In this document: piece by piece, positions 1-64,000 of the stretch
Numbering within the stretch: the first letter of the stretch is position 1
Layout: each line of letters begins with the position of its first letter
Assembly: GCF_015223105.1 (NCBI RefSeq)
Contig: NZ_JADFTZ010000005.1
Location: forward strand, 1-64,000
Origin: Flavobacterium proteolyticum
GTDB taxonomy: Bacteria; Bacteroidota; Bacteroidia; Flavobacteriales; Flavobacteriaceae
Direction of reading: 5' to 3'
Length of the DNA: 64,000 bases
The notes under the pieces: generated by a model
The model's input: the letters and a program-made list of their open reading frames with translations, nothing else
Told to the model about the DNA's origin: nothing
Database searches by the model: none
Position numbers and translations under genes: made by a program

Positions 1-108
<108 letters not shown>

Positions 109-115
109 CTTTTGA

Positions 116-147
116 AAACCCTTCATCATCCGATGAGGGGTTTTTTG
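116..147 (+). terminator. Rho-independent terminator after 5S rRNA
   Basis: A stem of AAACCCTTCATC and GATGAGGGGTTT with a 4-base loop is followed by a run of T. It lies just behind the 5S gene and probably ends the rRNA operon. Confidence 0.85.
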
Positions 148-184
148 TTACCAATATATCGTCCCGATGGGACTCTAAATATAT

Positions 185-212
185 AAAACTACCTCTTTTG
201 AGGTGGTTTTGT
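185..212 (+). terminator. Second terminator-like hairpin behind the rRNA operon
   Basis: AAAACTACCTC pairs with GAGGTGGTTTT (one G-U pair) across a TTTT loop, then T-rich sequence follows. A second terminator behind an rRNA operon is plausible. It is weaker than the first. Confidence 0.55.
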
Positions 213-233
213 TGTTTTTAAACTTCATTAAGG

Positions 234-301
234 GCTAACGCGAGCGTCTCGCTATGAATTTACTTTAATTTTGTGTGCACGAGCGGGACGCTCGCGCTAG
301 C
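234..301. repeat. REP-like imperfect hairpin, copy 1
   Basis: The left arm GCTAACGCGAGCGTCTCGCT pairs imperfectly with the right arm that ends GACGCTCGCGCTAGC, around a 25-base AT-rich centre ending GTGTGC. The arms are much more GC-rich than the surroundings. A second copy at 20336-20407 has nearly the same arms. This is the architecture of REP/BIME-type elements mobilised in trans by REP-associated transposases, but none is encoded here. Both copies sit just beyond the 3' end of a solitary leftward gene. Confidence 0.7.
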
Positions 302-353
302 GAAAGGTTTTATGTGTTCCAAAAGACAACGTTAGCTAGCAGGTATATAATTA

Positions 354-887
354 TTATTCTATTGCTAAACCAAATTTTTTATCTACTACCCATTTATTTC
401 TATTTTTTTTAATTAAGTATTGATTTTGAGTTCCATTTTCTTGAATAATAATATAAAAACAGTCTTCATTTTTATTAAATAAAGGCTTTGAAATCATTAC
501 ATAACAATTATCAATCGTTCTTTTTTCTTCAAAGTTTTGAAATTTAAATTTCAATTTTTTTAAAGAATTTATTTTTAAATTTTTGTTCTCAATTATTTGT
601 TGATTTATAGAGCTTGTATCTTTTACGTTTAAAATTTCGGATACATATTCATTATATGATTCATAATCTTTACCATTATAATACATAGAATGAGGTTTTG
701 TTATTTGAATATTTATGAAATTACACTTTTTAAAAAATAAATTTGGTTTTGTTTTGTCAGAAAAAATTTCTGCTAAAATTTTGATTTTATCTTCATTAGA
801 AAGTTTTTTATCAGTATCACAACTTAATAAAATATAGCTTATAAAAATTATAAGACTAATGTTCTTTATGTTTATTATATTTTTCAT
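354..887 (-). CDS. hypothetical AT-rich lipoprotein in a repeat-flanked unit
   Basis: I do not recognise a family. An upstream in-frame ATG exists at 956, but the ATG at 887 is preferred: it has a GGGAG about 8 bases upstream and places a clean type II signal peptide at the N terminus, a hydrophobic stretch ending in the lipobox LLSC. The mature 150-odd residues are rich in Lys, Asn and Ile, with no visible catalytic motif. It is very AT-rich even for this genome and stands alone between a REP-like hairpin and a long Flavobacteriaceae-type hairpin repeat, right behind the rRNA operon. This suggests acquired DNA. Function unknown. Confidence 0.7.
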   Translation of the reverse strand: MKNIINIKNISLIIFISYILLSCDTDKKLSNEDKIKILAEIFSDKTKPNLFFKKCNFINIQITKPHSMYYNGKDYESYNEYVSEILNVKDTSSINQQIIENKNLKINSLKKLKFKFQNFEEKRTIDNCYVMISKPLFNKNEDCFYIIIQENGTQNQYLIKKNRNKWVVDKKFGLAIE

Positions 888-980
888 AATCTTAACTCCC
901 TTGTATCCTTTCGTTTGTTTTGTCAATGTTAAGCAATTTAAAAATAAATTTTTCAATATAATTCAACTGAAAACAAATTC

Positions 981-1090
981 CGCGTTAGGGATAGGAGCAT
1001 TTGTTTGAGCTCTTAATTGGTTGCCATCGAGAACCTCAGGCAACCAATTAAAGCGAGTGCGGATAGCCCGACCCCTTGGGAAACGCCCAT
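981..1090 (-). repeat. Flavobacteriaceae-type long hairpin repeat
   Basis: Read on the minus strand it begins GGGCGTTTCCC, continues GGTCGGGCTATCCGCACTCGC, and has a 12-bp perfect inverted repeat TTAATTGGTTGCC / GGCAACCAATTA, then ends with TCCCTAACGC. I recall this order (GGGCG.., GGTCGGGCT.TCCGC, inner hairpin, ATCCCTAACGC) as an intergenic repeat in many Flavobacteriaceae genomes, of unclear function. No coding potential was seen. Confidence 0.6.
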
Positions 1091-1121
1091 AAAAAAATCC
1101 GACTCTTGTGAAGTCGGATTT
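1090..1121 (-). terminator. Terminator of the DUF3857 operon
   Basis: AAATCCGAC and GTCGGATTT form a 9-bp stem. On the minus strand it is followed by TTTTTTT. It sits 8 bases beyond the stop codon of the last gene of the leftward operon. Confidence 0.85.
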
Positions 1122-1128
1122 GGAATTT

Positions 1129-3096
1129 TTATTTGTTTAGTACAATAACTATCTTATTAAAGTCGGCAGCCGCGTTGATGACTGCTTTGTACGAATCGAA
1201 GTGTTCTAACGGATAATTAATCACATTATAGTATTCTGTATTCTCAATTAGAATTTCGTCGCCCTCTGTCTTGTAATTGCTTACAAAGGTAGCTTCTGTT
1301 TTACCATTGATATCGGTTTTATGACTCATGTTGAATTTCTCTAAGTTTTTAACCGTCGCTCCTTTAGGTAAAATAATTTTTATTTTACGGAAGTACGAGT
1401 GTGGATAATCGATTTCAACTGGCATCATGCGTTTGTTTTCTTGGTATAATTCCATTTGAGAACCAATTGTTTTTCCTACAGAGAATAAATAATTATCTCC
1501 CGCTTTCTGAACTAAATCTTTTCCTTCAAAAGTAACTTTTAAAACGAATGGTTTTTTACCAATGAATTCGGTTCCATCGTTTTCTGTTGTTAATGAAGTG
1601 TATTCTTCTTGAATTGTATAGTTTTCTGCAATACTTTTTAAAATTTCTTTGTATTGATCGGCTGGTGCAAAATCTTTAATAGGTTGGAAATTTAAAGCAG
1701 AATAACCACCAAAAGTAACTTCGTTTGTAATAGTTGGATTTTCAATATCTTTTGTGAAATCGATTGTGATATCCATAATATCGTGTGTGATTTCTACTCC
1801 TGGAATAGGAATGAAGTTGATTTCACCGATTCCCATTTTAACTCCTCCAAATTCTTTTTCTTTAATGAAAAGTCCGTTGTTGTTAGCCAAAGTGTTTGGA
1901 ATTAAAGGAATTCTATATTCGATTTCTGTTGGTGTCATGAATTTTTTAATTGACGGGAAATAGAATAAAATATCATCTAAGTTTTCATAACTTTCAAATT
2001 CAGGATCAAAAGCAATGTCATAACGATTTGAAGCAAATACAATTTGATTTTCAATTTTAAAATGCTTGAAAATAGCCAAATAAAGCGCTAATATTTCGGT
2101 TTGATTCGCCTGTTTGGTTTTGATGATATCAGCTACATTTTCTTTGGTATCGAAATAACGATTGTAAGCAATTGTTTTTTTGACTTTGTTTTCAATGTTC
2201 CAAATTTGTTCTTGTAAATCGGCTGATTTGGTAATTGTTTTACAAAAATCATCAACTGCTTTTTGGTTTTTTTTATCTAATTCGATATTGAACCTTTCGT
2301 ATACTTTAGAAGCAAATTCTTTGTAGTTGTAAAGATTTTTTGAACCATTGTATAAGTTAGCATCTAATTTGTAACGGAAATATTTAATATTGGCTTTCCA
2401 GTTTGAATATTTTTCGTCGTCTTCTAATTTTGGAACATTTGATTCTTTAACCGAGATTGCTACTTTATCTTTATACGTTTTATCGTCTAAAACTGCTGCC
2501 GATAAATTGTTGTATCCTTTGGTTTTGAATACCAAGTGATTTGGATAGATTAACTCGAAGTTGATGTCCATAATTGGTAAATCGTCTTGCATTTTAAATG
2601 TTTTACCATTTAATTCTGGCATTTCTTCTAAAACGAATATTTTTTCAATAATGGCTCCTTTTTCTAATCCATTAATGGCGAAATAGTTGTATTTAACCCC
2701 ACGTTCTTCATCTACTTCTTCTTTAATGTCTTTTTTATCTAAAGTAATGATTTTACCACTTTTCAAAATAACGCGAGCTTCGTTTTTTACTACGTTTTCT
2801 TTTAAACTAAATGGTAAATAAATTTTATTGTTTTTCTCGATAGCATCATCCGAGTTGATGAAAATTTTATCGTGTAATAAGTAATATTGTTTAGGTCCGT
2901 TTTTATCTGAAATAATTTCAACTTTAATGGTACGGCTTACAACTATTTCGTTTTCATTTTTATATTGTTCTGGAACCGAAAATGCACTCGGTTTTTGTTC
3001 CCATTTGTAATTTTTGAAGGTATAATCTTGGGCAACAATAAAATTGACATTGCACAAGAATAAAACAAGAAGGCATTGAGCTATTAGTTTTCTCAT
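1129..3096 (-). CDS. DUF3857 / transglutaminase-fold protein without catalytic residues
   Basis: This is a 655-residue exported protein with signal peptide MRKLIAQCLLVLFLCNVNFIVAQ. An N-terminal DUF3857-like beta domain (about 50-250) is followed by a transglutaminase-like helical region (about 260-420) and a C-terminal beta domain. It parallels the preceding gene's product. Where that protein has the catalytic GDCKD, this one reads ANQTE near residue 330, and the downstream His/Asp positions are not recognisable. It therefore looks like a pseudoenzyme, perhaps a structural or binding partner. It is the third gene of a leftward operon, starting 5 bases after the upstream stop. The physiological role of this family is not known to me. 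Confidence 0.85.
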   Translation of the reverse strand: MRKLIAQCLLVLFLCNVNFIVAQDYTFKNYKWEQKPSAFSVPEQYKNENEIVVSRTIKVEIISDKNGPKQYYLLHDKIFINSDDAIEKNNKIYLPFSLKENVVKNEARVILKSGKIITLDKKDIKEEVDEERGVKYNYFAINGLEKGAIIEKIFVLEEMPELNGKTFKMQDDLPIMDINFELIYPNHLVFKTKGYNNLSAAVLDDKTYKDKVAISVKESNVPKLEDDEKYSNWKANIKYFRYKLDANLYNGSKNLYNYKEFASKVYERFNIELDKKNQKAVDDFCKTITKSADLQEQIWNIENKVKKTIAYNRYFDTKENVADIIKTKQANQTEILALYLAIFKHFKIENQIVFASNRYDIAFDPEFESYENLDDILFYFPSIKKFMTPTEIEYRIPLIPNTLANNNGLFIKEKEFGGVKMGIGEINFIPIPGVEITHDIMDITIDFTKDIENPTITNEVTFGGYSALNFQPIKDFAPADQYKEILKSIAENYTIQEEYTSLTTENDGTEFIGKKPFVLKVTFEGKDLVQKAGDNYLFSVGKTIGSQMELYQENKRMMPVEIDYPHSYFRKIKIILPKGATVKNLEKFNMSHKTDINGKTEATFVSNYKTEGDEILIENTEYYNVINYPLEHFDSYKAVINAAADFNKIVIVLNK

Positions 3097-3101
3097 TTGT
3101 G

Positions 3102-5036
3102 TTATTTTTCGGTTAGAATTAATGTTTCGCTGTAGTTGTTTTTCATTTTTTTAATGCTATCATCCCATAATTGAAAATCGCTTGGTTCAATTACCAATTT
3201 CTTAACTTCAAACGTATATTTTACTAAAATCTTATTGTTGTTCTCAGTAAAAACGGAGTTAACTTTTAGTAGTTCGTTATCTAAAGTAAAGTTTTTAGGT
3301 AAGTATTTTACTTTGTAATTGGCAGGAATTTCAAATTCGTATTCGGAATTAAAGAATGAAACAATTTCAAAATCATATCCTGTAACTCTATCTTTTTGAA
3401 TTGGATTTTTTTCGAAGATTTTGTGTAAATAAGGATTTAGATACAGTTCTTTATCTACTTTGATGATATAATTATCCAATTCGAAATCGTAATTTACATT
3501 ATAAGGTAAATCGCGATTACCAATATTTTCTTCGGTAAACGTATTTAGTTTAAACTTATTATTCCCTTTTAAGACTAAACTTTTAATCATTTCAAATCGG
3601 GTTTTACCTGAAGCGTCACCAATTTGCATTAAGGTCATACTTCGGTTAAAACCATTGAATTCCATTTTTCCTTTTCCAATAAGTTTTCCGTCTTTTATTT
3701 GAACTTTTACGATATCATCAACTTGATTATTTTTAGCATCAATAACTGGAACTTTTACAATTTTAAATTCTTTTCCATTATTAATTAAAGCTTCTTTTCC
3801 TTGAATAAATGATGTTGGTAATCCGTAACGTGTTTCTCTATCTGTGGCGTCTAAAAAGATATATTGGTCACCTTTTTTATAAGCTGCAATCATGTGATTG
3901 TCTACAGCAGGAGTAGCCAATTCTGTATAGGAGTAGGGGATTTCTCTAGTTCCAATCCAACATAAGTTTACATCTTTTATATGGGCATATTCTGCCATTG
4001 AAACAATGATATTTGCCATATCTTTACAATCACCAAATTTTCTTTCAAAAACCAAATCGGCTTCTCTTGGAATAAATCCTTCGTAACCGTTTTCAAAGGC
4101 TACATATTTAATATTGTCTTTTACCCAATAAAAAATACTTTTGATTTTTTCTTCGTCAGTAGTTTTGTCTTTAGTAATGTCTTCTGTAATCTTTTTTAAA
4201 TCGATACACTCTTTTTTATTTAGATTGTTTACAAAACCTTGATAGTATTTGTGTAAAAGCGTAACATCATCTAAAACAACTGTTTTTTTATCGTTAATCG
4301 TATAATCTTTGATATAAATATCAATATGTGGTGCTGAATGCAATACGCCAGGACTGTTAGATTCAAATTTGAATGCTTTTACATCTTTTAATGTCCAAGT
4401 GTAAACGATTTTACCTTTCACTTCTGTTTTTTTGAATTGAATGGTGTTATTTGGGTCATTAAAAATTTTGAACCCAATGTTTACGTTTTTGTCGGTTTTA
4501 ACTTCAAATGTGGCGTCTTTTATTGGATAACCACCAATAAACATGTATTTGTGAAGTAGAAATGGATCAACAAATTCGCGTTTGTAATTGTATACTTTTT
4601 TTGCTCCTTTTTCTAAATGTGGAAAAATTAATTGTCTTTCTTTAATGTCGTCAAAGAACACCGAGCTGCTACTTGAGTTTTTTTCAGCAGATTGAGTTAC
4701 TTTAATTTTCTTATCTTTTCCATTGGAATTGATAACCGAAAAAGCATCGTATTCCAATAGTTTTACCAATTCTGAATAGGTAAATGATTCTTCGTTGTTG
4801 TGAATGCCATTTTCTGAAAGAATCATCGATTCAAAAGATGTATTTTGAATGATTTTTAATTTTTTGTTCTCGATTGAAATATCGTATCCTTGATAATCTA
4901 GAAGTACAACCTCGTTGAAATCGGGATATAATTTCTTGTAATCTTCAAAGGTTTGCTGTGCTTGTAAGCCTATCGAAGTAAATCCGATAAGCATACAAGT
5001 AACAACTGATTTATTTAATAATTTCGGCCAATTCAT
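3102..5036 (-). CDS. DUF3857 and transglutaminase-core exported protein
   Basis: The 644-residue product has a signal peptide ending in LQAQQ, an N-terminal DUF3857 domain and a transglutaminase-like core. The Cys/His/Asp triad is visible: Cys in KFGDCKDMAN (about 337), His in DNHMIAAY (about 381) and Asp in FLDATDRET (about 396). Such folds are cysteine proteases or peptide-crosslinking enzymes acting in the periplasm or at the cell surface; the substrate is unknown. The start overlaps the upstream TPR/MORN gene by 26 bases, which implies translational coupling. The downstream paralogue lacks the triad, so this is the likely active member of the pair. Confidence 0.88.
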   Translation of the reverse strand: MNWPKLLNKSVVTCMLIGFTSIGLQAQQTFEDYKKLYPDFNEVVLLDYQGYDISIENKKLKIIQNTSFESMILSENGIHNNEESFTYSELVKLLEYDAFSVINSNGKDKKIKVTQSAEKNSSSSSVFFDDIKERQLIFPHLEKGAKKVYNYKREFVDPFLLHKYMFIGGYPIKDATFEVKTDKNVNIGFKIFNDPNNTIQFKKTEVKGKIVYTWTLKDVKAFKFESNSPGVLHSAPHIDIYIKDYTINDKKTVVLDDVTLLHKYYQGFVNNLNKKECIDLKKITEDITKDKTTDEEKIKSIFYWVKDNIKYVAFENGYEGFIPREADLVFERKFGDCKDMANIIVSMAEYAHIKDVNLCWIGTREIPYSYTELATPAVDNHMIAAYKKGDQYIFLDATDRETRYGLPTSFIQGKEALINNGKEFKIVKVPVIDAKNNQVDDIVKVQIKDGKLIGKGKMEFNGFNRSMTLMQIGDASGKTRFEMIKSLVLKGNNKFKLNTFTEENIGNRDLPYNVNYDFELDNYIIKVDKELYLNPYLHKIFEKNPIQKDRVTGYDFEIVSFFNSEYEFEIPANYKVKYLPKNFTLDNELLKVNSVFTENNNKILVKYTFEVKKLVIEPSDFQLWDDSIKKMKNNYSETLILTEK

Positions 5037-8000
5037 CTGAATCGTATTTTTTAGTTAATGATAAAACACCATTAGTGTAAATTAAAAAGTCGCCCTGAAG
5101 TTCATCATTTTTATAGTTTGCAGTTAACCATGGTTTTCCGTCTTCTTTAAAATAAGTGTGAACTCCTTCAAAATCTCCGTTTTTCAAATTCTCTTTTTTG
5201 TATACTTTTCCGTTAGAATAGTATTCTGTACGTTCACCTTCGAATAAACCATTTTTGTAATTAGCTTCATATTCTGGTTTTCCTTCAATACTGTTAATTA
5301 CTAATTTACCATTTATGTTTCCTTTTACGAATGTTACTTTCATAGCAACTTTTCCATTTGGATATAAAGAAGTGATTTCGGCATTTTCTGATGGTGTTTT
5401 TACATTTTCTGAAAACCCTCCAGTTTTACTTAATGTTGCATAACTTACCAAAGCACTACTTTCAAAATTTACTTTTAAAACTGGTTCTCCTTTTTGGTTG
5501 TAATAAATGTATTCACCATCAGTTAAACCATCGATTTCGTTATACTCAAACATTTTTGATTTGTTATGATAGTAACGAATTGTTTTACCATATTCAGTCC
5601 CTAATTGGTATTCACTCGTAATTCTTAAATTACCAACTAAATCATATTGTGTATCGGTTCCTGTTATTAAACCACAATAGTAGTTTCTTTCAAACATTAA
5701 TGTTCCGTATGGACTGTAATATTTGTAGTTGTTGTTAAGTTTTCCGTTTATGTATTGTGATTCAGTAATTTTGTTCCCTAATTTATCTTTTGAGCTATAT
5801 TTTCCATTATAGTTTCCATTAATCATTTCGAAGTCTTGAGATGTAGCTCCGTTATTTAAACTTAGGTTGAATTTTCCTGATTTGTTTTTGTAATCAAATT
5901 CAAATTCTTTTTTACCAGTACTATCGTAACTTTCTGTAAAAACGATTTCGCCTTCTACAAATTTTGAAATTTGAGATAGTTTTCCTGATTGTCTGTAAGT
6001 TGATTTAAAGTGATTTACATCTCCGTCCTCTAGAAATCCTTCTGTTTTTAATGTTCCGTCTGCATAGTAGGACATGTATGGACCGTTTTGTTTTCCGTTT
6101 GAATAATAAGAAACTTCATTCAAAATACCACTATCATAAATTTCATACACTCCATTTAATTCATCATTTGTATAATGAGAAATGCTTGTTAATTGACCTC
6201 TATTATTGTAAGCATGGCATAAACCAGTTTGATTTCCGTTTATATAATTTTCTTTAATTTTTAAATTACCGTTTGTAAAATAATAATTCCATTCACCCGA
6301 TTTTTTTCCTTTTTCAAAGAAACCACTAATTTGTTTGTTGTTATTTAAACTTGAAATACTGAATGCTTTCTTAGTAAGATTAATTTCAACAGGTTTTGGA
6401 TTGGTATATGAATATTGTAATCCTGATTTTAATTCACCCCCTTTGTATTTTTCTTCGAAGTATTTTTCTCCTTTAGGATTGAAATAAATGTACGATTCTA
6501 GTTCTTCATTTGCATTAAAAATTAATTCAGAAGATTTAGCACCCGTAATGAAATAGTTAGTGGTTTTGGTAATTTTTCCATTGGTAAAAAAACTCTCATA
6601 TTCTAAATTTTTATTCGAATAGTATTTTTTATAATTGCTTGTTGGCTTTCCATTAATATATTCTCCTTCAGCTTTTATTGTTTTACCATCAAAGTATTGA
6701 ATGTATTTACCATCTACTTCATCGTTTTTGTAGTTAGTTGATAGCGTAACATCACCAAGTTCATTGTAAAGAGTATAGGCACCATTTAATTTACCTTTTG
6801 CATAGGTAATTGTACTACTTTTTGTTCCGTTAGGATAATAACAAGTTAATACACCATCTTGTTCTCCATTAGTAAAATTCAATTCACAGTTTTTACCTCC
6901 ATTTACATGATATGAGCTGCTTATTCCATGTAGAACATCATCTTTATATATTTCAATAGTGTTTATGTTTCCATTAGGATAGTATTCTTTTTTTTCACCA
7001 TTTAGTTTTCCAGCAGTATACATTTTTTCCATTTCAAGATTTCCTTTGGAATCAAAATATTTTTGTAAACCATCTAGTTCATCATTTTTTAGAAGTAACT
7101 CACCTTCAATATTGCCATGTTCTCCTAAAAGTTTGAATTTACCTTCTTTTTTCTTGTTAACAATTGGACCAATAATAAATGGACTTCCATCTTTTAAATA
7201 AATAACAACTTCTTGTTTTTGTCCAAAATGATCTATATTTCTTTTTGCAAATTGATCCCAAAAATCCACCAAGTAATACTTTTCATAAAAGGTAGTAATT
7301 GTTTTTTTGTGTTTTGTGATTTCTTTACCTAATTTTTCCTCTAATCCAAGTAACATATAATAACTAAAGCCTTCAAATTGTTTTTTAGCAACAACGTCTT
7401 TAATCCATGGTAAGTATGTAGTTTCAAAGAAACCATTGTCCATTTTATGTTCTAAGCTATATTCCATCACGGCTTGCATTTGACGCATGATTACATCATC
7501 AATTTCGGTTTTTAATTTATATGCTTTTCTTAATGGAAGTTGATTTCTTAAAATAGTTTCTAATTCTTCAAAGTTATCTCCGCTTGTAGAAAAAACCACT
7601 TTTCCTTTAGTTAGATAATTTTCTCCAAATTTATTATTCAATTTCAGAACTGCTTCTTGAGCAAATTTTCCTGTTGGAGCGATTGCTAAATAACTTAGTA
7701 AAGCTAAACTTCCTTCTACAATGTTACCGTTTTCAAGTGCAATTGCACCCAAAAAATAATGAGCAGAAGCTAGATTGGGATTAATAGTGACCGCTTTTTT
7801 TAATAAATCAGTACTTTTCTGTAGATCTTCTTTTCTTAAATATAAAATTGCTTGATTGTATAAGAAATTAGATGAATTACTTAAATACAAAGCACCTTCG
7901 TTAAATATTTTTTCAGCTTTATCATATTGTTTTTCATCACTACAAAAAGAGCCATAAAGAGTGTATAAAGAAGGTTGTTCTTTCATTTTACCTTCATTAT

Positions 8001-8271
8001 AAAGTGTTTCATAATGTTTTAAAAGTTGCTCTTTTTTATCAGCACCATATAATGATAATGAAATTTCATGCTGAGCAACTAAATATTTAGGGTCGGTTTT
8101 TGCAATTTTCTGAAATTCGGCAACAGCTTCATTGTATTGCCCTTTTTCATAATGAGAAAAACCCGTTTTTAGAATTGAATCAGTTGAATAAACAAAAGAA
8201 TAGTCTTTTTTTGTTTGCGCGAATGCATTGGTAAACCCAATGATTAATAGTGATAAGATTACTTTTTTCAT
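5011..8271 (-). CDS. TPR and MORN-repeat (YwqK-like) exported protein
   Basis: This 1086-residue protein has a signal peptide (MKKVILSLLIIGFTNAFAQ), several TPR helices in residues about 30-210, a linker domain to about 330, then roughly twenty or more MORN_2 units of about 23 residues to the C terminus. Typical units read YYPNGN, NGEKKEY or GVLTCYYPNGTK. Automated annotation often calls such repeats YwqK family antitoxin, but nothing here suggests a toxin-antitoxin pair. The repeats build a long beta-hairpin solenoid suited to binding or scaffolding at the envelope. It is the first gene of a three-gene operon with two DUF3857 proteins. Confidence 0.88.
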   Translation of the reverse strand: MKKVILSLLIIGFTNAFAQTKKDYSFVYSTDSILKTGFSHYEKGQYNEAVAEFQKIAKTDPKYLVAQHEISLSLYGADKKEQLLKHYETLYNEGKMKEQPSLYTLYGSFCSDEKQYDKAEKIFNEGALYLSNSSNFLYNQAILYLRKEDLQKSTDLLKKAVTINPNLASAHYFLGAIALENGNIVEGSLALLSYLAIAPTGKFAQEAVLKLNNKFGENYLTKGKVVFSTSGDNFEELETILRNQLPLRKAYKLKTEIDDVIMRQMQAVMEYSLEHKMDNGFFETTYLPWIKDVVAKKQFEGFSYYMLLGLEEKLGKEITKHKKTITTFYEKYYLVDFWDQFAKRNIDHFGQKQEVVIYLKDGSPFIIGPIVNKKKEGKFKLLGEHGNIEGELLLKNDELDGLQKYFDSKGNLEMEKMYTAGKLNGEKKEYYPNGNINTIEIYKDDVLHGISSSYHVNGGKNCELNFTNGEQDGVLTCYYPNGTKSSTITYAKGKLNGAYTLYNELGDVTLSTNYKNDEVDGKYIQYFDGKTIKAEGEYINGKPTSNYKKYYSNKNLEYESFFTNGKITKTTNYFITGAKSSELIFNANEELESYIYFNPKGEKYFEEKYKGGELKSGLQYSYTNPKPVEINLTKKAFSISSLNNNKQISGFFEKGKKSGEWNYYFTNGNLKIKENYINGNQTGLCHAYNNRGQLTSISHYTNDELNGVYEIYDSGILNEVSYYSNGKQNGPYMSYYADGTLKTEGFLEDGDVNHFKSTYRQSGKLSQISKFVEGEIVFTESYDSTGKKEFEFDYKNKSGKFNLSLNNGATSQDFEMINGNYNGKYSSKDKLGNKITESQYINGKLNNNYKYYSPYGTLMFERNYYCGLITGTDTQYDLVGNLRITSEYQLGTEYGKTIRYYHNKSKMFEYNEIDGLTDGEYIYYNQKGEPVLKVNFESSALVSYATLSKTGGFSENVKTPSENAEITSLYPNGKVAMKVTFVKGNINGKLVINSIEGKPEYEANYKNGLFEGERTEYYSNGKVYKKENLKNGDFEGVHTYFKEDGKPWLTANYKNDELQGDFLIYTNGVLSLTKKYDSDELAEIIK

Positions 8272-8288
8272 GTAGAAATAAAATTTAC

Positions 8289-8322
8289 CAAATATAAATT
8301 TTATTTCTATTTTTTGTGCAAA
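8289..8322 (-). promoter_or_regulatory. Promoter of the TPR/MORN-DUF3857 operon
   Basis: On the minus strand a TATATTTG -7 box lies 17 bases before the start codon, with TTTG about 22 bases upstream as a -33 box. This fits the Bacteroidota sigma factor consensus TTTG/TAnnTTTG, though the spacing is at the long end. Confidence 0.55.
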
Positions 8323-8360
8323 ATTTCCTAAAAATGTTAGGTTTTTAACAGAATTAGAAT

Positions 8361-9401
8361 TTAGAAATCTAAAATTATGTTGTAATGTTGATGATGCTTT
8401 TTAAATTCAATAACACCTTCTTTGAAAGTTAGATATTTTGCCCCGTTTTTATGGTTGTTTTTACTAATTAAATACATGTAATGAAAATGTCGTGTAAGCT
8501 CTTTCCAGCCAAACCATAAGCTGTGTTTTGGGTCATACATATGTGTGGGCTCGCTGATGGCACCGTTGATTTCAACGATTTGGAAATTTTTTCCTTTTGC
8601 TAAATCTTCGTAAGATTGATACATAATATCCATTCGACCAAAATGAAAATCTTTAATTTGACTACAAATAGCATTAAAGCTTTCTATCATTTCAGAAGTA
8701 ATTTCGTGACTAGCATCTACGAATTTTGTTCCGCGGCAATGATTTCCGTAGGGTACAAGGTTAATCGTTTTCCCTTCTTTTAAAACCGTATTTAACAGGT
8801 TTTTGTATTCCAATTCAAGAGTTTCTAATTGCAATAAATAACGCTTGTCGCTATGTAATAATTCGCGAAGGGTATTTTTTCCGTTTCCAGTAAGAATCAT
8901 GAATTCTTTTGATACAATTCCAGTAATTTTTCCTGGTTGGTTTGGTAATTTTACGTAGAAAAGTCCGATTTCATTTTCGTATGGAATCAAATCTTGCAAT
9001 AAAATGTCAAATTTTGCTTTTTTGAAGTAATTTTCTAATTCTTCAACGTTGTGAATTTTTTTGACTGCTGTTCCTCTTAAACCGATATCGGGTTTTGCAA
9101 TTAAAGGGAATTGAATATTTTCAGAGTTAATTCTCAGTAAAATAGTTTCTAAATCATCATTTGGTTGAATTAGAATAGTTTTCGGATAATATTGTGGAGG
9201 AATCAAATCGTAAATTTCCTTTTTTGATTCCATAAAAAAGCCACCATTTTTTATTGTTGGATTTGAAGCATTAAAATAAAAAAAGGAACGTGTTCTCACT
9301 ACATAATACAAATACTGAAAGTACACGGGAAGATAAACCACTTGATACGGCCAATATTCCCAATGAATTAGTTTATGTAAAAAGAGATTAAGTTTTGTCA
9401 T
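8361..9401 (-). CDS. ATP-grasp ligase-like protein
   Basis: The 346-residue protein has an ATP-grasp fold: IAKPDIGLRGTAV (about 100-112) resembles the ATP-binding lysine/glycine loop, LLQDLIPYENEIG the adenine-proximal strand, and EINGAISEPT (about 283) the Mg-binding Glu-x-Asn. ATP-grasp enzymes join a carboxylate to an amine or thiol through an acyl-phosphate. Related proteins are often labelled D-alanine-D-alanine ligase, but peptidoglycan context is absent. The hydrophobic N terminus (WEYWPYQVVYLPVYFQYLYYV) may attach it to a membrane. It starts 3 bases after the NRDE gene and is last in a four-gene operon. The true substrate is unknown. Confidence 0.8.
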   Translation of the reverse strand: MTKLNLFLHKLIHWEYWPYQVVYLPVYFQYLYYVVRTRSFFYFNASNPTIKNGGFFMESKKEIYDLIPPQYYPKTILIQPNDDLETILLRINSENIQFPLIAKPDIGLRGTAVKKIHNVEELENYFKKAKFDILLQDLIPYENEIGLFYVKLPNQPGKITGIVSKEFMILTGNGKNTLRELLHSDKRYLLQLETLELEYKNLLNTVLKEGKTINLVPYGNHCRGTKFVDASHEITSEMIESFNAICSQIKDFHFGRMDIMYQSYEDLAKGKNFQIVEINGAISEPTHMYDPKHSLWFGWKELTRHFHYMYLISKNNHKNGAKYLTFKEGVIEFKKHHQHYNIILDF

Positions 9402-9404
9402 TTT

Positions 9405-10079
9405 TTATTCGAATAAATCCAAATAGATCATTTCAATTTTATTGTTGGTAACTTTACATTGAGTAATGCTAATAGTTTTTAAAGTGTCATTGCGATTGAT
9501 TTGCAATCCAAATTCTTTATTTTCAGATTCTGTGAATTGATGAAAATATAAAATTTCTTCTGGTGTTGGATTGTTGTTTTCTTGTATAAAATTGGTAAAC
9601 CATATTTTTCTTTGTTCGCGAATTTCCTTTGAATAAAGGGTAGAGGAAGACCAAATATGAAATTGGTTTACATCTTTTAGTTCTTCATTTTTTTCCACTT
9701 CATTCCATTGCAATTGGATTAGTTTGTTGTTCTCAAATAAGACAATAGTGAAAGGTTCGATATCAGTTAAATCTATTGATTGCCAGTATTTCAGTGAGTT
9801 TTCTGTACTTATTAATTCTAAAACCACTAAGCCTCTACTTTTTCGATAACTAGGTTTTTGAAAGTGTTTTTCTTCTGCACCGTTGAGCAGTACGATAATT
9901 TTAGTTTCGCTATGTGCTACCCAAGTTCCGCCTGCTTTTGGATCTTTTGGGAAGATGATTTTTTTACCTTCAATATAATATACGGTAGGAGGAAGCGCTC
10001 TCTCTCGCGTGATTTTTTCATCACGATTGGAAGTAATTATGCAACCTTCTATCGTTGGAATATAAGTTACTGTGCACAT
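9405..10079 (-). CDS. NRDE (TANGO2-like) family protein
   Basis: The 224-residue product opens MCTVTYIP and contains the family signature SNRDE (residues 17-21), then a GGTWVA segment. NRDE/TANGO2 proteins have an Ntn-hydrolase-like fold in which Cys2 would become the N-terminal nucleophile after Met removal. Roles in eukaryotes include heme or lipid homeostasis; the bacterial role is open. Its start overlaps the DinB-like gene by 13 bases and its stop lies 3 bases before the ATP-grasp gene, so the three are clearly co-translated. Confidence 0.88.
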   Translation of the reverse strand: MCTVTYIPTIEGCIITSNRDEKITRERALPPTVYYIEGKKIIFPKDPKAGGTWVAHSETKIIVLLNGAEEKHFQKPSYRKSRGLVVLELISTENSLKYWQSIDLTDIEPFTIVLFENNKLIQLQWNEVEKNEELKDVNQFHIWSSSTLYSKEIREQRKIWFTNFIQENNNPTPEEILYFHQFTESENKEFGLQINRNDTLKTISITQCKVTNNKIEMIYLDLFE

Positions 10080-10555
10080 TGTTTGCGGTATTCAAGAGTT
10101 GATGGTGCAATTCCGAAAGAATCTGAAATTTTAATGTGCGGTAAGCGATACAATGCTACTTTTATCAAGGCTTGATGGTGAATACTGTGCTCCAAATTGT
10201 AAAGCAATTCACGGAAATAGTTGGTTTCAAGCATTTCTTTATCGCTGAAACAATTGTGTGTTAAAGAAAGTGACTTGTTCGGTATATCTAGTTCAGAACG
10301 ATATTTTTCAAGGATTTTAATCGCTTCTTTGGTATCGGATTGAAGGATGATGTCGCGTTTTCTTTTATCGTAATTGATATAACCACTATCATAATTATCT
10401 AATAGCGAACCTAAAAGTTCAATGATATGACGCATGTGTTCGCCAATTGTAGCGTTGCCCAATTCAGGAAACGGCAAAATCATTTCTTCATTTGTTAATT
10501 GCTGAAGAATATTGATATTTTCAGTTAAGTTTAGCTTTACAATTTTGACTAGCAT
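10067..10555 (-). CDS. DinB-like four-helix protein
   Basis: A 162-residue protein of the DinB/YfiT superfamily. The metal-ligand histidines appear in IGEHMRHI (about 47-51) and in LEHSIHHQALI near residue 128. Some members are thiol-dependent transferases; this one has no assigned substrate. The ATG at 10555 was chosen because it lies 4 bases after the msrB stop; an upstream TTG in frame would overlap msrB by 20 bases. The 3' end overlaps the NRDE gene. Confidence 0.82.
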   Translation of the reverse strand: MLVKIVKLNLTENINILQQLTNEEMILPFPELGNATIGEHMRHIIELLGSLLDNYDSGYINYDKRKRDIILQSDTKEAIKILEKYRSELDIPNKSLSLTHNCFSDKEMLETNYFRELLYNLEHSIHHQALIKVALYRLPHIKISDSFGIAPSTLEYRKQCAQ

Positions 10556-10559
10556 ATTC

Positions 10560-11036
10560 TTACTTAGTTTCAGGAACAAATTTGATAGAAACAGAATTCA
10601 TACAATAACGTTGACCAGTGGTTTCTTTTGGTCCATCATCAAAAATATGACCTAAATGGCCATCACATTTTGCACATAAGACTTCCGTTCTAACCATTCC
10701 ATAGCTCAAATCTTGTTTGAAGACTACAGAACCTTTTATGGCTTTATCAAATGAAGGCCATCCACAGTGTGAATCAAATTTTGTATCAGAAGTAAATAAG
10801 TCATTACCACATGCAGCACAAACGTATTTTCCTTTTTCAAAATGATCCCAATATTCTCCAGTAAAAGCTCTTTCAGTGCCTTTATTTCTTAATACTTCAT
10901 ACTGTTCAGGTGTAAGCTCTGCTTTCCACTCAGCATCTGTTTTTTTTGAATTTGAATTCATGGTTTTTGGTTCTTTAGTTTGTGATTGACACGATTGTAA
11001 ACTTACAATTGCAATTAATAAAAATAACTTTTTCAT
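10560..11036 (-). CDS. msrB: peptide-methionine (R)-S-oxide reductase, lipoprotein
   Basis: MsrB reduces methionine-R-sulfoxide in damaged proteins. The full domain is present: zinc-binding CAAC and CAKC pairs, [18 protein letters not shown] and the catalytic Cys in [11 protein letters not shown]. The N terminus [16 protein letters not shown] is a type II signal peptide with lipobox LQSC, so the enzyme should sit in the envelope facing the periplasm. The start at 11036 fits the signal peptide better than an in-frame ATG three codons upstream. It leads a four-gene operon with DinB-like, NRDE and ATP-grasp genes. Confidence 0.95.
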
Positions 11037-11106
11037 AGCTAACATTTTTTCAAATTTAATGGTTAGAATTCAAATAAAGTGTTAACAATGTTACAAAGTA
11101 TTTGAA

Positions 11107-11550
11107 TTACGTATTGATTTCTAAATCTTTAATATAATCTTCATTTTCATAGAAGAAACGCTCAAAAGCATCCATTTTTTCGGCAAAGAAGTCAAAAATT
11201 TCAGGCCAAGTATTTTTGTTATTGATACTTATTCCTGTTTTTTCTACCCAAACACGGCTGATTACTTTTCCCGTTTCTAAATAAAAATTACGTTCAAAAA
11301 CAACATCGTCTAGATAATCTTCTAAAAGAATGGTTTTTAGCGATTCTACTTTCTCATAATATATCTTACGTTTTTCTTCGTCTTTTGGTTCTATATCGAG
11401 TAAAACTTGTGCTTTTTTATTGTCAACATAAAATTTGAAGGTTACATCTTTGATTTTGGTATTGTATAACAGCCACTTACGTGGGTATTCTTCTGCAAAG
11501 GCTATCCAAAAATCTTTTTTTATTTGTAGTGCTTCTTCTTTACTGAACAT
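11107..11550 (-). CDS. DUF4268 family protein
   Basis: A 147-residue cytoplasmic protein opening MFSKEEALQIKKDFWIAF, with WPEIFDFFAEKMDAFERFF near the C terminus, matches DUF4268 as I know it. The family resembles the C-terminal part of some nuclease-like proteins, but no catalytic motif is visible. It is a monocistronic gene between the msrB operon and the divergent Nudix gene. Function unknown. Confidence 0.75.
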   Translation of the reverse strand: MFSKEEALQIKKDFWIAFAEEYPRKWLLYNTKIKDVTFKFYVDNKKAQVLLDIEPKDEEKRKIYYEKVESLKTILLEDYLDDVVFERNFYLETGKVISRVWVEKTGISINNKNTWPEIFDFFAEKMDAFERFFYENEDYIKDLEINT

Positions 11551-11620
11551 ATTATTGAATTAGAAATTTATTTTGTTTGAAAAAAATAGCTACCTTTAAG
11601 GTTGCTAAATTGAAAATAGT

Positions 11621-12274
11621 ATGCTTTTTAATGATTTTATAAAATACATTCCAAAGATAGAAAAAGAAACCCTTCTTTCTACAGATGCCCATGCAAAAAT
11701 GGCACCGTTAGAGCGTATTTCTTATTTAAATGAGGAAAATTACAGGGATAAAAATCCTAGAAAGGCAGCGGTTTTAATGTTGTTTTATCCTAAAAATGAA
11801 GTAACGCATTTGGCTTTAATTGTTCGGAATTCGTATCCGGGAGTTCATTCTTCTCAAATAGGTTTTCCAGGAGGAAAAGTAGAAGAATACGACGCTGATT
11901 TAGAGGAAACAGCTCTAAGAGAAACTCATGAAGAAGTTGGTATTCATCCTGAAAAAATTCAAATCATAAAGCCTTTCAGCGAAATTTATATCCCACCAAG
12001 TAATTTTTTAGTAGCGCCATTTATGGGAATTTCGCATGAAGAATTAACCTTTATTCCTGATTTAGATGAAGTTAAACGGGTTTTAGAATTTTCAATTGCC
12101 GACTTTTTAGATGATAAAAGTATCACCAAAGTAAAAATGTCTACTTCTTATGCAACTGATATTGAAGTCCCTGCTTTTATGGTGGATAAATATGTGGTTT
12201 GGGGAGCTACTGCTATGATGATGAGCGAGTTAAAGGAAACTATAAAATGTGCTTTGAGTAAATGTAATTTTTAG
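11621..12274 (+). CDS. Nudix hydrolase, CoA pyrophosphatase-like
   Basis: The Nudix box is complete: GFPGGKVEEYDADLEETALR followed by ETHEEVGI (residues about 85-112), matching GX5EX7REUXEEXGU. The preceding segment LALIVRNSYPGVHSSQIGFP resembles the extended motif of the NudL/CoA-diphosphatase subgroup, which cleaves CoA to 4'-phosphopantetheine and ADP. Length (217 residues) is typical. It is transcribed rightward with the following acyltransferase about 100 bases away. CoA specificity is inferred. Confidence 0.85.
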   Translation: MLFNDFIKYIPKIEKETLLSTDAHAKMAPLERISYLNEENYRDKNPRKAAVLMLFYPKNEVTHLALIVRNSYPGVHSSQIGFPGGKVEEYDADLEETALRETHEEVGIHPEKIQIIKPFSEIYIPPSNFLVAPFMGISHEELTFIPDLDEVKRVLEFSIADFLDDKSITKVKMSTSYATDIEVPAFMVDKYVVWGATAMMMSELKETIKCALSKCNF

Positions 12275-12379
12275 CGATTTCAAATTATTACCTTATAATG
12301 TGATTTTAAGCTCTTTTTCTTTCTAAAATCACCTATTTTACTACTTTTGCGTTCTTGTTTTGTATAAAAATAAAAAATT

Positions 12380-13189
12380 ATGGGATTATTTAAGAGAAAT
12401 CCTTTCGGACATATATTGTTTTTAAAGACTTGGTTAATACGTATTGCGGGTTTTTTAACACACCGTCGTTATCGCCATTTTAATCAGTTACAAATTGAAG
12501 GTTCTGAGATTATTAGGAGTTTACCAGATAAAAATGTATTATTCATTTCTAATCACCAAACCTATTTTGCTGATGTGGTAGCCATGTTTCATGTTTTTAA
12601 TGCAGCTTTAAAAGGAAGAGAAAATAATATTAAAAACGTAATGTATTTATGGAATCCGAAGTTAAATATGTATTATGTAGCAGCTAAGGAAACCATGCAA
12701 GAAGGATTATTACCTAGAATTCTAGCTTATGCTGGTGCTATTACTGTTGAAAGAACCTGGAGAGCAAAAGGAAAAGACGTTACAGAAAAGAAAGAAGTTA
12801 ATCCAAATGACACTGAAAACATTAAAATTGCTTTAGAAGATGGTTGGGTAATTACGTTTCCACAAGGAACAACACGTTCATTTAAGCCAGTTCGTAAAGG
12901 AACAGCTCATATTATTTTACAACATAAACCAATTGTAGTTCCTATCGTAATTGATGGATTCCGTCGTTCTTTTGATAGAAAAGGGTTGATGATTAAGAAA
13001 AAAGGAATCTTACAATCGATGGTAATTAAAGAACCTTTAAAAATCGATTATGAAACAGCAACGGTTGACGAAGTAGTTGAAATGATCGAATTTGCAATAG
13101 AACAACATCCTTCGCTTTTAAAAGTTATACCTACTGAAGTTCTTGAAGAAAAAAGAAAAGAAGACGAACAACGCAGATGGAGTTACTAA
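12380..13189 (+). CDS. 1-acylglycerol-3-phosphate acyltransferase family (PlsC-like)
   Basis: The acyltransferase block I motif NHQTYFAD (NHX4D, about 54-61) and block III FPQGTTR (a variant of FPEGTR, about 158-164) are visible, followed by a PIVVPIVIDGF strand. These enzymes transfer an acyl chain to lysophosphatidic acid in membrane phospholipid synthesis. At 269 residues it is of normal size. A TACTTTTG -7-like box lies about 30 bases upstream. The gene ends at a strong hairpin shared with the convergent TraB gene. Confidence 0.88.
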   Translation: MGLFKRNPFGHILFLKTWLIRIAGFLTHRRYRHFNQLQIEGSEIIRSLPDKNVLFISNHQTYFADVVAMFHVFNAALKGRENNIKNVMYLWNPKLNMYYVAAKETMQEGLLPRILAYAGAITVERTWRAKGKDVTEKKEVNPNDTENIKIALEDGWVITFPQGTTRSFKPVRKGTAHIILQHKPIVVPIVIDGFRRSFDRKGLMIKKKGILQSMVIKEPLKIDYETATVDEVVEMIEFAIEQHPSLLKVIPTEVLEEKRKEDEQRRWSY

Positions 13190-13191
13190 GA

Positions 13192-13228
13192 TAAAAAAAA
13201 GGTTCTGAACTTCAGAACCTTTTTTTTA
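13192..13228. terminator. Bidirectional terminator
   Basis: AGGTTCTGAA and TTCAGAACCT form a perfect stem with A-run on one side and T-run on the other. It can end both the rightward acyltransferase gene and the leftward sigma/TraB operon. Confidence 0.88.
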
Positions 13229-13234
13229 TTCGTT

Positions 13235-14089
13235 TTATTTTACAGCTTCAACTTTGTAACCTTGGTTCCTTAGAAGTTTAATAACCCCGTTTTCTCCTGC
13301 TAAATGTGCTGCTCCAACACCAAAGAAAGTAGGTTTTTCATTCATAGCTTTAATGATGACAGGAATCCAATTTATATTTCTATTGTTTAATAACTGGTCT
13401 TTATTATCAGCTGTGATTTTATTGTCAGATTCATTCATTAGTTTTAACATTCCTTCAATGTCTTTATTTTTATAAATAGTCATAATTTCATTGAATTCTT
13501 TTTTCTCTTTTTCTAAATCCCCTTTTGCCGTTTTTAGTAATTCATCGGCTTGAATTTGATAAGGTATTTCATCAAATACTTTCATTTGATCTTCTACTTT
13601 TTCCAAACCAAAAACTTCTTCATTTTGCTCTTTGGTAATTTTCATTAAATTCATTTCTACGGACTCGTATGGGCAATCTATCATTTTTGGTAATAACATA
13701 GAGCTCAACATGAAAGGCTTGAAACTATCAAACATTTTGGCTGACATTTTTAAGTTTTTCTTTAAAAAGTCGTCTACGATTTTAAAATCTTCTGAACTCA
13801 ACAATGTAGATAATTTTACACCATCTTTCATAGGAAGATATTTTATCATTTCCATTTGCATGTTTTTATCGTCCATATCTAATTCCAAAAACAATTGTTG
13901 GGTGTTCTCTAATGCTTTCAGCGTATTTTCATCTAAAGAAGCATCACAAGTAGCATGAATGGTTCCAAATAAATAAGAAGGTTGTTCTAATCCATTTCCA
14001 GAAATTTTCCAAAGTAAGCTTTTTTCTAACTCTTGGGCATTTGAAAATAAAGAAACAAAAAAAGTAAAAAGTAAAATCAAGTATCGCAT
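13235..14089 (-). CDS. TraB/GumN family exported protein
   Basis: The 284-residue protein has a signal peptide (MRYLILLFTFFVSLFSNAQ). The N-terminal GxxH-type motif is seen in LFGTIHATCD (about 41-50) and the C-terminal conserved segment in GVGAAHLAGENG (about 257-268). TraB/TIKI folds are metal-dependent hydrolases, some of which are proteases; bacterial substrates are mostly unknown. Its ATG overlaps the stop of the upstream membrane protein as TAATG, tying it to the ECF sigma operon. Confidence 0.86.
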   Translation of the reverse strand: MRYLILLFTFFVSLFSNAQELEKSLLWKISGNGLEQPSYLFGTIHATCDASLDENTLKALENTQQLFLELDMDDKNMQMEMIKYLPMKDGVKLSTLLSSEDFKIVDDFLKKNLKMSAKMFDSFKPFMLSSMLLPKMIDCPYESVEMNLMKITKEQNEEVFGLEKVEDQMKVFDEIPYQIQADELLKTAKGDLEKEKKEFNEIMTIYKNKDIEGMLKLMNESDNKITADNKDQLLNNRNINWIPVIIKAMNEKPTFFGVGAAHLAGENGVIKLLRNQGYKVEAVK

Positions 14090-14730
14090 TAGTAATCTAT
14101 TTTTTTAAGTTCATTGTAATTTTTTTCTAATCGTCTCATCAGAATTCCGTAAAGCAATCTGTAAAATAACCAAATTAGCCCAACAAAGATTGCAATGATG
14201 ACTGCATAAACAACAAACATGATACAATAAAAAGTGTTCGGATCTACATTTTGAGACATTTTTTCTACCATTTTACGAATGTTTGGATCATACATAAATT
14301 GGAAAATAAACACTAAAACGAATGAAAAAGCCGTCATTGCTAAATTATACCAAACGTAATATTTAACTGTTTTACGAGTTTTTAAAATACTTTGCATTAA
14401 TTGCTTTATTGTATCGGTTGTATTGATGGTTCTGTAATTTTTGAAGAACAAATAAATGAAGAATAGAATAACGCCATAATTTATAACAGAGATTGTAGGC
14501 ATTACAGTATCTAAGTGATACATTTTTAAAGTTTTGAAATATTCTTCATCTGCAGTGAAAAACGAAATACTAGCCCACAAAACAAGCTCTAAAATGCTGA
14601 TAATAACAATCCACTTCACAATAGAAGACGAACCTTTATGCAGCATTCCATAAATTTCTTTTTCACTTATTTGTTGGAAAGAACCTTCTTGTTTTTTCCA
14701 GTCTTTTTTTAATAATTCTAATTCATCCAT
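14089..14730 (-). CDS. membrane protein, putative anti-sigma partner
   Basis: The 213-residue product has a cytoplasmic N terminus (MDELELLKKDWKKQEGSFQQ), then about four transmembrane helices near residues 38-58, 80-98, 125-146 and 168-196, and ends in a charged tail. I see no zinc-binding anti-sigma HxxxCxxC motif. It starts 2 bases after the ECF sigma factor stop, and the short amphipathic N-terminal region before the first helix is where a membrane anti-sigma factor would bind. The role is inferred from position; sequence alone shows only a membrane protein. Confidence 0.65.
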   Translation of the reverse strand: MDELELLKKDWKKQEGSFQQISEKEIYGMLHKGSSSIVKWIVIISILELVLWASISFFTADEEYFKTLKMYHLDTVMPTISVINYGVILFFIYLFFKNYRTINTTDTIKQLMQSILKTRKTVKYYVWYNLAMTAFSFVLVFIFQFMYDPNIRKMVEKMSQNVDPNTFYCIMFVVYAVIIAIFVGLIWLFYRLLYGILMRRLEKNYNELKKIDY

Positions 14731-14732
14731 GG

Positions 14733-15227
14733 TTACGGATTTAATATTTTTTTTAATTTCCCTTTTACACGATTCATTTTTACTCGTGCATTCACTTCAC
14801 TAATCCCTAACGTTTCTGAAATTTCGGTATAATCTTTATCTTCTAAATACAAGAAAACTAAGGCTTTTTCAATGTCGTTTAATTCGCTAATTGCGCTGTA
14901 CAAAAGCTTTAATTTTTCTTCTTCTTCAAAGTTATAATCGTCTTGTGTTACCTTATGAAAAGTACTATCAAACTCAATAGTATCAATCGTTCGCTTCTTT
15001 TTTCGGTATAAAGTAATGGCTGTGTTTAATCCTACACGATAAGCCCAAGTAGTAAATTTAGAATCACCTCTAAAGTTTGGGAAAGCTTTCCAAAGCTGAA
15101 TCGTAATTTCCTGAAACAAATCGTTATGCGCATCCTCATCAGTAGTATATAATCGACAAATTTTGTGGATTATATTCTGATTCTCTTTGAGTTGCTTAAC
15201 GAAAAGTGCTTCCGATTCTGATTTCAT
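14733..15227 (-). CDS. ECF-type RNA polymerase sigma factor
   Basis: The 164-residue protein has sigma region 2 (DLFQEITIQLWKAFPNF, then FTTWAYRVGLNTAITLYRKK) and region 4 with a helix-turn-helix (YTEISETLGISEVNARVKMN). It lacks regions 1 and 3, as expected for an ECF sigma-70 factor. It is the first gene of a three-gene leftward operon with a membrane protein and a TraB-like protein, so those may be its regulator and target. The divergent NDH-2 gene shares the intergenic region. Confidence 0.93.
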   Translation of the reverse strand: MKSESEALFVKQLKENQNIIHKICRLYTTDEDAHNDLFQEITIQLWKAFPNFRGDSKFTTWAYRVGLNTAITLYRKKKRTIDTIEFDSTFHKVTQDDYNFEEEEKLKLLYSAISELNDIEKALVFLYLEDKDYTEISETLGISEVNARVKMNRVKGKLKKILNP

Positions 15228-15327
15228 ACACGATAAGTAGTCTTTTGAACGAATTTGTTACAAGTTTACAATTTCAAATTTAAAGAATCATTAACTATTT
15301 TAAGAAACATTCAATTCTTTTTCTTCT

Positions 15328-15335
15328 TATCTTTG
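15328..15335 (+). promoter_or_regulatory. -7 promoter box of the NDH-2 gene
   Basis: TATCTTTG fits TAnnTTTG and lies 23 bases before the ATG. I see no clear -33 TTTG at the usual spacing. Confidence 0.4.
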
Positions 15336-15358
15336 AAGTGATTAATTTATAATGATAA

Positions 15359-16663
15359 ATGAACATACCTCGTAGTAGTTTTCCAAGAATCGTCATCATT
15401 GGTGGTGGTTTTGCCGGAATTTCTTTAGCGAAAAGACTTCGCAATAAAAACGTACAAGTTGTTTTACTAGACAAACACAATTACCATAATTTTCAACCTT
15501 TAATGTATCAAGTGGCAACGGGCGGTTTAGAACCTGATTCGATTGCTTATCCAATAAGGAAAATCGTTCAAGAATATAAAGATTTTTATTTCCGATTGGC
15601 CGAAGTTCGCGATATTGATGCGGAAAATAATACAATTTACTCCGATATTGGCGAATTAAAGTTTGATTATTTAGTCATTGCTACCGGTTCGAAAACCAAT
15701 TATTTTGGGAACAAAGAAATCGAACGCAATAGTATGGCGATGAAAACGATTCCACAATCGTTGAATATTCGCAGTTTGATTTTAGAGAATTTTGAACAAG
15801 CTTTACTTACCAATGATATCGACGAACGTCATAGTTTGATGAACTTCGTTTTGGTAGGAGGAGGACCAACAGGAGTAGAGCTAGCAGGCGCTTTAGCCGA
15901 AATGAAAAAAGCGATTCTCCCAAAAGATTATCCCGATTTAGATGTTCGAAAAATGGAAATCAATCTAATTCAAGGAAGTAATCGTGTTTTAGATTCCATG
16001 AGTGAAAATGCTTCCGAAAAAGCAGAAAAATTTCTGTTAGATTTAGGCGTAAGCGTTTGGAAAAACGTTCGTGTAACAGGTTACGATGGAAAAACCGTTA
16101 CCACTAGTTCCGATTTATCTTTTGATTCTGCAACGGTGATTTGGACAGCTGGCGTACAAGGTGCTTTGCCTCATGGTTTAAAAGCTGATAGTTTTATCAA
16201 AAATGTAAATCGAATCAAGGTAAACCAATACAATCAAGTGGAAGGATATGAACATCTTTTTGCAATTGGTGATATTGCGGTTATGTCTTCAGAGAAATTC
16301 CCACAAGGACATCCAATGATGGCACAACCAGCAATGCAACAAGGAAGATTATTAGCTGATAATTTGATTAGAATCATTAATAAAAAAACGCCTATACCAT
16401 TTGAATACAAAGATAAAGGTTCGATGGCAACCATAGGAAGAAATAAAGCGGTTGTTGATTTACCAAAATTCAAATTCAGTGGCGTTTTCGCTTGGTTTGT
16501 ATGGATGTTTGTGCATTTGTTTTCGTTAATTGGATTCAAAAACAAAGCTGTGGTTTTCTTAAACTGGGTCTATAATTATGTCCGTTTTGATAGAGAAGCA
16601 CGATTGATTATGCGTCCTTACAAGAAGAGAAATCAAGTGAGTTTTACGAGTGATGAAGTGTAA
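15359..16663 (+). CDS. ndh: type II NADH:quinone oxidoreductase (NDH-2)
   Basis: The 434-residue flavoprotein has an FAD-binding Rossmann motif IIGGGFAG (13-20), a second nucleotide-binding motif LVGGGPTGVELAGAL (about 164-178) and the AIGDIA segment (about 301). The C terminus has a hydrophobic amphipathic region (FAWFVWMFVHLFSLIGF) for membrane attachment. It oxidises NADH and reduces menaquinone without pumping protons. MenD, encoded at 50.6 kb, makes menaquinone. It converges on the beta-propeller lipoprotein gene with only 3 bases between stops. Confidence 0.93.
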   Translation: MNIPRSSFPRIVIIGGGFAGISLAKRLRNKNVQVVLLDKHNYHNFQPLMYQVATGGLEPDSIAYPIRKIVQEYKDFYFRLAEVRDIDAENNTIYSDIGELKFDYLVIATGSKTNYFGNKEIERNSMAMKTIPQSLNIRSLILENFEQALLTNDIDERHSLMNFVLVGGGPTGVELAGALAEMKKAILPKDYPDLDVRKMEINLIQGSNRVLDSMSENASEKAEKFLLDLGVSVWKNVRVTGYDGKTVTTSSDLSFDSATVIWTAGVQGALPHGLKADSFIKNVNRIKVNQYNQVEGYEHLFAIGDIAVMSSEKFPQGHPMMAQPAMQQGRLLADNLIRIINKKTPIPFEYKDKGSMATIGRNKAVVDLPKFKFSGVFAWFVWMFVHLFSLIGFKNKAVVFLNWVYNYVRFDREARLIMRPYKKRNQVSFTSDEV

Positions 16664-16666
16664 ATA

Positions 16667-17584
16667 TTAAAGCGAAGCTTTTGCAATTTTTATAGATAAA
16701 GAATTGGGTAATGGAGAGTTATAATCAAGATAGGCAATATACAACTCATCATTTAAAACAGTTAATCCTCTTAATGAAATAGCATTTAAATTAATAGTTG
16801 TTGAAAAATTGGTATAGCTTCCATTTGATGGATCATAAATGCCTATAAAAGCATTACTTTGATTGTTTTGTTTGTTTCCGCCTACAATAATTTTATTGTC
16901 ATAAACATCAGTAAAAGTTTCGTAAACGTTAAAAGGTAAATTTTGTGATGACCAACTATTTAGGGCATAATTATAAATATTTATTTGATTTGAAATCACC
17001 CAATTTTGATTTACATAATTCAAACCTCCAAAAGTAAATAATTTATCATTGATTATTTCAACATCGGCCCTGAGGAAGTAATTGGAATTAGTTGGAAAAC
17101 TAGGGTAAATGTAATTATCAGTTAAAATATCATAACTAAGGATGTTATTTATTCCTCTAAATATTTCAATTGTATTATTTCTAGAAGTAATTCTAGGAAG
17201 ATAACTCTCATTATATCTATTATTTGTAGAGATTAAATTTAAATTTAAATCTAATTTAAAAATGTCATTACCAGATAATGAAAATATATTGTTATTTACA
17301 ATTTCAATTTGTCTGCTTTCAGCAACATCAGGTAAAATAATTTCGTTTGTGTTTAATGTGTTAACGTTTAATTTTAATAAATTTTCATTATATCCATTAT
17401 CTGCTGAGTAAGAAATATAAATCGAATTTTCTCCAATATTAGAAATCATATCCATTTCTAAAGTATCTGCTTGAATGGTGTAAATATCAGTGAAAGATAA
17501 GTTTTGGCGATTAGTTGTATTAGAATCGTCTGAGGAACATGAGAAAACTAAAAGAAGGCCGATAAATAAAATACAATATTTCAT
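16667..17584 (-). CDS. beta-propeller (kelch-like) lipoprotein
   Basis: The ATG at 17584 gives MKYCILFIGLLLVFSC, a type II signal peptide; a longer in-frame start would place it internally. The mature part begins CSSDDSN, acidic after Cys, as in surface-exposed lipoproteins of Flavobacteriaceae. The rest consists of repeated beta strands with recurring YDI, NNIFSLSGN and IYNYALNSWS-type segments, typical of a kelch or similar propeller. No enzyme motif is visible. A binding role at the cell surface is the best guess. Confidence 0.75.
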   Translation of the reverse strand: MKYCILFIGLLLVFSCSSDDSNTTNRQNLSFTDIYTIQADTLEMDMISNIGENSIYISYSADNGYNENLLKLNVNTLNTNEIILPDVAESRQIEIVNNNIFSLSGNDIFKLDLNLNLISTNNRYNESYLPRITSRNNTIEIFRGINNILSYDILTDNYIYPSFPTNSNYFLRADVEIINDKLFTFGGLNYVNQNWVISNQINIYNYALNSWSSQNLPFNVYETFTDVYDNKIIVGGNKQNNQSNAFIGIYDPSNGSYTNFSTTINLNAISLRGLTVLNDELYIAYLDYNSPLPNSLSIKIAKASL

Positions 17585-17640
17585 AATTTTTTTCTTATAA
17601 AACGAATAAGATTTTTCTTTAGTATTTTTAAAATGAAACA

Positions 17641-18705
17641 TTAATAATTTTTTAACTTTTCATTAAAACCAATCGCCAATCCCACAAACTTACTGTAGCC
17701 TTCCATACCATCTTTTTGTTGGTTGGCTTTTAGGAAATTATCGTAGAAGTATTCAAAAAAGGTATTGATAGGCGTTTGGTATTTCTTCCAAAAGATTTCG
17801 TTTTCTTCAAAGTTTTTTAAAACACCTTTGTTTATTTTTTTCAAATAAGGCTCCGAGCTTCCTTCTTTTATTATCTCTAAATTATGCAATGCATAGCGCA
17901 ACGCAAAACTGTAGGCTGAGTATTGGAAATACAAATCCTCGTTTTTAGCAGCAGTTACAAATCCGATAAAATTGCATTCGCTTTCGCTGCCAATTCCCGT
18001 TTGATGTGCCATTTCGTGGCAAGTGGTTAGAGGTGAAGTGTATTTAGGTTTCAAATAATTGACTTGCGCTTCATTGGTAAACGGATTCAAATACCCACCA
18101 AATCCCATATAACTCAGCGGATAACTAAATAAAGACGATTTAATACTTTTTACTTCGTAACGAAATTCTTTTAAATCATTTGGGATGTTTTCATAACCTT
18201 TCAAAGCTAAATCATAAATTTCATCATGGGAATACGGAATCACAACGGCAACCGAATCATTTTTAGTGATTTGGAGTTGCAATGCATTGGTTTTTACCAT
18301 CATTTTTTCAATGAAAGCTACCAATTGTTCTTTCGAATATTCTTTTTCAATCTGCAATTTTTCATGTAATGGAATTCGGTAGTAGTTCATTCCCCAAAGC
18401 AAGTGAAAGAAAAAATAAAATACCGAAACCCAACTCAATATTGCTAATCCGTTATTCTTCCATTCTTTGAAAAAACCGATTCGGTATTTCCAAATCCAAC
18501 GGAATAAAAGTAAAATTAGAATGAAATAGATGACATCGCCAAACGAAAATGGTAACCAACCGAATACTTTTCTCGATACAAAAGCCAATTTCGGATAAAA
18601 ACCTTTGGTGTACCAATTTTCTACAAAATCAGGAAACAAACCAATCGTTTTTACCACGATGATTTGGATTATTAAAAATAAAGGAAGGACGAATTTTCTT
18701 TTCAC
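17641..18705 (-). CDS. DUF3810 family membrane metallopeptidase-like protein
   Basis: About three N-terminal membrane helices (near residues 5-25, 48-72 and 85-102) are followed by a soluble domain with a zinc-peptidase HEMAH motif and downstream GSESECNFIG, an HExxH plus Glu arrangement. This matches DUF3810. The GTG at 18705 (VKRKFVLPLF) is preferred because it opens directly into the first membrane segment; a TTG 48 bases upstream would add unlike residues. It could be a membrane-anchored protease with its active domain in the periplasm. Substrate unknown. Confidence 0.82.
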   Translation of the reverse strand: MKRKFVLPLFLIIQIIVVKTIGLFPDFVENWYTKGFYPKLAFVSRKVFGWLPFSFGDVIYFILILLLFRWIWKYRIGFFKEWKNNGLAILSWVSVFYFFFHLLWGMNYYRIPLHEKLQIEKEYSKEQLVAFIEKMMVKTNALQLQITKNDSVAVVIPYSHDEIYDLALKGYENIPNDLKEFRYEVKSIKSSLFSYPLSYMGFGGYLNPFTNEAQVNYLKPKYTSPLTTCHEMAHQTGIGSESECNFIGFVTAAKNEDLYFQYSAYSFALRYALHNLEIIKEGSSEPYLKKINKGVLKNFEENEIFWKKYQTPINTFFEYFYDNFLKANQQKDGMEGYSKFVGLAIGFNEKLKNY

Positions 18706-18742
18706 AGTGTTTTTTAAAACGTAAATATAATCACAAATCAAT

Positions 18743-18771
18743 TTGTAAAGCAATTAAACTTTGTAACTTTG
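18743..18771 (+). promoter_or_regulatory. Promoter of pepD
   Basis: A -33 TTG and a -7 TAACTTTG box are separated by 18 bases, close to the Bacteroidota consensus. The -7 box ends 38 bases before the pepD ATG. Confidence 0.6.
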
Positions 18772-18809
18772 TTATCTTAAACTTGAAACTTTAAACCTGA
18801 AACAAATCA

Positions 18810-20276
18810 ATGAGCCAAGAAATAAGAAATTTAGAGCCAAAAGCCCTTTGGAACAAATTTGCCGATTTGAATGCCGTTCCGCGTCCGTCTAAGAAAGAAG
18901 AGCGTGTGATTGCGTTCATGATGGAATTCGGACAAAAATTAGGATTGCCAACTGTGAAAGATCATGTGGGGAATGTAATTATCAAAAAACCTGCGACTCC
19001 AGGAATGGAAAACCGCAAGACCATTGTAATGCAATCGCATTTGGATATGGTACACCAAAAAAACAACGACACGAATTTCGATTTCGATACACAAGGAATT
19101 GAAATGTATGTTGATGGTGATTGGGTTCGTGCTAAAGGAACTACGCTTGGTGCTGATAACGGTTTAGGAGTAGCAACTATCATGGCGATTTTAGAAAGCA
19201 CTGATATTCCACATCCAGCAATTGAAGCTTTATTTACAATTGACGAAGAAACGGGAATGACAGGGGCAATGGGCTTACAAGGCGGCATGCTTGACGGAGA
19301 AATTTTACTGAATTTAGATACTGAAGAAGACGATGAAATCGATATCGGTTGTGCAGGTGGAGTAGATGTAACAGCTACTAGAACTTACAACGAAGAAGAA
19401 ACGCCAGAAGGTTCTGTTGGTTATACTATTACCGTGAAAGGCTTAAAAGGCGGTCACTCGGGAATGGATATTCATAAAGGATTAGGAAATGCGAACAAAA
19501 TCATGAACCGTTTATTATTTGACGGATTTGAGAATTTTGGTCTTCAAATTTCTGAAATTTCTGGAGGAAGTTTGCGTAATGCGATTCCGAGAGAAAGCGT
19601 TGCAAAAGTAATTATCGCGGCGATTTATGACGAAGCTTTTGTTTTTGATATGCAAGAAGTTATCAATGAAATCAAAGCCGAGTTCAAAACTATGGAGCCG
19701 AATTTAACGATTGAGATTGTTAAAAGCGAGTCAACTCCAGCAAAAGTAATGGATTTAGGCGTTCAAGAAGGTTTGTTACGAGCGATTTATGCAGCACACA
19801 ACGGCGTTTACAGAATGTCAGCTGATATGGCTGATTTAGTAGAAACATCGAATAATATTGCAAGAGTAATCGTAAAAGATGGCGAAATTTCAATTCAGAA
19901 TTTAACGCGTTCGTCTGTGGAGAGTTCTAAATTTGATTTGGCTAATGCTTTGCGTTCGGCTTACGAATTGTTTGGTTGCGAAGTTGAATTTGCAGGAAGT
20001 TACCCAGGTTGGACACCAAATGTAAAATCGGAAATTTTAGATGTATTGACCTCTATTTACGAAAAACAAAACGGTGCAAAACCAAATGTAGTAGCGTGTC
20101 ACGCTGGATTAGAATGTGGAATTTTAGGAACGAATTATCCAAACATGGACATGATTTCTTTTGGACCAACCATCCACGGAGCACACAGCCCAGATGAAAG
20201 AGCGAGTATTTCTTCTGCTCAAAAATATTGGAAATTTGTATTGGAAATTTTAGAGAATATTCCAGTTAAGAAATAA
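18810..20276 (+). CDS. pepD: aminoacyl-histidine dipeptidase (M20 family)
   Basis: The 488-residue product matches PepD, a di-zinc aminopeptidase that hydrolyses Xaa-His and other dipeptides in the cytosol. Metal-site segments are visible: QSHLDMV (about 75-81), GADNGLGVA (about 115), the catalytic IDEETGMTGA (about 148-157) and CHAGLECG near residue 430. There is no signal peptide. It has its own promoter and terminator and stands alone. Confidence 0.93.
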   Translation: MSQEIRNLEPKALWNKFADLNAVPRPSKKEERVIAFMMEFGQKLGLPTVKDHVGNVIIKKPATPGMENRKTIVMQSHLDMVHQKNNDTNFDFDTQGIEMYVDGDWVRAKGTTLGADNGLGVATIMAILESTDIPHPAIEALFTIDEETGMTGAMGLQGGMLDGEILLNLDTEEDDEIDIGCAGGVDVTATRTYNEEETPEGSVGYTITVKGLKGGHSGMDIHKGLGNANKIMNRLLFDGFENFGLQISEISGGSLRNAIPRESVAKVIIAAIYDEAFVFDMQEVINEIKAEFKTMEPNLTIEIVKSESTPAKVMDLGVQEGLLRAIYAAHNGVYRMSADMADLVETSNNIARVIVKDGEISIQNLTRSSVESSKFDLANALRSAYELFGCEVEFAGSYPGWTPNVKSEILDVLTSIYEKQNGAKPNVVACHAGLECGILGTNYPNMDMISFGPTIHGAHSPDERASISSAQKYWKFVLEILENIPVKK

Positions 20277-20300
20277 GAAGATAGAAAATAGAATAAAGAG

Positions 20301-20332
20301 AAAATCCCGAGTGAATGCTTGGGATTTTTTTG
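20301..20332 (+). terminator. Terminator of pepD
   Basis: AAATCCCGAG pairs with CTTGGGATTT (one G-U pair) and a T-run follows, 25 bases after the pepD stop. Confidence 0.8.
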
Positions 20333-20335
20333 TGT

Positions 20336-20407
20336 TGGCGCGAGCATCTTGCTCGTGACTATTTTTATGATTTGCTTTGTGTGCACGAGCGTGACGCTCG
20401 CGCTAGC
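20336..20407. repeat. REP-like imperfect hairpin, copy 2
   Basis: The left arm TGGCGCGAGCATCTTGCTCG pairs with a right arm containing CACGAGCGTGACGCTCGCG, with CTAGC beyond, around an AT-rich centre ending GTGTGC. The right half is almost identical to copy 1 at 279-301. Like copy 1, it lies just beyond the 3' end of a solitary leftward gene with its own inverted-repeat flank. Confidence 0.72.
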
Positions 20408-20444
20408 GGGGAAAATCCAGAAGTAGCCATTGAAGCAAACCGTT

Positions 20445-21035
20445 GTTAGCAGATGTTATTATTCTCGTTTATAACAATTGCTTTGTATTGTTACAATTTC
20501 GATATTTTTTTCGCTATATAATTCTTGATTAATTGTATTTTCAGATGGAATAGATTTATCTTGCTTAATATGAAACTTAAAATTTTTATATCCTAATCCT
20601 AAATATTCTGAACAGCCTTCTTTAAACCAATACAAAGAATCTTTATGTTTAATATCTTTTGCTTTTAGAGTTGACAAATCTATGTATTTTCCATCTGTTA
20701 AATAACCTTTAAATTCTTTGTTCAGAATGATTTTATAAATTGTGCTATCTGCTAAATGAATTTGAAATATAACGTTTTTGTAAGATGAAAAAGTAAAACC
20801 GCTTTTATGTTGATAGCCAGGAATTTTTAAAGGTGTAATTCCATTTGGACATTTATCTAATTCTTTGACTAAAACTGTAGTTAAAGGTTGTCCAAAATCT
20901 GAAATTTTAGTTTCACACAATTTAATTTTTGATAAATCAGTTAAATCACTTTGTGATAGGATTGTATGATTTATAAGTATAATTAATAAAAAAGTAAATA
21001 GTGATTTCATAGAGTTTTTTATAATATCTGCTAAC
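20445..21035 (-). mobile_element. candidate single-gene cassette bounded by an inverted repeat
   Basis: GTTAGCAGATGTTAT at the left and ATAATATCTGCTAAC at the right are inverted copies with 14 of 15 positions matching. They lie at the stop codon and 10 bases before the start codon of the enclosed gene, so the gene fills the unit. The ends resemble integron attC core sites (GTTRRRY / RYYYAAC) but do not match them exactly. No integrase is encoded in the window. Classification as a cassette is an inference. Confidence 0.35.
20459..21010 (-). CDS. hypothetical exported protein in a cassette-like unit
   Basis: I do not recognise this family. The ATG at 21010 gives a signal peptide (MKSLFTFLLIILINHTILSQ); a longer in-frame opening would bury it. 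The 160-residue mature part has two Cys (LCETKIS, DKCPNG), another in EGCSEYLG and one near the C terminus (SNCYK), which could form periplasmic disulfides. It is AT-rich, has no operon partner, and is tightly bounded by a 15-bp inverted repeat with a REP-like hairpin outside. It may be recently acquired. Function unknown. Confidence 0.72.
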   Translation of the reverse strand: MKSLFTFLLIILINHTILSQSDLTDLSKIKLCETKISDFGQPLTTVLVKELDKCPNGITPLKIPGYQHKSGFTFSSYKNVIFQIHLADSTIYKIILNKEFKGYLTDGKYIDLSTLKAKDIKHKDSLYWFKEGCSEYLGLGYKNFKFHIKQDKSIPSENTINQELYSEKNIEIVTIQSNCYKRE

Positions 21036-21162
21036 TCGTTTATATACGAAACTTTCGAACTAGTATCATACCATATTGGCAAGATTGGCGAAAGTTTGGC
21101 AAGTTTTTATTTCGCTTATTTTTTTAACGAAATCAAATATAATAAAATATTTACAATTTCTA

Positions 21163-21196
21163 AAACAAAAAAGGCCCACTTTCGTGAACCTTTTCG
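21163..21196 (-). terminator. Terminator of the TonB receptor/PepSY operon
   Basis: On the minus strand AAGGTTCAC pairs with GTGGGCCTT through two G-U pairs, then TTTTTTGTTTT follows. The PepSY gene stop is 5 bases away on its upstream side. Confidence 0.7.
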
Positions 21197-21200
21197 TTTA

Positions 21201-21749
21201 TTAACTCAAAATAATTAAAACTAAGATGGGGAAAATAATTCCGGCTACGGCTAGTTTCCAGCCTCGCTTTTTAAAGGTGTTTTTGCCGTGGGTTACCATT
21301 AAAGTTCCCGTTATGGCAATTAATATTAAGGAGATTCCAAAAATGTCAGAGTAGTAAATCCACCAGTTAGAAGTGTTTTTGTGCAACTTCATCGTTTGAC
21401 TGATAATCGGTGTTTTGTTGAAGGCAACAATTTCACCTTTACCTGTTTTCATATCGATTTCTACATCGTGCTTTTCAAACGAAATTTTAAACGTACCTTT
21501 CTTTACGTTATGGCGACGCATTTTATCATCGATGCCCAATTGTTTTCCTAAGTTTTCAGCAAATTCTTCTGTAATTTGGCTTTCTTCTGGTAATTGTACT
21601 TTGATGTTTTTGGTTTCAATCGTATATTTTTCAGGATGCCAATGCTCTCTGTGGTTCATTAAAATTCCTGAAAAAGCAAACGAAATAATTAATCCTACGT
21701 AGAAGTAACCAAAATCGCGGTGAATGTCTCTAACTAATTTTTGTTTCAT
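21201..21749 (-). CDS. PepSY-associated membrane helix protein
   Basis: A 182-residue protein with a membrane helix near residues 12-33, a soluble PepSY-like middle (FKISFEKHDVEIDMKTGKGEI), and two further helices near 128-152 and 162-181. The first helix begins after VRDIHRDFGYFYVGL, typical of PepSY_TM proteins that accompany TonB-dependent siderophore receptors; some of these act in reduction or release of iron. It follows the receptor gene by 20 bases and ends at a terminator, so the two form an operon. Confidence 0.85.
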   Translation of the reverse strand: MKQKLVRDIHRDFGYFYVGLIISFAFSGILMNHREHWHPEKYTIETKNIKVQLPEESQITEEFAENLGKQLGIDDKMRRHNVKKGTFKISFEKHDVEIDMKTGKGEIVAFNKTPIISQTMKLHKNTSNWWIYYSDIFGISLILIAITGTLMVTHGKNTFKKRGWKLAVAGIIFPILVLIILS

Positions 21750-21769
21750 GTTTTTATTTAATTGAATTC

Positions 21770-23974
21770 TTAAAATTTGTATCGTAAGGAAGTTAAAATT
21801 TGTCTTGGGGCAATAGGGTTTACACTGTAATTTTCATGTAAAGTATAATTCAACTCGTTGGTAATATTAGATAATTTGCAAAGTAATGAAAATTGTTTCC
21901 AATTGTAACCTAACGATACATCAATTGTTGTGTAGCCATTAACTGGAATTTCTCTATCCCAAATTCCGTTTGGATAAGCAGGATTTACTTGATTGTTCCA
22001 ACCTCCAAGTCTGTCACCAATATAGTTTCCAATCGCTCCAACCGATACATTTTTAAGAACTCCAGTTTGTACCGTATAAAAGAAACTTAAGTTAGCTGTA
22101 TGCTGAGGCGTTCTTACCAAACGATCGCCTTCTATAAAACTTCCTGTGGCACCAGTGGTTTTGGTATAACGCATGTCGTTATAACTATATCCTGATATAA
22201 TGTTTAAACCATCAATTGGTTTGTAGTTTAAGTCTAATTCAATTCCTTTACTGGTTGTTTCTCCGCTTAATGCTTTTACGTTAGTATTGGTATTGATGTT
22301 TCCGTTTGCATCAAATTCAGCTGTTTGTGCTAAATTGCTGTTTACAATTTGATATAAAGTAACGTTTGTTGTTAATTTTCCTTTAAAGAATTCGTTTTTA
22401 ACACCTACTTCAATTTGGTCAATAATAGAAGGTTTAATCGCTTCATTGTAAATGGTTACTCCCGTATTTGGTGTGAATGAGTTGGAGTAACTAGAAAATA
22501 AAGTAGTGTATTTGGTAGGTTGGTAAATCAATCCTACTTTAGGTGAAAAAGCTCTGTCGTTTCGGATGGTTTCTTCTGTAACTGTATTTGCAGCGATATT
22601 GTATGTCTCTGGTTTTGCTTCTTGGTATGAATAACGAACGCCTAATAACGCTTTGAATTTGTCAGAAAACGAAATTAAATCTTGTGCATAAACTCCAAAA
22701 CGTGTAGTTTCTGTTTTTACGATTCTCGTTACTTCAGAAGGTAAAATTGGTCCTTCATTTGAAGCTGCATAAGACGACGGATCAAAAATATTTACGGTAT
22801 CGTATGTAGTTACGGTTGCTCCTGTTGTTGGATCATAAAATCTGAAAGTGTAAGCATCAGCATAAGAAATTTCAGTATCGATACCCGTAAACAATTGGTG
22901 TTTGATTTTACCTGTTTTAAAGTTGCCTTGTAAACTAATCTGGTTAGCAAAAATTTGTTCTACGGCTTTATTTCTTCCGTAAGGACGATTCCAATCGCCA
23001 TTTGCCGCAGGTTGAATACGTTCTGTACCAATCGATTCTCTATCGTAATCTTGGAAAGAAGAATTAAAATTCAGTTTCCATTTGGGATTGAATTCATGGT
23101 TTACTAATATCGAAGCGGTTGCTTGTTTGGTGTTTCCATTTGACCATTTTGCCCCTAAATAAGCGTTTCTTGGTACATCTGCAATTTCTTTTCCAATAGA
23201 ACCAGTTCCGAAATCTGGTGTCCAATCGTCGCTTAAATAATCGGCTTGAAGCGTGATTTCTGTTTTGTCACTCACTTTAAAAAGTAGAGAAGGATTTACG
23301 TAGTAACGTTCTTTAGTAACATAATCTCTAAAACTTTCTGAATTTTCATACGAACCATTAAAGCGATAGGCAATCGAATTATTAAAAGCACCATATACAT
23401 CAGCTGAAGGTTTGTAGAAATTGTAACTTCCGGCTTGCATTGTAAATTCGCCGCCTGTTTTGAAATTTGGAGATTTAGTTACCATATTCATAATTCCTCC
23501 AGGTGCTACATTTCCGTATAAAAGAGCAGCACTTCCTTTTAGAATTTCTACTTTTTCTAATGAAGCCACTTCGGGAATAGAACCACTATTAAAACGGAAA
23601 CCATTTTTAAACATGTTATTTGCCGACATATCATAACCTCTTGACCAAAACGATTCTTGAGCACCGCCACGAGCCGAACCCACGTAAACACCGTTGGCAT
23701 TTTTAACCACATCACTTAAACGAATCGATTGTTGTTGTTGGATAATTTCTGAACCAATAACCTGAATAGCTTGAGGTAAATCTTTTTCTTTGATTCCAGC
23801 TCGGTTAACTGAAGACTTAGAAGGATTATTTTTTCCGTTAATGACTACTTCGTTTAACGTTTTTACAGTATCGTTTTCTGTAAAATAGTTTTCGCTAACA
23901 TCGTTTGGGGTTTGTTGGGCCACTGCCTGAAAAGAAGACAGTAGTACTATAGATTTGAAAATGTTTTTATACAT
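21770..23974 (-). CDS. TonB-dependent siderophore receptor
   Basis: This 734-residue outer-membrane receptor has a signal peptide (MYKNIFKSIVLLSSFQAVAQ), a plug domain (DLPQAIQVIGSEIIQQQQ, then ASLEKVEILKGSAALLYGN about 135-155), and a 22-strand-type barrel ending in the aromatic C-terminal residue of RYKF. The plug and barrel order resemble the ferric-hydroxamate (FhuA/FoxA) type. There is no CarboxypepD-like N-terminal domain, unlike the receptor at 61.6 kb. The promoter is flanked by two near-identical palindromic sites, which suggests iron-responsive repression. The ligand is not determined. Confidence 0.92.
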   Translation of the reverse strand: MYKNIFKSIVLLSSFQAVAQQTPNDVSENYFTENDTVKTLNEVVINGKNNPSKSSVNRAGIKEKDLPQAIQVIGSEIIQQQQSIRLSDVVKNANGVYVGSARGGAQESFWSRGYDMSANNMFKNGFRFNSGSIPEVASLEKVEILKGSAALLYGNVAPGGIMNMVTKSPNFKTGGEFTMQAGSYNFYKPSADVYGAFNNSIAYRFNGSYENSESFRDYVTKERYYVNPSLLFKVSDKTEITLQADYLSDDWTPDFGTGSIGKEIADVPRNAYLGAKWSNGNTKQATASILVNHEFNPKWKLNFNSSFQDYDRESIGTERIQPAANGDWNRPYGRNKAVEQIFANQISLQGNFKTGKIKHQLFTGIDTEISYADAYTFRFYDPTTGATVTTYDTVNIFDPSSYAASNEGPILPSEVTRIVKTETTRFGVYAQDLISFSDKFKALLGVRYSYQEAKPETYNIAANTVTEETIRNDRAFSPKVGLIYQPTKYTTLFSSYSNSFTPNTGVTIYNEAIKPSIIDQIEVGVKNEFFKGKLTTNVTLYQIVNSNLAQTAEFDANGNINTNTNVKALSGETTSKGIELDLNYKPIDGLNIISGYSYNDMRYTKTTGATGSFIEGDRLVRTPQHTANLSFFYTVQTGVLKNVSVGAIGNYIGDRLGGWNNQVNPAYPNGIWDREIPVNGYTTIDVSLGYNWKQFSLLCKLSNITNELNYTLHENYSVNPIAPRQILTSLRYKF

Positions 23975-23975
23975 C

Positions 23976-23998
23976 TTATTTAGATTTAATTAAAATAA
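23976..23998 (-). promoter_or_regulatory. Operator-like site B of the TonB receptor gene (Fur-like)
   Basis: This 23-base site is identical to site A at 24037-24059 at 21 of 23 positions and shares TTATTTAGA and AAATAA ends. It covers the predicted transcription start and the leader, so a bound repressor would block transcription. Confidence 0.5.
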
Positions 23999-24003
23999 TA
24001 ATG

Positions 24004-24034
24004 CAAATTTATAGCGCCAAAATGAATTCACAAA
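24004..24034 (-). promoter_or_regulatory. Promoter of the TonB receptor operon
   Basis: On the minus strand TTTG and TAAATTTG are separated by exactly 19 bases, a textbook Bacteroidota promoter. The -7 box ends 29 bases before the ATG. Confidence 0.7.
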
Positions 24035-24036
24035 AT

Positions 24037-24059
24037 TTATTTAGACTTAATTTAAATAA
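24037..24059 (-). promoter_or_regulatory. Operator-like site A of the TonB receptor gene (Fur-like)
   Basis: An imperfect palindrome with TTATTTA and TAAATAA half-sites lies 2 bases upstream of the -33 box. Its AT-rich half-site pattern resembles Fur-type boxes. The identity of the regulator is inferred from the receptor it controls. Confidence 0.55.
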
Positions 24060-24131
24060 AATTTTTAAATAATTGATTTTCAATTGTAAAACTTTTAAAG
24101 ACAGAAACTTTTATACTTTCAACTAAAATTG

Positions 24132-24139
24132 TAACTTTG
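24132..24139 (+). promoter_or_regulatory. -7 promoter box of prfA
   Basis: TAACTTTG is a perfect TAnnTTTG match 22 bases before the prfA ATG. The -33 region is not clear. Confidence 0.5.
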
Positions 24140-24161
24140 CACTCCAAAATAAATAACAGCC

Positions 24162-25235
24162 ATGTTAGAGAGATTACAATATGTAAAACAACGTTTTGAC
24201 GAAGTATCCGATTTGATTATTCAACCGGATGTTATTGCGGATCAAAAGCGTTATGTACAATTAAATAAAGAATACAAAGACTTAAAAGAACTTGTTGAAA
24301 AACGTGATGAGTATATCAACTTAGTTGGAAATATCAATGAAGCCAAAGAAATCATTGCGGATGGTTCGGATGCCGAAATGGTAGAAATGGCTAAAATGCA
24401 ATTGGATGAAGCAAATGAGCGTTTACCTCAATTAGAAGAGGAAATTAAGTTCATGTTGATTCCTAAAGATCCAGAAGATGCGAAAAACGTTATGGTGGAA
24501 ATCCGTGCGGGTACTGGAGGAGATGAGGCTTCTATTTTTGCAGGTGATTTGTATCGTATGTACACGAAATATTGTGAATCAAAAGGCTGGAGAACTTCTT
24601 TAGTAGACATGAACGAAGGAACTTCAGGTGGATTTAAAGAGGTAATTTTTGAAGTTACAGGTGAAGATGTTTACGGAACATTGAAATACGAAGCAGGAGT
24701 GCACCGTGTACAGCGTGTCCCACAAACGGAAACGCAAGGTCGTGTTCACACTTCAGCAGCAACGGTAATGGTGTTACCAGAAGCGGAAGAATTTGACGTA
24801 CAAATTGATATGAATGACGTTCGTATCGACTTTTTCTGTTCGTCTGGTCCTGGTGGACAATCGGTAAATACTACGAAATCTGCAGTTCGTATGACGCACA
24901 TTCCTACAGGATTGGTAGCGCAATGTCAGGACGAGAAATCACAACATAAAAACAAGGATAAGGCGTTAACGGTTTTACGTTCTCGTTTGTATGAAATGGA
25001 ATTGGCCAAAAAACAAGAAGAAGATGCGAAAAAACGTAATTCTCAGGTAAGTTCGGGTGACCGTTCGGCTAAGATTAGAACGTACAATTATCCGCAAGGA
25101 CGTGTAACCGATCACCGAATTGGAATGGATATCTTTGATATGGATGGTGTAATGAGTGGAAAAATCCAAAAATTTATCGACGAATTACAATTGGTAGCTA
25201 ACACCGAAAAATTAAAAGAAAGCGAAGTTTTCTAA
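24162..25235 (+). CDS. prfA: peptide chain release factor 1
   Basis: RF1 recognises UAA and UAG stop codons and triggers peptide release. The 357-residue product has the codon-recognition motif as PQT in [18 protein letters not shown] (about 184-200; E. coli has PAT) and the catalytic GGQ in [12 protein letters not shown] (about 227-238). Domain 1 is the N-terminal coiled coil. It is rightward, followed by pyrF after a 140-base spacer containing short repeats. Confidence 0.96.
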
Positions 25236-25305
25236 ATGAAAGAAAACAGAACATAGAAGATAGAGAAAAGATGCTGAACAATATTTTGTTTGGCATTTTT
25301 TTTAA

Positions 25306-25356
25306 AACTTTGCGTCCCGAAACTTCGGGATTGCGAAAAACTTTGCGAACTTTGCG
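25306..25356. repeat. short CTTTGCG repeat cluster with a small hairpin
   Basis: AACTTTGCG occurs three times in 51 bases, the last two directly abutting, and TCCCGAA/TTCGGGA forms a 7-bp hairpin between the first and second. The cluster lies in the 140-base spacer just before pyrF. I recall similar CTTTGCG runs between genes of other Flavobacteriia. Some copies approach the TAnnTTTG promoter consensus but lack the TA. Confidence 0.5.
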
Positions 25357-25375
25357 TTTAAATAACAACAACACA

Positions 25376-26188
25376 ATGACTACTGAACAACTCATTTCTC
25401 AAATCCGAACTAAAAAATCATTTCTATGTATTGGTTTGGATGTTGATTTAAATAAAATTCCAGAACATTTACTACAAACCGAAGATGCCATTTTCGAATT
25501 CAACAAAGCCATTATCGATGCTACACATGATTTATGTGTTTCCTACAAGCCGAATACTGCTTTTTATGAAGCTTACGGCATCAAAGGTTGGCAATCGTTA
25601 GAAAAAACGATTAATTATATAAACCAGAAATATCCAGAAATCTTCACCATTGCCGATGCAAAACGTGGTGATATTGGCAATACGTCTTCCATGTATGCCA
25701 GAGCCTTTTTCAACGATTTAGATTTCGATTCGGTAACGGTGGCGCCTTATATGGGAAAAGATTCAGTAGAACCTTTCTTATCATTTGAAGATAAACACAC
25801 GATTATGTTAGCGTTAACTTCAAACGAAGGAGCTTTTGATTTCCAAACGCAAAATGTCGATGGTAAAGAATTGTACAAAGTGGTTTTGGAAACTTCAAAA
25901 TCTTGGAAAAACGCTCATAATTTAATGTACGTAGTTGGCGCAACTAAAGCCGAATATTTCACTGAAATCCGAAAAATAGTTCCTGATAGTTTCTTGTTAG
26001 TTCCCGGTGTTGGCGCTCAAGGCGGAAGTTTAGCTGAGGTTTGCAAATATGGAATGAATGCTAATATTGGCTTGTTAATCAATTCTTCCAGAGGCATTAT
26101 TTATGCTTCAAACGGAACAGATTTCGCTGAAAAGGCTAGGGAAGAAGCTTTGAAATTACAACAAGAAATGCAACATATTTTAGGGTAA
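25376..26188 (+). CDS. pyrF: orotidine 5'-phosphate decarboxylase (type 2)
   Basis: OMP decarboxylase makes UMP, the last step of de novo pyrimidine synthesis. The active-site segment [15 protein letters not shown] (about 87-101) identifies the longer PyrF type 2 subfamily, and [10 protein letters not shown] and NSSRGIIYA close the barrel. The ATG at 25376 ([11 protein letters not shown]) is preferred over one 105 bases upstream, whose extra residues come from repeat sequence. The following BtuF-like gene is 12 bases downstream, so they may be cotranscribed. Confidence 0.94.
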
Positions 26189-26200
26189 ATATTGAACAAA

Positions 26201-26995
26201 ATGCAATTTACAGACCAATTAGGAACCCAACACACTTTCGAAAAAACACCTTTGCGAATCGTTTCGTTAGTGCCTTCGCAAACCGAATTGCTATACGATT
26301 TAGGTTTGGAAGATAACATTGTTGGAATCACTAAATTCTGTGTGCATCCTGTTCATTTTAAAGCAACTAAGACGATTGTTGGTGGAACGAAAACCATCAA
26401 ATTTGATAAAATAAAAGCACTTCAACCCGATATTATCATTTGTAATAAAGAGGAAAATACGAAAGAAATCGTAGAAGAATTATCTCAAATTTGTCCGGTT
26501 TGGGTTACGGATATTCTCACAATTGAAGATAATTTACAAATGATTCACGATTTCGGTCAACTTTTCAATAAACGTACAGAAGCTCGAAAATGGATAGACA
26601 AAATCAATTTTGCGTATCAAGATTTTCAGCAATTTATCAAGGATAAACCCATAAAGAAAGCGGCTTATTTTATTTGGGCCAATCCTCACATGGTAGCGGG
26701 AAATCATACTTTTATCAACGAATTATTGAAATTGAATCATTTCGAGAATATTTACGAAGTAAAAGAAGGCCGTTATCCTGAAGTCGAGTTAAAGAAAATC
26801 CGCTTAGAAGGCGATCCTGATTATGTGTTTTTGTCATCCGAACCGTTTCCGTTTAAAGACGAACATGCGTTTGAAATTGGACGATTTACCCATCATGCAA
26901 AAACGGTTTTTGTGGATGGCGAAATGTTTTCTTGGTACGGCAGCCGTTTGTTGAAAGCCTTTGATTACTTCAAATTATTACATTCCAAAATTTAG
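26201..26995 (+). CDS. BtuF-like substrate-binding protein without signal peptide
   Basis: The 264-residue product is a class III (helical backbone) binding protein of the BtuF/cobalamin type: RIVSLVPSQTELLYDLGLED at the N-terminal lobe, GGTKTIKFDKIKALQPDIII, and GNHTFINELLKL in the C lobe. Such proteins normally deliver B12 or ferric chelates to an ABC importer and are secreted or lipidated. Here the ATG at 26201 (after a TTG in frame) opens straight into the fold, with no signal peptide or lipobox. No permease or ATPase genes are adjacent. B12-dependent IcmF lies 2.7 kb downstream. Confidence 0.82.
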   Translation: MQFTDQLGTQHTFEKTPLRIVSLVPSQTELLYDLGLEDNIVGITKFCVHPVHFKATKTIVGGTKTIKFDKIKALQPDIIICNKEENTKEIVEELSQICPVWVTDILTIEDNLQMIHDFGQLFNKRTEARKWIDKINFAYQDFQQFIKDKPIKKAAYFIWANPHMVAGNHTFINELLKLNHFENIYEVKEGRYPEVELKKIRLEGDPDYVFLSSEPFPFKDEHAFEIGRFTHHAKTVFVDGEMFSWYGSRLLKAFDYFKLLHSKI

Positions 26996-27029
26996 AATTT
27001 GTTCAACAATGTAGTTGTTTTAAAAACAG

Positions 27030-27037
27030 TACATTTG
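27030..27037 (+). promoter_or_regulatory. -7 promoter box of the alpha/beta hydrolase gene
   Basis: TACATTTG fits TAnnTTTG and ends only 7 bases before the proposed TTG start, which would place the transcription start at or next to the codon. Confidence 0.4.
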
Positions 27038-27044
27038 ACAAAAA

Positions 27045-27839
27045 TTGAAACATTTGATTTCCTACACAATTTATAAAAACGAAACCAGTACCGAGTGGGT
27101 GACTTTTGTTCATGGAGCAGGAGGAAGTTCGTCTATTTGGTTCAAGCAAATTCGTGATTTTCAGAAGCATTTTAATGTTTTGTTATTGGATTTGCGAGGT
27201 CATGGGAATTCAAAAGTCCAATTAAAATCGGCACTCAAACAGAAATATACCTTTAAAGCCATTGCGGAAGATATTGTTGAGGTAATTGATTTTTTAAAGA
27301 TTGAAAGCTCTCATTTTGTTGGGATTTCTTTAGGTTCCATAGTCATTCGTCAATTAGCAGAAATGCATCCCGAACGTGTGAAAAGCATGATTTTAGGTGG
27401 TGCAATTTTAAAAATGAATTTCCGTTCGCAAGTCTTAATGCGATTGGGAAATACGTTTAAATATGTGTTGCCGTATTTGGTTTTGTATAAGTTTTTTGCT
27501 TTTGTGATTATGCCAAAAAAGAACCACAAACAATCGCGTTTACTTTTTATCAACGAAGCAAAGAAATTGTATCAAAAAGAATTCATCAAATGGTTCAAAC
27601 TTACCGCAGAAATTAACCCAGTTTTACGCTGGTTCCGTCAAAAAGAATTGAATATTCCCACATTGTACGTCATGGGTGAAGAAGATTATATGTTTTTACC
27701 TTCGGTAAAGCAAGTGGTTGCCAATCATGTAAAAACCGCCGAACTTTTCACCATACAAAACTGCGGTCACGTAGTAAATGTGGAACAACCTTTGATTTTT
27801 AATGAAGCGGTGATTGGGTATTTGAAGAAAAGGTTTTGA
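27045..27839 (+). CDS. alpha/beta hydrolase
   Basis: The 264-residue protein has the alpha/beta-hydrolase oxyanion segment FVHGAGGSSSIWF (about 23-35), LLDLRGHG (about 48-55), a nucleophile elbow GISLGS (about 92-97) and a C-terminal catalytic His in NCGHVVNVEQP (about 243). Substrate is unknown; esterase, lactonase or dehalogenase-like activity is possible. There is no ATG near the N terminus; a TTG at 27045 fits the start of the fold. The leader would be extremely short. Confidence 0.85.
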   Translation: MKHLISYTIYKNETSTEWVTFVHGAGGSSSIWFKQIRDFQKHFNVLLLDLRGHGNSKVQLKSALKQKYTFKAIAEDIVEVIDFLKIESSHFVGISLGSIVIRQLAEMHPERVKSMILGGAILKMNFRSQVLMRLGNTFKYVLPYLVLYKFFAFVIMPKKNHKQSRLLFINEAKKLYQKEFIKWFKLTAEINPVLRWFRQKELNIPTLYVMGEEDYMFLPSVKQVVANHVKTAELFTIQNCGHVVNVEQPLIFNEAVIGYLKKRF

Positions 27840-27905
27840 TGTTTTTTATTTTAATTACAATTATAATTTTTATAAAAAAAGCATATTTTTTTCTTAAATA
27901 CTATT

Positions 27906-28541
27906 TTACCATTGCTTTTTTCTCATATTTATTTTTTTTAATTCAAATTCACGAAAAGTCAAATTTCCAAGCGGGATTTTTACTTTGTTTTTTTTGATTA
28001 TAATTTTTTCGTCAGTCAAATAAGGAGAATCAAAATCTCTAATAACTATCTCTATGTCATTAAATTTTGGATTGTCAATTATGATAGAATCTTTTATTCC
28101 TAAAAAACTATAAGTTACAAAGCGAGGCTGAGTTTTTTCAAAAATAACTATCCCATTTTCGTCTGTTTCTTTTCCATTATTTCCATTAATACTTACGTAC
28201 ATTCCTTCAAAAGGAAAATCTATGTCACGAATTTTAATATGTATTTTATCTGAATTTTCTTTTAAAATTTTGCCATTGTAATATGTTTTTGGATTTTTTG
28301 GTTGATCATAAGTGTTTAATTTAATTACACTATCATTTAATTTTTCCCAATTACCTTTTTTAATATGGCCCCCACCAACATCATAAAAAACAAAGTACTC
28401 AAAAGTTTGGTTTTTATTTAGTAAAAGTTGGGTACAAGCTAAATATCTTTTTTCACATTTACCATATAAACCAGAAAAATCTTTAACAGAAGTACAGGAA
28501 TTGTTAAGTATGATTATTATAAATATTATTAGTTTTTTCAT
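27906..28541 (-). CDS. hypothetical lipoprotein
   Basis: The ATG at 28541 (MKKLIIFIIIILNNSC) gives a type II signal peptide with Cys 16; an earlier in-frame ATG adds five residues. The middle has beta-strand segments (YFVFYDVGGGHIKKGNWEKL) reminiscent of lipocalin-like or DUF-type lipoproteins, and the second half resembles a carboxypeptidase-regulatory-like beta sandwich (FEGMYVSINGNNGKETDENG). The coding sequence is very AT-rich. No catalytic motif is visible. It is a single gene facing leftward. Confidence 0.7.
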   Translation of the reverse strand: MKKLIIFIIIILNNSCTSVKDFSGLYGKCEKRYLACTQLLLNKNQTFEYFVFYDVGGGHIKKGNWEKLNDSVIKLNTYDQPKNPKTYYNGKILKENSDKIHIKIRDIDFPFEGMYVSINGNNGKETDENGIVIFEKTQPRFVTYSFLGIKDSIIIDNPKFNDIEIVIRDFDSPYLTDEKIIIKKNKVKIPLGNLTFREFELKKINMRKKQW

Positions 28542-28656
28542 TTTTTTATATGTCAATTTGGAATATTTAGATTAAATCAATTAGATGTAAATTATTTGAC
28601 TTCTTTTACCAAATATAAAAAAATATTTACAAAACGTACCTTACAAAAACAAAAAA

Positions 28657-28684
28657 ACTCCGATTTGCATCGGAGTGATTTTTT
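28657..28684. terminator. Bidirectional-looking hairpin
   Basis: ACTCCGAT and ATCGGAGT form a perfect stem with a TTGC loop, and A- and T-runs flank it. On the minus strand it could end the DUF4197 gene, 165 bases away. The remaining sequence at 28685-28841 shows no gene or clear signal. Confidence 0.7.
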
Positions 28685-28841
28685 CTAAACTAACCCTAAC
28701 TAAATGAGAAACTTTCTCTTATTACGTTGCAAATATCTTACCTTTTTTTGAAATGTAATGTTAAGGTTATGTTATTCTTATGTTATTGATTACTAAATTT
28801 TTACGAAAACGTTTTTTCTGTAAAAAATGAATTACAAAACA

Positions 28842-29552
28842 CTATTTTTTGTCTTGTAAAGCAAATACTCTTTTTAATAAATCGGAACTTCTTGCTGTTA
28901 AATTTGTACGAATTTCCTTCTCCTCAACGGCAATCATTTTGAAAACACCTTCCATCGCTTTGTTGGTTGTATAATCCGTTAAATCTGGATTCACTTTGGT
29001 TACTAATGGAATAGCATTGTATTTCGTAATAATGTTCGTCCAGACTTTATCAGCACCTACTTTCGCAAACGAATTTTTAATCACAGGATTAAATTTCGCA
29101 TACAAAGCAGTAGAAGTTGTGTTTTGTAAATAAGTTGTTGCCGAACTTTCATTACCCATTAAAATGTTTTTGGCATCGTTAAAAGTCATTTGTTTTACTG
29201 CATCGACAAAAATAGGAGTCGCTTCTTTTACGGCATCTTCAGCAGCGCGATTCAATACTTTTAAACCTTCATCTGCTAATTTACTCATTCCAATTTGACG
29301 TAACTTTTTATCTACTACTTGTAATTCTTGTGGTAATAAAATTTTAACGGCTTCATTTTTAAAAAAGCCATCTGTTGCAGTTAATTTTGAAACTTGTTTG
29401 GTAATTCCATTATTTAAAGCTTCTTTTAGTCCGTTTCCTATTTCCGCCTGACTCAAAACTCCTGTGCCTTGTGGTAATTGATCTAAAACTTGTTGCATTT
29501 CGGCACATCCAACTAAACTAAAAACAAATAAACTTAATACGATTTTTTTCAT
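28842..29552 (-). CDS. DUF4197 lipoprotein
   Basis: The 236-residue product has a lipoprotein signal (MKKIVLSLFVFSLVGC) and matches DUF4197 as I recall it: an all-helical secreted domain with segments such as GLKEALNNGI, FKNEAVKILLPQEL and MTFNDAKNILMGNESSATTY. Members occur widely in Bacteroidota and Proteobacteria without a known function. It is monocistronic and divergent from icmF, sharing a 127-base promoter region. Confidence 0.85.
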   Translation of the reverse strand: MKKIVLSLFVFSLVGCAEMQQVLDQLPQGTGVLSQAEIGNGLKEALNNGITKQVSKLTATDGFFKNEAVKILLPQELQVVDKKLRQIGMSKLADEGLKVLNRAAEDAVKEATPIFVDAVKQMTFNDAKNILMGNESSATTYLQNTTSTALYAKFNPVIKNSFAKVGADKVWTNIITKYNAIPLVTKVNPDLTDYTTNKAMEGVFKMIAVEEKEIRTNLTARSSDLLKRVFALQDKK

Positions 29553-29679
29553 GATAAATATTTTGTCAACTAATAGACAAAGATAGTGCCAATTTTTATC
29601 ACAATTAATTCAAAATTTTGAATGAAATAAAATTATTAAATTCGTAAATTGCACCCTTTAAAACGAACAAAAATTACAT

Positions 29680-32600
29680 ATGGAACTACAAACTCCTTAT
29701 ATTCCTAAAAATAAAGTAAGAATTGTGACCGCAGCGTCACTTTTTGATGGACACGATGCAGCCATTAATATCATGCGTAGAATTATTCAAGCTACGGGTG
29801 TTGAGGTTATTCACCTTGGACATGATAGAAGTGTGGAAGAAGTAGTAAATACTGCAATTCAAGAAGATGCTAATGCTATTGCCATGACGTCTTACCAAGG
29901 AGGTCATAACGAATATTTCAAATACATGTACGATTTGCTAAAAGAAAAAGGAGCAGGTCATATCAAAATATTTGGTGGCGGTGGAGGTGTAATTCTTCCT
30001 TCTGAAATAGAGGAATTACATGCTTACGGAATAACTAAAATTTATTCTCCAGATGATGGTCGTGCCATGGGATTACAAGGTATGATTAACGACTTGGTTC
30101 AAAAAGCCGATTTCCCAGTGGGAGATGTGTTAAACGGAGAAGCCGATCATTTAGAAGAGAAAAACCCGAGAGCGATTGCTCGTGTGATTTCTGCTGCTGA
30201 AAATTTCCCTGAAATTGCTAAAGAAACGTTGGATAAAATTCACACAGCAAACGAAACTTCTAAAATCCCAGTTTTAGGAATCACCGGAACTGGTGGTGCT
30301 GGAAAATCATCTTTAGTAGACGAATTGGTTAGAAGATTTTTAATCGATTTCCCAGAAAAAACAATCGGATTAATTTCGGTTGACCCATCAAAACGTAAAA
30401 CAGGCGGTGCTTTGTTGGGTGATAGAATTCGTATGAATGCGATTAACAATTCGCGCGTTTACATGCGTTCGTTGGCTACACGTCAATCTAATTTGGCTTT
30501 ATCAAAATATGTGGCTGAAGCGATTGAAGTATTGAAAGCAGCTAAATATGATTTAATCATTTTAGAAACTTCAGGAATTGGACAATCAGATACTGAAATC
30601 CTTGACCATTCAGACGTTTCTTTATATGTAATGACGCCAGAATTCGGTGCAGCAACGCAATTAGAAAAAATCGACATGTTAGATTTTGCGGATTTAGTAG
30701 CATTAAATAAATTCGATAAACGTGGGGCGCTTGATGCGATTCGTGATGTGAAAAAACAATACCAACGCAATCACAATCTTTGGGATGTAGATACGGATAA
30801 AATGCCAATTTTCGGAACGATTGCATCACAATTCAACGATCCTGGAATGAATACACTTTACAAATCTATAATGGATAAGATTGTAGAGAAAACAGGAGCG
30901 GATTTAAAGTCGACTTTTGAAATTACGCGTGAAATGAGTGAGAAAATCTTCGTAATTCCTCCTCATAGAACTCGTTATTTATCTGAAATTGCGGAAAACA
31001 ACAGAAAATACGACGAAACTGCTTTAACACAAGTAGAAGTAGCTCAAAAGTTATACGGAATTTTCAAAACCATTGAATCAGTTAACGGAAATTTACCTCA
31101 AATTGATAAAGCTGGAATTATTGAAAGTTCTTTAAAAATAAATGATAGCAACAAAGATTTCTTAGGTCTATTATTGAAAGAATTCGACCGAGTAAAAATG
31201 AATTTAGACCCATACAATTGGGAAATTTTATTGACTTGGGAAGAAAAAGTAAACAAATACAAAAATCCAGTCTATTCGTTTAAAGTTCGTGATAAAGAAA
31301 TTAAGATTGAAACGCATACCGAATCTTTATCGCATTCACAAATTCCAAAAGTAGCGTTACCAAAATACCAAGCTTGGGGTGATATCTTAAAATGGAATTT
31401 ACAAGAAAACGTGCCTGGAGAATTCCCATTTGCATCAGGATTATATCCATTCAAACGTGAAGGGGAAGACCCAACGCGTATGTTTGCAGGAGAAGGAGGT
31501 CCAGAAAGAACAAATCGTCGTTTCCATTATGTTTCTTTGGGAATGCCGGCAAAACGTTTATCTACAGCATTCGACTCGGTAACCTTATACGGAAATGACC
31601 CAGACCACAGACCCGATATTTATGGTAAAATTGGAAATGCGGGAGTTTCAATTTGTTGTTTAGACGATGCTAAAAAGTTATACTCAGGTTTCGATTTGAG
31701 TCACCCAGCGACTTCAGTTTCTATGACAATTAATGGTCCAGCACCAATGTTGTTAGGATTCTTTATGAACGCGGCTATTGATCAAAACTGTGAAAAATAC
31801 ATCAAAGAAAACGGTTTAGAAGCAGAGGTTGAGAAAAAGAAAAAAGAACTTTACGACGATAAAGGCTTAGAAAGATCAAGATACAACGGAGAATTACCAG
31901 AAGGAAACGATGGTTTAGGATTGTTGTTATTAGGTGTAACAGGAGACCAAGTGTTACCAGCGGATGTTTACCAAGATATCAAAGTGAAAACGTTAGCACA
32001 AGTTCGTGGTACGGTTCAAGCGGATATTTTAAAAGAAGATCAAGCGCAAAATACTTGTATTTTCTCTACGGAATTCGCTTTGCGTTTAATGGGAGACGTT
32101 CAAGAATATTTCATCAAACAAAATGTTCGTAATTTCTATTCGGTTTCGATTTCAGGTTATCACATAGCTGAAGCTGGAGCGAATCCAATCACGCAATTAG
32201 CTTTTACATTAGCTAATGGTTTCACTTACGTGGAATATTATTTAAGTAGAGGAATGAACATCAACGACTTCGGTCCAAATTTATCGTTCTTCTTCTCAAA
32301 CGGAATTGACCCTGAATATGCAGTAATTGGTCGTGTGGCACGTAAGATTTGGGCGAAAGCCATGAAAAACAAATACGGAGCTAACGAAAGAGCGCAGATG
32401 TTGAAATATCACATTCAAACCTCTGGACGTTCGTTACACGCACAAGAGATTGATTTCAATGATATTCGTACGACTTTACAAGCGTTGTATGCGATTTACG
32501 ACAACTGTAACTCGTTACACACGAATGCCTACGATGAAGCGATTACAACTCCAACAGAAGAATCAGTGCGTAGAGCAATGGCGATTCAGTTGATTATCAA

Positions 32601-33105
32601 TAAAGAATTAGGATTAGCAAAAAACGAAAATCCAATTCAAGGTTCGTTCATCATCGAAGAATTAACCGATTTGGTGGAAGAAGCAGTTTTAGCTGAATTT
32701 GATAGAATCACTGAAAGAGGAGGCGTTCTTGGCGCTATGGAAACTATGTATCAAAGAAGTAAAATTCAAGAAGAATCGTTGTATTACGAAACTTTGAAAC
32801 ACACTGGAGAATTCCCAATCATTGGAGTAAATACCTTCTTGAGTTCAAAAGGTTCTCCGACAGTGATTCCAGCAGAAGTCATTCGTGCAACGGAAGAGGA
32901 GAAGCAATACCAAATCCAAACATTAGAGAATTTACATCAAGCAAAAGCGAAAGAAGTTGAAAATCAAATTTCAATTATTCAAGAAGCAGCAATTCAAAAC
33001 CATAATATTTTTGAAAAATTGATGGATGCGGCTAAGGTGTGTTCGTTAGGTCAAATCACCAGCGCATTATTTGAGGTGGGTGGACAGTACCGAAGAAATA
33101 TGTAA
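29680..33105 (+). CDS. icmF: fused B12-dependent isobutyryl-CoA-type mutase (IcmF)
   Basis: This 1141-residue protein carries three parts. The N-terminal B12-binding domain has [14 protein letters not shown] (about 18-32), TSYQGGH and FGGGGG. A MeaI/ArgK-type GTPase chaperone follows, with Walker [10 protein letters not shown] near 205-213. The C-terminal part is the acyl-CoA mutase barrel, with [19 protein letters not shown] (about 590) and [12 protein letters not shown] (about 823). The PFKREGEDP segment is typical of IcmF, not methylmalonyl-CoA mutase. IcmF interconverts isobutyryl-CoA and butyryl-CoA, and some members act on other branched substrates. The exact substrate is not settled by sequence alone. 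Confidence 0.92.
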
Positions 33106-33128
33106 AATTTCAAAATATTTTAAATCTA

Positions 33129-33156
33129 AAACCTTCCTTTTTTGGAAGGTTTTTTT
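33129..33156 (+). terminator. Terminator of icmF
   Basis: AAACCTTCC and GGAAGGTTT pair across a T-rich loop, and a T-run follows. Confidence 0.85.
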
Positions 33157-33167
33157 ATTTTTGAAAC

Positions 33168-33644
33168 ATGAAACCAATAATTAAAACCTTTCCAACTACA
33201 AAATTCATCGGAATGAATAGTCAATTTTCGTATTCAGATTATCGAATAGGAGAATTGTGGGGAAAATTTATGCCTAGAAGAAATGAAATTCGAAATGCGA
33301 TAGGCAAAGATTTATTTAACATTCAAATCAATCCTGAAAATTTTGATTTCAATCCACAAACCGAATTTGTTAAATGGGCAGTGGTTCCGGTAACAGATTT
33401 TAATTTTATTCCTGATGGAATGCAATCTTTATTAGTGGAAGAAGGATTGTATGCTGTTTTTAATCACGTTGGTGATGCTGTAAAAGCAAGAGAAACTTTT
33501 GGTTATATTTTTGGTGTTTGGTTGCCTAATTCGGAATATGAATTAGATAATCGACCTCATTTTGAAATTTTGGGTGAGAAGTATAAAAATAATAGTCCAG
33601 ATTCTGAAGAGGAAATTTGGATTCCAATTAAGAAAAGAATTTAA
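33168..33644 (+). CDS. GyrI-like effector-binding domain protein
   Basis: The 158-residue protein is an isolated GyrI-like/AraC-effector-binding domain: LWGKFMPRRNEI, VKWAVVPVTDF, GLYAVFNHVGDAV, FGYIFGVWLPNSEYELDNRPHFE. Such stand-alone domains bind small molecules or act as hydrolases for xenobiotics. No DNA-binding domain is attached. Its stop TAA shares the four bases TTAA with the stop of the convergent YchJ-like gene. Confidence 0.85.
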   Translation: MKPIIKTFPTTKFIGMNSQFSYSDYRIGELWGKFMPRRNEIRNAIGKDLFNIQINPENFDFNPQTEFVKWAVVPVTDFNFIPDGMQSLLVEEGLYAVFNHVGDAVKARETFGYIFGVWLPNSEYELDNRPHFEILGEKYKNNSPDSEEEIWIPIKKRI

Positions 33645-34012
33645 TATTCTCCATCCACATAAAACCATTTTCCATTTTCAAATTTAAAAGTCGAGTGTTC
33701 GTAATGCACTTGAGCCTTTAAATTTTCGTCTAAATAATACGCTTTAAAAGTTACCGTGGTTTCAGTTGAAGCTAAAACTTCTAATTTTAACCATTTATTA
33801 GCTTTGCTCCAGGCTAAAATATCTCTTTTGTTGTGGTATTTTCTTTTAGAAATGTGCGTGGTATTTACCAAATAATCAGCAGCTCCTATTGCAAAAGCAC
33901 TATAACGAGAGCGCATTAATTTTTCTGCTGTTGGAGCATTCGTTATTCCTTTTATATAAGGTTCGCAGCAATCTTGAAAAGGAATGGAATTTCCGCAATA
34001 ACAATTCGACAT
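33641..34012 (-). CDS. YchJ family protein with SEC-C-like zinc motif
   Basis: The 123-residue protein begins MSNCYCGNSIPFQDCCEPYI, a C-x-C...CC zinc-binding cluster like SEC-C, followed by an NTF2-like domain (LMRSRYSAFAIGAADYLV ... ENGKWFYVDGEY). This matches the YchJ (UPF0225) family, of unknown function. A 46-residue basic protein gene lies 3 bases upstream and is probably cotranscribed. The stop overlaps that of the convergent GyrI-like gene. Confidence 0.85.
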   Translation of the reverse strand: MSNCYCGNSIPFQDCCEPYIKGITNAPTAEKLMRSRYSAFAIGAADYLVNTTHISKRKYHNKRDILAWSKANKWLKLEVLASTETTVTFKAYYLDENLKAQVHYEHSTFKFENGKWFYVDGEY

Positions 34013-34015
34013 AAA

Positions 34016-34156
34016 TTATTGTTTAGATTCGTTGAATTTTCTAGTAATCTCTTTCAATTTTTCAGCACGAGCATTCTTTTTTGCTTTTTCTTTTGCTTGC
34101 TCTTTATGTAATTTGTCGTTGTGTGCTTTAATATTTTTTGGATTATTTCTTCCCAT
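34016..34156 (-). CDS. small Lys-rich protein (46 residues)
   Basis: An ATG at 34156 opens a 46-codon frame encoding MGRNNPKNIKAHNDKLHKEQ followed by a run rich in Lys, Ala and Glu, ending NESKQ. It is strongly basic and probably helical, with no membrane segment. It ends 3 bases before the YchJ-like start codon, which suggests a shared transcript. I recall similar short basic ORFs annotated as hypothetical in Flavobacteriaceae but know no function. RNA or ribosome binding is only a guess. Confidence 0.55.
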   Translation of the reverse strand: MGRNNPKNIKAHNDKLHKEQAKEKAKKNARAEKLKEITRKFNESKQ

Positions 34157-34263
34157 TTTACAAGCTTTTTTGAAGTTTCAAAGATACAAAAATAAAGTGT
34201 GATAAATTTTTGGCACAACAATTGGTTATAATAAAATAGGAAATAATTTAAAACTTAAAGATT

Positions 34264-34782
34264 ATGAAGAAAATTACTTTATTGATAGCTTTTATCGGGA
34301 TGATAACACTTCAAAGTTGTACAGTTAATGAAGTTCAAGATAACGTGGATAACGATACTATAAGCGAGGTTTTTGAATACACAAATGTTGATTTAACATC
34401 TGGAAACGGATATTCAGCATTATTAACTTTTCCTCATGCTACTTATACATCTGATATGGTTTTGGTTTATCGTTTGGTAGGTTATGGTGCTGATGGAGAT
34501 GTTTGGAAATTATTACCAGAAACCTATTATTTTAACGATGGAACTCTAGATTTTGGATATAGAAATGATTTTACTCGATATGATGCACAAGTAAGTTTAT
34601 TTGGATATGATTTACTTGGATTACCCAATGGGAATAGATTAGATCAAGTGTTCAGAGTAGTAGTCATTCCAGCCTATGAGAATAACAAATCATCTTCTGG
34701 TAAATTTGACTTTGAAGATTATAATTCAGTAAAAGAACATTTTAATTTAGATTCTGCTAAAGTGACTAAAATTAAAATGTAA
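34264..34782 (+). CDS. hypothetical lipoprotein
   Basis: The 172-residue protein has a type II signal peptide MKKITLLIAFIGMITLQSC with lipobox LQSC, then an acidic linker (EVQDNVDNDTISEVFEY) and a compact beta-rich domain (ALLTFPHATYTSDMVLVYRL, TRYDAQVSLFGYDLL). The linker after Cys is acidic, as expected for surface export. No known catalytic motif. It is monocistronic and has its own terminator. Confidence 0.75.
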   Translation: MKKITLLIAFIGMITLQSCTVNEVQDNVDNDTISEVFEYTNVDLTSGNGYSALLTFPHATYTSDMVLVYRLVGYGADGDVWKLLPETYYFNDGTLDFGYRNDFTRYDAQVSLFGYDLLGLPNGNRLDQVFRVVVIPAYENNKSSSGKFDFEDYNSVKEHFNLDSAKVTKIKM

Positions 34783-34790
34783 ATAAACTA

Positions 34791-34823
34791 AAAAGAGCTA
34801 TCCATTCCGATAGCTCTTTTTTT
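34791..34823 (+). terminator. Terminator of the lipoprotein gene
   Basis: AAAAGAGCTA and TAGCTCTTTT pair across a 10-base loop, followed by T's. It also overlaps the end of the convergent DUF1543 gene. Confidence 0.82.
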
Positions 34824-35385
34824 ATACCGATATTTTATCCAACTTTAAATAACCAATATATTTTTCATCTTCTGAAATTACATTGATTTTTGTAATTTTC
34901 AAGCGATAGTGTGATTTGAATTTATCTGAAAGAATTTCTTCAATATTATGTATATCATCTACGTCGACCCCATATTTATCATCAATATGAGATTCTGCCC
35001 CTTTGAAACCACAATGTTTATAGAAAGTAGTTTGTTTGGCTTTCTTAATGGCTTCTGCTTTAGTTTTAGCAACAACTAATACTTTATAATGGTATTCTTC
35101 AAATTCTCCTTCTTTGTATCCACCCAAATTCAAAAAGAATAATTGTTCATCTTGTTCTAAATTTTCCTCTTTTGAAACTACTTCGATTGCAAATCCATCA
35201 ACAAAAGTAACTTTTTGCCATGCGTCAATATGAATTCTTCCTTTTGCTTCAGACCAAAAATCTTTCATATCAGGAACCAATTCTTTTAAACTACTTCCAA
35301 TACCAAAAAAGATATCGTGTTGTTCGGTAAAGCGCCCTTTTGGGGTGCAACCTAGCATAATCATGTATAAATTTAATGTTTTCAT
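34822..35385 (-). CDS. DUF1543 family protein
   Basis: The 187-residue product matches DUF1543: MIMLGCTPKGRFTEQHDIFFGI at the N terminus, FFLNLGGYKEGEFEEYHYKVLVV in the middle, and a duplicated-looking C half. It is cytoplasmic, with no known function. It is divergent from glutamine synthetase and both share a 122-base promoter region. Confidence 0.8.
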   Translation of the reverse strand: MKTLNLYMIMLGCTPKGRFTEQHDIFFGIGSSLKELVPDMKDFWSEAKGRIHIDAWQKVTFVDGFAIEVVSKEENLEQDEQLFFLNLGGYKEGEFEEYHYKVLVVAKTKAEAIKKAKQTTFYKHCGFKGAESHIDDKYGVDVDDIHNIEEILSDKFKSHYRLKITKINVISEDEKYIGYLKLDKISV

Positions 35386-35412
35386 AATGTAAAAGTAGTA
35401 AAAAATATTTTT

Positions 35413-35433
35413 ACCCCTAAAAAAATAGGGGGT
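35413..35433. promoter_or_regulatory. inverted repeat upstream of the glutamine synthetase promoter
   Basis: ACCCCTA and TAGGGGG are separated by 6 A-rich bases and sit directly upstream of the -33 box. The 12-mer TTTACCCCTAAA, which includes its left arm, is repeated at 39352-39363. A regulator-binding site is plausible but unproven. Confidence 0.4.
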
Positions 35434-35434
35434 A

Positions 35435-35467
35435 TTTGTAAAAATATTTAAAAAAGTTATATATTTG
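35435..35467 (+). promoter_or_regulatory. Promoter of glnN
   Basis: TTTG and TATATTTG are separated by 21 bases. The -7 box ends 40 bases before the ATG. Confidence 0.6.
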
Positions 35468-35507
35468 CATATCTTTTCAAGGGTATAACTTTAAACACAC
35501 ACAACTT

Positions 35508-37694
35508 ATGTCAACATTTCGTTTTCAAGCTTTAAGAAAGGCAACCGACAGAAAACCAGTTCATGTAGAAGAATTGGACAGAAAATCAGCTATTTTTGGT
35601 AGTAATGTTTTTGGAGATAAAGCGATGCGACAGTTTTTAACACCAGAGGCTTACAAAGCCGTTAAAGCTGCTGCAGAAGGAGTAAAAATCGACCGAAAAA
35701 TTGCCGATTATATTGCATTGGGAATGAAAGAGTGGGCCTTATCTAAAGGAGTAACTCATTATACGCACTGGTTCCAACCTTTAACCGGAACCACTGCGGA
35801 AAAGCACGATGCTTTCTTTGAAACATTTCCTGATGGAAGTGATCCAGTAGAAAAATTCGGAGGAAGTCAATTAGTACAACAAGAACCAGATGCGTCTTCT
35901 TTTCCAAATGGAGGAATTCGTAATACGTTTGAAGCAAGAGGATATACCGCTTGGGATCCAACATCTCCAGCATTTATTTTCGGAACTACTTTATGTATTC
36001 CAACGGTTTTCGTATCGTATACTGGAGAAGCTTTAGATAACAAAACGCCTTTATTAAGAGCGTTACAAGCAGTAGATTTGGCAGCTATTGAGGTTGCAAA
36101 ATACTTCGATAAAAACGTAAAAAGAGTAACACCAACTTTAGGTTGGGAACAAGAATATTTCTTGGTGGATAGCGCTTTAGCATCTTCAAGACCTGATTTG
36201 TTAGCAACAGGAAGAACGTTGTTAGGTCACACTGCTGCAAAAGGACAACAATTAGACGACCATTATTTTGGTTCGATTCCTACCAGAGTTTTAACGTATA
36301 TGCGTGATTTAGAAAACGAATGTATGTTGTTGGGAATTCCAGTTAAAACTCGTCATAATGAGGTTGCGCCAAATCAGTTTGAGTTAGCGCCAATTTTTGA
36401 AGAAATCAATTTAGCAGTTGACCACAACTCTTTATTAATGGATGTAATGCAAAAAGTGGCAGAACGTCACGACTTTAAAGTATTATTCCATGAAAAGCCA
36501 TTCAAGGGAGTTAATGGTTCAGGGAAACACAACAACTGGTCATTAGCTACAGATACTGGAATTAACTTGTTATCTCCAGGAAAAACGCCAATGAGTAACT
36601 TACAATTCTTAACGTTTTTCATCAACACGATCAAAGCGGTTCATGATAATGAAGAATTATTAAGAGCGTCAATTGCATCAGCTAGTAACGATCACCGTTT
36701 AGGAGCGAATGAAGCGCCACCAGCAATTATTTCGGTTTTCATCGGACAACAATTGACGAAGGTGTTAGCGGAATTAGAAGGGGTTTCTCAAGGGAAATTA
36801 TCTCCAGAAGAAAAGACAGATTTAAAATTAAACGTAGTTGGAAAATTACCAGACGTTTTATTAGATAATACCGATAGAAATAGAACTTCGCCATTTGCTT
36901 TCACAGGAAACAAATTTGAGTTCAGAGCAGTTGGTTCTTCTGCAAACTGTGCAGTTTCTATGACGACTTTAAATACAATCGTTGCAAAACAATTAAAAGA
37001 TTTCAAAATTGAAGTGGATGCTTTAATTGAGAAAAAAGATTTAAAGAAAGATGAAGCGATTTTTAATGTTTTAAGAGAATATATCAAACAAACAAAAACT
37101 ATCCTTTTTGAAGGCGATGGTTACAGCGAAGCTTGGGAAAAAGAAGCGAAAAAACGCGGTTTGAGTAATCACAAAACAACACCAAAAGCATTAAAAGCAA
37201 AAGTTTCTAAAAAAGCAATTGAGTTGTTTGGAGAAATGGGTGTAATGAATCATGTTGAGGTTGAATCACGTTACGAAATTGAATTGGAAGAATACGTGAA
37301 AAAAATCCAAATCGAAGGTCGTGTTTTAGGTGATATTGCTCGTAATCATGTGGTTCCAACAGCAATTAAATATCAAAATGTATTAATTGAAAACGTAAAA
37401 GGTTTAAAAGAAATTTTCGGAAAAGACTTTGAGAAAATCGCTAAAGAGCAAATTTCGTTAATCAAAGAAATTTCAGAACACATTGAAGGTATTAATACGA
37501 AAGTAGAAAAAATGACCGAAGAACGTAAAAAAGCAAACGCTTTAACTAGCACAGAAAAAATGGCAGACGCTTATTGCGATAAAGTAAAACCATACTTCGA
37601 AGAAATTCGTTACCACGCTGACAAATTAGAATTGTTAGTAGACGACGAACTTTGGACATTAACAAAATACAGAGAATTGTTATTTACGAAGTAA
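35508..37694 (+). CDS. glnN: glutamine synthetase type III
   Basis: GSIII condenses ammonia and glutamate with ATP; it is the main nitrogen-assimilation enzyme in many Bacteroidota. The 728-residue length and N-terminal MRQFLTPEAYKAVKAA region are those of type III, not type I (about 470) enzymes. Core segments are visible: GWEQEYFLVD (about 215), RHNEVAPNQFELAPIFEE (about 285-302), GSGKHNNWSLA (about 343) and NRTSPFAFTGNKFEFRAVGSS (about 460). The C-terminal half has the type III helical extension. It has its own promoter and terminator. Confidence 0.95.
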   Translation: MSTFRFQALRKATDRKPVHVEELDRKSAIFGSNVFGDKAMRQFLTPEAYKAVKAAAEGVKIDRKIADYIALGMKEWALSKGVTHYTHWFQPLTGTTAEKHDAFFETFPDGSDPVEKFGGSQLVQQEPDASSFPNGGIRNTFEARGYTAWDPTSPAFIFGTTLCIPTVFVSYTGEALDNKTPLLRALQAVDLAAIEVAKYFDKNVKRVTPTLGWEQEYFLVDSALASSRPDLLATGRTLLGHTAAKGQQLDDHYFGSIPTRVLTYMRDLENECMLLGIPVKTRHNEVAPNQFELAPIFEEINLAVDHNSLLMDVMQKVAERHDFKVLFHEKPFKGVNGSGKHNNWSLATDTGINLLSPGKTPMSNLQFLTFFINTIKAVHDNEELLRASIASASNDHRLGANEAPPAIISVFIGQQLTKVLAELEGVSQGKLSPEEKTDLKLNVVGKLPDVLLDNTDRNRTSPFAFTGNKFEFRAVGSSANCAVSMTTLNTIVAKQLKDFKIEVDALIEKKDLKKDEAIFNVLREYIKQTKTILFEGDGYSEAWEKEAKKRGLSNHKTTPKALKAKVSKKAIELFGEMGVMNHVEVESRYEIELEEYVKKIQIEGRVLGDIARNHVVPTAIKYQNVLIENVKGLKEIFGKDFEKIAKEQISLIKEISEHIEGINTKVEKMTEERKKANALTSTEKMADAYCDKVKPYFEEIRYHADKLELLVDDELWTLTKYRELLFTK

Positions 37695-37703
37695 TTAGAA
37701 ATA

Positions 37704-37733
37704 GAAATCCCAATCGAAAGATTGGGATTTTTG
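37704..37733 (+). terminator. Terminator of glnN
   Basis: AAATCCCAATC and GATTGGGATTT form a perfect stem with a GAAA loop, then T's. Confidence 0.88.
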
Positions 37734-37746
37734 CTACACTTAATTC

Positions 37747-38292
37747 TTAACAGCCATCATTCTTACTCAAATCGCGTTCAAAAAGCACTTTATTGTTGTA
37801 TTCAATATAGTTGCTTGATAAAATCAAATAAGGATGATTGTTTGAAAAACCAGCGCTTCGGCTTTTGATAATTATTTTGTCGTTAACTTTTAGGCTATTC
37901 AATTTCTGAAAATCCTCAGGAATAAATTGCATCATGTAATCTTCGTCATTAATCTTCATAACTAACCACTTTGGACTAGACGGATTTGTAGTTGGAAGTT
38001 GAAAAGTTACCGAAGTTACCACAGCTTCCATTTCAGCATAAGCATTTATTTCGTTTTTAATTTTTTCGTAACTTGCTTGTACTTTTTTACCTTCGGGAGA
38101 ATCTTTCCATTCATTAAATTTTATACCATCGGGTGAAGCTTCCCATTTTTTTCTTTTCTCTAAATTGGATAACGGTTTTGAAGAAATTTTAGTGTCGTTT
38201 TTAATTTCACTATTAGCAAAAGTTGAAAAGCTAAATACAAATCCACTTATCACAACCAATGAAAAAATTAGAACATAAATTGTTTTTTTCAT
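37747..38292 (-). CDS. hypothetical exported protein
   Basis: The ATG at 38292 (MKKTIYVLIFSLVVISGFVF) starts a signal peptide; three upstream codons are probably not used. The segment RKKWEASPDGIKFNEWKDSP holds a short tandem-like unit (EASPDGIKFNEW / KDSPEGKKVQAS). The C-terminal half, beginning around TSVTFQLPTTN, could form a small beta-barrel (OB-like). No known family recognised. It is divergent from the membrane-anchored regulator, which may control it. Confidence 0.65.
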   Translation of the reverse strand: MKKTIYVLIFSLVVISGFVFSFSTFANSEIKNDTKISSKPLSNLEKRKKWEASPDGIKFNEWKDSPEGKKVQASYEKIKNEINAYAEMEAVVTSVTFQLPTTNPSSPKWLVMKINDEDYMMQFIPEDFQKLNSLKVNDKIIIKSRSAGFSNNHPYLILSSNYIEYNNKVLFERDLSKNDGC

Positions 38293-38401
38293 AATTTTCA
38301 CTTTTTTAAATTGATTTCACGAATTTACAGTCATAATTTTTTGTTAGAACAATTGGGATTGTAAATAAAAATGTAAACTTTGTAAATAATTAATTGACAC
38401 T

Positions 38402-39280
38402 ATGAATAGTAGACAAAAAATCCTTTCTGGAAATACTAAATACATAATTGCATTGCTATTACTGGTGTTAATTTCATTGGTTTTCTTTGTAAATACGAAT
38501 AGCGATTTTGATCTTTCCAGAAGAGAAGTTTTACTGCGAAGAATAGGTCATGAAATACTTCTACAATCGGGAGATAGTACTTCGAGAGTACTTCCGATAG
38601 AAAAGATAGCTGAAAATGAATACCAAATTAGTTTTGAAAAAGAATTTTCATTTGTAACCGATTCATTAGTAGATACTACCCAACGTTTACTAGCCAAAGA
38701 TTATCACGTTTCCGATTATATTGTAAATGTAATTAATTGTGATAATTCGAGTGTAGCTTATGGATATGCTATTTCCAAAAACAAGAAAGAGGATATTTTA
38801 GCTTGTGTGGGAAGAAAACAACCTATTGCTTGTTACAAGATAAATATCAAATTTAAACCTAGTGATGTAATTACTGCAAATTATAAATATTATTTATTAG
38901 GATTAGCGTTTTTATTATTTGTTGGATTTATTTTTTGGAAATTAAAACCTAAAAAAGAGTTACCTAAAATTGATAATAATAAGCTTTTTACTTTTGGTTC
39001 AGTAGTGTTTGATGCACAAAAGCGTCAATTAGAAATTAATGCTGAAACCATAGATTTAACTGCAACCGAAACACGTTTGTTGCTCATTTTTGCCTCATCG
39101 CCAAACGAAACAATAGAAAGAAGCCGACTTCAAAAAGAAATTTGGGAAGACGAAGGTGTTATTGTAGGACGCAGCTTAGATATGTTCATATCAAAACTCA
39201 GAAAAAAACTAGAACTTGACCCAAATATTAATATTATAGTGGTTCGTGGAAAAGGGTATAAGCTTGAGGTTAAAGAATAA
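38402..39280 (+). CDS. membrane-anchored winged-helix regulator with C-terminal DNA-binding domain
   Basis: The 292-residue protein has a TM helix near 12-31, an extracytoplasmic domain of about 130 residues, a second TM near 161-180, then a Trans_reg_C (OmpR/PhoB-type) winged helix to the C terminus, with LTATETRLLLIFASSPNETI, SRLQKEIWEDEGVIVGRSLD and VVRGKGYKLEV. This is a one-component transmembrane sensor; ToxR/CadC proteins have the DNA-binding domain at the N terminus instead. No receiver domain or phospho-acceptor Asp is present. It is divergent from a hypothetical exported protein gene, a possible target. Confidence 0.83.
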   Translation: MNSRQKILSGNTKYIIALLLLVLISLVFFVNTNSDFDLSRREVLLRRIGHEILLQSGDSTSRVLPIEKIAENEYQISFEKEFSFVTDSLVDTTQRLLAKDYHVSDYIVNVINCDNSSVAYGYAISKNKKEDILACVGRKQPIACYKINIKFKPSDVITANYKYYLLGLAFLLFVGFIFWKLKPKKELPKIDNNKLFTFGSVVFDAQKRQLEINAETIDLTATETRLLLIFASSPNETIERSRLQKEIWEDEGVIVGRSLDMFISKLRKKLELDPNINIIVVRGKGYKLEVKE

Positions 39281-39303
39281 TAATATTGCGTTTTTAGAAA
39301 AAG

Positions 39304-39333
39304 AAATCCCAATCAAATGATTGGGATTTTTTG
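39304..39333 (+). terminator. Terminator of the regulator gene
   Basis: AAATCCCAATC and GATTGGGATTT pair across a short loop, and a T-run follows. The stem is the same as that behind glnN. Confidence 0.88.
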
Positions 39334-39388
39334 TTGTACTAACTAGGATAATTTACCCCTAAATTATCAAATTTTAGTACTTTGTTTT

Positions 39389-39499
39389 TTTGCAATGAAT
39401 TTTTCATCGTTGCAAAGATTGTTAGTGACATACTTTAACCCCTTAAATTACCACTAACATTTCAAAACTTAAGTAAGGAATGCAGTTTTGAAAGCATTC
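39389..39499. ncRNA. candidate structured RNA in a 370-base gene-free region
   Basis: Three hairpins abut: TTTGCAA/TTGCAAA (39389-39416), TGTTAGTG/CACTAACA (39420-39459) and TTTCAAAAC/GTTTTGAAA (39460-39493). A fourth pairing, GAATGC (39478-39483) with GCATTC (39494-39499), is incompatible with the third, which is a switch-like arrangement. The region between the convergent regulator and sodA genes has no ORF. Both genes have their own terminators, so this is not simple read-through. The strand is unclear and expression is untested. Confidence 0.3.
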
Positions 39500-39596
39500 A
39501 AATTTAGATAGATCAAAATTAAGAGGTTTTATTGGAGTGCTTGCTGTAGTTTTTCTGCATATTTTTACTAAAACGCATTTTTTTTGCTACTTTTTT

Positions 39597-39625
39597 GTAA
39601 AAAAAAGTCTAGCAAAAGCTAGACT
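39597..39625 (-). terminator. Terminator of the sodA transcription unit
   Basis: AGTCTAGC and GCTAGACT form a perfect stem with a 4-base loop. On the minus strand a run of eight or more T's follows. Confidence 0.88.
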
Positions 39626-39650
39626 AGGAAAATATTAAAAAAAGATAATA

Positions 39651-40424
39651 TTATATTTTGCTAATTGCAGTTTCATATTTAGCATTCACTACATTCCAGT
39701 CAATTACATTGAAAATAGCGGTTAAATACTCGTTGCGTTTGTTTTGATAATTTAAATAGTAAGCATGTTCCCAAACATCAATAGCTAATATAGGCGTACC
39801 TCTAACTTCTGCATTTGGCATTAAAGGATTGTCCTGGTTGGCAGTGCTGGTAACTGCTAATTTTCCGTCACGAGTAACTACTAACCATGCCCAACCACTT
39901 CCAAATTGTCCTGCAGCTGCATCAGTAAGTTGTTTTTGTAGGTTGTCAAACGAACCTAGTTCTGCTGTAATAGCTTCGGCTAAAGCACCTTTTGGGGTTC
40001 CACCACCTTTTGGGTTTAAAATCTCGAAAAATAAATTATGGTTGTAGTAGCCACCAGCGTTATTTCGGATTTCTTTATTGTTAACGTCTAAGTTTTTTAA
40101 AATATCTTCAACGGTTTTTAATTCTAAATCGGTTCCAATTACGGCTTTGTTTAGTTTGTTTGCGTAACCTAAATGATGTTTTGAATAGTGGATTTCCATT
40201 GTACGACCATCTATGTGAGGTTGTAAGTCATCGTAGGCATATTTTAATCCACGCATTTGAAAGATTCCACCTTCTGTAACTTTTACATCCGCTGGATTTC
40301 CTAAAGCTGAAATTTTTGTTTCAACTTCTGGGTCAGGAATTTTAACTTCTTCTAGTTCGTTTTCTTTTCTACAGCTCGTCATCATAAATGATATACAAGC
40401 CAAAATCAATAGTGACTTTTTCAT
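39651..40424 (-). CDS. sodA: Mn-type superoxide dismutase, lipoprotein
   Basis: SOD disproportionates superoxide. Metal ligands are His in MEIHYSKHH (about 78), His in GGYYNHNLFF, Asp 216 and His 220 in AIDVWEHAY. NNAGG and STANQDNPLM are the Mn-type residues (Gly/Gln), not the Fe-type. A lipoprotein signal (MKKSLLILACISFMMTSC) and an acidic linker of about 35 residues precede the domain, so this enzyme is exported and membrane-anchored. Most SODs of this fold are cytosolic, so the location is unusual. It follows the acyl-CoA-binding protein gene by 12 bases. Confidence 0.92.
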   Translation of the reverse strand: MKKSLLILACISFMMTSCRKENELEEVKIPDPEVETKISALGNPADVKVTEGGIFQMRGLKYAYDDLQPHIDGRTMEIHYSKHHLGYANKLNKAVIGTDLELKTVEDILKNLDVNNKEIRNNAGGYYNHNLFFEILNPKGGGTPKGALAEAITAELGSFDNLQKQLTDAAAGQFGSGWAWLVVTRDGKLAVTSTANQDNPLMPNAEVRGTPILAIDVWEHAYYLNYQNKRNEYLTAIFNVIDWNVVNAKYETAISKI

Positions 40425-40436
40425 TTGTAATGCAGA

Positions 40437-40718
40437 TTATAGGTTACGTTCTTTCAGTAATTGATTGATGATATTGATGTATTCTGATTTGGCATCATCT
40501 GGTTTCAGATGTTTTACTTGCATCCAAGCGTTTAATTTAAAAGCATTTCTTAAATCTTGTGGATTTTGAAATAGTAATGGGTTGGAAGTTTCGGATGTAG
40601 CTTGTTTGTACAAACCATACAATACTAATTGCATATCCTGTGGCACTGATTCTTGCGGAATCAATTGTGCGTTAGCAAATGCTTCATCAAATAATGTATT
40701 TAAATCCTTTTCGCTCAT
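40437..40718 (-). CDS. acyl-CoA-binding protein
   Basis: A 93-residue ACBP-family protein with MQLVLYGLYKQAT, NAFKLNAWMQVKHLKPDDAKSEYI, which are the conserved four-helix segments contacting the acyl-CoA. It binds long-chain acyl-CoA in the cytosol. It starts 3 bases after psd in the leftward phospholipid operon. ACBPs are rather sparse in bacteria outside Bacteroidota and some others. Confidence 0.92.
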   Translation of the reverse strand: MSEKDLNTLFDEAFANAQLIPQESVPQDMQLVLYGLYKQATSETSNPLLFQNPQDLRNAFKLNAWMQVKHLKPDDAKSEYINIINQLLKERNL

Positions 40719-40721
40719 TCT

Positions 40722-41375
40722 TTATGCTTTTTTACTAATAACGGTTTTATTTCCGATAGCTTTATCGCCTAATTTTACGTTGATTTCAGTTCCTAATGGT
40801 AAGTAAATATCAACTCTTGAACCAAATTTGATAAAACCTGCATCTTTACCTTGAACTACACGCATACCTTCTTGAGCGTAATTTACAATACGTCTTGCTA
40901 AAGCACCTGCAATTTGGCGGTATAAAATTTCACCATAAACTCTATTATTAATAACAACAGTAGTTCTTTCATTTTCTTCACTTGCTTTTGGATGCCAAGC
41001 TACTAAATATTTTCCTGGATGATATTTGCTATATTTAACGATTCCGTTTACACAATAACGTGTAACATGCACGTTAATAGGTGACATAAAGATAGAAACC
41101 ATCAAACGTTTGTCTTTGAAATATTCTGGTTCAAATACTTCTTCAATAACTACCACTTTTCCATCTACTGGAGCTAGTATGTGATTGTCGCTATTATCGG
41201 CAACTCGAGTTGGGTTTCTAAAGAATTGTAAAACTAAAACTAAAATTACTAATGCAAATAAATATAAAACGGTGCGTAGCCAATTTATAGATACAAATGC
41301 ATCAGTTATGAATATTATCCCAACAACTAAAAGTAGGGTGATTAAAATGATTTTAGCGCCTTCTTTATGAAACAT
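40722..41375 (-). CDS. psd: phosphatidylserine decarboxylase
   Basis: The 217-residue protein matches the short PSD-related family: two N-terminal membrane helices (residues 7-27, 33-49), then APVDGKVVVIEEV, MSPINVHVTRYCVNG and AWHPKASEENERT. Self-cleavage to generate the pyruvoyl group occurs at the Gly-Ser in FIKFGSRVDIYLP (about 187-188). It makes phosphatidylethanolamine. Its start overlaps the end of cdsA by 11 bases, so the two are translationally coupled. Confidence 0.93.
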   Translation of the reverse strand: MFHKEGAKIILITLLLVVGIIFITDAFVSINWLRTVLYLFALVILVLVLQFFRNPTRVADNSDNHILAPVDGKVVVIEEVFEPEYFKDKRLMVSIFMSPINVHVTRYCVNGIVKYSKYHPGKYLVAWHPKASEENERTTVVINNRVYGEILYRQIAGALARRIVNYAQEGMRVVQGKDAGFIKFGSRVDIYLPLGTEINVKLGDKAIGNKTVISKKA

Positions 41376-42171
41376 AGTATAAAATTAAATAAAATAAATT
41401 AATAAATGGAATTACAAATATAATACTATCTAGTCGATCTAGAATACCTCCGTGACCAGGCATTATATTTCCAGTGTCTTTTATTCCAGCTACGCGTTTT
41501 AATTTCGATTCTATTAAATCGCCTAACGTGCTGAAAATACTAACAATAGCGGCAATGACTATCCAGATAAATAGGGTAGAAGCCATTATGTAATAATTCG
41601 CTAATAAAACACCACCAATAATGGTAAAGACCAAACCACCAGCAAAACCTTCAATGGTTTTTTTAGGAGAAACACTTGGGAAAAGTTTGTTCTTTCCGAT
41701 GTTTTTCCCAACTAAGTAGGCAAAGGTATCGTTAGTCCAAATTAAAACAATGATAGAAATTAGAATTTTAGGATTATAACCTTTAACTCCCATTGCCACA
41801 TAATTTGTTAAGATGAATGGAAGAATTACATAACCAAACAACAAGAAATATCTTGTATAAATTTTAAAATTAGACTTGTTAGCATTAAATAAATAGAGTA
41901 ACAATTTGATTGAAATTACAATAGATATTGTGGTTAAAGCGGTATTTAAGTTTAAGTCAGAATTCTTGTTCCATAAGTAATAGTAGGAGCCTGCAGCAAT
42001 TGGAATACTGATGTAGTAATTTAATCCACACATTTTACAGAATTCGTAAACTCCAATGACTAAAAATGCGCCAAAAAGAATTGCTAAACCCTCCCTAGAA
42101 TAAGAAATGCAGCCTAAAAGTAATACAACATAAACGGCTCCAGATAATGCTCTTTTTAGCGTTTCATTCAT
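41365..42171 (-). CDS. cdsA: phosphatidate cytidylyltransferase
   Basis: CdsA makes CDP-diacylglycerol, precursor of phosphatidylserine and phosphatidylglycerol. The protein is highly hydrophobic with about seven or eight TM helices, and ends with the family signature GHGGILDRLDS near residue 245. The ATG at 42171 (MNETLKRALSG) is preferred; an upstream in-frame start lies within the LUD gene. It follows that gene by 2 bases and overlaps psd, building a linked phospholipid group. Confidence 0.94.
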   Translation of the reverse strand: MNETLKRALSGAVYVVLLLGCISYSREGLAILFGAFLVIGVYEFCKMCGLNYYISIPIAAGSYYYLWNKNSDLNLNTALTTISIVISIKLLLYLFNANKSNFKIYTRYFLLFGYVILPFILTNYVAMGVKGYNPKILISIIVLIWTNDTFAYLVGKNIGKNKLFPSVSPKKTIEGFAGGLVFTIIGGVLLANYYIMASTLFIWIVIAAIVSIFSTLGDLIESKLKRVAGIKDTGNIMPGHGGILDRLDSIIFVIPFINLFYLILYYVS

Positions 42172-42173
42172 TA

Positions 42174-42779
42174 TTATAAATCTTCTAAAAGAAGTAGGTA
42201 AAGATTTTTGTGGCAACTTCCATAATGAAGAAAATCCTGTTCTTTTACTTCTTCAAAATATTTTATAGCAGTAATATTGGAAGGATAATTTTTTTCGTGT
42301 GTACTTTTAATTCGTCTCATCCCATCACTTTTGCTATTTACTATTTGACTAGTTGTAGCAAAAACAATCATGTTGGTAGGCAACTCATTTGGTTTAAAAT
42401 GTTTTAACTGATTTGAAGAGAATAGAATTGAGCCTTCATCAGCAATTAAATTTTCACAAGAAGAAAGAAAAAACACAGGAGTTGATGAATTATCGTAAGT
42501 TAATTTATTGTCGTTTAGTAAATAAAGTAATCGGTTGTCAAAACATTGTGTGTTACATTCAAACCAATCATTCTCTGCTAAAATGTTTTCAAAATTCTCT
42601 GCAATCTCATCTAAATTCTCACAATAAATAAATTTACCTCCATTTTCTTTGAAATTGAAAGTAAACTGTTCGTCTATTGGTAATGTTGTATCGGGAGTAT
42701 ACGGACTTTTGACTTCTTGTTTTCTGTCATTGTCTTCCTCTTCTGATGATGTACCAAAAAATTTTCTAAAAAGACTCAT
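42174..42779 (-). CDS. LUD domain protein
   Basis: A 201-residue protein with an N-terminal acidic linker (SSEEEDNDRKQE) and a LUD/LutC-like fold (FFLSSCENLIADEGSILFSS, PTNMIVFATTSQIV). LUD proteins work in lactate oxidation complexes, but no lutA/lutB genes are nearby. It sits behind the ftsH terminator and 2 bases before cdsA. The placement in a phospholipid operon is common in Flavobacteriia as I recall, so its role may be separate from lactate. Unknown. Confidence 0.8.
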   Translation of the reverse strand: MSLFRKFFGTSSEEEDNDRKQEVKSPYTPDTTLPIDEQFTFNFKENGGKFIYCENLDEIAENFENILAENDWFECNTQCFDNRLLYLLNDNKLTYDNSSTPVFFLSSCENLIADEGSILFSSNQLKHFKPNELPTNMIVFATTSQIVNSKSDGMRRIKSTHEKNYPSNITAIKYFEEVKEQDFLHYGSCHKNLYLLLLEDL

Positions 42780-42816
42780 GTATCTTTAGTAGGTTTTAAC
42801 TGTGAAAATCAAAGAT

Positions 42817-42858
42817 AAAAAAAATCTTAGTTCTTTACATACAGAACTAAGATTTTTA
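42817..42858 (-). terminator. Terminator behind ftsH
   Basis: AAAATCTTAGTTCT and AGAACTAAGATTTT pair, with a short loop and T's on the minus strand. It separates rsfS-ftsH from the LUD-cdsA genes. Confidence 0.85.
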
Positions 42859-42884
42859 TTAATATTATTTTGTTGATAAGTTAC

Positions 42885-44828
42885 TTATTCTGAAATTGTC
42901 TTTTCGTCCGTGTTTTCAGGAGTTGTAGTAACTTCTTTATCAAAAGGTCTTTTTCCGAATATATTTTCTAAATCATCTTTAAAAATAACTTCTTTTTCAA
43001 TCAGAATATCAGCTAATTGCGTTAACTTTTCTTTGTTTGTTTCTAACAGATGAATCGCTCTGTCGTACTGTTCTTCAATTAATTTTGAAATTTCAGTATC
43101 GATAACTTTAGCCGTTTCTTCTGAATAAGGTTTTGAAAAATTATAGTCAGATTGTCCTGTAGAATCGTAATAAGTGATGTTTCCAAGCTTATCATTCAAT
43201 CCATAAATCGTTACCATTGCTCTTGCTTGACGTGTGACTTTCTCTAAATCGCTCAACGCTCCCGTTGAAATTTTATTAAAAATTACTTTTTCGGCAGCAC
43301 GACCTCCCATAGTAGCACACATTTCGTCTAACATTTGTTCAGGTCTAACAATTAAACGCTCTTCTGGTAAATACCAAGCAGCACCTAAACTTTGTCCACG
43401 AGGAACAATCGTTACTTTAACTAATGGTGCAGCATGTTCTAACATCCAGCTCACAGTAGCATGACCCGCTTCGTGAATCGCAATAGCACGTTTTTCTTCC
43501 GGAGTTACGATTTTGTTTTTCTTTTCTAAACCACCAACGATTCTATCAACTGCGTCTAAGAAATCTTGTTTATCTACTGCTTTTTTGTCTTTACGAGCTG
43601 CAATTAAAGCCGCTTCGTTACAAACATTTGCAATATCAGCACCTGAGAATCCTGGAGTTTGTTTCGCTAAAAATTCGGTATCTAATTCCTCTGATTTTTT
43701 CAAAGGTTTTAAATGTACTTCAAAAATTTCTTTACGTTCTCTAATGTCTGGTAAGTCAACGTAAATTTGTCTGTCAAAACGACCGGCACGTAATAGAGCT
43801 TTATCTAAAACATCAGCACGGTTGGTTGCAGCTAAAACGATTACGTTTGAATTGGTGCCAAAACCATCCATTTCAGTTAATAACTGATTCAATGTGTTTT
43901 CTCTTTCGTCATTAGCGCCTGTCATGTTGTTTTTTCCACGAGCTCTACCAACAGCGTCAATTTCGTCAATGAAAATGATAGAAGGTGATTTCTCTTTCGC
44001 TTGTTTGAATAAATCTCTAACACGAGAAGCTCCAACTCCAACAAACATCTCCACAAAATCAGAACCTGACAATGAGAAGAAAGGTACTTTAGCTTCACCA
44101 GCAACGGCTTTTGCTAATAAGGTTTTTCCTGTTCCTGGAGGTCCAACTAATAAAGCTCCTTTTGGAATTTTTCCTCCAATAGAAGTATATTTTTCAGGAT
44201 TTTTCAGGAATTCTACAATTTCTTGAATTTCTTCTTTAGCTCCTTCTAATCCGGCAACGTTTTCAAATGTTACCCTTGTATCATTCTTTTCGTCAAATAA
44301 TTTAGCTTTCGATTTTCCGATGCTAAAAATTTGACCTCCGCCACCGCTAGAGCCACCTGACATTCTTCGCATCATGAAAATCCATAAGCCAATTAATATG
44401 ACGATTGGTAAAAGCATTGAGATAAGTTCGCCCCACATGCTTTCTGGTTCTTTTTCATATTCTGAAAGTTTACCTTCGTTAGATGCTTTTTGTAAATTTT
44501 CTTGAAAGGTTTTTAAATCACCAATTTCAAAGAAATAGTGAGGACCTTTGGTGTTTAATTTATTTAAAACATCATTCTTTACTTTGTCATGTGTTTTATC
44601 TGTTAAAGCTGTTTTCTTTAAATAAACAGTAGCTTTAGTATTGGTAAACACCACTTTTTGTACCTGATTTTTATCTAAAAATTGGTAGAATTTTGATAAT
44701 GTTGTAGGCGCAGGATTGCTTAAATCAATTCCTTTGGTAAATAAACTTATCGTAAAAAAAATAGTTAAGACAAGTACAATACTCATCCACGGACTAAACT
44801 TAAATCCAGAATTATTATTTTGTGCCAT
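42885..44828 (-). CDS. ftsH: ATP-dependent zinc metalloprotease FtsH
   Basis: The 647-residue protein has two N-terminal TM helices (about 12-30, 130-152), an AAA+ domain with Walker [19 protein letters not shown] (about 230), Walker [12 protein letters not shown], the SRH segment and the peptidase motif HEAGH (about 452-456). It degrades membrane and short-lived regulatory proteins. The C-terminal tail is acidic ([13 protein letters not shown]). It starts 8 bases after rsfS, and both probably use one promoter. Confidence 0.97.
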
Positions 44829-44836
44829 AAAATTTT

Positions 44837-45208
44837 TTAGTATTTTGATTCAATGGTAGTGATTTTTGCATCACCCCATAAGCTCTCAATTCGGTAGTAG
44901 TCGCGAATGTGTCTTTGAAAAACGTGTACCACAATGTTTACGTAATCCATTAAAACCCATTCTCCATTTTCAGCACCTTCTACGTGCCATGGTTTATCTT
45001 TTAACTCTTTTGAAACGATTTTTTGAATTGAACCTACAATTGCATTTACCTGTGTATTTGAATTTCCATTACAAATTACAAAGTAATCACAAACCGTGTT
45101 GTCAATTTCTCTTAAATCAAGAATATCAATATTTTCTCCTTTTACTTCTTCAATCCCTTTGATGATGTTTGCTAATAAATCATCATTATTAATCTGCTTC
45201 TTCGCCAT
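44837..45208 (-). CDS. rsfS: ribosome silencing factor RsfS
   Basis: The 123-residue DUF143 family protein has the conserved DYFVICNGNSNTQVNAI (about 36-52), WHVEGAENGEWVLMDYVNIVVHVF (about 77-100). RsfS binds ribosomal protein uL14 and blocks subunit joining when nutrients are scarce. It leads the rsfS-ftsH unit and is divergent from birA. Confidence 0.94.
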   Translation of the reverse strand: MAKKQINNDDLLANIIKGIEEVKGENIDILDLREIDNTVCDYFVICNGNSNTQVNAIVGSIQKIVSKELKDKPWHVEGAENGEWVLMDYVNIVVHVFQRHIRDYYRIESLWGDAKITTIESKY

Positions 45209-45228
45209 TTATTATTTTTCTATTTATG

Positions 45229-45236
45229 CAAAGGTA
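45229..45236 (-). promoter_or_regulatory. -7 promoter box of rsfS-ftsH
   Basis: On the minus strand TACCTTTG fits TAnnTTTG and ends 20 bases before the ATG. The -33 box is weak. Confidence 0.5.
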
Positions 45237-45293
45237 TCATTTTTTGTGATTATTTTTGAACCTTAACATAAGATTAAATTTTGTTATTATATT

Positions 45294-46025
45294 ATGAGAA
45301 TAATCAAACTCGATGCCATAGATTCAACCAACCGTTTTTTAAAAGCACTTTCTACTCGAGAAAGTTGTGAAAATTTTACAGTTGTAAGTACCGAATCGCA
45401 AACAGAAGGTAAAGGTCAAAGAGGTTCTGGATGGGTTTCTGAAGCAGGTAAGAATCTAACTTTTAGCGTTTTATATAATCAAAAGGTTGAGGGAATTACG
45501 AGTCTTTTTACATTAAATATCATTATAGCTTTAAGTATTGTTGAAGCACTAAAAACCGTTAGTAATTTAAATTTTGTCATCAAATGGCCAAACGACATTT
45601 TGTCAGAAAATAAGAAAATTGGTGGCATTTTAATCGAAAATACGTTCAAAAATTCAGGCGAAGTACAATCGATAATCGGAATTGGTTTGAATGTAAATCA
45701 ATCTCAATTCGAAAATTTACCTCAAGCATCTTCTTTATTTTTGTTGGAAAATAAAATTTTTGATAAAGAAACGATGCTAATTTCTATCGTAAATCAGTTA
45801 GAATTCAATTTAAAACAATTGCCAGTTTTAGGCGAAACTCATTTTTGGAACTCCTATCATCAAATTTTGTTTAAGAAAGATGTGGTTTCTGCTTTTGAAT
45901 CGGTTGCTGGAAATCGCTTTGTTGGTAAAATCCAAGAGGTAACACAAGAAGGAAAATTAGCTGTTTTATTGGAAGATGATTCTATTCAATTTTTTGATGT
46001 CAAAGAGGTGAAAATGTTGTATTAA
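45294..46025 (+). CDS. birA: biotin--[acetyl-CoA-carboxylase] ligase
   Basis: The 243-residue protein has the BirA catalytic core: GKGQRGSGWVSEAGKNLTFS (the biotinyl-AMP loop, about 39-58), VIKWPNDILSENKKIGGILIE (about 98-118) and IIGIGLNVNQ. The N-terminal helix-turn-helix of E. coli BirA is absent, so it should not repress biotin genes. It activates biotin and attaches it to carboxylases. Divergent from rsfS. Confidence 0.95.
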   Translation: MRIIKLDAIDSTNRFLKALSTRESCENFTVVSTESQTEGKGQRGSGWVSEAGKNLTFSVLYNQKVEGITSLFTLNIIIALSIVEALKTVSNLNFVIKWPNDILSENKKIGGILIENTFKNSGEVQSIIGIGLNVNQSQFENLPQASSLFLLENKIFDKETMLISIVNQLEFNLKQLPVLGETHFWNSYHQILFKKDVVSAFESVAGNRFVGKIQEVTQEGKLAVLLEDDSIQFFDVKEVKMLY

Positions 46026-46089
46026 AATGAGAACGTTATAAAATCCTCAAACCTTTGTTAAACTTCGTTAAAAAGTTTTTGTTTTTAAG

Positions 46090-46097
46090 TACATTTG
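46090..46097 (+). promoter_or_regulatory. -7 promoter box of ccsBA
   Basis: TACATTTG fits TAnnTTTG and ends 34 bases before the ATG. The -33 TTTG is not at the expected distance. Confidence 0.4.
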
Positions 46098-46131
46098 TGC
46101 CAATTAAAAAAAACGTATTCCTATATATCTC

Positions 46132-49100
46132 ATGGAGAAAAAAATACTATCCCTATTATCTTCCACGCGCTTAATGGCTGTTTTGTTTATTCTTTTTGCT
46201 CTTGCCATGGCAGCCGGAACATTTATTGAAGATGCTTATAATACTGATACTGCAAGAGTTATTGTTTACAATGCCGTTTGGTTTGAAGTAATTATGGTGT
46301 TTTTTATCATCAACTTTTTAGGTAACATCAAACGTTATCAATTACATAAAAAAGAAAATTGGGCAACTTTAATTTTACACCTTTCTTTCATTTTAATTAT
46401 CGTTGGCGCTTTTGTTACGCGTTATATTAGTTACGAAGGAATGATGCCGATTAGAGAAGGTGAATCAGCCAATATGATTTATTCTGATAAACCTTATTTA
46501 ACGGTTTTAGTGGATGGAAATCACGAAGGACAAATGCGTCGTAAAACTTTTGAAAAAGGATTGTATTTGGCGCCAGAAGTAAAAGAAGATGGCTTTTTGA
46601 ATGCTTTTGCCAGTAATCATTTTTCAATGGGAGGCGAGTTTAGTGGAATTCCATTTGAAATAGAACATCAAGAATTCATTATGAACGCTACCGAAACCGT
46701 TGTTCCATCTGAAACCGGACAATTGATGATAAAAATGGTAGAGTCGAGTGGAGGAACGCGTCACGAACATTACTTAAAAGAAGGAGAAGTTCAAAACTTA
46801 CACAACGTACTTTTTGCTTTCAATAAATATACAGAAGGCGCAATCAATATTACTAAAATTGCTGAAGCCTATACGATTCAAACGCCATTTGAAGGTGATT
46901 TTATGCGAATGGCTGATAAATTACAAGGTAAAGTGGTAAAAGATTCGGTGCAACCTTTGATGTTACGTTCGTTGTATAATATTGGTGGAGCGCAATTTGT
47001 ATTTCCAGAACCAGCTATCAAAGGAGAATTGACTTTCAAGTCGAATAACGATTTCAAAGACAAACAAACAGATGACGCTTTGAAAGTAAAAATCAAAACA
47101 CAAGGAAAAGAAGAAATTCTAACATTAGTTGGTTCAAGAGGTAAGCAAGGTGTTCCGCAAAGTGTTAAGATTGGTGATTTAGAATTTACACTCTTCTTTG
47201 GAAGTAAAATTTACAACACACCATTTACTGTTAAACTAGATGATTTTATTGCTGATAAATATCCAGGAACAGAAAATAGTTATTCGGCTTTCAAAAGTAA
47301 AATTGAAGTTATTGATACAGAACAAAAGAAAACATTTAAAGATAGTGTTTTCATGAATCATATTTTAGATTACAGAGGTTATAGGTTCTTCCAAGCCGGA
47401 TTTGACCCAGATGAAAAAGGAACACAATTATCGGTTAGTCACGATTTCTGGGGAACTTGGATTACTTACATTGGTTACTTCTTGTTGTATCTTGGTTTGA
47501 TGGCTATATTATTTACAAAAAATAGTCGTTTTTCAAGTTTGAAAGAGAAATTAGAAAAAGTGAAAGCTAAGAGAGCAGGTTTGCTAAGTGTGTTTTTGAT
47601 TTTATTTTCTACTCTAACTTTTGCACAACAACACAATCATCAACCTAGTAAAGAAGAAATTCTAAAGTTGTTAAAAAAATACGAAGTTTCAACTGAACAT
47701 GCGAATGAATTTGGAAAAATCGTAATTCAAGATGGTGGTCGTATGAAACCTATCAATACGTTTTCATCGGAATTACTTCGTAAAGTATCAAAAAGCGATT
47801 CGTATGAAGGGATGAATTCCGATCAAGCGTTTTTATCGATGACGCAATATCCTCAATATTGGTATTCGTTGCCAATTATCTATTTAAAAAGAGGAAACGA
47901 CAGTATTCGTAAATTAATTGGTGTAGAAAAAGAAGCAAAATATGCGCCTTTAGTAGCCTTCTTTGATGAAACTGGAAGCTATAAATTAGCTAAAGTATTA
48001 GAAACGGCTTATAAAGAACCAGTGCCGAATCAATTTCAAAAAGATTTCATTGAAGCCGATAAGAAAGTAAACCTTTTATATTCCGCTTTAAGCGGACAAA
48101 TATTGAAAGTGTTCCCAGTTCCAGGCGATAAATCGAATAAATGGGTTTCGTTTTTAGAAATTAACCAACCAACAGGAACCGCTTTAGATTCGATTAAAAA
48201 TGTAATGCCATTTTATTTGAATGCACTTGATAAAGCATCACAAAGTAAAAATTACGAATTACCAAATAGTCTTTTAAAAGGATTAACTGAATACCAAAAG
48301 AAATACGGAAAAGCCATAATGCTTTCAGAAGGTAAAATCAGTTCTGAAATTACGTATAATAAATATGATATTTTCAAGAGATTATATTATATGTATATGC
48401 TAGCTGGTGTTTTAATGTTGGCTTTCTGTATTGTCCAAATTTTCAAAAATTCCAAAGCCATCCGAACGATTATAAATGTTTTTCATGGATTAATAGGATT
48501 GTTTTTCATTTTGCATTTAGCAGGTTTAATTGTGAGATGGTACATTTCAGGTCACGCGCCTTGGAGCGATGCTTATGAAAGTATGATTTATGTGGGTTGG
48601 GCAACGATGTTCTTTGGATTAGCTTTCGGGAAAGATTCGAAACTAACGGTTGCTTCAACTGCTTTTGTAACTTCGATGATTTTAATGATTGCACATTGGA
48701 ATTGGATGGATCCTTCCATTGGAAACTTGCAACCGGTTTTAAATTCGTATTGGTTAATGATTCACGTTGCTGTAATTGTAGCGAGTTATGGACCGTTTAC
48801 TTTAGCAATGGTTTTAGGTTTAGTTGCTTTATTCTTGATGATTTTCACAAACGAAAAGAACAAAGAAAGAATGAAATTAAGCATCGATGAAATTACGTAT
48901 ATCAATGAAATGGCACTAACAGTAGGTTTGGTTATGTTAACCATAGGAAACTTCCTTGGCGGACAATGGGCTAACGAAAGTTGGGGACGTTATTGGGGTT
49001 GGGACCCAAAAGAAACTTGGGCTTTAATCAGTATTATGGTGTATGCATTTGTAATTCATGCACGATTTGTACCTGCATTAAGAGGAAGATGGATTTATAA

Positions 49101-49290
49101 CGTAATGAGTGTTTTAGCTTTTGCTTCAATTTTAATGACGTATTTTGGAGTAAATTTCCACTTAAGCGGTTTACACAGTTACGCTTCAGGAGAGAAACAA
49201 AACGTTACGTATTACTTTGTAATTTTAGTAATTGTCCTATTAATATCGGCAATAGCTTATTTCCCGTATAAGAAATATTATAAAAAATAA
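46132..49290 (+). CDS. ccsBA: cytochrome c biogenesis fusion protein (ResB-ResC type)
   Basis: This 1052-residue protein fuses ResB/CcsB (TMs near residues 13-32, 44-62, 76-97, 443-463, with a large extracytoplasmic domain) to ResC/CcsA. The ResC half has about eight TMs and the heme-handling WWD-type motif WGRYWGWDPKETWALIS near 945-961. It transports and ligates heme to apocytochromes c. A stretch near 481-500 (GLLSVFLILFSTLTFAQQHN) looks like a signal peptide and may mark the fusion point. No other System II genes such as ccdA are in the window. Confidence 0.94.
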   Translation: MEKKILSLLSSTRLMAVLFILFALAMAAGTFIEDAYNTDTARVIVYNAVWFEVIMVFFIINFLGNIKRYQLHKKENWATLILHLSFILIIVGAFVTRYISYEGMMPIREGESANMIYSDKPYLTVLVDGNHEGQMRRKTFEKGLYLAPEVKEDGFLNAFASNHFSMGGEFSGIPFEIEHQEFIMNATETVVPSETGQLMIKMVESSGGTRHEHYLKEGEVQNLHNVLFAFNKYTEGAINITKIAEAYTIQTPFEGDFMRMADKLQGKVVKDSVQPLMLRSLYNIGGAQFVFPEPAIKGELTFKSNNDFKDKQTDDALKVKIKTQGKEEILTLVGSRGKQGVPQSVKIGDLEFTLFFGSKIYNTPFTVKLDDFIADKYPGTENSYSAFKSKIEVIDTEQKKTFKDSVFMNHILDYRGYRFFQAGFDPDEKGTQLSVSHDFWGTWITYIGYFLLYLGLMAILFTKNSRFSSLKEKLEKVKAKRAGLLSVFLILFSTLTFAQQHNHQPSKEEILKLLKKYEVSTEHANEFGKIVIQDGGRMKPINTFSSELLRKVSKSDSYEGMNSDQAFLSMTQYPQYWYSLPIIYLKRGNDSIRKLIGVEKEAKYAPLVAFFDETGSYKLAKVLETAYKEPVPNQFQKDFIEADKKVNLLYSALSGQILKVFPVPGDKSNKWVSFLEINQPTGTALDSIKNVMPFYLNALDKASQSKNYELPNSLLKGLTEYQKKYGKAIMLSEGKISSEITYNKYDIFKRLYYMYMLAGVLMLAFCIVQIFKNSKAIRTIINVFHGLIGLFFILHLAGLIVRWYISGHAPWSDAYESMIYVGWATMFFGLAFGKDSKLTVASTAFVTSMILMIAHWNWMDPSIGNLQPVLNSYWLMIHVAVIVASYGPFTLAMVLGLVALFLMIFTNEKNKERMKLSIDEITYINEMALTVGLVMLTIGNFLGGQWANESWGRYWGWDPKETWALISIMVYAFVIHARFVPALRGRWIYNVMSVLAFASILMTYFGVNFHLSGLHSYASGEKQNVTYYFVILVIVLLISAIAYFPYKKYYKK

Positions 49291-49297
49291 GAATTTG

Positions 49298-49325
49298 GTC
49301 GCTAATAAGCGGCCATTTTTTTTAA
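49298..49325 (+). terminator. Terminator of ccsBA
   Basis: GGTCGCT and AGCGGCC pair with one G-U, and a T-run follows. Confidence 0.78.
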
Positions 49326-49379
49326 GAAATGTTTATCAAAAATTGCGTTTTAAAACCCTAAATTTGAAATAAAAAAAAG

Positions 49380-49973
49380 ATGAAGAAATTAGTAACCTTG
49401 TTTTCAGTAGCAGCATTGCTTTTTAGTTGTCAAAATCAGGCACAAAAAAAGCAACCAACTACCGCAACAGCAACCACAACACCTATGACAAAAGAAACCA
49501 TTTATCAGTTTAAAGTAGAAGATTTAAGCGGAGATACTTTTGATTTTTCAACACTAAAAGGAAAGAAAATCTTAGTAGTTAACACAGCTTCTGAATGTGG
49601 TTTAACACCGCAATACGAACAATTACAAGCGATTTACGAAAAATACAAAGACAAAAATTTCGTAATCGTAGGTTTTCCAGCAAACAACTTTGGAGCACAA
49701 GAGCCAGGAACAAATCAAGAGATTGCTACGTTTTGCCAACAAAACTATGGAGTTTCGTTTCCTATGATGGCTAAAATTTCGGTAAAAGGTGGCGATATGC
49801 ATCCTGTGTACCAATTCTTAACACAAAAAGCTAAAAACGGATTAGAAGATAGTGAAGTACAATGGAATTTCCAAAAATACCTAATCAATGAAAATGGTGA
49901 ATTAGCAAAAGTAGTGTCTCCAAGAACGTTGCCAACTGATGCTGAAATCGTAAATTGGATTGAAGGAAAATAG
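49380..49973 (+). CDS. glutathione peroxidase family lipoprotein (Cys-type)
   Basis: The 197-residue protein has a lipoprotein signal (MKKLVTLFSVAALLFSC), a linker of Gln/Thr/Ala, then the GPx domain. The catalytic Cys lies in NTASECGLTPQYEQL, replacing selenocysteine. Gln/Trp of the active-site tetrad are visible in FPANNFGAQEPG and VQWNFQKYL. A second Cys in TFCQQNYGVSF is positioned like the resolving Cys of thioredoxin-dependent GPx. It probably reduces peroxides with thioredoxin, in the envelope. Single gene after ccsBA. Confidence 0.9.
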   Translation: MKKLVTLFSVAALLFSCQNQAQKKQPTTATATTTPMTKETIYQFKVEDLSGDTFDFSTLKGKKILVVNTASECGLTPQYEQLQAIYEKYKDKNFVIVGFPANNFGAQEPGTNQEIATFCQQNYGVSFPMMAKISVKGGDMHPVYQFLTQKAKNGLEDSEVQWNFQKYLINENGELAKVVSPRTLPTDAEIVNWIEGK

Positions 49974-49995
49974 TTAGTAATCAGTGTTCAGTAAA

Positions 49996-50038
49996 TAGTG
50001 TTCAGTTTATTCATTTTTAGAATACTGAACACTTTTTT
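49996..50038. terminator. Hairpin between convergent genes
   Basis: AGTGTTCAGT and ACTGAACACT form a 10-bp stem with T's after it. It lies behind the GPx gene and ends at the acetyltransferase stop. A half-copy of the stem (CAGTGTTCAG) lies just upstream. Confidence 0.7.
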
Positions 50039-50532
50039 TATAGAATTTTCTGAACAAAAACAGAATGTAACCATCGGTTAAACTTAAAGCCTGATTCTTT
50101 AATAAAACCAACTTCTTCGAAACCAAATTTTTTATGAAAATCTATGCTGTTGGTATTTTCTGAATCGATAACACCAATCATAGTGTGAAGGTTTTGTTGT
50201 TTTGCTCTTTCGATTAATTCAGTCAATAATAATTTTCCAATGCCTTTTCCAATAGAATTCTTATTAGCATAAACCGAATGTTCTACCGTGAATTTATAGG
50301 CTTCTCTGAATCGGAATTCGCTATAATAACCAAAACCTACGACTTCATTGTTCATTTCGGCTACAATCACAGGAAAACCTTTCTGAAGCTTTTCTTCAAA
50401 AATAGCTTCTTGTGTGGCTAAAGTTCGAACGTTGTAATCGTATAAAGCGGTCGAATTCAAAATAGCATCGTTGATGATGTCTAAAATGGCTGGGCAATCT
50501 GTTATTTTATAGTCTCTAATTTTTATCTCCAT
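50038..50532 (-). CDS. GNAT family N-acetyltransferase
   Basis: The 164-residue protein is a GNAT acetyltransferase of the phosphinothricin/methionine-sulfoximine type: VVGFGYYSEFRFREAYKFTVEHSVY, then the acetyl-CoA loop NSIGKGIGKLLLTELIERA (about 92-110) and FHKKFGFEEVGFI. It may N-acetylate an amino acid or antimetabolite, but the substrate is not resolved. Single gene, convergent with GPx and divergent from menD. Confidence 0.88.
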   Translation of the reverse strand: MEIKIRDYKITDCPAILDIINDAILNSTALYDYNVRTLATQEAIFEEKLQKGFPVIVAEMNNEVVGFGYYSEFRFREAYKFTVEHSVYANKNSIGKGIGKLLLTELIERAKQQNLHTMIGVIDSENTNSIDFHKKFGFEEVGFIKESGFKFNRWLHSVFVQKIL

Positions 50533-50581
50533 TTGGCAAAGAAATTACGTAGTAAAAGTACTAAAAACCTTTTCAACTTCG

Positions 50582-50589
50582 TAACTTTG
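50582..50589 (+). promoter_or_regulatory. -7 promoter box of menD
   Basis: TAACTTTG is a perfect TAnnTTTG match and ends 21 bases before the ATG. Confidence 0.5.
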
Positions 50590-50610
50590 TAGTTCAGTTA
50601 TTTTTTAAAA

Positions 50611-52263
50611 ATGATGTATCCAAAAATTCCTTTAGCGCAAAGCATTATCGAAATTTGCCAACAAAAAGGAGTCCAACATATCGTAATTTCACCAGGTTCT
50701 CGCAATGCACCTTTGACGATTGGATTTACTAATAATCCGTATTTCAAATGTTACAGTATTGCTGACGAACGTTGTGCCGCATTTTTTGCTTTGGGAATTG
50801 CCCAACAAATTCAGAAACCTGTTGCTGTTGTTTGTACTTCGGGTTCTGCAGTGTTGAATTATTATCCTGCGGTGGCGGAAGCTTTTTATAGTCAAATTCC
50901 GTTAGTAGTCATTTCTGCGGACAGACCACAAAATAAGATAGATATTGGAGACGGTCAAACGATTCGTCAGGAAAATGTTTTTGCGAATCACAGTTTGTAC
51001 AATGCTAATTTGCAAGAAAATGTATCAACTGAAAACGATAATAACATTCAAATGGCGTTGCATGTTGCGGTTACCCAAAAAGGGCCAGTTCACATTAATG
51101 CACCTTTTGAAGAACCTTTATATGAAAACGTTTCCGAATTACAAGTAAAACCAGAAATTATTGATTTTAATACTGAAAGCAAAACTTTCTCTTTAGGAAA
51201 TTCAACTGTAGAAACTTGGAATAAAGCGACTAAGAAATTAGTTTTAGTAGGAGAGTTGTTTCCAAATTCGGTAGAGCAAAAGTATTTGGATGCTTTAGCG
51301 AATGATCCAAGTGTAGTGGTTTTAACTGAAAAAACATCCAATTTACATCACCCAACCTTCATCGACCAAATTGATACGTTGATTACACCATTTACAGATG
51401 AAGATTTTAAAGCGTTTCAACCTGAAATTCTTTTGACTTTCGGTGGAATGGTAGTTTCGAAACGTATCAAAGCCTTTTTGCGAAAATACAAACCAGCACA
51501 CCATTGGCATGTGGACGAATTACGTGCCTATGATACTTTTGGAGCACTTACAAATCACTTTGAAACGACAACAAATACGTTTTTGAGTCAGTTATTGACT
51601 GAAGAAATGATTAAAAGTTCTTATAAATCAAGTATTGCGACTATTTGGAAAGATAGAGTAGCGAGGCATAAAGAATATACTGCGAAAATTCCATTTTCAG
51701 ATTTTAAAGTGTTTGATTTTATTTGCCAAAATCTGCCAAAAAACAGCCAGTTACAAGTAAGTAATAGTTCGGCGATACGTTATTTGCAGTTGTTTGATTT
51801 AGATAAAACCGTGCAAGTTTTTTGTAATCGTGGTACGAGTGGAATAGATGGGAGTACTTCAACCGCTATTGGAGCAGCTTTAGCGTCTGATTTACCAACG
51901 ATTTTGATTACAGGTGATATCAGCTTTTTATACGACAGCAACGCTTTGTGGAACAATTACATTCCAAAAAACTTCAAAATCATTTTGTTGAATAACAGCG
52001 GTGGTGGTATTTTCAGAATTTTACCCGGACATCAAGAAACGGAAACGTTTAACACCTATTTTGAAACTTCTCACCAATTAAACGCTTCCCATTTAGCCAA
52101 AATGTACGGTTTTGATTATTTTGAAGCGAATAATGAAACGACTTTACAGCAACAATATTCAGCTTTCCTAAATCAAAATGAAAAACCAAGTATTTTGGAA
52201 GTTTTCACTCCAGAAAAAGAGAACAATGGTATTTTATTGGAGTTTTTTAGAGGGTTGAAGTAA
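50611..52263 (+). CDS. menD: SEPHCHC synthase (menaquinone biosynthesis)
   Basis: MenD is a thiamine-diphosphate enzyme that condenses isochorismate with 2-oxoglutarate, the first committed menaquinone step. N-terminal ISPGSRNAPLTIGF, AVVCTSGSAVLNYYPAVAEA and the C-terminal ThDP/Mg region (TILITGDISFLYDSNALWNN, then LLNNSGGGIFRILPG) are clear. A second ATG lies one codon downstream. It supplies the quinone reduced by NDH-2. Other men genes are not in the window. Confidence 0.95.
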   Translation: MMYPKIPLAQSIIEICQQKGVQHIVISPGSRNAPLTIGFTNNPYFKCYSIADERCAAFFALGIAQQIQKPVAVVCTSGSAVLNYYPAVAEAFYSQIPLVVISADRPQNKIDIGDGQTIRQENVFANHSLYNANLQENVSTENDNNIQMALHVAVTQKGPVHINAPFEEPLYENVSELQVKPEIIDFNTESKTFSLGNSTVETWNKATKKLVLVGELFPNSVEQKYLDALANDPSVVVLTEKTSNLHHPTFIDQIDTLITPFTDEDFKAFQPEILLTFGGMVVSKRIKAFLRKYKPAHHWHVDELRAYDTFGALTNHFETTTNTFLSQLLTEEMIKSSYKSSIATIWKDRVARHKEYTAKIPFSDFKVFDFICQNLPKNSQLQVSNSSAIRYLQLFDLDKTVQVFCNRGTSGIDGSTSTAIGAALASDLPTILITGDISFLYDSNALWNNYIPKNFKIILLNNSGGGIFRILPGHQETETFNTYFETSHQLNASHLAKMYGFDYFEANNETTLQQQYSAFLNQNEKPSILEVFTPEKENNGILLEFFRGLK

Positions 52264-52280
52264 AATACATATTTAAATAA

Positions 52281-52316
52281 AAAACGCTGTCAATTTTTTT
52301 TGATAGCGTTTTTTTA
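52281..52316 (+). terminator. Terminator of menD
   Basis: AAACGCTGTCA and TGATAGCGTTT form the stem (one G-U pair) and a T-run follows. Confidence 0.82.
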
Positions 52317-52334
52317 TTGAATCTTGTAATTAAA

Positions 52335-52877
52335 CTACCAGTCACTTTTTGTTGCGCTAGATTTTGCCATTTCCTTTTTAATATCGCTTTTAATGGTTTC
52401 AATTGTAGAATTGATTTCTGCATAATACGCTTTAAGAGTTTCCATTAATTTTGGATTATCCACCGCTTTTTCCGAAGCCAATTTATCAAACATTTTCTCT
52501 ACAGTTGTTTCAGCACTCGACTTGATAAAGATATTTTTTATTTCGTATTTGTATTTGCCGTCTTTCGACATGATAGAAACAGTGTAAAATAATTTTACTT
52601 TTGTCTCACTTCCGTTTGCCTTAATGGTCATGAAAGAATACTGGGTGTCAGTAACTGAATAAGCTTCTTTATCCTGTTTAATCTTATCCTGTGTTTCTTT
52701 ATAGATATTTACAAAGAACATTTTGGAGTTGTTAAACAAGTCATCTTTGGTTTTTCCTTCTGCAGATACAACTTCCGAGAAGATAATTTGCCCGTTTTCA
52801 TTCAATGGAAAATCGAATTTTTGTTGGGCACTCATGGTGAATGTAGTCAATACTAATAGTAAAAGGATTTTTTTCAT
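52335..52877 (-). CDS. DUF4468 exported protein
   Basis: The 180-residue product has a signal peptide (MKKILLLLVLTTFTMSAQQ) and matches DUF4468, a TBP-like fold: FDFPLNENGQIIFSEVV, KTKDDLFNNSKMFFVN and YSFMTIKANGSETKVKLFYTV. A helical C-terminal segment with Lys/Glu follows. The family occurs in Bacteroidota; function unknown. Monocistronic. Confidence 0.83.
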   Translation of the reverse strand: MKKILLLLVLTTFTMSAQQKFDFPLNENGQIIFSEVVSAEGKTKDDLFNNSKMFFVNIYKETQDKIKQDKEAYSVTDTQYSFMTIKANGSETKVKLFYTVSIMSKDGKYKYEIKNIFIKSSAETTVEKMFDKLASEKAVDNPKLMETLKAYYAEINSTIETIKSDIKKEMAKSSATKSDW

Positions 52878-52997
52878 ATTTATGGAGCTTGATTTAATAA
52901 TGGTTAAGTCGAATACAATAATAATATATTTTTTCTAAAATAGAAAAAAACCTTTGAGATAAAATAAACTTTTTTGGACTAAGCTGTAAATATTGAA

Positions 52998-53025
52998 AAA
53001 AAATCCCCAATTACTTGAGGATTCT
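52998..53025 (-). terminator. Terminator of the DUF1456 gene
   Basis: On the minus strand AATCCTC pairs with GGGGATT (with G-U), followed by eight T's. It starts just after the DUF1456 stop. Confidence 0.65.
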
Positions 53026-53027
53026 AT

Positions 53028-53462
53028 TTACTTTTTATTTTTACCAGAATTAAACTTAAAGCGTTCAACTGGGCTTTCTGGCTTTTGCTTTTTTGTAGAA
53101 GGCTTGCCTTGTCCAAATGGTTTTTTGTTTGTTGTTGATTTTGGTTGGAATGGTTTTTTGGTTTCGGGTTTTTTGGCGTCTTTTGAGATTGAGGTTTTGT
53201 TTTTGGCAATTTGGTCTAAAACTTCTCTTGGATTTTTTGGGTCTTCTTTTGTGCCACGTAAGTAAATCACTAATCCATTAAGGAAATTACGCAATAATTG
53301 ATCTCCACATTCCATGTAATTGGGATGGTCTTCGCTTCTAAATATATTACCTAATTCGCCTTTAGAAACTCTAAAATTCACTAAGTTTAATATCTCAATA
53401 ATTTGGTCATCACGTAATTGTAAGGCTACACGTAACTTTTTAAATATATCGTTGTTATTCAT
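53028..53462 (-). CDS. DUF1456 (YehS-like) protein with basic tail
   Basis: The N-terminal 80 residues match DUF1456: NDIFKKLRVALQLRDDQIIEI and FRSEDHPNYMECGDQLLRNF. A C-terminal tail of about 60 residues is rich in Lys, Pro and Gln (KKPFQPKSTTNKKPFGQGKP) and probably disordered; it resembles nucleic-acid-binding tails. E. coli YehS has only the domain. Function unknown. Confidence 0.83.
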   Translation of the reverse strand: MNNNDIFKKLRVALQLRDDQIIEILNLVNFRVSKGELGNIFRSEDHPNYMECGDQLLRNFLNGLVIYLRGTKEDPKNPREVLDQIAKNKTSISKDAKKPETKKPFQPKSTTNKKPFGQGKPSTKKQKPESPVERFKFNSGKNKK

Positions 53463-53506
53463 TCTGTGTCTTTATTAAATATTCAATTTCTAAATTATTA
53501 ATTCAT

Positions 53507-54295
53507 TTAGAAGAGCCAAAGGTACGCTTTTCCAAATTCTTTCGCCCATAATTTTTCATTATGTTTACCATTGACAATTACTACTTTTTTGGTTAAATGC
53601 ATGCAAGTGCATCTTTTATCGTTGACTAAGTCTACCATTTTGTCCATATCGGCTACTGTGGTTTCACCTTCGCTATCGCCACACATGAAATACAATTTGG
53701 TTTTGAGATTTTTGGTGTTTTCCGTCAAAGTATAAATGCTATTGTTAAACCAAAAAGAGGGCGAAAAAATTGCTGCTTTTCCAAAGATTTTAGGATATTT
53801 TAAAATGGCGTAATAAGAAACGAGTCCACCAAGCGAACTTCCAGCAATTGCTGTGCTTATTTTACCTGTTTTTGTTCTGTAATTGGTGTCGATATGAGGT
53901 TTTAAGATAGTTACAATGAAATCCAAATAAGCATCGGCTTTTCCGCCACCATATTTTTCATTTGGATAAGGTGTAAGTTCATCCATTCGTTTTTCGTTGC
54001 CGTGTTCAATTCCTACAATGATGACTTCCGCTTTTAAAGAATCTAAAGTTTCATCTACTCTCCATTCGCCTGCGAAAGCCGTTTTATCATCAAATAAATT
54101 TTGCCCGTCGTGCATGTAAATTACGGGATATTTCTTTTCTGAAGTTTCATAATTGTGAGGTAAATACAACCAAATTTTCTTTGAAGTCTGTAATTGTGGA
54201 GCTTCTATCATAAAAGAAGTAACTTTGCTTTGCGACCATCCCGAAAGAGATGTTAATAAAAAAAAGAACAAAAATGGGAAATACTGCTTTTTCAT
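53507..54295 (-). CDS. exported esterase of the enterochelin-esterase/D family
   Basis: The ATG at 54295 (MKKQYFPFLFFFLLTSLSGW) begins a signal peptide; six upstream codons are probably unused. Then follow the alpha/beta hydrolase segments: YPVIYMHDGQNLFDD (about 51-65), AIAGSSLGGLVSYY with nucleophile Ser (about 149) and a C-terminal NGKHNEKLWAKEF with catalytic His. It may cleave an ester of a siderophore, carbohydrate or lipid in the periplasm. Single gene, divergent from the TerB-like gene. Confidence 0.87.
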   Translation of the reverse strand: MKKQYFPFLFFFLLTSLSGWSQSKVTSFMIEAPQLQTSKKIWLYLPHNYETSEKKYPVIYMHDGQNLFDDKTAFAGEWRVDETLDSLKAEVIIVGIEHGNEKRMDELTPYPNEKYGGGKADAYLDFIVTILKPHIDTNYRTKTGKISTAIAGSSLGGLVSYYAILKYPKIFGKAAIFSPSFWFNNSIYTLTENTKNLKTKLYFMCGDSEGETTVADMDKMVDLVNDKRCTCMHLTKKVVIVNGKHNEKLWAKEFGKAYLWLF

Positions 54296-54337
54296 TTTTA
54301 TATTTGAATTCATCTAAAACATAAAAATACTATTTTG

Positions 54338-54739
54338 ATGGACAGTTACCAAGAAAAAATAAGTTTATTACAGGAAATGATTGGTTTTGCTTTAATCGAT
54401 GGCGAATTGCACGATAGAGAGTACGATTTTTTAGAAATGGTAGCCATGGAATTAGAAATTGAGAAAACTGTTTTTCATAAATTATTTGAAAATAGAGGTG
54501 AAGTTACCGTAATAAAAGATGAGTTCCACCGAATTTGTCAGTTTTATCGTTTGGCGTTATTGATGCATTGCGATGGCGTTTTACACGATGCTGAACAAAT
54601 CAAAATCAATGAAATTGGAATTAATATGGGATTAAATCCGTATGCGATGAAACGCGTACTGAATTTAATGAAAAACTCCCCAAACCGAATGGTTGAGGGA
54701 GATGTTTTATTGTCCGTTTTTACTGAGCAACATAATTAG
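54338..54739 (+). CDS. TerB-like domain protein
   Basis: A 133-residue helical protein with a TerB-like pattern: LLQEMIGFALIDGELHDREYDFLEMVA, then LLMHCDGVLHDAEQIKI, each with the acidic D-x-x motif that binds metal in TerB. The fold is seen in tellurite resistance, but no ter partner genes are nearby. The ATG at 54338 is chosen over a TTG immediately before it. Its stop TAG overlaps the convergent VOC gene's stop. Confidence 0.75.
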   Translation: MDSYQEKISLLQEMIGFALIDGELHDREYDFLEMVAMELEIEKTVFHKLFENRGEVTVIKDEFHRICQFYRLALLMHCDGVLHDAEQIKINEIGINMGLNPYAMKRVLNLMKNSPNRMVEGDVLLSVFTEQHN

Positions 54740-55173
54740 TTTGCAAGAACTTCGTCGAAATTTACCATCCAATTGATGCCGAATTTATCGGTAAACATTC
54801 CGAAATAAGCTCCCCAGAATGTTTTTTCCATTGGCATAATAATGTTTCCGCCTGCAGAAAGTCCATTGAACAATTTATCTGCTTCTTCTTTACTGTCTGT
54901 ATTGATAGATACAGAGAAATTGTTTCCAAAAGTAACATCGCCACTAAACGAAGTGCTATCACTTGCCATTAAAATGGTTTCTTTACTAATAGGCAAACTT
55001 ACATGCATAATGCGATTGCCTTCTTCCTCACTTGGAGGTGGACAATTTTCATCGGCTGGCATATCTTTAAATCTACCCATATAAGTAAATTCGCCTCCAA
55101 AAACCGATTTGTAAAAATTAAAAGCTTCTTCTGTATTACCATTAAAGGTAAGATATACATTTACTGTTGCCAT
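54736..55173 (-). CDS. VOC family protein (PhnB-like)
   Basis: The 145-residue protein is a glyoxalase/VOC-fold protein of the PhnB/3-dmu-9_3-mt type: NVYLTFNGNTEEAFNFYKSVF and MHVSLPISKETILMASDS, ending with FWGAYFGMFTDKFGINWMVNF. Metal ligands are only partly recognisable. The activity is unknown. Its stop overlaps the convergent TerB-like gene by 4 bases. Confidence 0.87.
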   Translation of the reverse strand: MATVNVYLTFNGNTEEAFNFYKSVFGGEFTYMGRFKDMPADENCPPPSEEEGNRIMHVSLPISKETILMASDSTSFSGDVTFGNNFSVSINTDSKEEADKLFNGLSAGGNIIMPMEKTFWGAYFGMFTDKFGINWMVNFDEVLAN

Positions 55174-55246
55174 ACTTTATTGTTTTATGATTGATTACTT
55201 AAAAGTATAAATTTTTTTAAGATAGGTATTTTATCAAATAGAAATA

Positions 55247-55279
55247 AAAAAAAGAGTGAACTAGCACTCTCTTTTTTTT
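55247..55279. terminator. Terminator of the lipoprotein gene
   Basis: AAGAGTG pairs with CACTCT across a short loop, with A- and T-runs on the two sides. It lies at the 3' end of the leftward lipoprotein gene. Confidence 0.72.
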
Positions 55280-56168
55280 AGTTATAAGTAATACTAAAAT
55301 TACCTTGGGAAATTGTCATGGTTTGGGAATTTCCTGTTGCTGTAAAATTAAAAGTTCCTACAATTGTATTCCCTGAGTGAGAAGTAATGTTTATAGTTCC
55401 TCCTGTTGTTGTGTAGTCAATATTAGAATTATTATTGAAACCAGCATCATAATTATTTCCATCAATTGAATGTGAACCAACAGTTGCATTTTCAGGAATC
55501 ATGATGGAATAAATACCAAAATCAGCACCAATATTTGTATTGTATCCGTATACCACTATTTTATTAGCTTCGCTAACTTGCTGAATCATTAAATACTTAC
55601 CATCATTGTTATCTGTATCCATATTGAAAACAGTACCGCTATTTAATTTTAATGACATACTTCCATTAGAATATAATTGTTGACTAATTACTCTAATATT
55701 GCTAAATGTACCATTGGTTATTGACATTTGTGTTGGAGAATCAAAGCCGATTAAGGTTCCACTAAAAGTTCCTGAAATTGTTCCGTTGTTACTGTTGTAT
55801 GAGTTGATTGTTAATGTGAATGTTCCACCCGTTTCATCAGAACTATATGAGTCTTCGATAGTATTGTAACTTAAATTTCCATCTGCATCGAATCCATTAT
55901 AAGTATAAGTTCCTACTGATAAGTTCTGTAAAGGAATATTAATAGCTAACGATGAAGAATTTGATGCAGTTCCTAAAATTTGAAGTACACTACCATTAAT
56001 TTCACCAAAATTAATAGATTGAACTGCGGCAACAGCTACATTAGAGCGCCAATTTTGACCATCGATAGTGGCAGTAATTGATCCCGTTAATGATGATTCA
56101 TCAGAAGAATCGCTTGAACATGAAGTTAGGACTACGAAACATAGGATGAGAGAAATAATTTTTTTCAT
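55278..56168 (-). CDS. surface lipoprotein with duplicated beta domain (DUF6252-like)
   Basis: The 296-residue protein has a lipoprotein signal MKKIISLILCFVVLTSC, followed by SSDSSDESS, an acidic stretch like the surface lipoprotein export signal of Flavobacteriaceae. Two similar beta-rich units follow: about 30-150 (VGTYTYNG ... GGTFTLTINSYNSNNGTISGTF) and 170-296 (VGSHSIDG ... GGTINITSHSGNTIVGTFNF). The composition is rich in Asn, Ser and Thr. No enzyme motif. Possibly adhesion or binding. Confidence 0.75.
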   Translation of the reverse strand: MKKIISLILCFVVLTSCSSDSSDESSLTGSITATIDGQNWRSNVAVAAVQSINFGEINGSVLQILGTASNSSSLAINIPLQNLSVGTYTYNGFDADGNLSYNTIEDSYSSDETGGTFTLTINSYNSNNGTISGTFSGTLIGFDSPTQMSITNGTFSNIRVISQQLYSNGSMSLKLNSGTVFNMDTDNNDGKYLMIQQVSEANKIVVYGYNTNIGADFGIYSIMIPENATVGSHSIDGNNYDAGFNNNSNIDYTTTGGTINITSHSGNTIVGTFNFTATGNSQTMTISQGNFSITYN

Positions 56169-56237
56169 TTTTTGATTTATATAGTTAATTTGTATAAAAG
56201 TAAAATATTAAGATTTATCTTGCAAATTTTATTTTAA

Positions 56238-56711
56238 TTAAGCTCCAAATTGATTTTCGTTGGCTTTAATATAATCTACGATTAATGTTACGATATCTTC
56301 TTCAGTTTCGTCTTCGAAAAATAATTCGTCTAAGTCTTCCCAACCTGAAATGATGTTTTCATCCGCTTTTTCAATGAATGCTATTCTTTTTTCCACGTCA
56401 GGCGAATAGGCTTTAGCTGGGAATAAACCCAATGCTTTTGAAATTAATTCCGCCGTTTTAAATGCTTTAATTTCTTTATACGATGTGATAACTTCTTCTG
56501 CAAAATCACCTGCTTCTGAACTAAAAAAGAATTGAAAACCGCCTTCTCCCATAGCACCTTCAAATAAATCTACAAAAACGAATACTTTCTCTTCATCGGT
56601 TAACGATGAGAAATCCTCTGTTTCTTCTTTTTTCTGCCAAATGATTTCTCCAATAGCTTCAATGATTTTGATTTCGTCTTCTAATTTTAGAATGTTTTCA
56701 ATTTTGCTCAT
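56238..56711 (-). CDS. DUF4375 (DMP19-like) protein
   Basis: The 157-residue acidic protein matches DUF4375: VFVFVDLFEGAMGEGGFQFFFSSEAGDFA corresponds to the family's NGGF-x-QF motif. It is helical and cytoplasmic. It starts 8 bases after uvrB and probably shares its transcript. Function unknown. Confidence 0.75.
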   Translation of the reverse strand: MSKIENILKLEDEIKIIEAIGEIIWQKKEETEDFSSLTDEEKVFVFVDLFEGAMGEGGFQFFFSSEAGDFAEEVITSYKEIKAFKTAELISKALGLFPAKAYSPDVEKRIAFIEKADENIISGWEDLDELFFEDETEEDIVTLIVDYIKANENQFGA

Positions 56712-56719
56712 ATGTGTTT

Positions 56720-58711
56720 TTATTTAATTTTCTCTTGTAAAACTTTTATATCGTCACGCAATTTCGCTGCTTGCATGAAGTCTAATTCTTTAGCTGCTTT
56801 TTCCATCATTTTGCGTAAATCTCTAATTTTTTTCTCAATTTCGGGTTTACTCAAGTATAAACTTTCTGGTTCGGCCGCTTTTAGAGCTTCTTTTTCATAA
56901 TAACCTGTAGAAACTGAATTACCACTTAATGCACTTCCTAAACTTTTATTTAAAGCTTTTGGCGCTAATCCGTTTTTGGTATTGTAATCGATTTGTTTTT
57001 GTCTTCTGTAATTGGTTTCGTCAATGGTTTTTTGCATCGAAGCGGTAATTTTATCCGCATACATAATCGCTTTTCCATTTACGTTACGCGCAGCACGACC
57101 TACAGTTTGTGTTAACGAACGATGACTTCTTAAAAAACCTTCTTTATCCGCATCTAAAATGGCAACTAAAGAAACTTCGGGTAAATCCAAACCTTCACGA
57201 AGTAAGTTCACACCAATTAACACATCAAAAATACCTTTTCGTAAATCTTGCATGATTTCTACTCGTTCCAGCGTATCAACATCCGAGTGAATATAACGAC
57301 AACGAATCGAAACTTTGGTTAAATATTTTGCCAATTCTTCCGCCATACGTTTGGTTAATGTGGTGACTAAAACACGTTCGTCAGCTTCACATCGCACTTG
57401 AATTTCTTCAATTAAATCATCAATTTGGTTGGCACTTGGTCGAATTTCAATAATTGGGTCAAGCAAACCTGTTGGACGAATGACTTGTTCTACATAAACA
57501 CCTTCAGTTTTCTGTAATTCATAATCAGCAGGTGTTGCCGAAACATAAATTACTTGGTTTTGCAAAGCTTCAAATTCGTCAAACTTTAATGGGCGATTGT
57601 CCATAGCAGCAGGCAATCTGAAACCATATTCTACCAAGTTTTCTTTACGACTTCTATCGCCACCATACATGGCATGCACTTGCGAAATCGTAACGTGACT
57701 TTCGTCGACTACCATCAAGTAATCATCTGGAAAATAATCTAACAAACAGAAAGGTCTGGTTCCAGGTTCTCTTCCGTCAAGATAGCGCGAATAATTTTCA
57801 ATTCCAGAACAGTAGCCTAATTCGCGAATCATTTCTAAATCGAAATTCGTGCGTTCTTCTAAACGTTTTGCTTCTAAATGTTTGCCAATTTCTTTGAAAT
57901 AATCCACTTGTTTGACCAAATCTTGTTGGATAGCCCAAATAGCGTTTTGTAACACATCAGGCGAAGTCACAAACATATTCGCTGGATAAATCGTTAGTTT
58001 TTCGTATCGTTCTATCACTTTTGCAGTGGTTGGATCAAAAGCTTCAATTTCTTCAATTTCATCTCCAAAAAAGTGGATTCGGAAAGGTTCATCACCATAA
58101 CTTGGGAAGATTTCCACAATATCGCCTTTGATTCTGAAATTTCCTGCGGCAAATTCGGCTTCCGTTCTCGAATATAAACTTTGAACTAATTGATGTAGTA
58201 ATTTGGTACGCGAAATTTGCTGACCTGCTTCTAAATTGATTACGTTTTTTTGAAATTCAACCGGATTTCCAATTCCATACAAACAAGAAACAGATGAAAT
58301 TACAATAATATCTCTTCGACCTGAAAGTAGGGCAGAAGTAGTGCTTAAACGCAGTTTTTCTAATTCATCATTAATCGATAAATCTTTTTCAATATACGTT
58401 CCGGTAACGGGAATAAAAGCTTCTGGCTGATAATAATCGTAATAAGAAACGAAATATTGCACCGAATTATTTGGAAAAAACTGCTTGAATTCGGAATATA
58501 ACTGAGCTGCAAGTGTTTTATTATGCGCTAAAATAAGTGTTGGTCGTTGTACTTCTTGTACTACATTAGCCACGGTAAATGTTTTTCCAGAACCTGTTAC
58601 CCCTAATAATGTTTGGTATTTTTCACCATTTAAAATGCCTTTTGAAAGTTTTTCAATGGCTTGCGGTTGGTCACCAGTAGGTTTGTATTCAGATACGACT
58701 TGGAATTTCAT
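56720..58711 (-). CDS. uvrB: excinuclease ABC subunit B
   Basis: UvrB is the damage-verifying helicase-like subunit of nucleotide excision repair. GVTGSGKT (Walker A, about 38-45), the beta-hairpin YYDYYQPEAFIP (about 92-103), helicase motif IV to VI segments and the C-terminal UVR domain (EKKIRDLRKMMEKAAKELDF) are all present. The ATG at 58711 (MKFQVVSEY) is preferred to a TTG three codons upstream. Length is typical at 663 residues. Confidence 0.97.
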   Translation of the reverse strand: MKFQVVSEYKPTGDQPQAIEKLSKGILNGEKYQTLLGVTGSGKTFTVANVVQEVQRPTLILAHNKTLAAQLYSEFKQFFPNNSVQYFVSYYDYYQPEAFIPVTGTYIEKDLSINDELEKLRLSTTSALLSGRRDIIVISSVSCLYGIGNPVEFQKNVINLEAGQQISRTKLLHQLVQSLYSRTEAEFAAGNFRIKGDIVEIFPSYGDEPFRIHFFGDEIEEIEAFDPTTAKVIERYEKLTIYPANMFVTSPDVLQNAIWAIQQDLVKQVDYFKEIGKHLEAKRLEERTNFDLEMIRELGYCSGIENYSRYLDGREPGTRPFCLLDYFPDDYLMVVDESHVTISQVHAMYGGDRSRKENLVEYGFRLPAAMDNRPLKFDEFEALQNQVIYVSATPADYELQKTEGVYVEQVIRPTGLLDPIIEIRPSANQIDDLIEEIQVRCEADERVLVTTLTKRMAEELAKYLTKVSIRCRYIHSDVDTLERVEIMQDLRKGIFDVLIGVNLLREGLDLPEVSLVAILDADKEGFLRSHRSLTQTVGRAARNVNGKAIMYADKITASMQKTIDETNYRRQKQIDYNTKNGLAPKALNKSLGSALSGNSVSTGYYEKEALKAAEPESLYLSKPEIEKKIRDLRKMMEKAAKELDFMQAAKLRDDIKVLQEKIK

Positions 58712-58746
58712 GTAAAGCAAGTATTTTTACAAAAATACTACATATT

Positions 58747-59961
58747 TTATTTAATGATGTAAGTATAGCCTAAACTTAATTCTGTATAATCAGCTTGTCC
58801 TAGATTACTACAGATATAAGCGCCAAGTGATACATTGTGTTTTGGCATGTTTTTAGTATTCCAAGCATAATATTTTAAGCCTAGTTTGCCCGAAATAAAA
58901 CGTTTTAATTTATAATAACTATCTAATTCACTCGGAACATAATCACCAGTTTCAGGAACATATATTTCACTATTTAATCGATAGTCAATTTTGTAAAATG
59001 GTTTATCAATATTAATGCCTAATTGCGCTTCAGCGGCAAAGTGATTCATTAAAAGTTCTCCATTTATAAAAACACCATAAGCGGATGAATTGTAAATTGG
59101 GTTTTTCTTTAATTCTGGATAGTCTTCATTTACTAAAAAATTCTCTTCTTTTATGTAATCGTAGTAGTTTTCATAAAAAGTATAAAAGAAACCAATTCCA
59201 ATTTTATACGTGTTTTTGTAGATTTTACCAAAAGCAAATGAAGTAGAATACACTTCTTTAGTATCGTTATATAATCGATAAATTGATTGTTGCCCTATGC
59301 CTGTTTTGATTTGATAAAATTTAACAGGAGTATATTTTGAATCGTTTATAGTAATAGAATCGGTTTTAGCTTTTTGGGGATTGAATTTGAAGTTTAATCC
59401 GGCAGAAAATGTATTTAAACCTTGATTAGGCCATTTTATATGTCCGTTAGAATGGTGTGAATACCCTATACTTGCTCGAGTATCTAAATAGGTATTGGAA
59501 AATATAGAATAATTTAGGAACAAACGATAAGCCCATGTGAAATCAGTTGAAATAGCTTTGTTTTGCCAGTTTTTACCATCGTCATAATTCTTGTTGAAAT
59601 AAGAAGCTCCAATAGCAGTGTTTAAAAATAAGCGTTTCGTTTTTGAATGAAATAGAGGAATTTCTAAATATGGCATCAAGCTGTAAGATGATCCAACAAA
59701 TTCATTATTTCCATAATTACTGTATTGAAATAGTATTCCTGTTTCTGGATTTTGAAGTGATTGTACCCAAGCTTCGTCTGAAAAATGTTTTTTTCCAACA
59801 AAGAGACTCAGAGTTTGATTCACTTTTAGTTCTGGGAAAAATTCATTTGCAGGAGATGTTTTGCCTAATACATATTCTACATTAAAAGTAGTTTGTGAAA
59901 AAGATTTAGGGATAATTACACTAAATATAAAACTGATAAATAGTAATTTTTTCAAATTCAT
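58747..59961 (-). CDS. acyloxyacyl hydrolase/PagL-like lipid A deacylase
   Basis: A signal peptide (MNLKKLLFISFIFSVII) precedes a beta-barrel protein. The PagL-type catalytic segment is seen as GYSHHSNGHIKWPNQGLN near residues 165-182, with the His-x-Ser-Asn pattern; the family removes the 3-O-acyl chain of lipid A in the outer membrane. The length (404 residues) is about twice that of PagL (about 150-185), so the second half is an extra barrel or different domain. The gene lies between thiN and uvrB. Confidence 0.78.
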   Translation of the reverse strand: MNLKKLLFISFIFSVIIPKSFSQTTFNVEYVLGKTSPANEFFPELKVNQTLSLFVGKKHFSDEAWVQSLQNPETGILFQYSNYGNNEFVGSSYSLMPYLEIPLFHSKTKRLFLNTAIGASYFNKNYDDGKNWQNKAISTDFTWAYRLFLNYSIFSNTYLDTRASIGYSHHSNGHIKWPNQGLNTFSAGLNFKFNPQKAKTDSITINDSKYTPVKFYQIKTGIGQQSIYRLYNDTKEVYSTSFAFGKIYKNTYKIGIGFFYTFYENYYDYIKEENFLVNEDYPELKKNPIYNSSAYGVFINGELLMNHFAAEAQLGINIDKPFYKIDYRLNSEIYVPETGDYVPSELDSYYKLKRFISGKLGLKYYAWNTKNMPKHNVSLGAYICSNLGQADYTELSLGYTYIIK

Positions 59962-59971
59962 AGACAAATTT

Positions 59972-60634
59972 TTAATCCCAACATTCCATTAAAAGTAAAT
60001 CGCCTTTTTCGTGTGAAATGGAAACAATTCCGTCTTCAGTAACATGATTGCTGCTTCCAGTGCGATAACCAATGGTTAGTTCTTCATTATTTAAAGGGTA
60101 AAATAAATTTTTAGTTGTAATTCCGCTAACTGTTCCAATCGGAATTAATGATAACGTAGTATTTGCCGTATACCATTTATCGTATTTGTTGGGTAATAAA
60201 AATACTTTAGAATGATCGTCAATAATTACAATTTTCAATTGATTGCGATAGGCTACAATGTTAGTTATATTGGTTATGGTATGATCGGCTCGTTTTCCGG
60301 TAGCCCAAATTACGTTTACAGCTTTGTGGCCTTTTTCGATAAGATAATCAAAAGCTTTTTCTAAATCGGTTTTATCTTGATTGGGAGCATAAACAATTTC
60401 TAATGGATATTGTTTATCTAAATAATATTCAGGTTTAAAACCTCGGTCAAAATCGCCCAATAAAACATCGACTTTAATGTCTAATTCTAAAACACGTTCA
60501 ATTGCTGAGTCTAAAACAATCACTAATGGTGACCATTCTAACAATTGCCCCATTAATTCTTTGCTACAGGATGCGCCATTAGCAATGATTAATGCGGGTT
60601 CTTGGTCGTCTCGAACAATATGGTGTGATGACAT
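59972..60634 (-). CDS. thiN: thiamine pyrophosphokinase
   Basis: The 220-residue protein matches the TPK family: ALIIANGASCSKEL (about 14-27), DVLLGDFDRG (the Mg-binding DxD, about 56-65), APNQDKTDLEKAFDYLIEKG (about 83-102) and ATGKRADHTI. It transfers pyrophosphate from ATP to thiamine, yielding thiamine diphosphate, used by MenD and others. It starts the leftward group thiN, PagL-like, uvrB and DUF4375. The 116-base region upstream holds no other feature. Confidence 0.9.
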   Translation of the reverse strand: MSSHHIVRDDQEPALIIANGASCSKELMGQLLEWSPLVIVLDSAIERVLELDIKVDVLLGDFDRGFKPEYYLDKQYPLEIVYAPNQDKTDLEKAFDYLIEKGHKAVNVIWATGKRADHTITNITNIVAYRNQLKIVIIDDHSKVFLLPNKYDKWYTANTTLSLIPIGTVSGITTKNLFYPLNNEELTIGYRTGSSNHVTEDGIVSISHEKGDLLLMECWD

Positions 60635-60750
60635 TTTTTAGATTTAATGCCGTAAATATATTGTTAATAAAAATCAAGTGCAAGAACAAACGCAACTTCA
60701 ACTTTCAATTTTTGATATTGGTTCTTGAAATTGAAATTGTTTTTGAAGAA

Positions 60751-61578
60751 TTATTGCACCAAATAACTTACCGTATCAATTTCACTCAAAAAGAAATAAC
60801 CCAGCGGATAATTTGAGTTGTTTGTAATGTTACTAATATTTCCTCTAATGGTAGCTGGTGGTGTTGCAAATGGATTTCCAGCATTACCACCGGCAATTGA
60901 TATTAATTTATTCATGTAGTTATAGTAACTTTTTGAAACGCCTTGAACGCTTAAATCTAACGTAATTCCAGGTTCCGTTTCACTACTACCATAAAAACCA
61001 AACATAACGTTTCCTTGAAAAAATTCGTCGCTTACCACACCAAATTCAGGAAATTGTTTGTTTGGATTTTTAACACCTAATAGATAATAATTTTCTTCAG
61101 CTCCATTATCTTGATAGAAATATTTAATTTGAATTTCGTCTTCACCACTAATTCCAACTACGGTTTCCTGTTGTACATTAATAATATCAGGAGTAGGATA
61201 TAAAGCGCTAGAGGCATTATATATTTCTCCATCATATAGAATTTCTAATGTATAAACTTCGCCAATTACAGGTTGAAAGTTATTACAAACATAATCTCCC
61301 GTATTTGGAACTTCAATAAAATTGAAAACTACATTGGAACTATTTGTAACGGTAACGGTTGCACCATTAGCAGGAAGAATTTCATTGGTGTAAAAATCAT
61401 TAGTCAAACTCAATTTTATGGTTTGACTTTCACCAGTTGTTTCTTTCTCCCATTTGATGATGGCATCAATAACCAATTTTGGGTCTGAATTGTCCAATTC
61501 AATATCTACTACTTTTTCACAACTACTATTTAACAGTATTGTAACGAGTAAAACGGTATATAGGAAAATATTTTTCAT
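60751..61578 (-). CDS. DUF4249 lipoprotein (TonB receptor partner)
   Basis: The ATG at 61578 (MKNIFLYTVLLVTILLNSSC) starts a type II signal peptide; longer in-frame openings do not. The 275-residue product begins CEKVVDIELDNSDPKLVIDA, the hallmark of DUF4249 lipoproteins, with an acidic stretch after Cys as in surface-exposed types. It starts 4 bases after the TonB-dependent receptor gene. The pair behaves like SusC/SusD-style transport systems but with a different lipoprotein. Ligand unknown. Confidence 0.86.
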   Translation of the reverse strand: MKNIFLYTVLLVTILLNSSCEKVVDIELDNSDPKLVIDAIIKWEKETTGESQTIKLSLTNDFYTNEILPANGATVTVTNSSNVVFNFIEVPNTGDYVCNNFQPVIGEVYTLEILYDGEIYNASSALYPTPDIINVQQETVVGISGEDEIQIKYFYQDNGAEENYYLLGVKNPNKQFPEFGVVSDEFFQGNVMFGFYGSSETEPGITLDLSVQGVSKSYYNYMNKLISIAGGNAGNPFATPPATIRGNISNITNNSNYPLGYFFLSEIDTVSYLVQ

Positions 61579-61582
61579 AAAA

Positions 61583-63955
61583 TTAAAATTTAAAATTATA
61601 GGAAACAGAAGGAACAATTCCGAAAATAGAAAGTTTTACGGCTTCATTTGCACCGGTTTCTGAATTTTGTCTAAACGATATTGAAGCAGCATTATAGCGG
61701 CTATAGATGTTGTAAATTCCAAAAACCCATTCTCCTTTAAATTTACGGTTTTCATATTTTTTAGGAGTCAGCGTTGCCGAAACATCCATACGATGATAAG
61801 CTGGTAATCGGTCTTCGTTTCTAGAGTTATAACTTGGAACGGTTACACCTTGAAAAACATATTTTCCTGAAGGATAAGTTACAGGTTGACCTGATTGAAG
61901 TGTGAAATTAGCTCCAAAACTCCATTTTTTATTTAATTTATAGCTTCCAGTAACTGCTAAATTATGGGTTTTGTCATACGCAGAACGATACCAATCACCA
62001 TTGTTGATTCCAATTTCAGTTGGTGTTCTTCCTGGAGTTTGTTGTTCTGAGCGAGATAAAGTATATGAAATCCATCCGTTTAATCGCCCTTCATTTTTTT
62101 TAATCATCATTTCTAGACCGTAGGAGCGCATTCTTCCGTTTAATAGAACTTGTTCTATTGCTTCGTTGGCAATTAAATCGGCACCATCAATATAATCGAT
62201 TCGGTTTTGTACTTTTTTGTAGTAAGTTTCTAATTCTAAAGTGTAATCACCATCTTTAAAGTTTTTAAAATATCCTACAGCAACTTGGTCAGCTAGTTGA
62301 GGTTTTATGTAATTATCGCTGGGTGTCCAAACATCTAATGGAGTAGGAGATGCGGTGTTAGAAACCAATTGCATGTATTGCACCATTCGGTTATAACCTG
62401 CTTTTATGGATTGATCTTTATCAATTTCATAGGATACCGTAAAACGAGGTTCAAAGTTGGAATAATCTGCTATTTTTTCATTCGAACCAAAATACCTTGT
62501 AGAAGTTGGAGTTGCTTTTTCGTAAATTTTCAACTCTTCATCATACAAAACGGGTTGATCGTTATCGTAATAGTTAATGGTGGAAGCTCCAACTCGGTAA
62601 AAAGAACTAAAGCGAACTCCTGCCATAATAGCAAGTTTATCAGTTAAATTATATTCGAAATCGACATATAAAGCATTTTCAAAAGCATATTTTTTATCCA
62701 ATTGACGGTAGTTAATTGAAGATTCTTCATTCAATGGTTTTATGGTGCCGGGATTGATATCAAATTTTGTGACATTAGCTCCAAAATTGAACTTTGTTTT
62801 TTCAGTAGCGTAATATTTAAAATCATATTTCAAATTGTAGTTTTGAATTGTAGATTCCCAATTAAATCCTATGAAATCTAAATCTAATCCGTAAAAATAA
62901 TTGCTGTAAATGAGCGATAAGTTAGAAAATAATTTATCGGAAAATAAGTGATTCCAACGCACATTAAGTGTCGAATTTCCGTAAATATTTCGGAAGGATT
63001 CATTTAAATTAAAGATATCGCGCCCGAAATAACCCGATAAATATAAGTTGTTATTTTCGTTAACTTTATAATTCAATTTAGTGTTCAAATCATAAAAGTA
63101 AGCGGAGTTTTTATTATCGGTTAATTTCAAGAATAAATGGGCATACGAACCTCTTCCTGCTATAAGAAAAGAGCCTTTGTCTTTTACAATTGGACCTTCA
63201 GCTAATAAGCGACTGGAAATTAATCCAATTCCACCATTCATACTGAATTTATTGCTATTTCCGTCTTTTTGATACACATCTAAAACCGAAGAGGCTCTTC
63301 CTCCAAAACGGGCTGGAATTCCTCCTTTATATAGTTTTAAATCTTTAATAGCATCTGCATTAAAAACTGAAAATAAACCAAATACATGTGATGTGTTATA
63401 AAGCGTAGCTTCATCTAAAAGCACTAAATTTTGATCGGCTCCACCACCACGAACATTAAAACCTGATTGTCCTTCTCCAGCGTTTGTAACACCTGGTAAA
63501 AACAAAAGCGATTTAATAATATCGACTTCACCCAATAAAACTGGCATTTGTTTTATTGTGCTAATAGCTAGTTTATTAACGCTCATTTCTGGTTTTTTGA
63601 TATTGGTTTTATAAGCGTTTTCTGTAATGACAACTTCTTTAAGTTCTTGCTTGCCTTCTTTTAGACTAAAGTTTTTCTTTACATTTTGATTGATTTCTAA
63701 TTTTTCAGAAAAGGTTTCAAATCCAATATAGCTAACTTGAATTGAATAATTCCCTTTTGGTAATGTAATAGAATAAAAGCCGTATTCATTAGTATAAGTA
63801 CCAATATTTAATTCGGAAATGTAAACGGAGACACCAATTAAAGTTTCGTTGTTATTAACATCTGAAACAACTCCACTTAGTGTTACTTTTTCTTGACCAA
63901 ATCCCAAAAGTGAAAAAAAGAATAAAATCCAATAAAGTTTTAATTGTAGCCTCAT
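61583..63955 (-). CDS. TonB-dependent receptor with CarboxypepD-like N-terminal domain
   Basis: The ATG at 63955 (MRLQLKLYWILFFFSLLGF) gives a signal peptide. Residues about 21-105 form a carboxypeptidase-regulatory-like domain (LIGVSVYISELNIGTYTNEY, then IQVSYIGFETFSEKLEI). A plug follows (LLGEVDIIKSLLFLPGVTNA, GFNVRGGGADQNLVLLDEAT), then the outer-membrane barrel to a C-terminal Phe in NFKF. The DUF4249 lipoprotein gene follows immediately. It likely imports a large or organic nutrient; this is not the siderophore type. The 45 bases beyond its start to the window edge show nothing distinct. Confidence 0.92.
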   Translation of the reverse strand: MRLQLKLYWILFFFSLLGFGQEKVTLSGVVSDVNNNETLIGVSVYISELNIGTYTNEYGFYSITLPKGNYSIQVSYIGFETFSEKLEINQNVKKNFSLKEGKQELKEVVITENAYKTNIKKPEMSVNKLAISTIKQMPVLLGEVDIIKSLLFLPGVTNAGEGQSGFNVRGGGADQNLVLLDEATLYNTSHVFGLFSVFNADAIKDLKLYKGGIPARFGGRASSVLDVYQKDGNSNKFSMNGGIGLISSRLLAEGPIVKDKGSFLIAGRGSYAHLFLKLTDNKNSAYFYDLNTKLNYKVNENNNLYLSGYFGRDIFNLNESFRNIYGNSTLNVRWNHLFSDKLFSNLSLIYSNYFYGLDLDFIGFNWESTIQNYNLKYDFKYYATEKTKFNFGANVTKFDINPGTIKPLNEESSINYRQLDKKYAFENALYVDFEYNLTDKLAIMAGVRFSSFYRVGASTINYYDNDQPVLYDEELKIYEKATPTSTRYFGSNEKIADYSNFEPRFTVSYEIDKDQSIKAGYNRMVQYMQLVSNTASPTPLDVWTPSDNYIKPQLADQVAVGYFKNFKDGDYTLELETYYKKVQNRIDYIDGADLIANEAIEQVLLNGRMRSYGLEMMIKKNEGRLNGWISYTLSRSEQQTPGRTPTEIGINNGDWYRSAYDKTHNLAVTGSYKLNKKWSFGANFTLQSGQPVTYPSGKYVFQGVTVPSYNSRNEDRLPAYHRMDVSATLTPKKYENRKFKGEWVFGIYNIYSRYNAASISFRQNSETGANEAVKLSIFGIVPSVSYNFKF

Positions 63956-64000
63956 TTTGGTATAAATTTTGTACAACAAATTTCACAAAAAAAATATGCA

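Follow-up and report, generated by a model that had tools for sequence, protein, structure and literature searches.

The window, by which we mean the whole 64,000-nucleotide stretch of Flavobacterium proteolyticum DNA analysed here, contains a single gene for a 183-aa product on the minus strand at 20459..21010, flanked by GTTAGCAGAT... and ...ATCTGCTAAC. On the same strand, the gene lies between a right arm, GTTAGCAGATGTTAT, at 20445..20459 and a left arm, ATAATATCTGCTAAC, at 21021..21035, which match in inverted orientation at 14/15 positions. The right arm has an R''-like core (...TGCTAAC) and overlaps the stop codon at 20459-20461, and the left arm starts 10 nt before the minus-strand ATG that begins at 21010 and would contain the crossover, G|TT, between 21035 and 21034. 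Behind the right arm is an attC-like remnant (20410..20447, minus strand) of about 38 nt out of a 148-bp site, and behind this cut site is a REP-like hairpin (20338..20403, no strand assigned) with 20-nt arms at 85%. At the other end, an attI-like site without an adjoining integrase, TATATAAACGAG|TTA, occupies 21032..21046 (minus strand), and upstream of it a conserved flank (21047..21110, minus strand) contains a TTGGCAAG-like run at 21076-21103. The inverted arms with their positions relative to the stop and start codons, the hairpin outside the left end in window coordinates and the run of TTGGCAAG-like motifs had been described in an earlier, sequence-only reading of this DNA, and all three were recovered. 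As it stands, what we read as a shortened cassette spans 20410..21034 (minus strand) and consists of the left end TTAGCAGATATTAT, the gene, the right end ATAACATCTGCTAAC and the attC-like remnant. Its constant neighbour on the attI side is a PepSY_TM-like gene (21201..21749, minus strand), and its neighbour on the attC side is an M20 peptidase gene (pepD-like; 18810..20276, plus strand), found at the same place in loci L100 and L106.

The 183-aa product has a signal-peptide-like N terminus, as judged by eye, and matched no Pfam family above the cut-off; a plasmid search with it returned nothing above the cut-off. One other of 60 relatives has a homologue (36% identity, in G016), and no further one was found among 397 family genomes. 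An Rfam search of 19800-21800 at a permissive threshold gave 14 matches, all under the gathering scores.

By themselves, the arms are no better than chance. The window holds 19 inverted pairs with at least 14/15 matching positions at a spacing of 300-900 nt, overlapping registers counted separately, and five of these, the studied pair among them, have at least five G/C per arm. In the genome, the arm motif is exact at two places only, which are the two ends of this unit, and with up to three mismatches there are 286 matches versus 263 for a reversed control. Because the arm pair is unremarkable in an AT-rich window, a comparison with relatives and with the array was needed to decide its meaning. 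A first pattern search with TCTGCTAACAACGG in 150 genomes gave 7 places in 6 genomes; beyond the F. proteolyticum genome itself, only two matches, both in G146, resembled cassette ends, and the other four were apparently in unrelated sequence. In G146, reached through this cassette-end pattern, unrelated genes share an end core that is followed by palindromic sites of ~120 bp, and a pattern for such palindromic sites matched in 20/150 genus genomes, with 2 matches for a reversed control.

The PepSY site in relatives

Beside the PepSY gene, four relatives (G023, F. sasangense, AWTP1-28 and F. lacisediminis) carry other genes between other arms. The unit is thus not constant within the same flanks in all relatives, the case that the sequence-only reading had named against itself; its content differs between them. 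The PepSY protein of G023 is 98% identical to that of the window, the right flank shares 96.7% identity across 1181 bp as far as the boundary and the stretch past the left arm is 87.7% identical over 57 bp; between these shared flanks, G023 has a different gene of 193 aa with the arms GTTACCAGTA / TACTGGTAAC. The flank of F. sasangense is identical as far as AAACGAG|TT, after which there are different genes with the arms TTACAAGTA / TACTTGTAA and, ~3.5 kb further on, a whole attC-like site. In F. lacisediminis, a third gene is followed by a complete attC-like site and then, as in the window, by the M20 peptidase gene, with no REP-like hairpin at the site. AWTP1-28 has a 176-aa gene without an attC, with the same REP-like hairpin as in the window directly behind it and then the peptidase gene. 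The contigs of G023 and F. sasangense end before reaching the peptidase. G023 and F. sasangense have the same flank as that at 21047-21110, and AWTP1-28 has fewer TTGGCAAG-like copies there. Comparison with G023 (L071), F. sasangense, AWTP1-28 and F. lacisediminis placed the boundaries of the window cassette, with AG|TT on the left; on the right, the similarity of the unit to the attC sites of its own genome stops at 20410. Past the attC of F. sasangense, there is a second cassette end (TTGTGTGTAAT) and then an open frame (L101:10254-10745), which we take to resemble an IS30-type transposase.

Of 80 named PepSY loci, five (AWTP1-28, F. sasangense, F. lacisediminis, F. croceum and UBA5153) have an attI-like site scoring 16.7 bits or more in the 700 nt downstream, and two further loci score 12.4 and 14.1. 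Seven of the ten close relatives with a PepSY protein at least 98% identical have no attI-like site above 12 bits within 700 nt, and the DNA there differs. A clean empty site, which the sequence-only reading had proposed to look for, was not found among the relatives' PepSY loci.

Over 566 bp, the cassette at the PepSY site of AWTP1-28 and array cassette C13:190439-191013 of F. proteolyticum share 95.6% identity. The match begins at the G of AG|TT and ends at the start of the hairpin sequence. This shared cassette ties the site to the array better than any resemblance would. It also bears on the idea that homologous recombination between strains replaced what the site contains, with no site-specific recombinase involved and the cassettes elsewhere irrelevant. 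Strain-to-strain exchange is possible for the G023 case, given flanks that are 96.7% identical, but the AWTP1-28 cassette matches an array cassette that lies elsewhere, with a match from G|TT and flanks that do not match, and we consider this explanation improbable. That the unit is an ordinary fixed gene and its arms a chance inverted repeat is very unlikely. The 19 pairs of like quality and spacing in the window, and a motif not repeated elsewhere in the genome above chance, would fit such an origin, but relatives have different genes with different yet internally matched arms at the same place, a remnant of the genome's own attC type lies directly behind the right arm with an attI-like site at the left, and the swap of gene plus arms in G023 already refutes it.

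The cassette array and its attC-like sites

The assembly comprises 17 contigs, with arrays at contig ends. For searches, we used an attC covariance model built from 29 training sites, which were collected by a letter pattern that fixes the conserved ends and several of which come from genomes within our 150-genome sample. In the stem, 95.8% of cells are paired and 9/14 pairs have changes on both sides; as a control for covariation, 0/500 shuffles reached the observed value for four of five measures, and 24/500 for the fifth. The model matched the F. proteolyticum genome at 53 places, 47 of them at E 0.001 or better. Forty-five of these strong sites are in arrays: 36 on the contig of the window (C13:181144-207609), 7 on the small contig C1 (C1:116-4649) and 2 at the end of C14 (C14:154220-156539); outside arrays, there is one on C9 and one on C15. 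The dominant site is 148 bp long, and its first part, GGTTTGCTTCAATGGCTACTTCCGGATTTTCC, is the stretch behind the right arm of the window unit with one change. Compared with attC sites of the genome's own array, the remnant in the window is 88-97% identical across 33-58 bp in the pieces listed; in the covariance search, it scored 16.2 bits (E 3.7 for the genome), being too short for a significant match.

The ends of array cassettes are complementary (at least 6 of 7 positions) in 34/35 cases, and 0/10,000 shuffles reach the mean. By contrast, the two arms of a single attC site, which come from neighbouring cassettes, match in 2/35 only, and it is this difference that gives the arms in the window their meaning. 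The arms that the sequence-only reading expected around other genes do occur in the sense that arms of the same logic enclose the array cassettes; the exact arm sequence is confined in this genome to the unit itself. Array cores read GTTR in 35/36 and YAAC in 35/35, and fit the integron consensus in one site each (GTTRRRY 1/36, RYYYAAC 1/35), in agreement with the deviation from that consensus noted before. The longest ORF of at least 50 aa is co-oriented in 30/35 array cassettes, which are thus mostly single-ORF and co-oriented; it is opposite in 1, and 4 have none. In circular form, the genome's own sites fold into hairpins, with the bottom strand more stable in 30/35. The covariation, the 36-site array and the folding of the circular forms together identify an array of hairpin-folding attC sites. 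A search with 18 array proteins gave four with a Pfam match above the cut-off, namely two SUKH (SMI1/KNR4), one cation efflux and one TPR protein.

Across the genus sample, 130/150 genomes have at least one attC match at E 0.001 or better, some of these genomes having supplied training sites; a count of 21 for a genome in this search stands for at least 21. An IntI-like recombinase is present in 54/66 genomes with at least ten attC matches versus 31/84 of the rest (Fisher 2.8e-8, uncorrected for relatedness). It is missing, at E 1e-26 or better, in 12/66 genomes with at least ten matches, and 4/20 genomes without attC matches do have it.

The recombinase and its attI-like sites

No integrase adjoins the unit, as the sequence-only reading had stated; the genome does have one, a tyrosine recombinase of 580-608 aa at C14:173-1999 (L207:173-1999), followed by GATATTTACTAG|TTGTGCG. 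The cassette at this integrase-side attI is identical at 118/118 positions, up to the contig end, to a cassette inside the genome's own array. In G023, the integrase end is the same, the first cassette behind it is a different one and three complete attC sites are present there. In G104 and G170, a tyrosine recombinase gene is immediately followed by attC-like arrays of like orientation. A similar attI-like site precedes the first cassette in 20/26 integrase loci (one locus being counted twice among the 26); judged by sequence likeness, an attI thus appears to lie beside the integrase gene. An attC site is downstream of and co-oriented with the integrase in 11/26 loci, within the short stretches covered, and L197 is a twelfth with another arrangement. 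From 20 integrase-side sites, hand-picked and none of them from the window, we built an attI matrix in which the AGTT columns are fixed by choice. As the sites were picked by eye at AGTT, only the letters before AGTT count as evidence. On both strands of the 64 kb, the right-flank site of the window is the best match at 16.8 bits, and the next scores 13.3.

The integrase lacks the IntI-specific additional domain around patch III. It scored 210 bits against TIGR02249, the cut-off of which is 265, with model positions ~181-240 skipped. The distance from the Arg box to HxLRH is 94-95 residues in the 12 Flavobacterium proteins readable by pattern (14/26 could not be read), compared with 136 residues in 26/28 true IntI. 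The integrase also does not group with IntI in the tree: 24 IntI rows form one group (98/98), and 24 Flavobacterium rows fall outside it (93/81, below the starred level). This tree has E. coli XerC and XerD as its only outgroup and flagged long branches, and it leaves out L201, L256, L257, L266, L282 and the duplicate L195, with L267 and L269 unreadable. The attC model matched 0/30 true-IntI loci, which says little because the model was built from Flavobacterium sites.

The integrase loci (L187-L212) encode proteins of two sizes, ~341-354 and 552-585 aa from the first ATG (one has 276 aa); both sizes have attI-like sites and cassettes behind them, and they form mixed groups in the tree. When the model of the whole integrase (mean pLDDT 67) was the query of a fold search, only recombinase cores matched. 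The ~260 N-terminal residues of the long type are predicted to form three similar beta-beta-alpha-beta-beta-alpha modules, and when searched by itself (pLDDT 74), this part had no match in Foldseek at 0.001. Its resemblance to the N-terminal part of XPB and to the HARP domain of SMARCAL1 (E 0.47, VIA-align Z ~6 and 4.4) is too weak to claim.

The absence of the domain matters for the reading in which the unit is a classical integron's cassette and the true IntI lies in an unassembled gap. Such a gap is conceivable in an assembly of 17 contigs with arrays at contig ends, and true IntI proteins do occur in other classes of the phylum, in which 105/395 genomes exceed the cut-off; in its own class or nearer, one above the cut-off was noticed, in G599. 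However, the TIGR02249 cut-off was passed in 0/150 genus genomes, though 130/150 carry attC-like sites, and an insert-less recombinase stands directly before attI and cassettes in F. proteolyticum, G023, G104 and G170. We thus see hardly any likelihood of a hidden IntI.

Integron likeness and stranded cassettes

We conclude that the unit is very probably one gene cassette from an integron-like system in the Flavobacterium chromosome, and that it is almost surely an integron cassette in origin. The observed anatomy of the unit, the exchange of content at its site, the shared cassette with an exact junction, the arrays and the integrase neighbourhood form the basis of this conclusion. The likeness to integron cassettes noted by the sequence-only reading is borne out by the attI-like left boundary, the cassette-specific complementary ends, the first part of an attC-like site and the different genes and arms that relatives have at this place. 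Its suggestion of an undescribed, self-contained single-gene element did not hold, as the unit is part of an integron-like system whose large array and integrase lie elsewhere in the genome, and as a whole that interpretation is partly supported.

The system works like an integron and departs from it in two defining respects, the IntI domain and the core consensus. With chromosomal integrons (superintegrons), CALIN and single-attC remnants, it shares cassettes that are co-oriented and carry a single ORF, an array of long and nearly identical attC sites, R''/R' arms complementary within a cassette, a crossover at G|TT, an integrase with an adjoining attI and solitary remnants. In contrast to these, the Flavobacterium core is GTTR plus free letters rather than GTTRRRY, the integrase is without the IntI-specific domain, attI lies directly behind the integrase stop codon with the array in the same direction, and there are dispersed attI-like sites without an integrase. 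Archaeal integrons similarly have attI immediately downstream of the integrase gene, whereas passages of the same paper state that archaeal IntI has the additional domain, which they treat as characteristic of IntI (PMC9668308). That domain was the basis on which intI genes were chosen in PMC2426708, a passage of which cites Messier and Roy 2001 for its being necessary for activity. XerA/Xer recombinases (NF040815; PDB 5hxy) share the insert-less catalytic core and are the best solved-structure match by sequence and fold; the Flavobacterium proteins differ in adjoining cassette arrays and, in the long type, in an N-terminal part of ~260-300 aa that has no Pfam match. Bacteroidota are among the phyla with integrons according to a review (PMC8618304), and the integron of Salinibacter ruber M1 belongs to Bacteroidetes in the wide sense; the passages of PMC9024848 that describe it as complete by the standard tool do not mention Flavobacterium arrays. 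In the open-licence literature, we found no report of Flavobacterium cassette arrays.

The most probable history of the unit begins with an excised cassette, the attC-like site of which would have folded into a hairpin and been inserted by an IntI-like tyrosine recombinase, presumably the genome's own integrase. The insertion point would be G|TT of the attI-like site downstream of the PepSY gene, a crossover supported by sequence comparison; scattered attI-like sites of this kind may serve as targets. Comparison also shows the complementary arms to be one recombination core, that of the cassette itself, divided in two on insertion, and the donor was most likely the array of the same lineage. 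Later, the distal attC was lost, and the REP-like hairpin is now found where it had been, which should prevent excision and fix the cassette. The hairpin occupies the place of lost attC sequence at the PepSY site in two genomes (in the window and, behind the cassette gene, in L100). Some 38 nt of attC remain ahead of the hairpin in the window, and none at all in AWTP1-28. With attC cut or lost and a hairpin behind, both cassettes should therefore be unable to leave, and the window cassette is probably locked in place, attC loss being the likely lock.

The inverted ends and the adjoining hairpin could also suggest a non-autonomous MITE-like transposon that has terminal inverted repeats and is mobilised, via the REP-like hairpin, by a transposase or RAYT-like protein, a reading we reject as the least credible because the arm sequence is specific to its cassette, occurs exactly at just two places and is no family-wide terminal repeat, and because the F. 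lacisediminis cassette has a whole attC and no hairpin at the site; moreover, an 18-mer of the hairpin arm is exact at one genome place besides the window, C10:257079, that is, at two in all.

Beyond the single cassette, Flavobacterium may have its own integron-like lineage, in which folded attC sites recombine without the IntI domain, perhaps aided by the N-terminal three-module part acting as a DNA-structure-binding array, in which attI-like sites without an integrase are scattered, and in which single cassettes leave a shuffling array and are locked by attC loss. We regard the case for and against this wider reading as evenly balanced. Such a lineage would have gone unrecognised because its integrase and core sites fail standard models. 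Among the chief ways in which bacteria store and reshuffle accessory genes are gene cassettes, and, if the reading is true, standard integron searches would overlook large cassette arrays in a genus common in fresh water and soil. These arrays would be handled by an integrase without the domain reported necessary for integron activity, and the role of the IntI-specific domain would therefore be testable by comparison.

Stranded cassettes with a cut attC show how mobile genes may turn into ordinary fixed genes. The strong attC-like matches outside arrays belong to two solitary units, with no integrase within their 2.5-kb stretches. At C9:1187525-1187663 (L237), an attI-like site (17.0 bits) lies 472 nt upstream of a decayed attC core, with a 143-aa gene; at C15:72600-72741 (L238), the attI-like site (19.6 bits) lies 506 nt upstream, and the unit has a 164-aa gene and again a decayed attC core.
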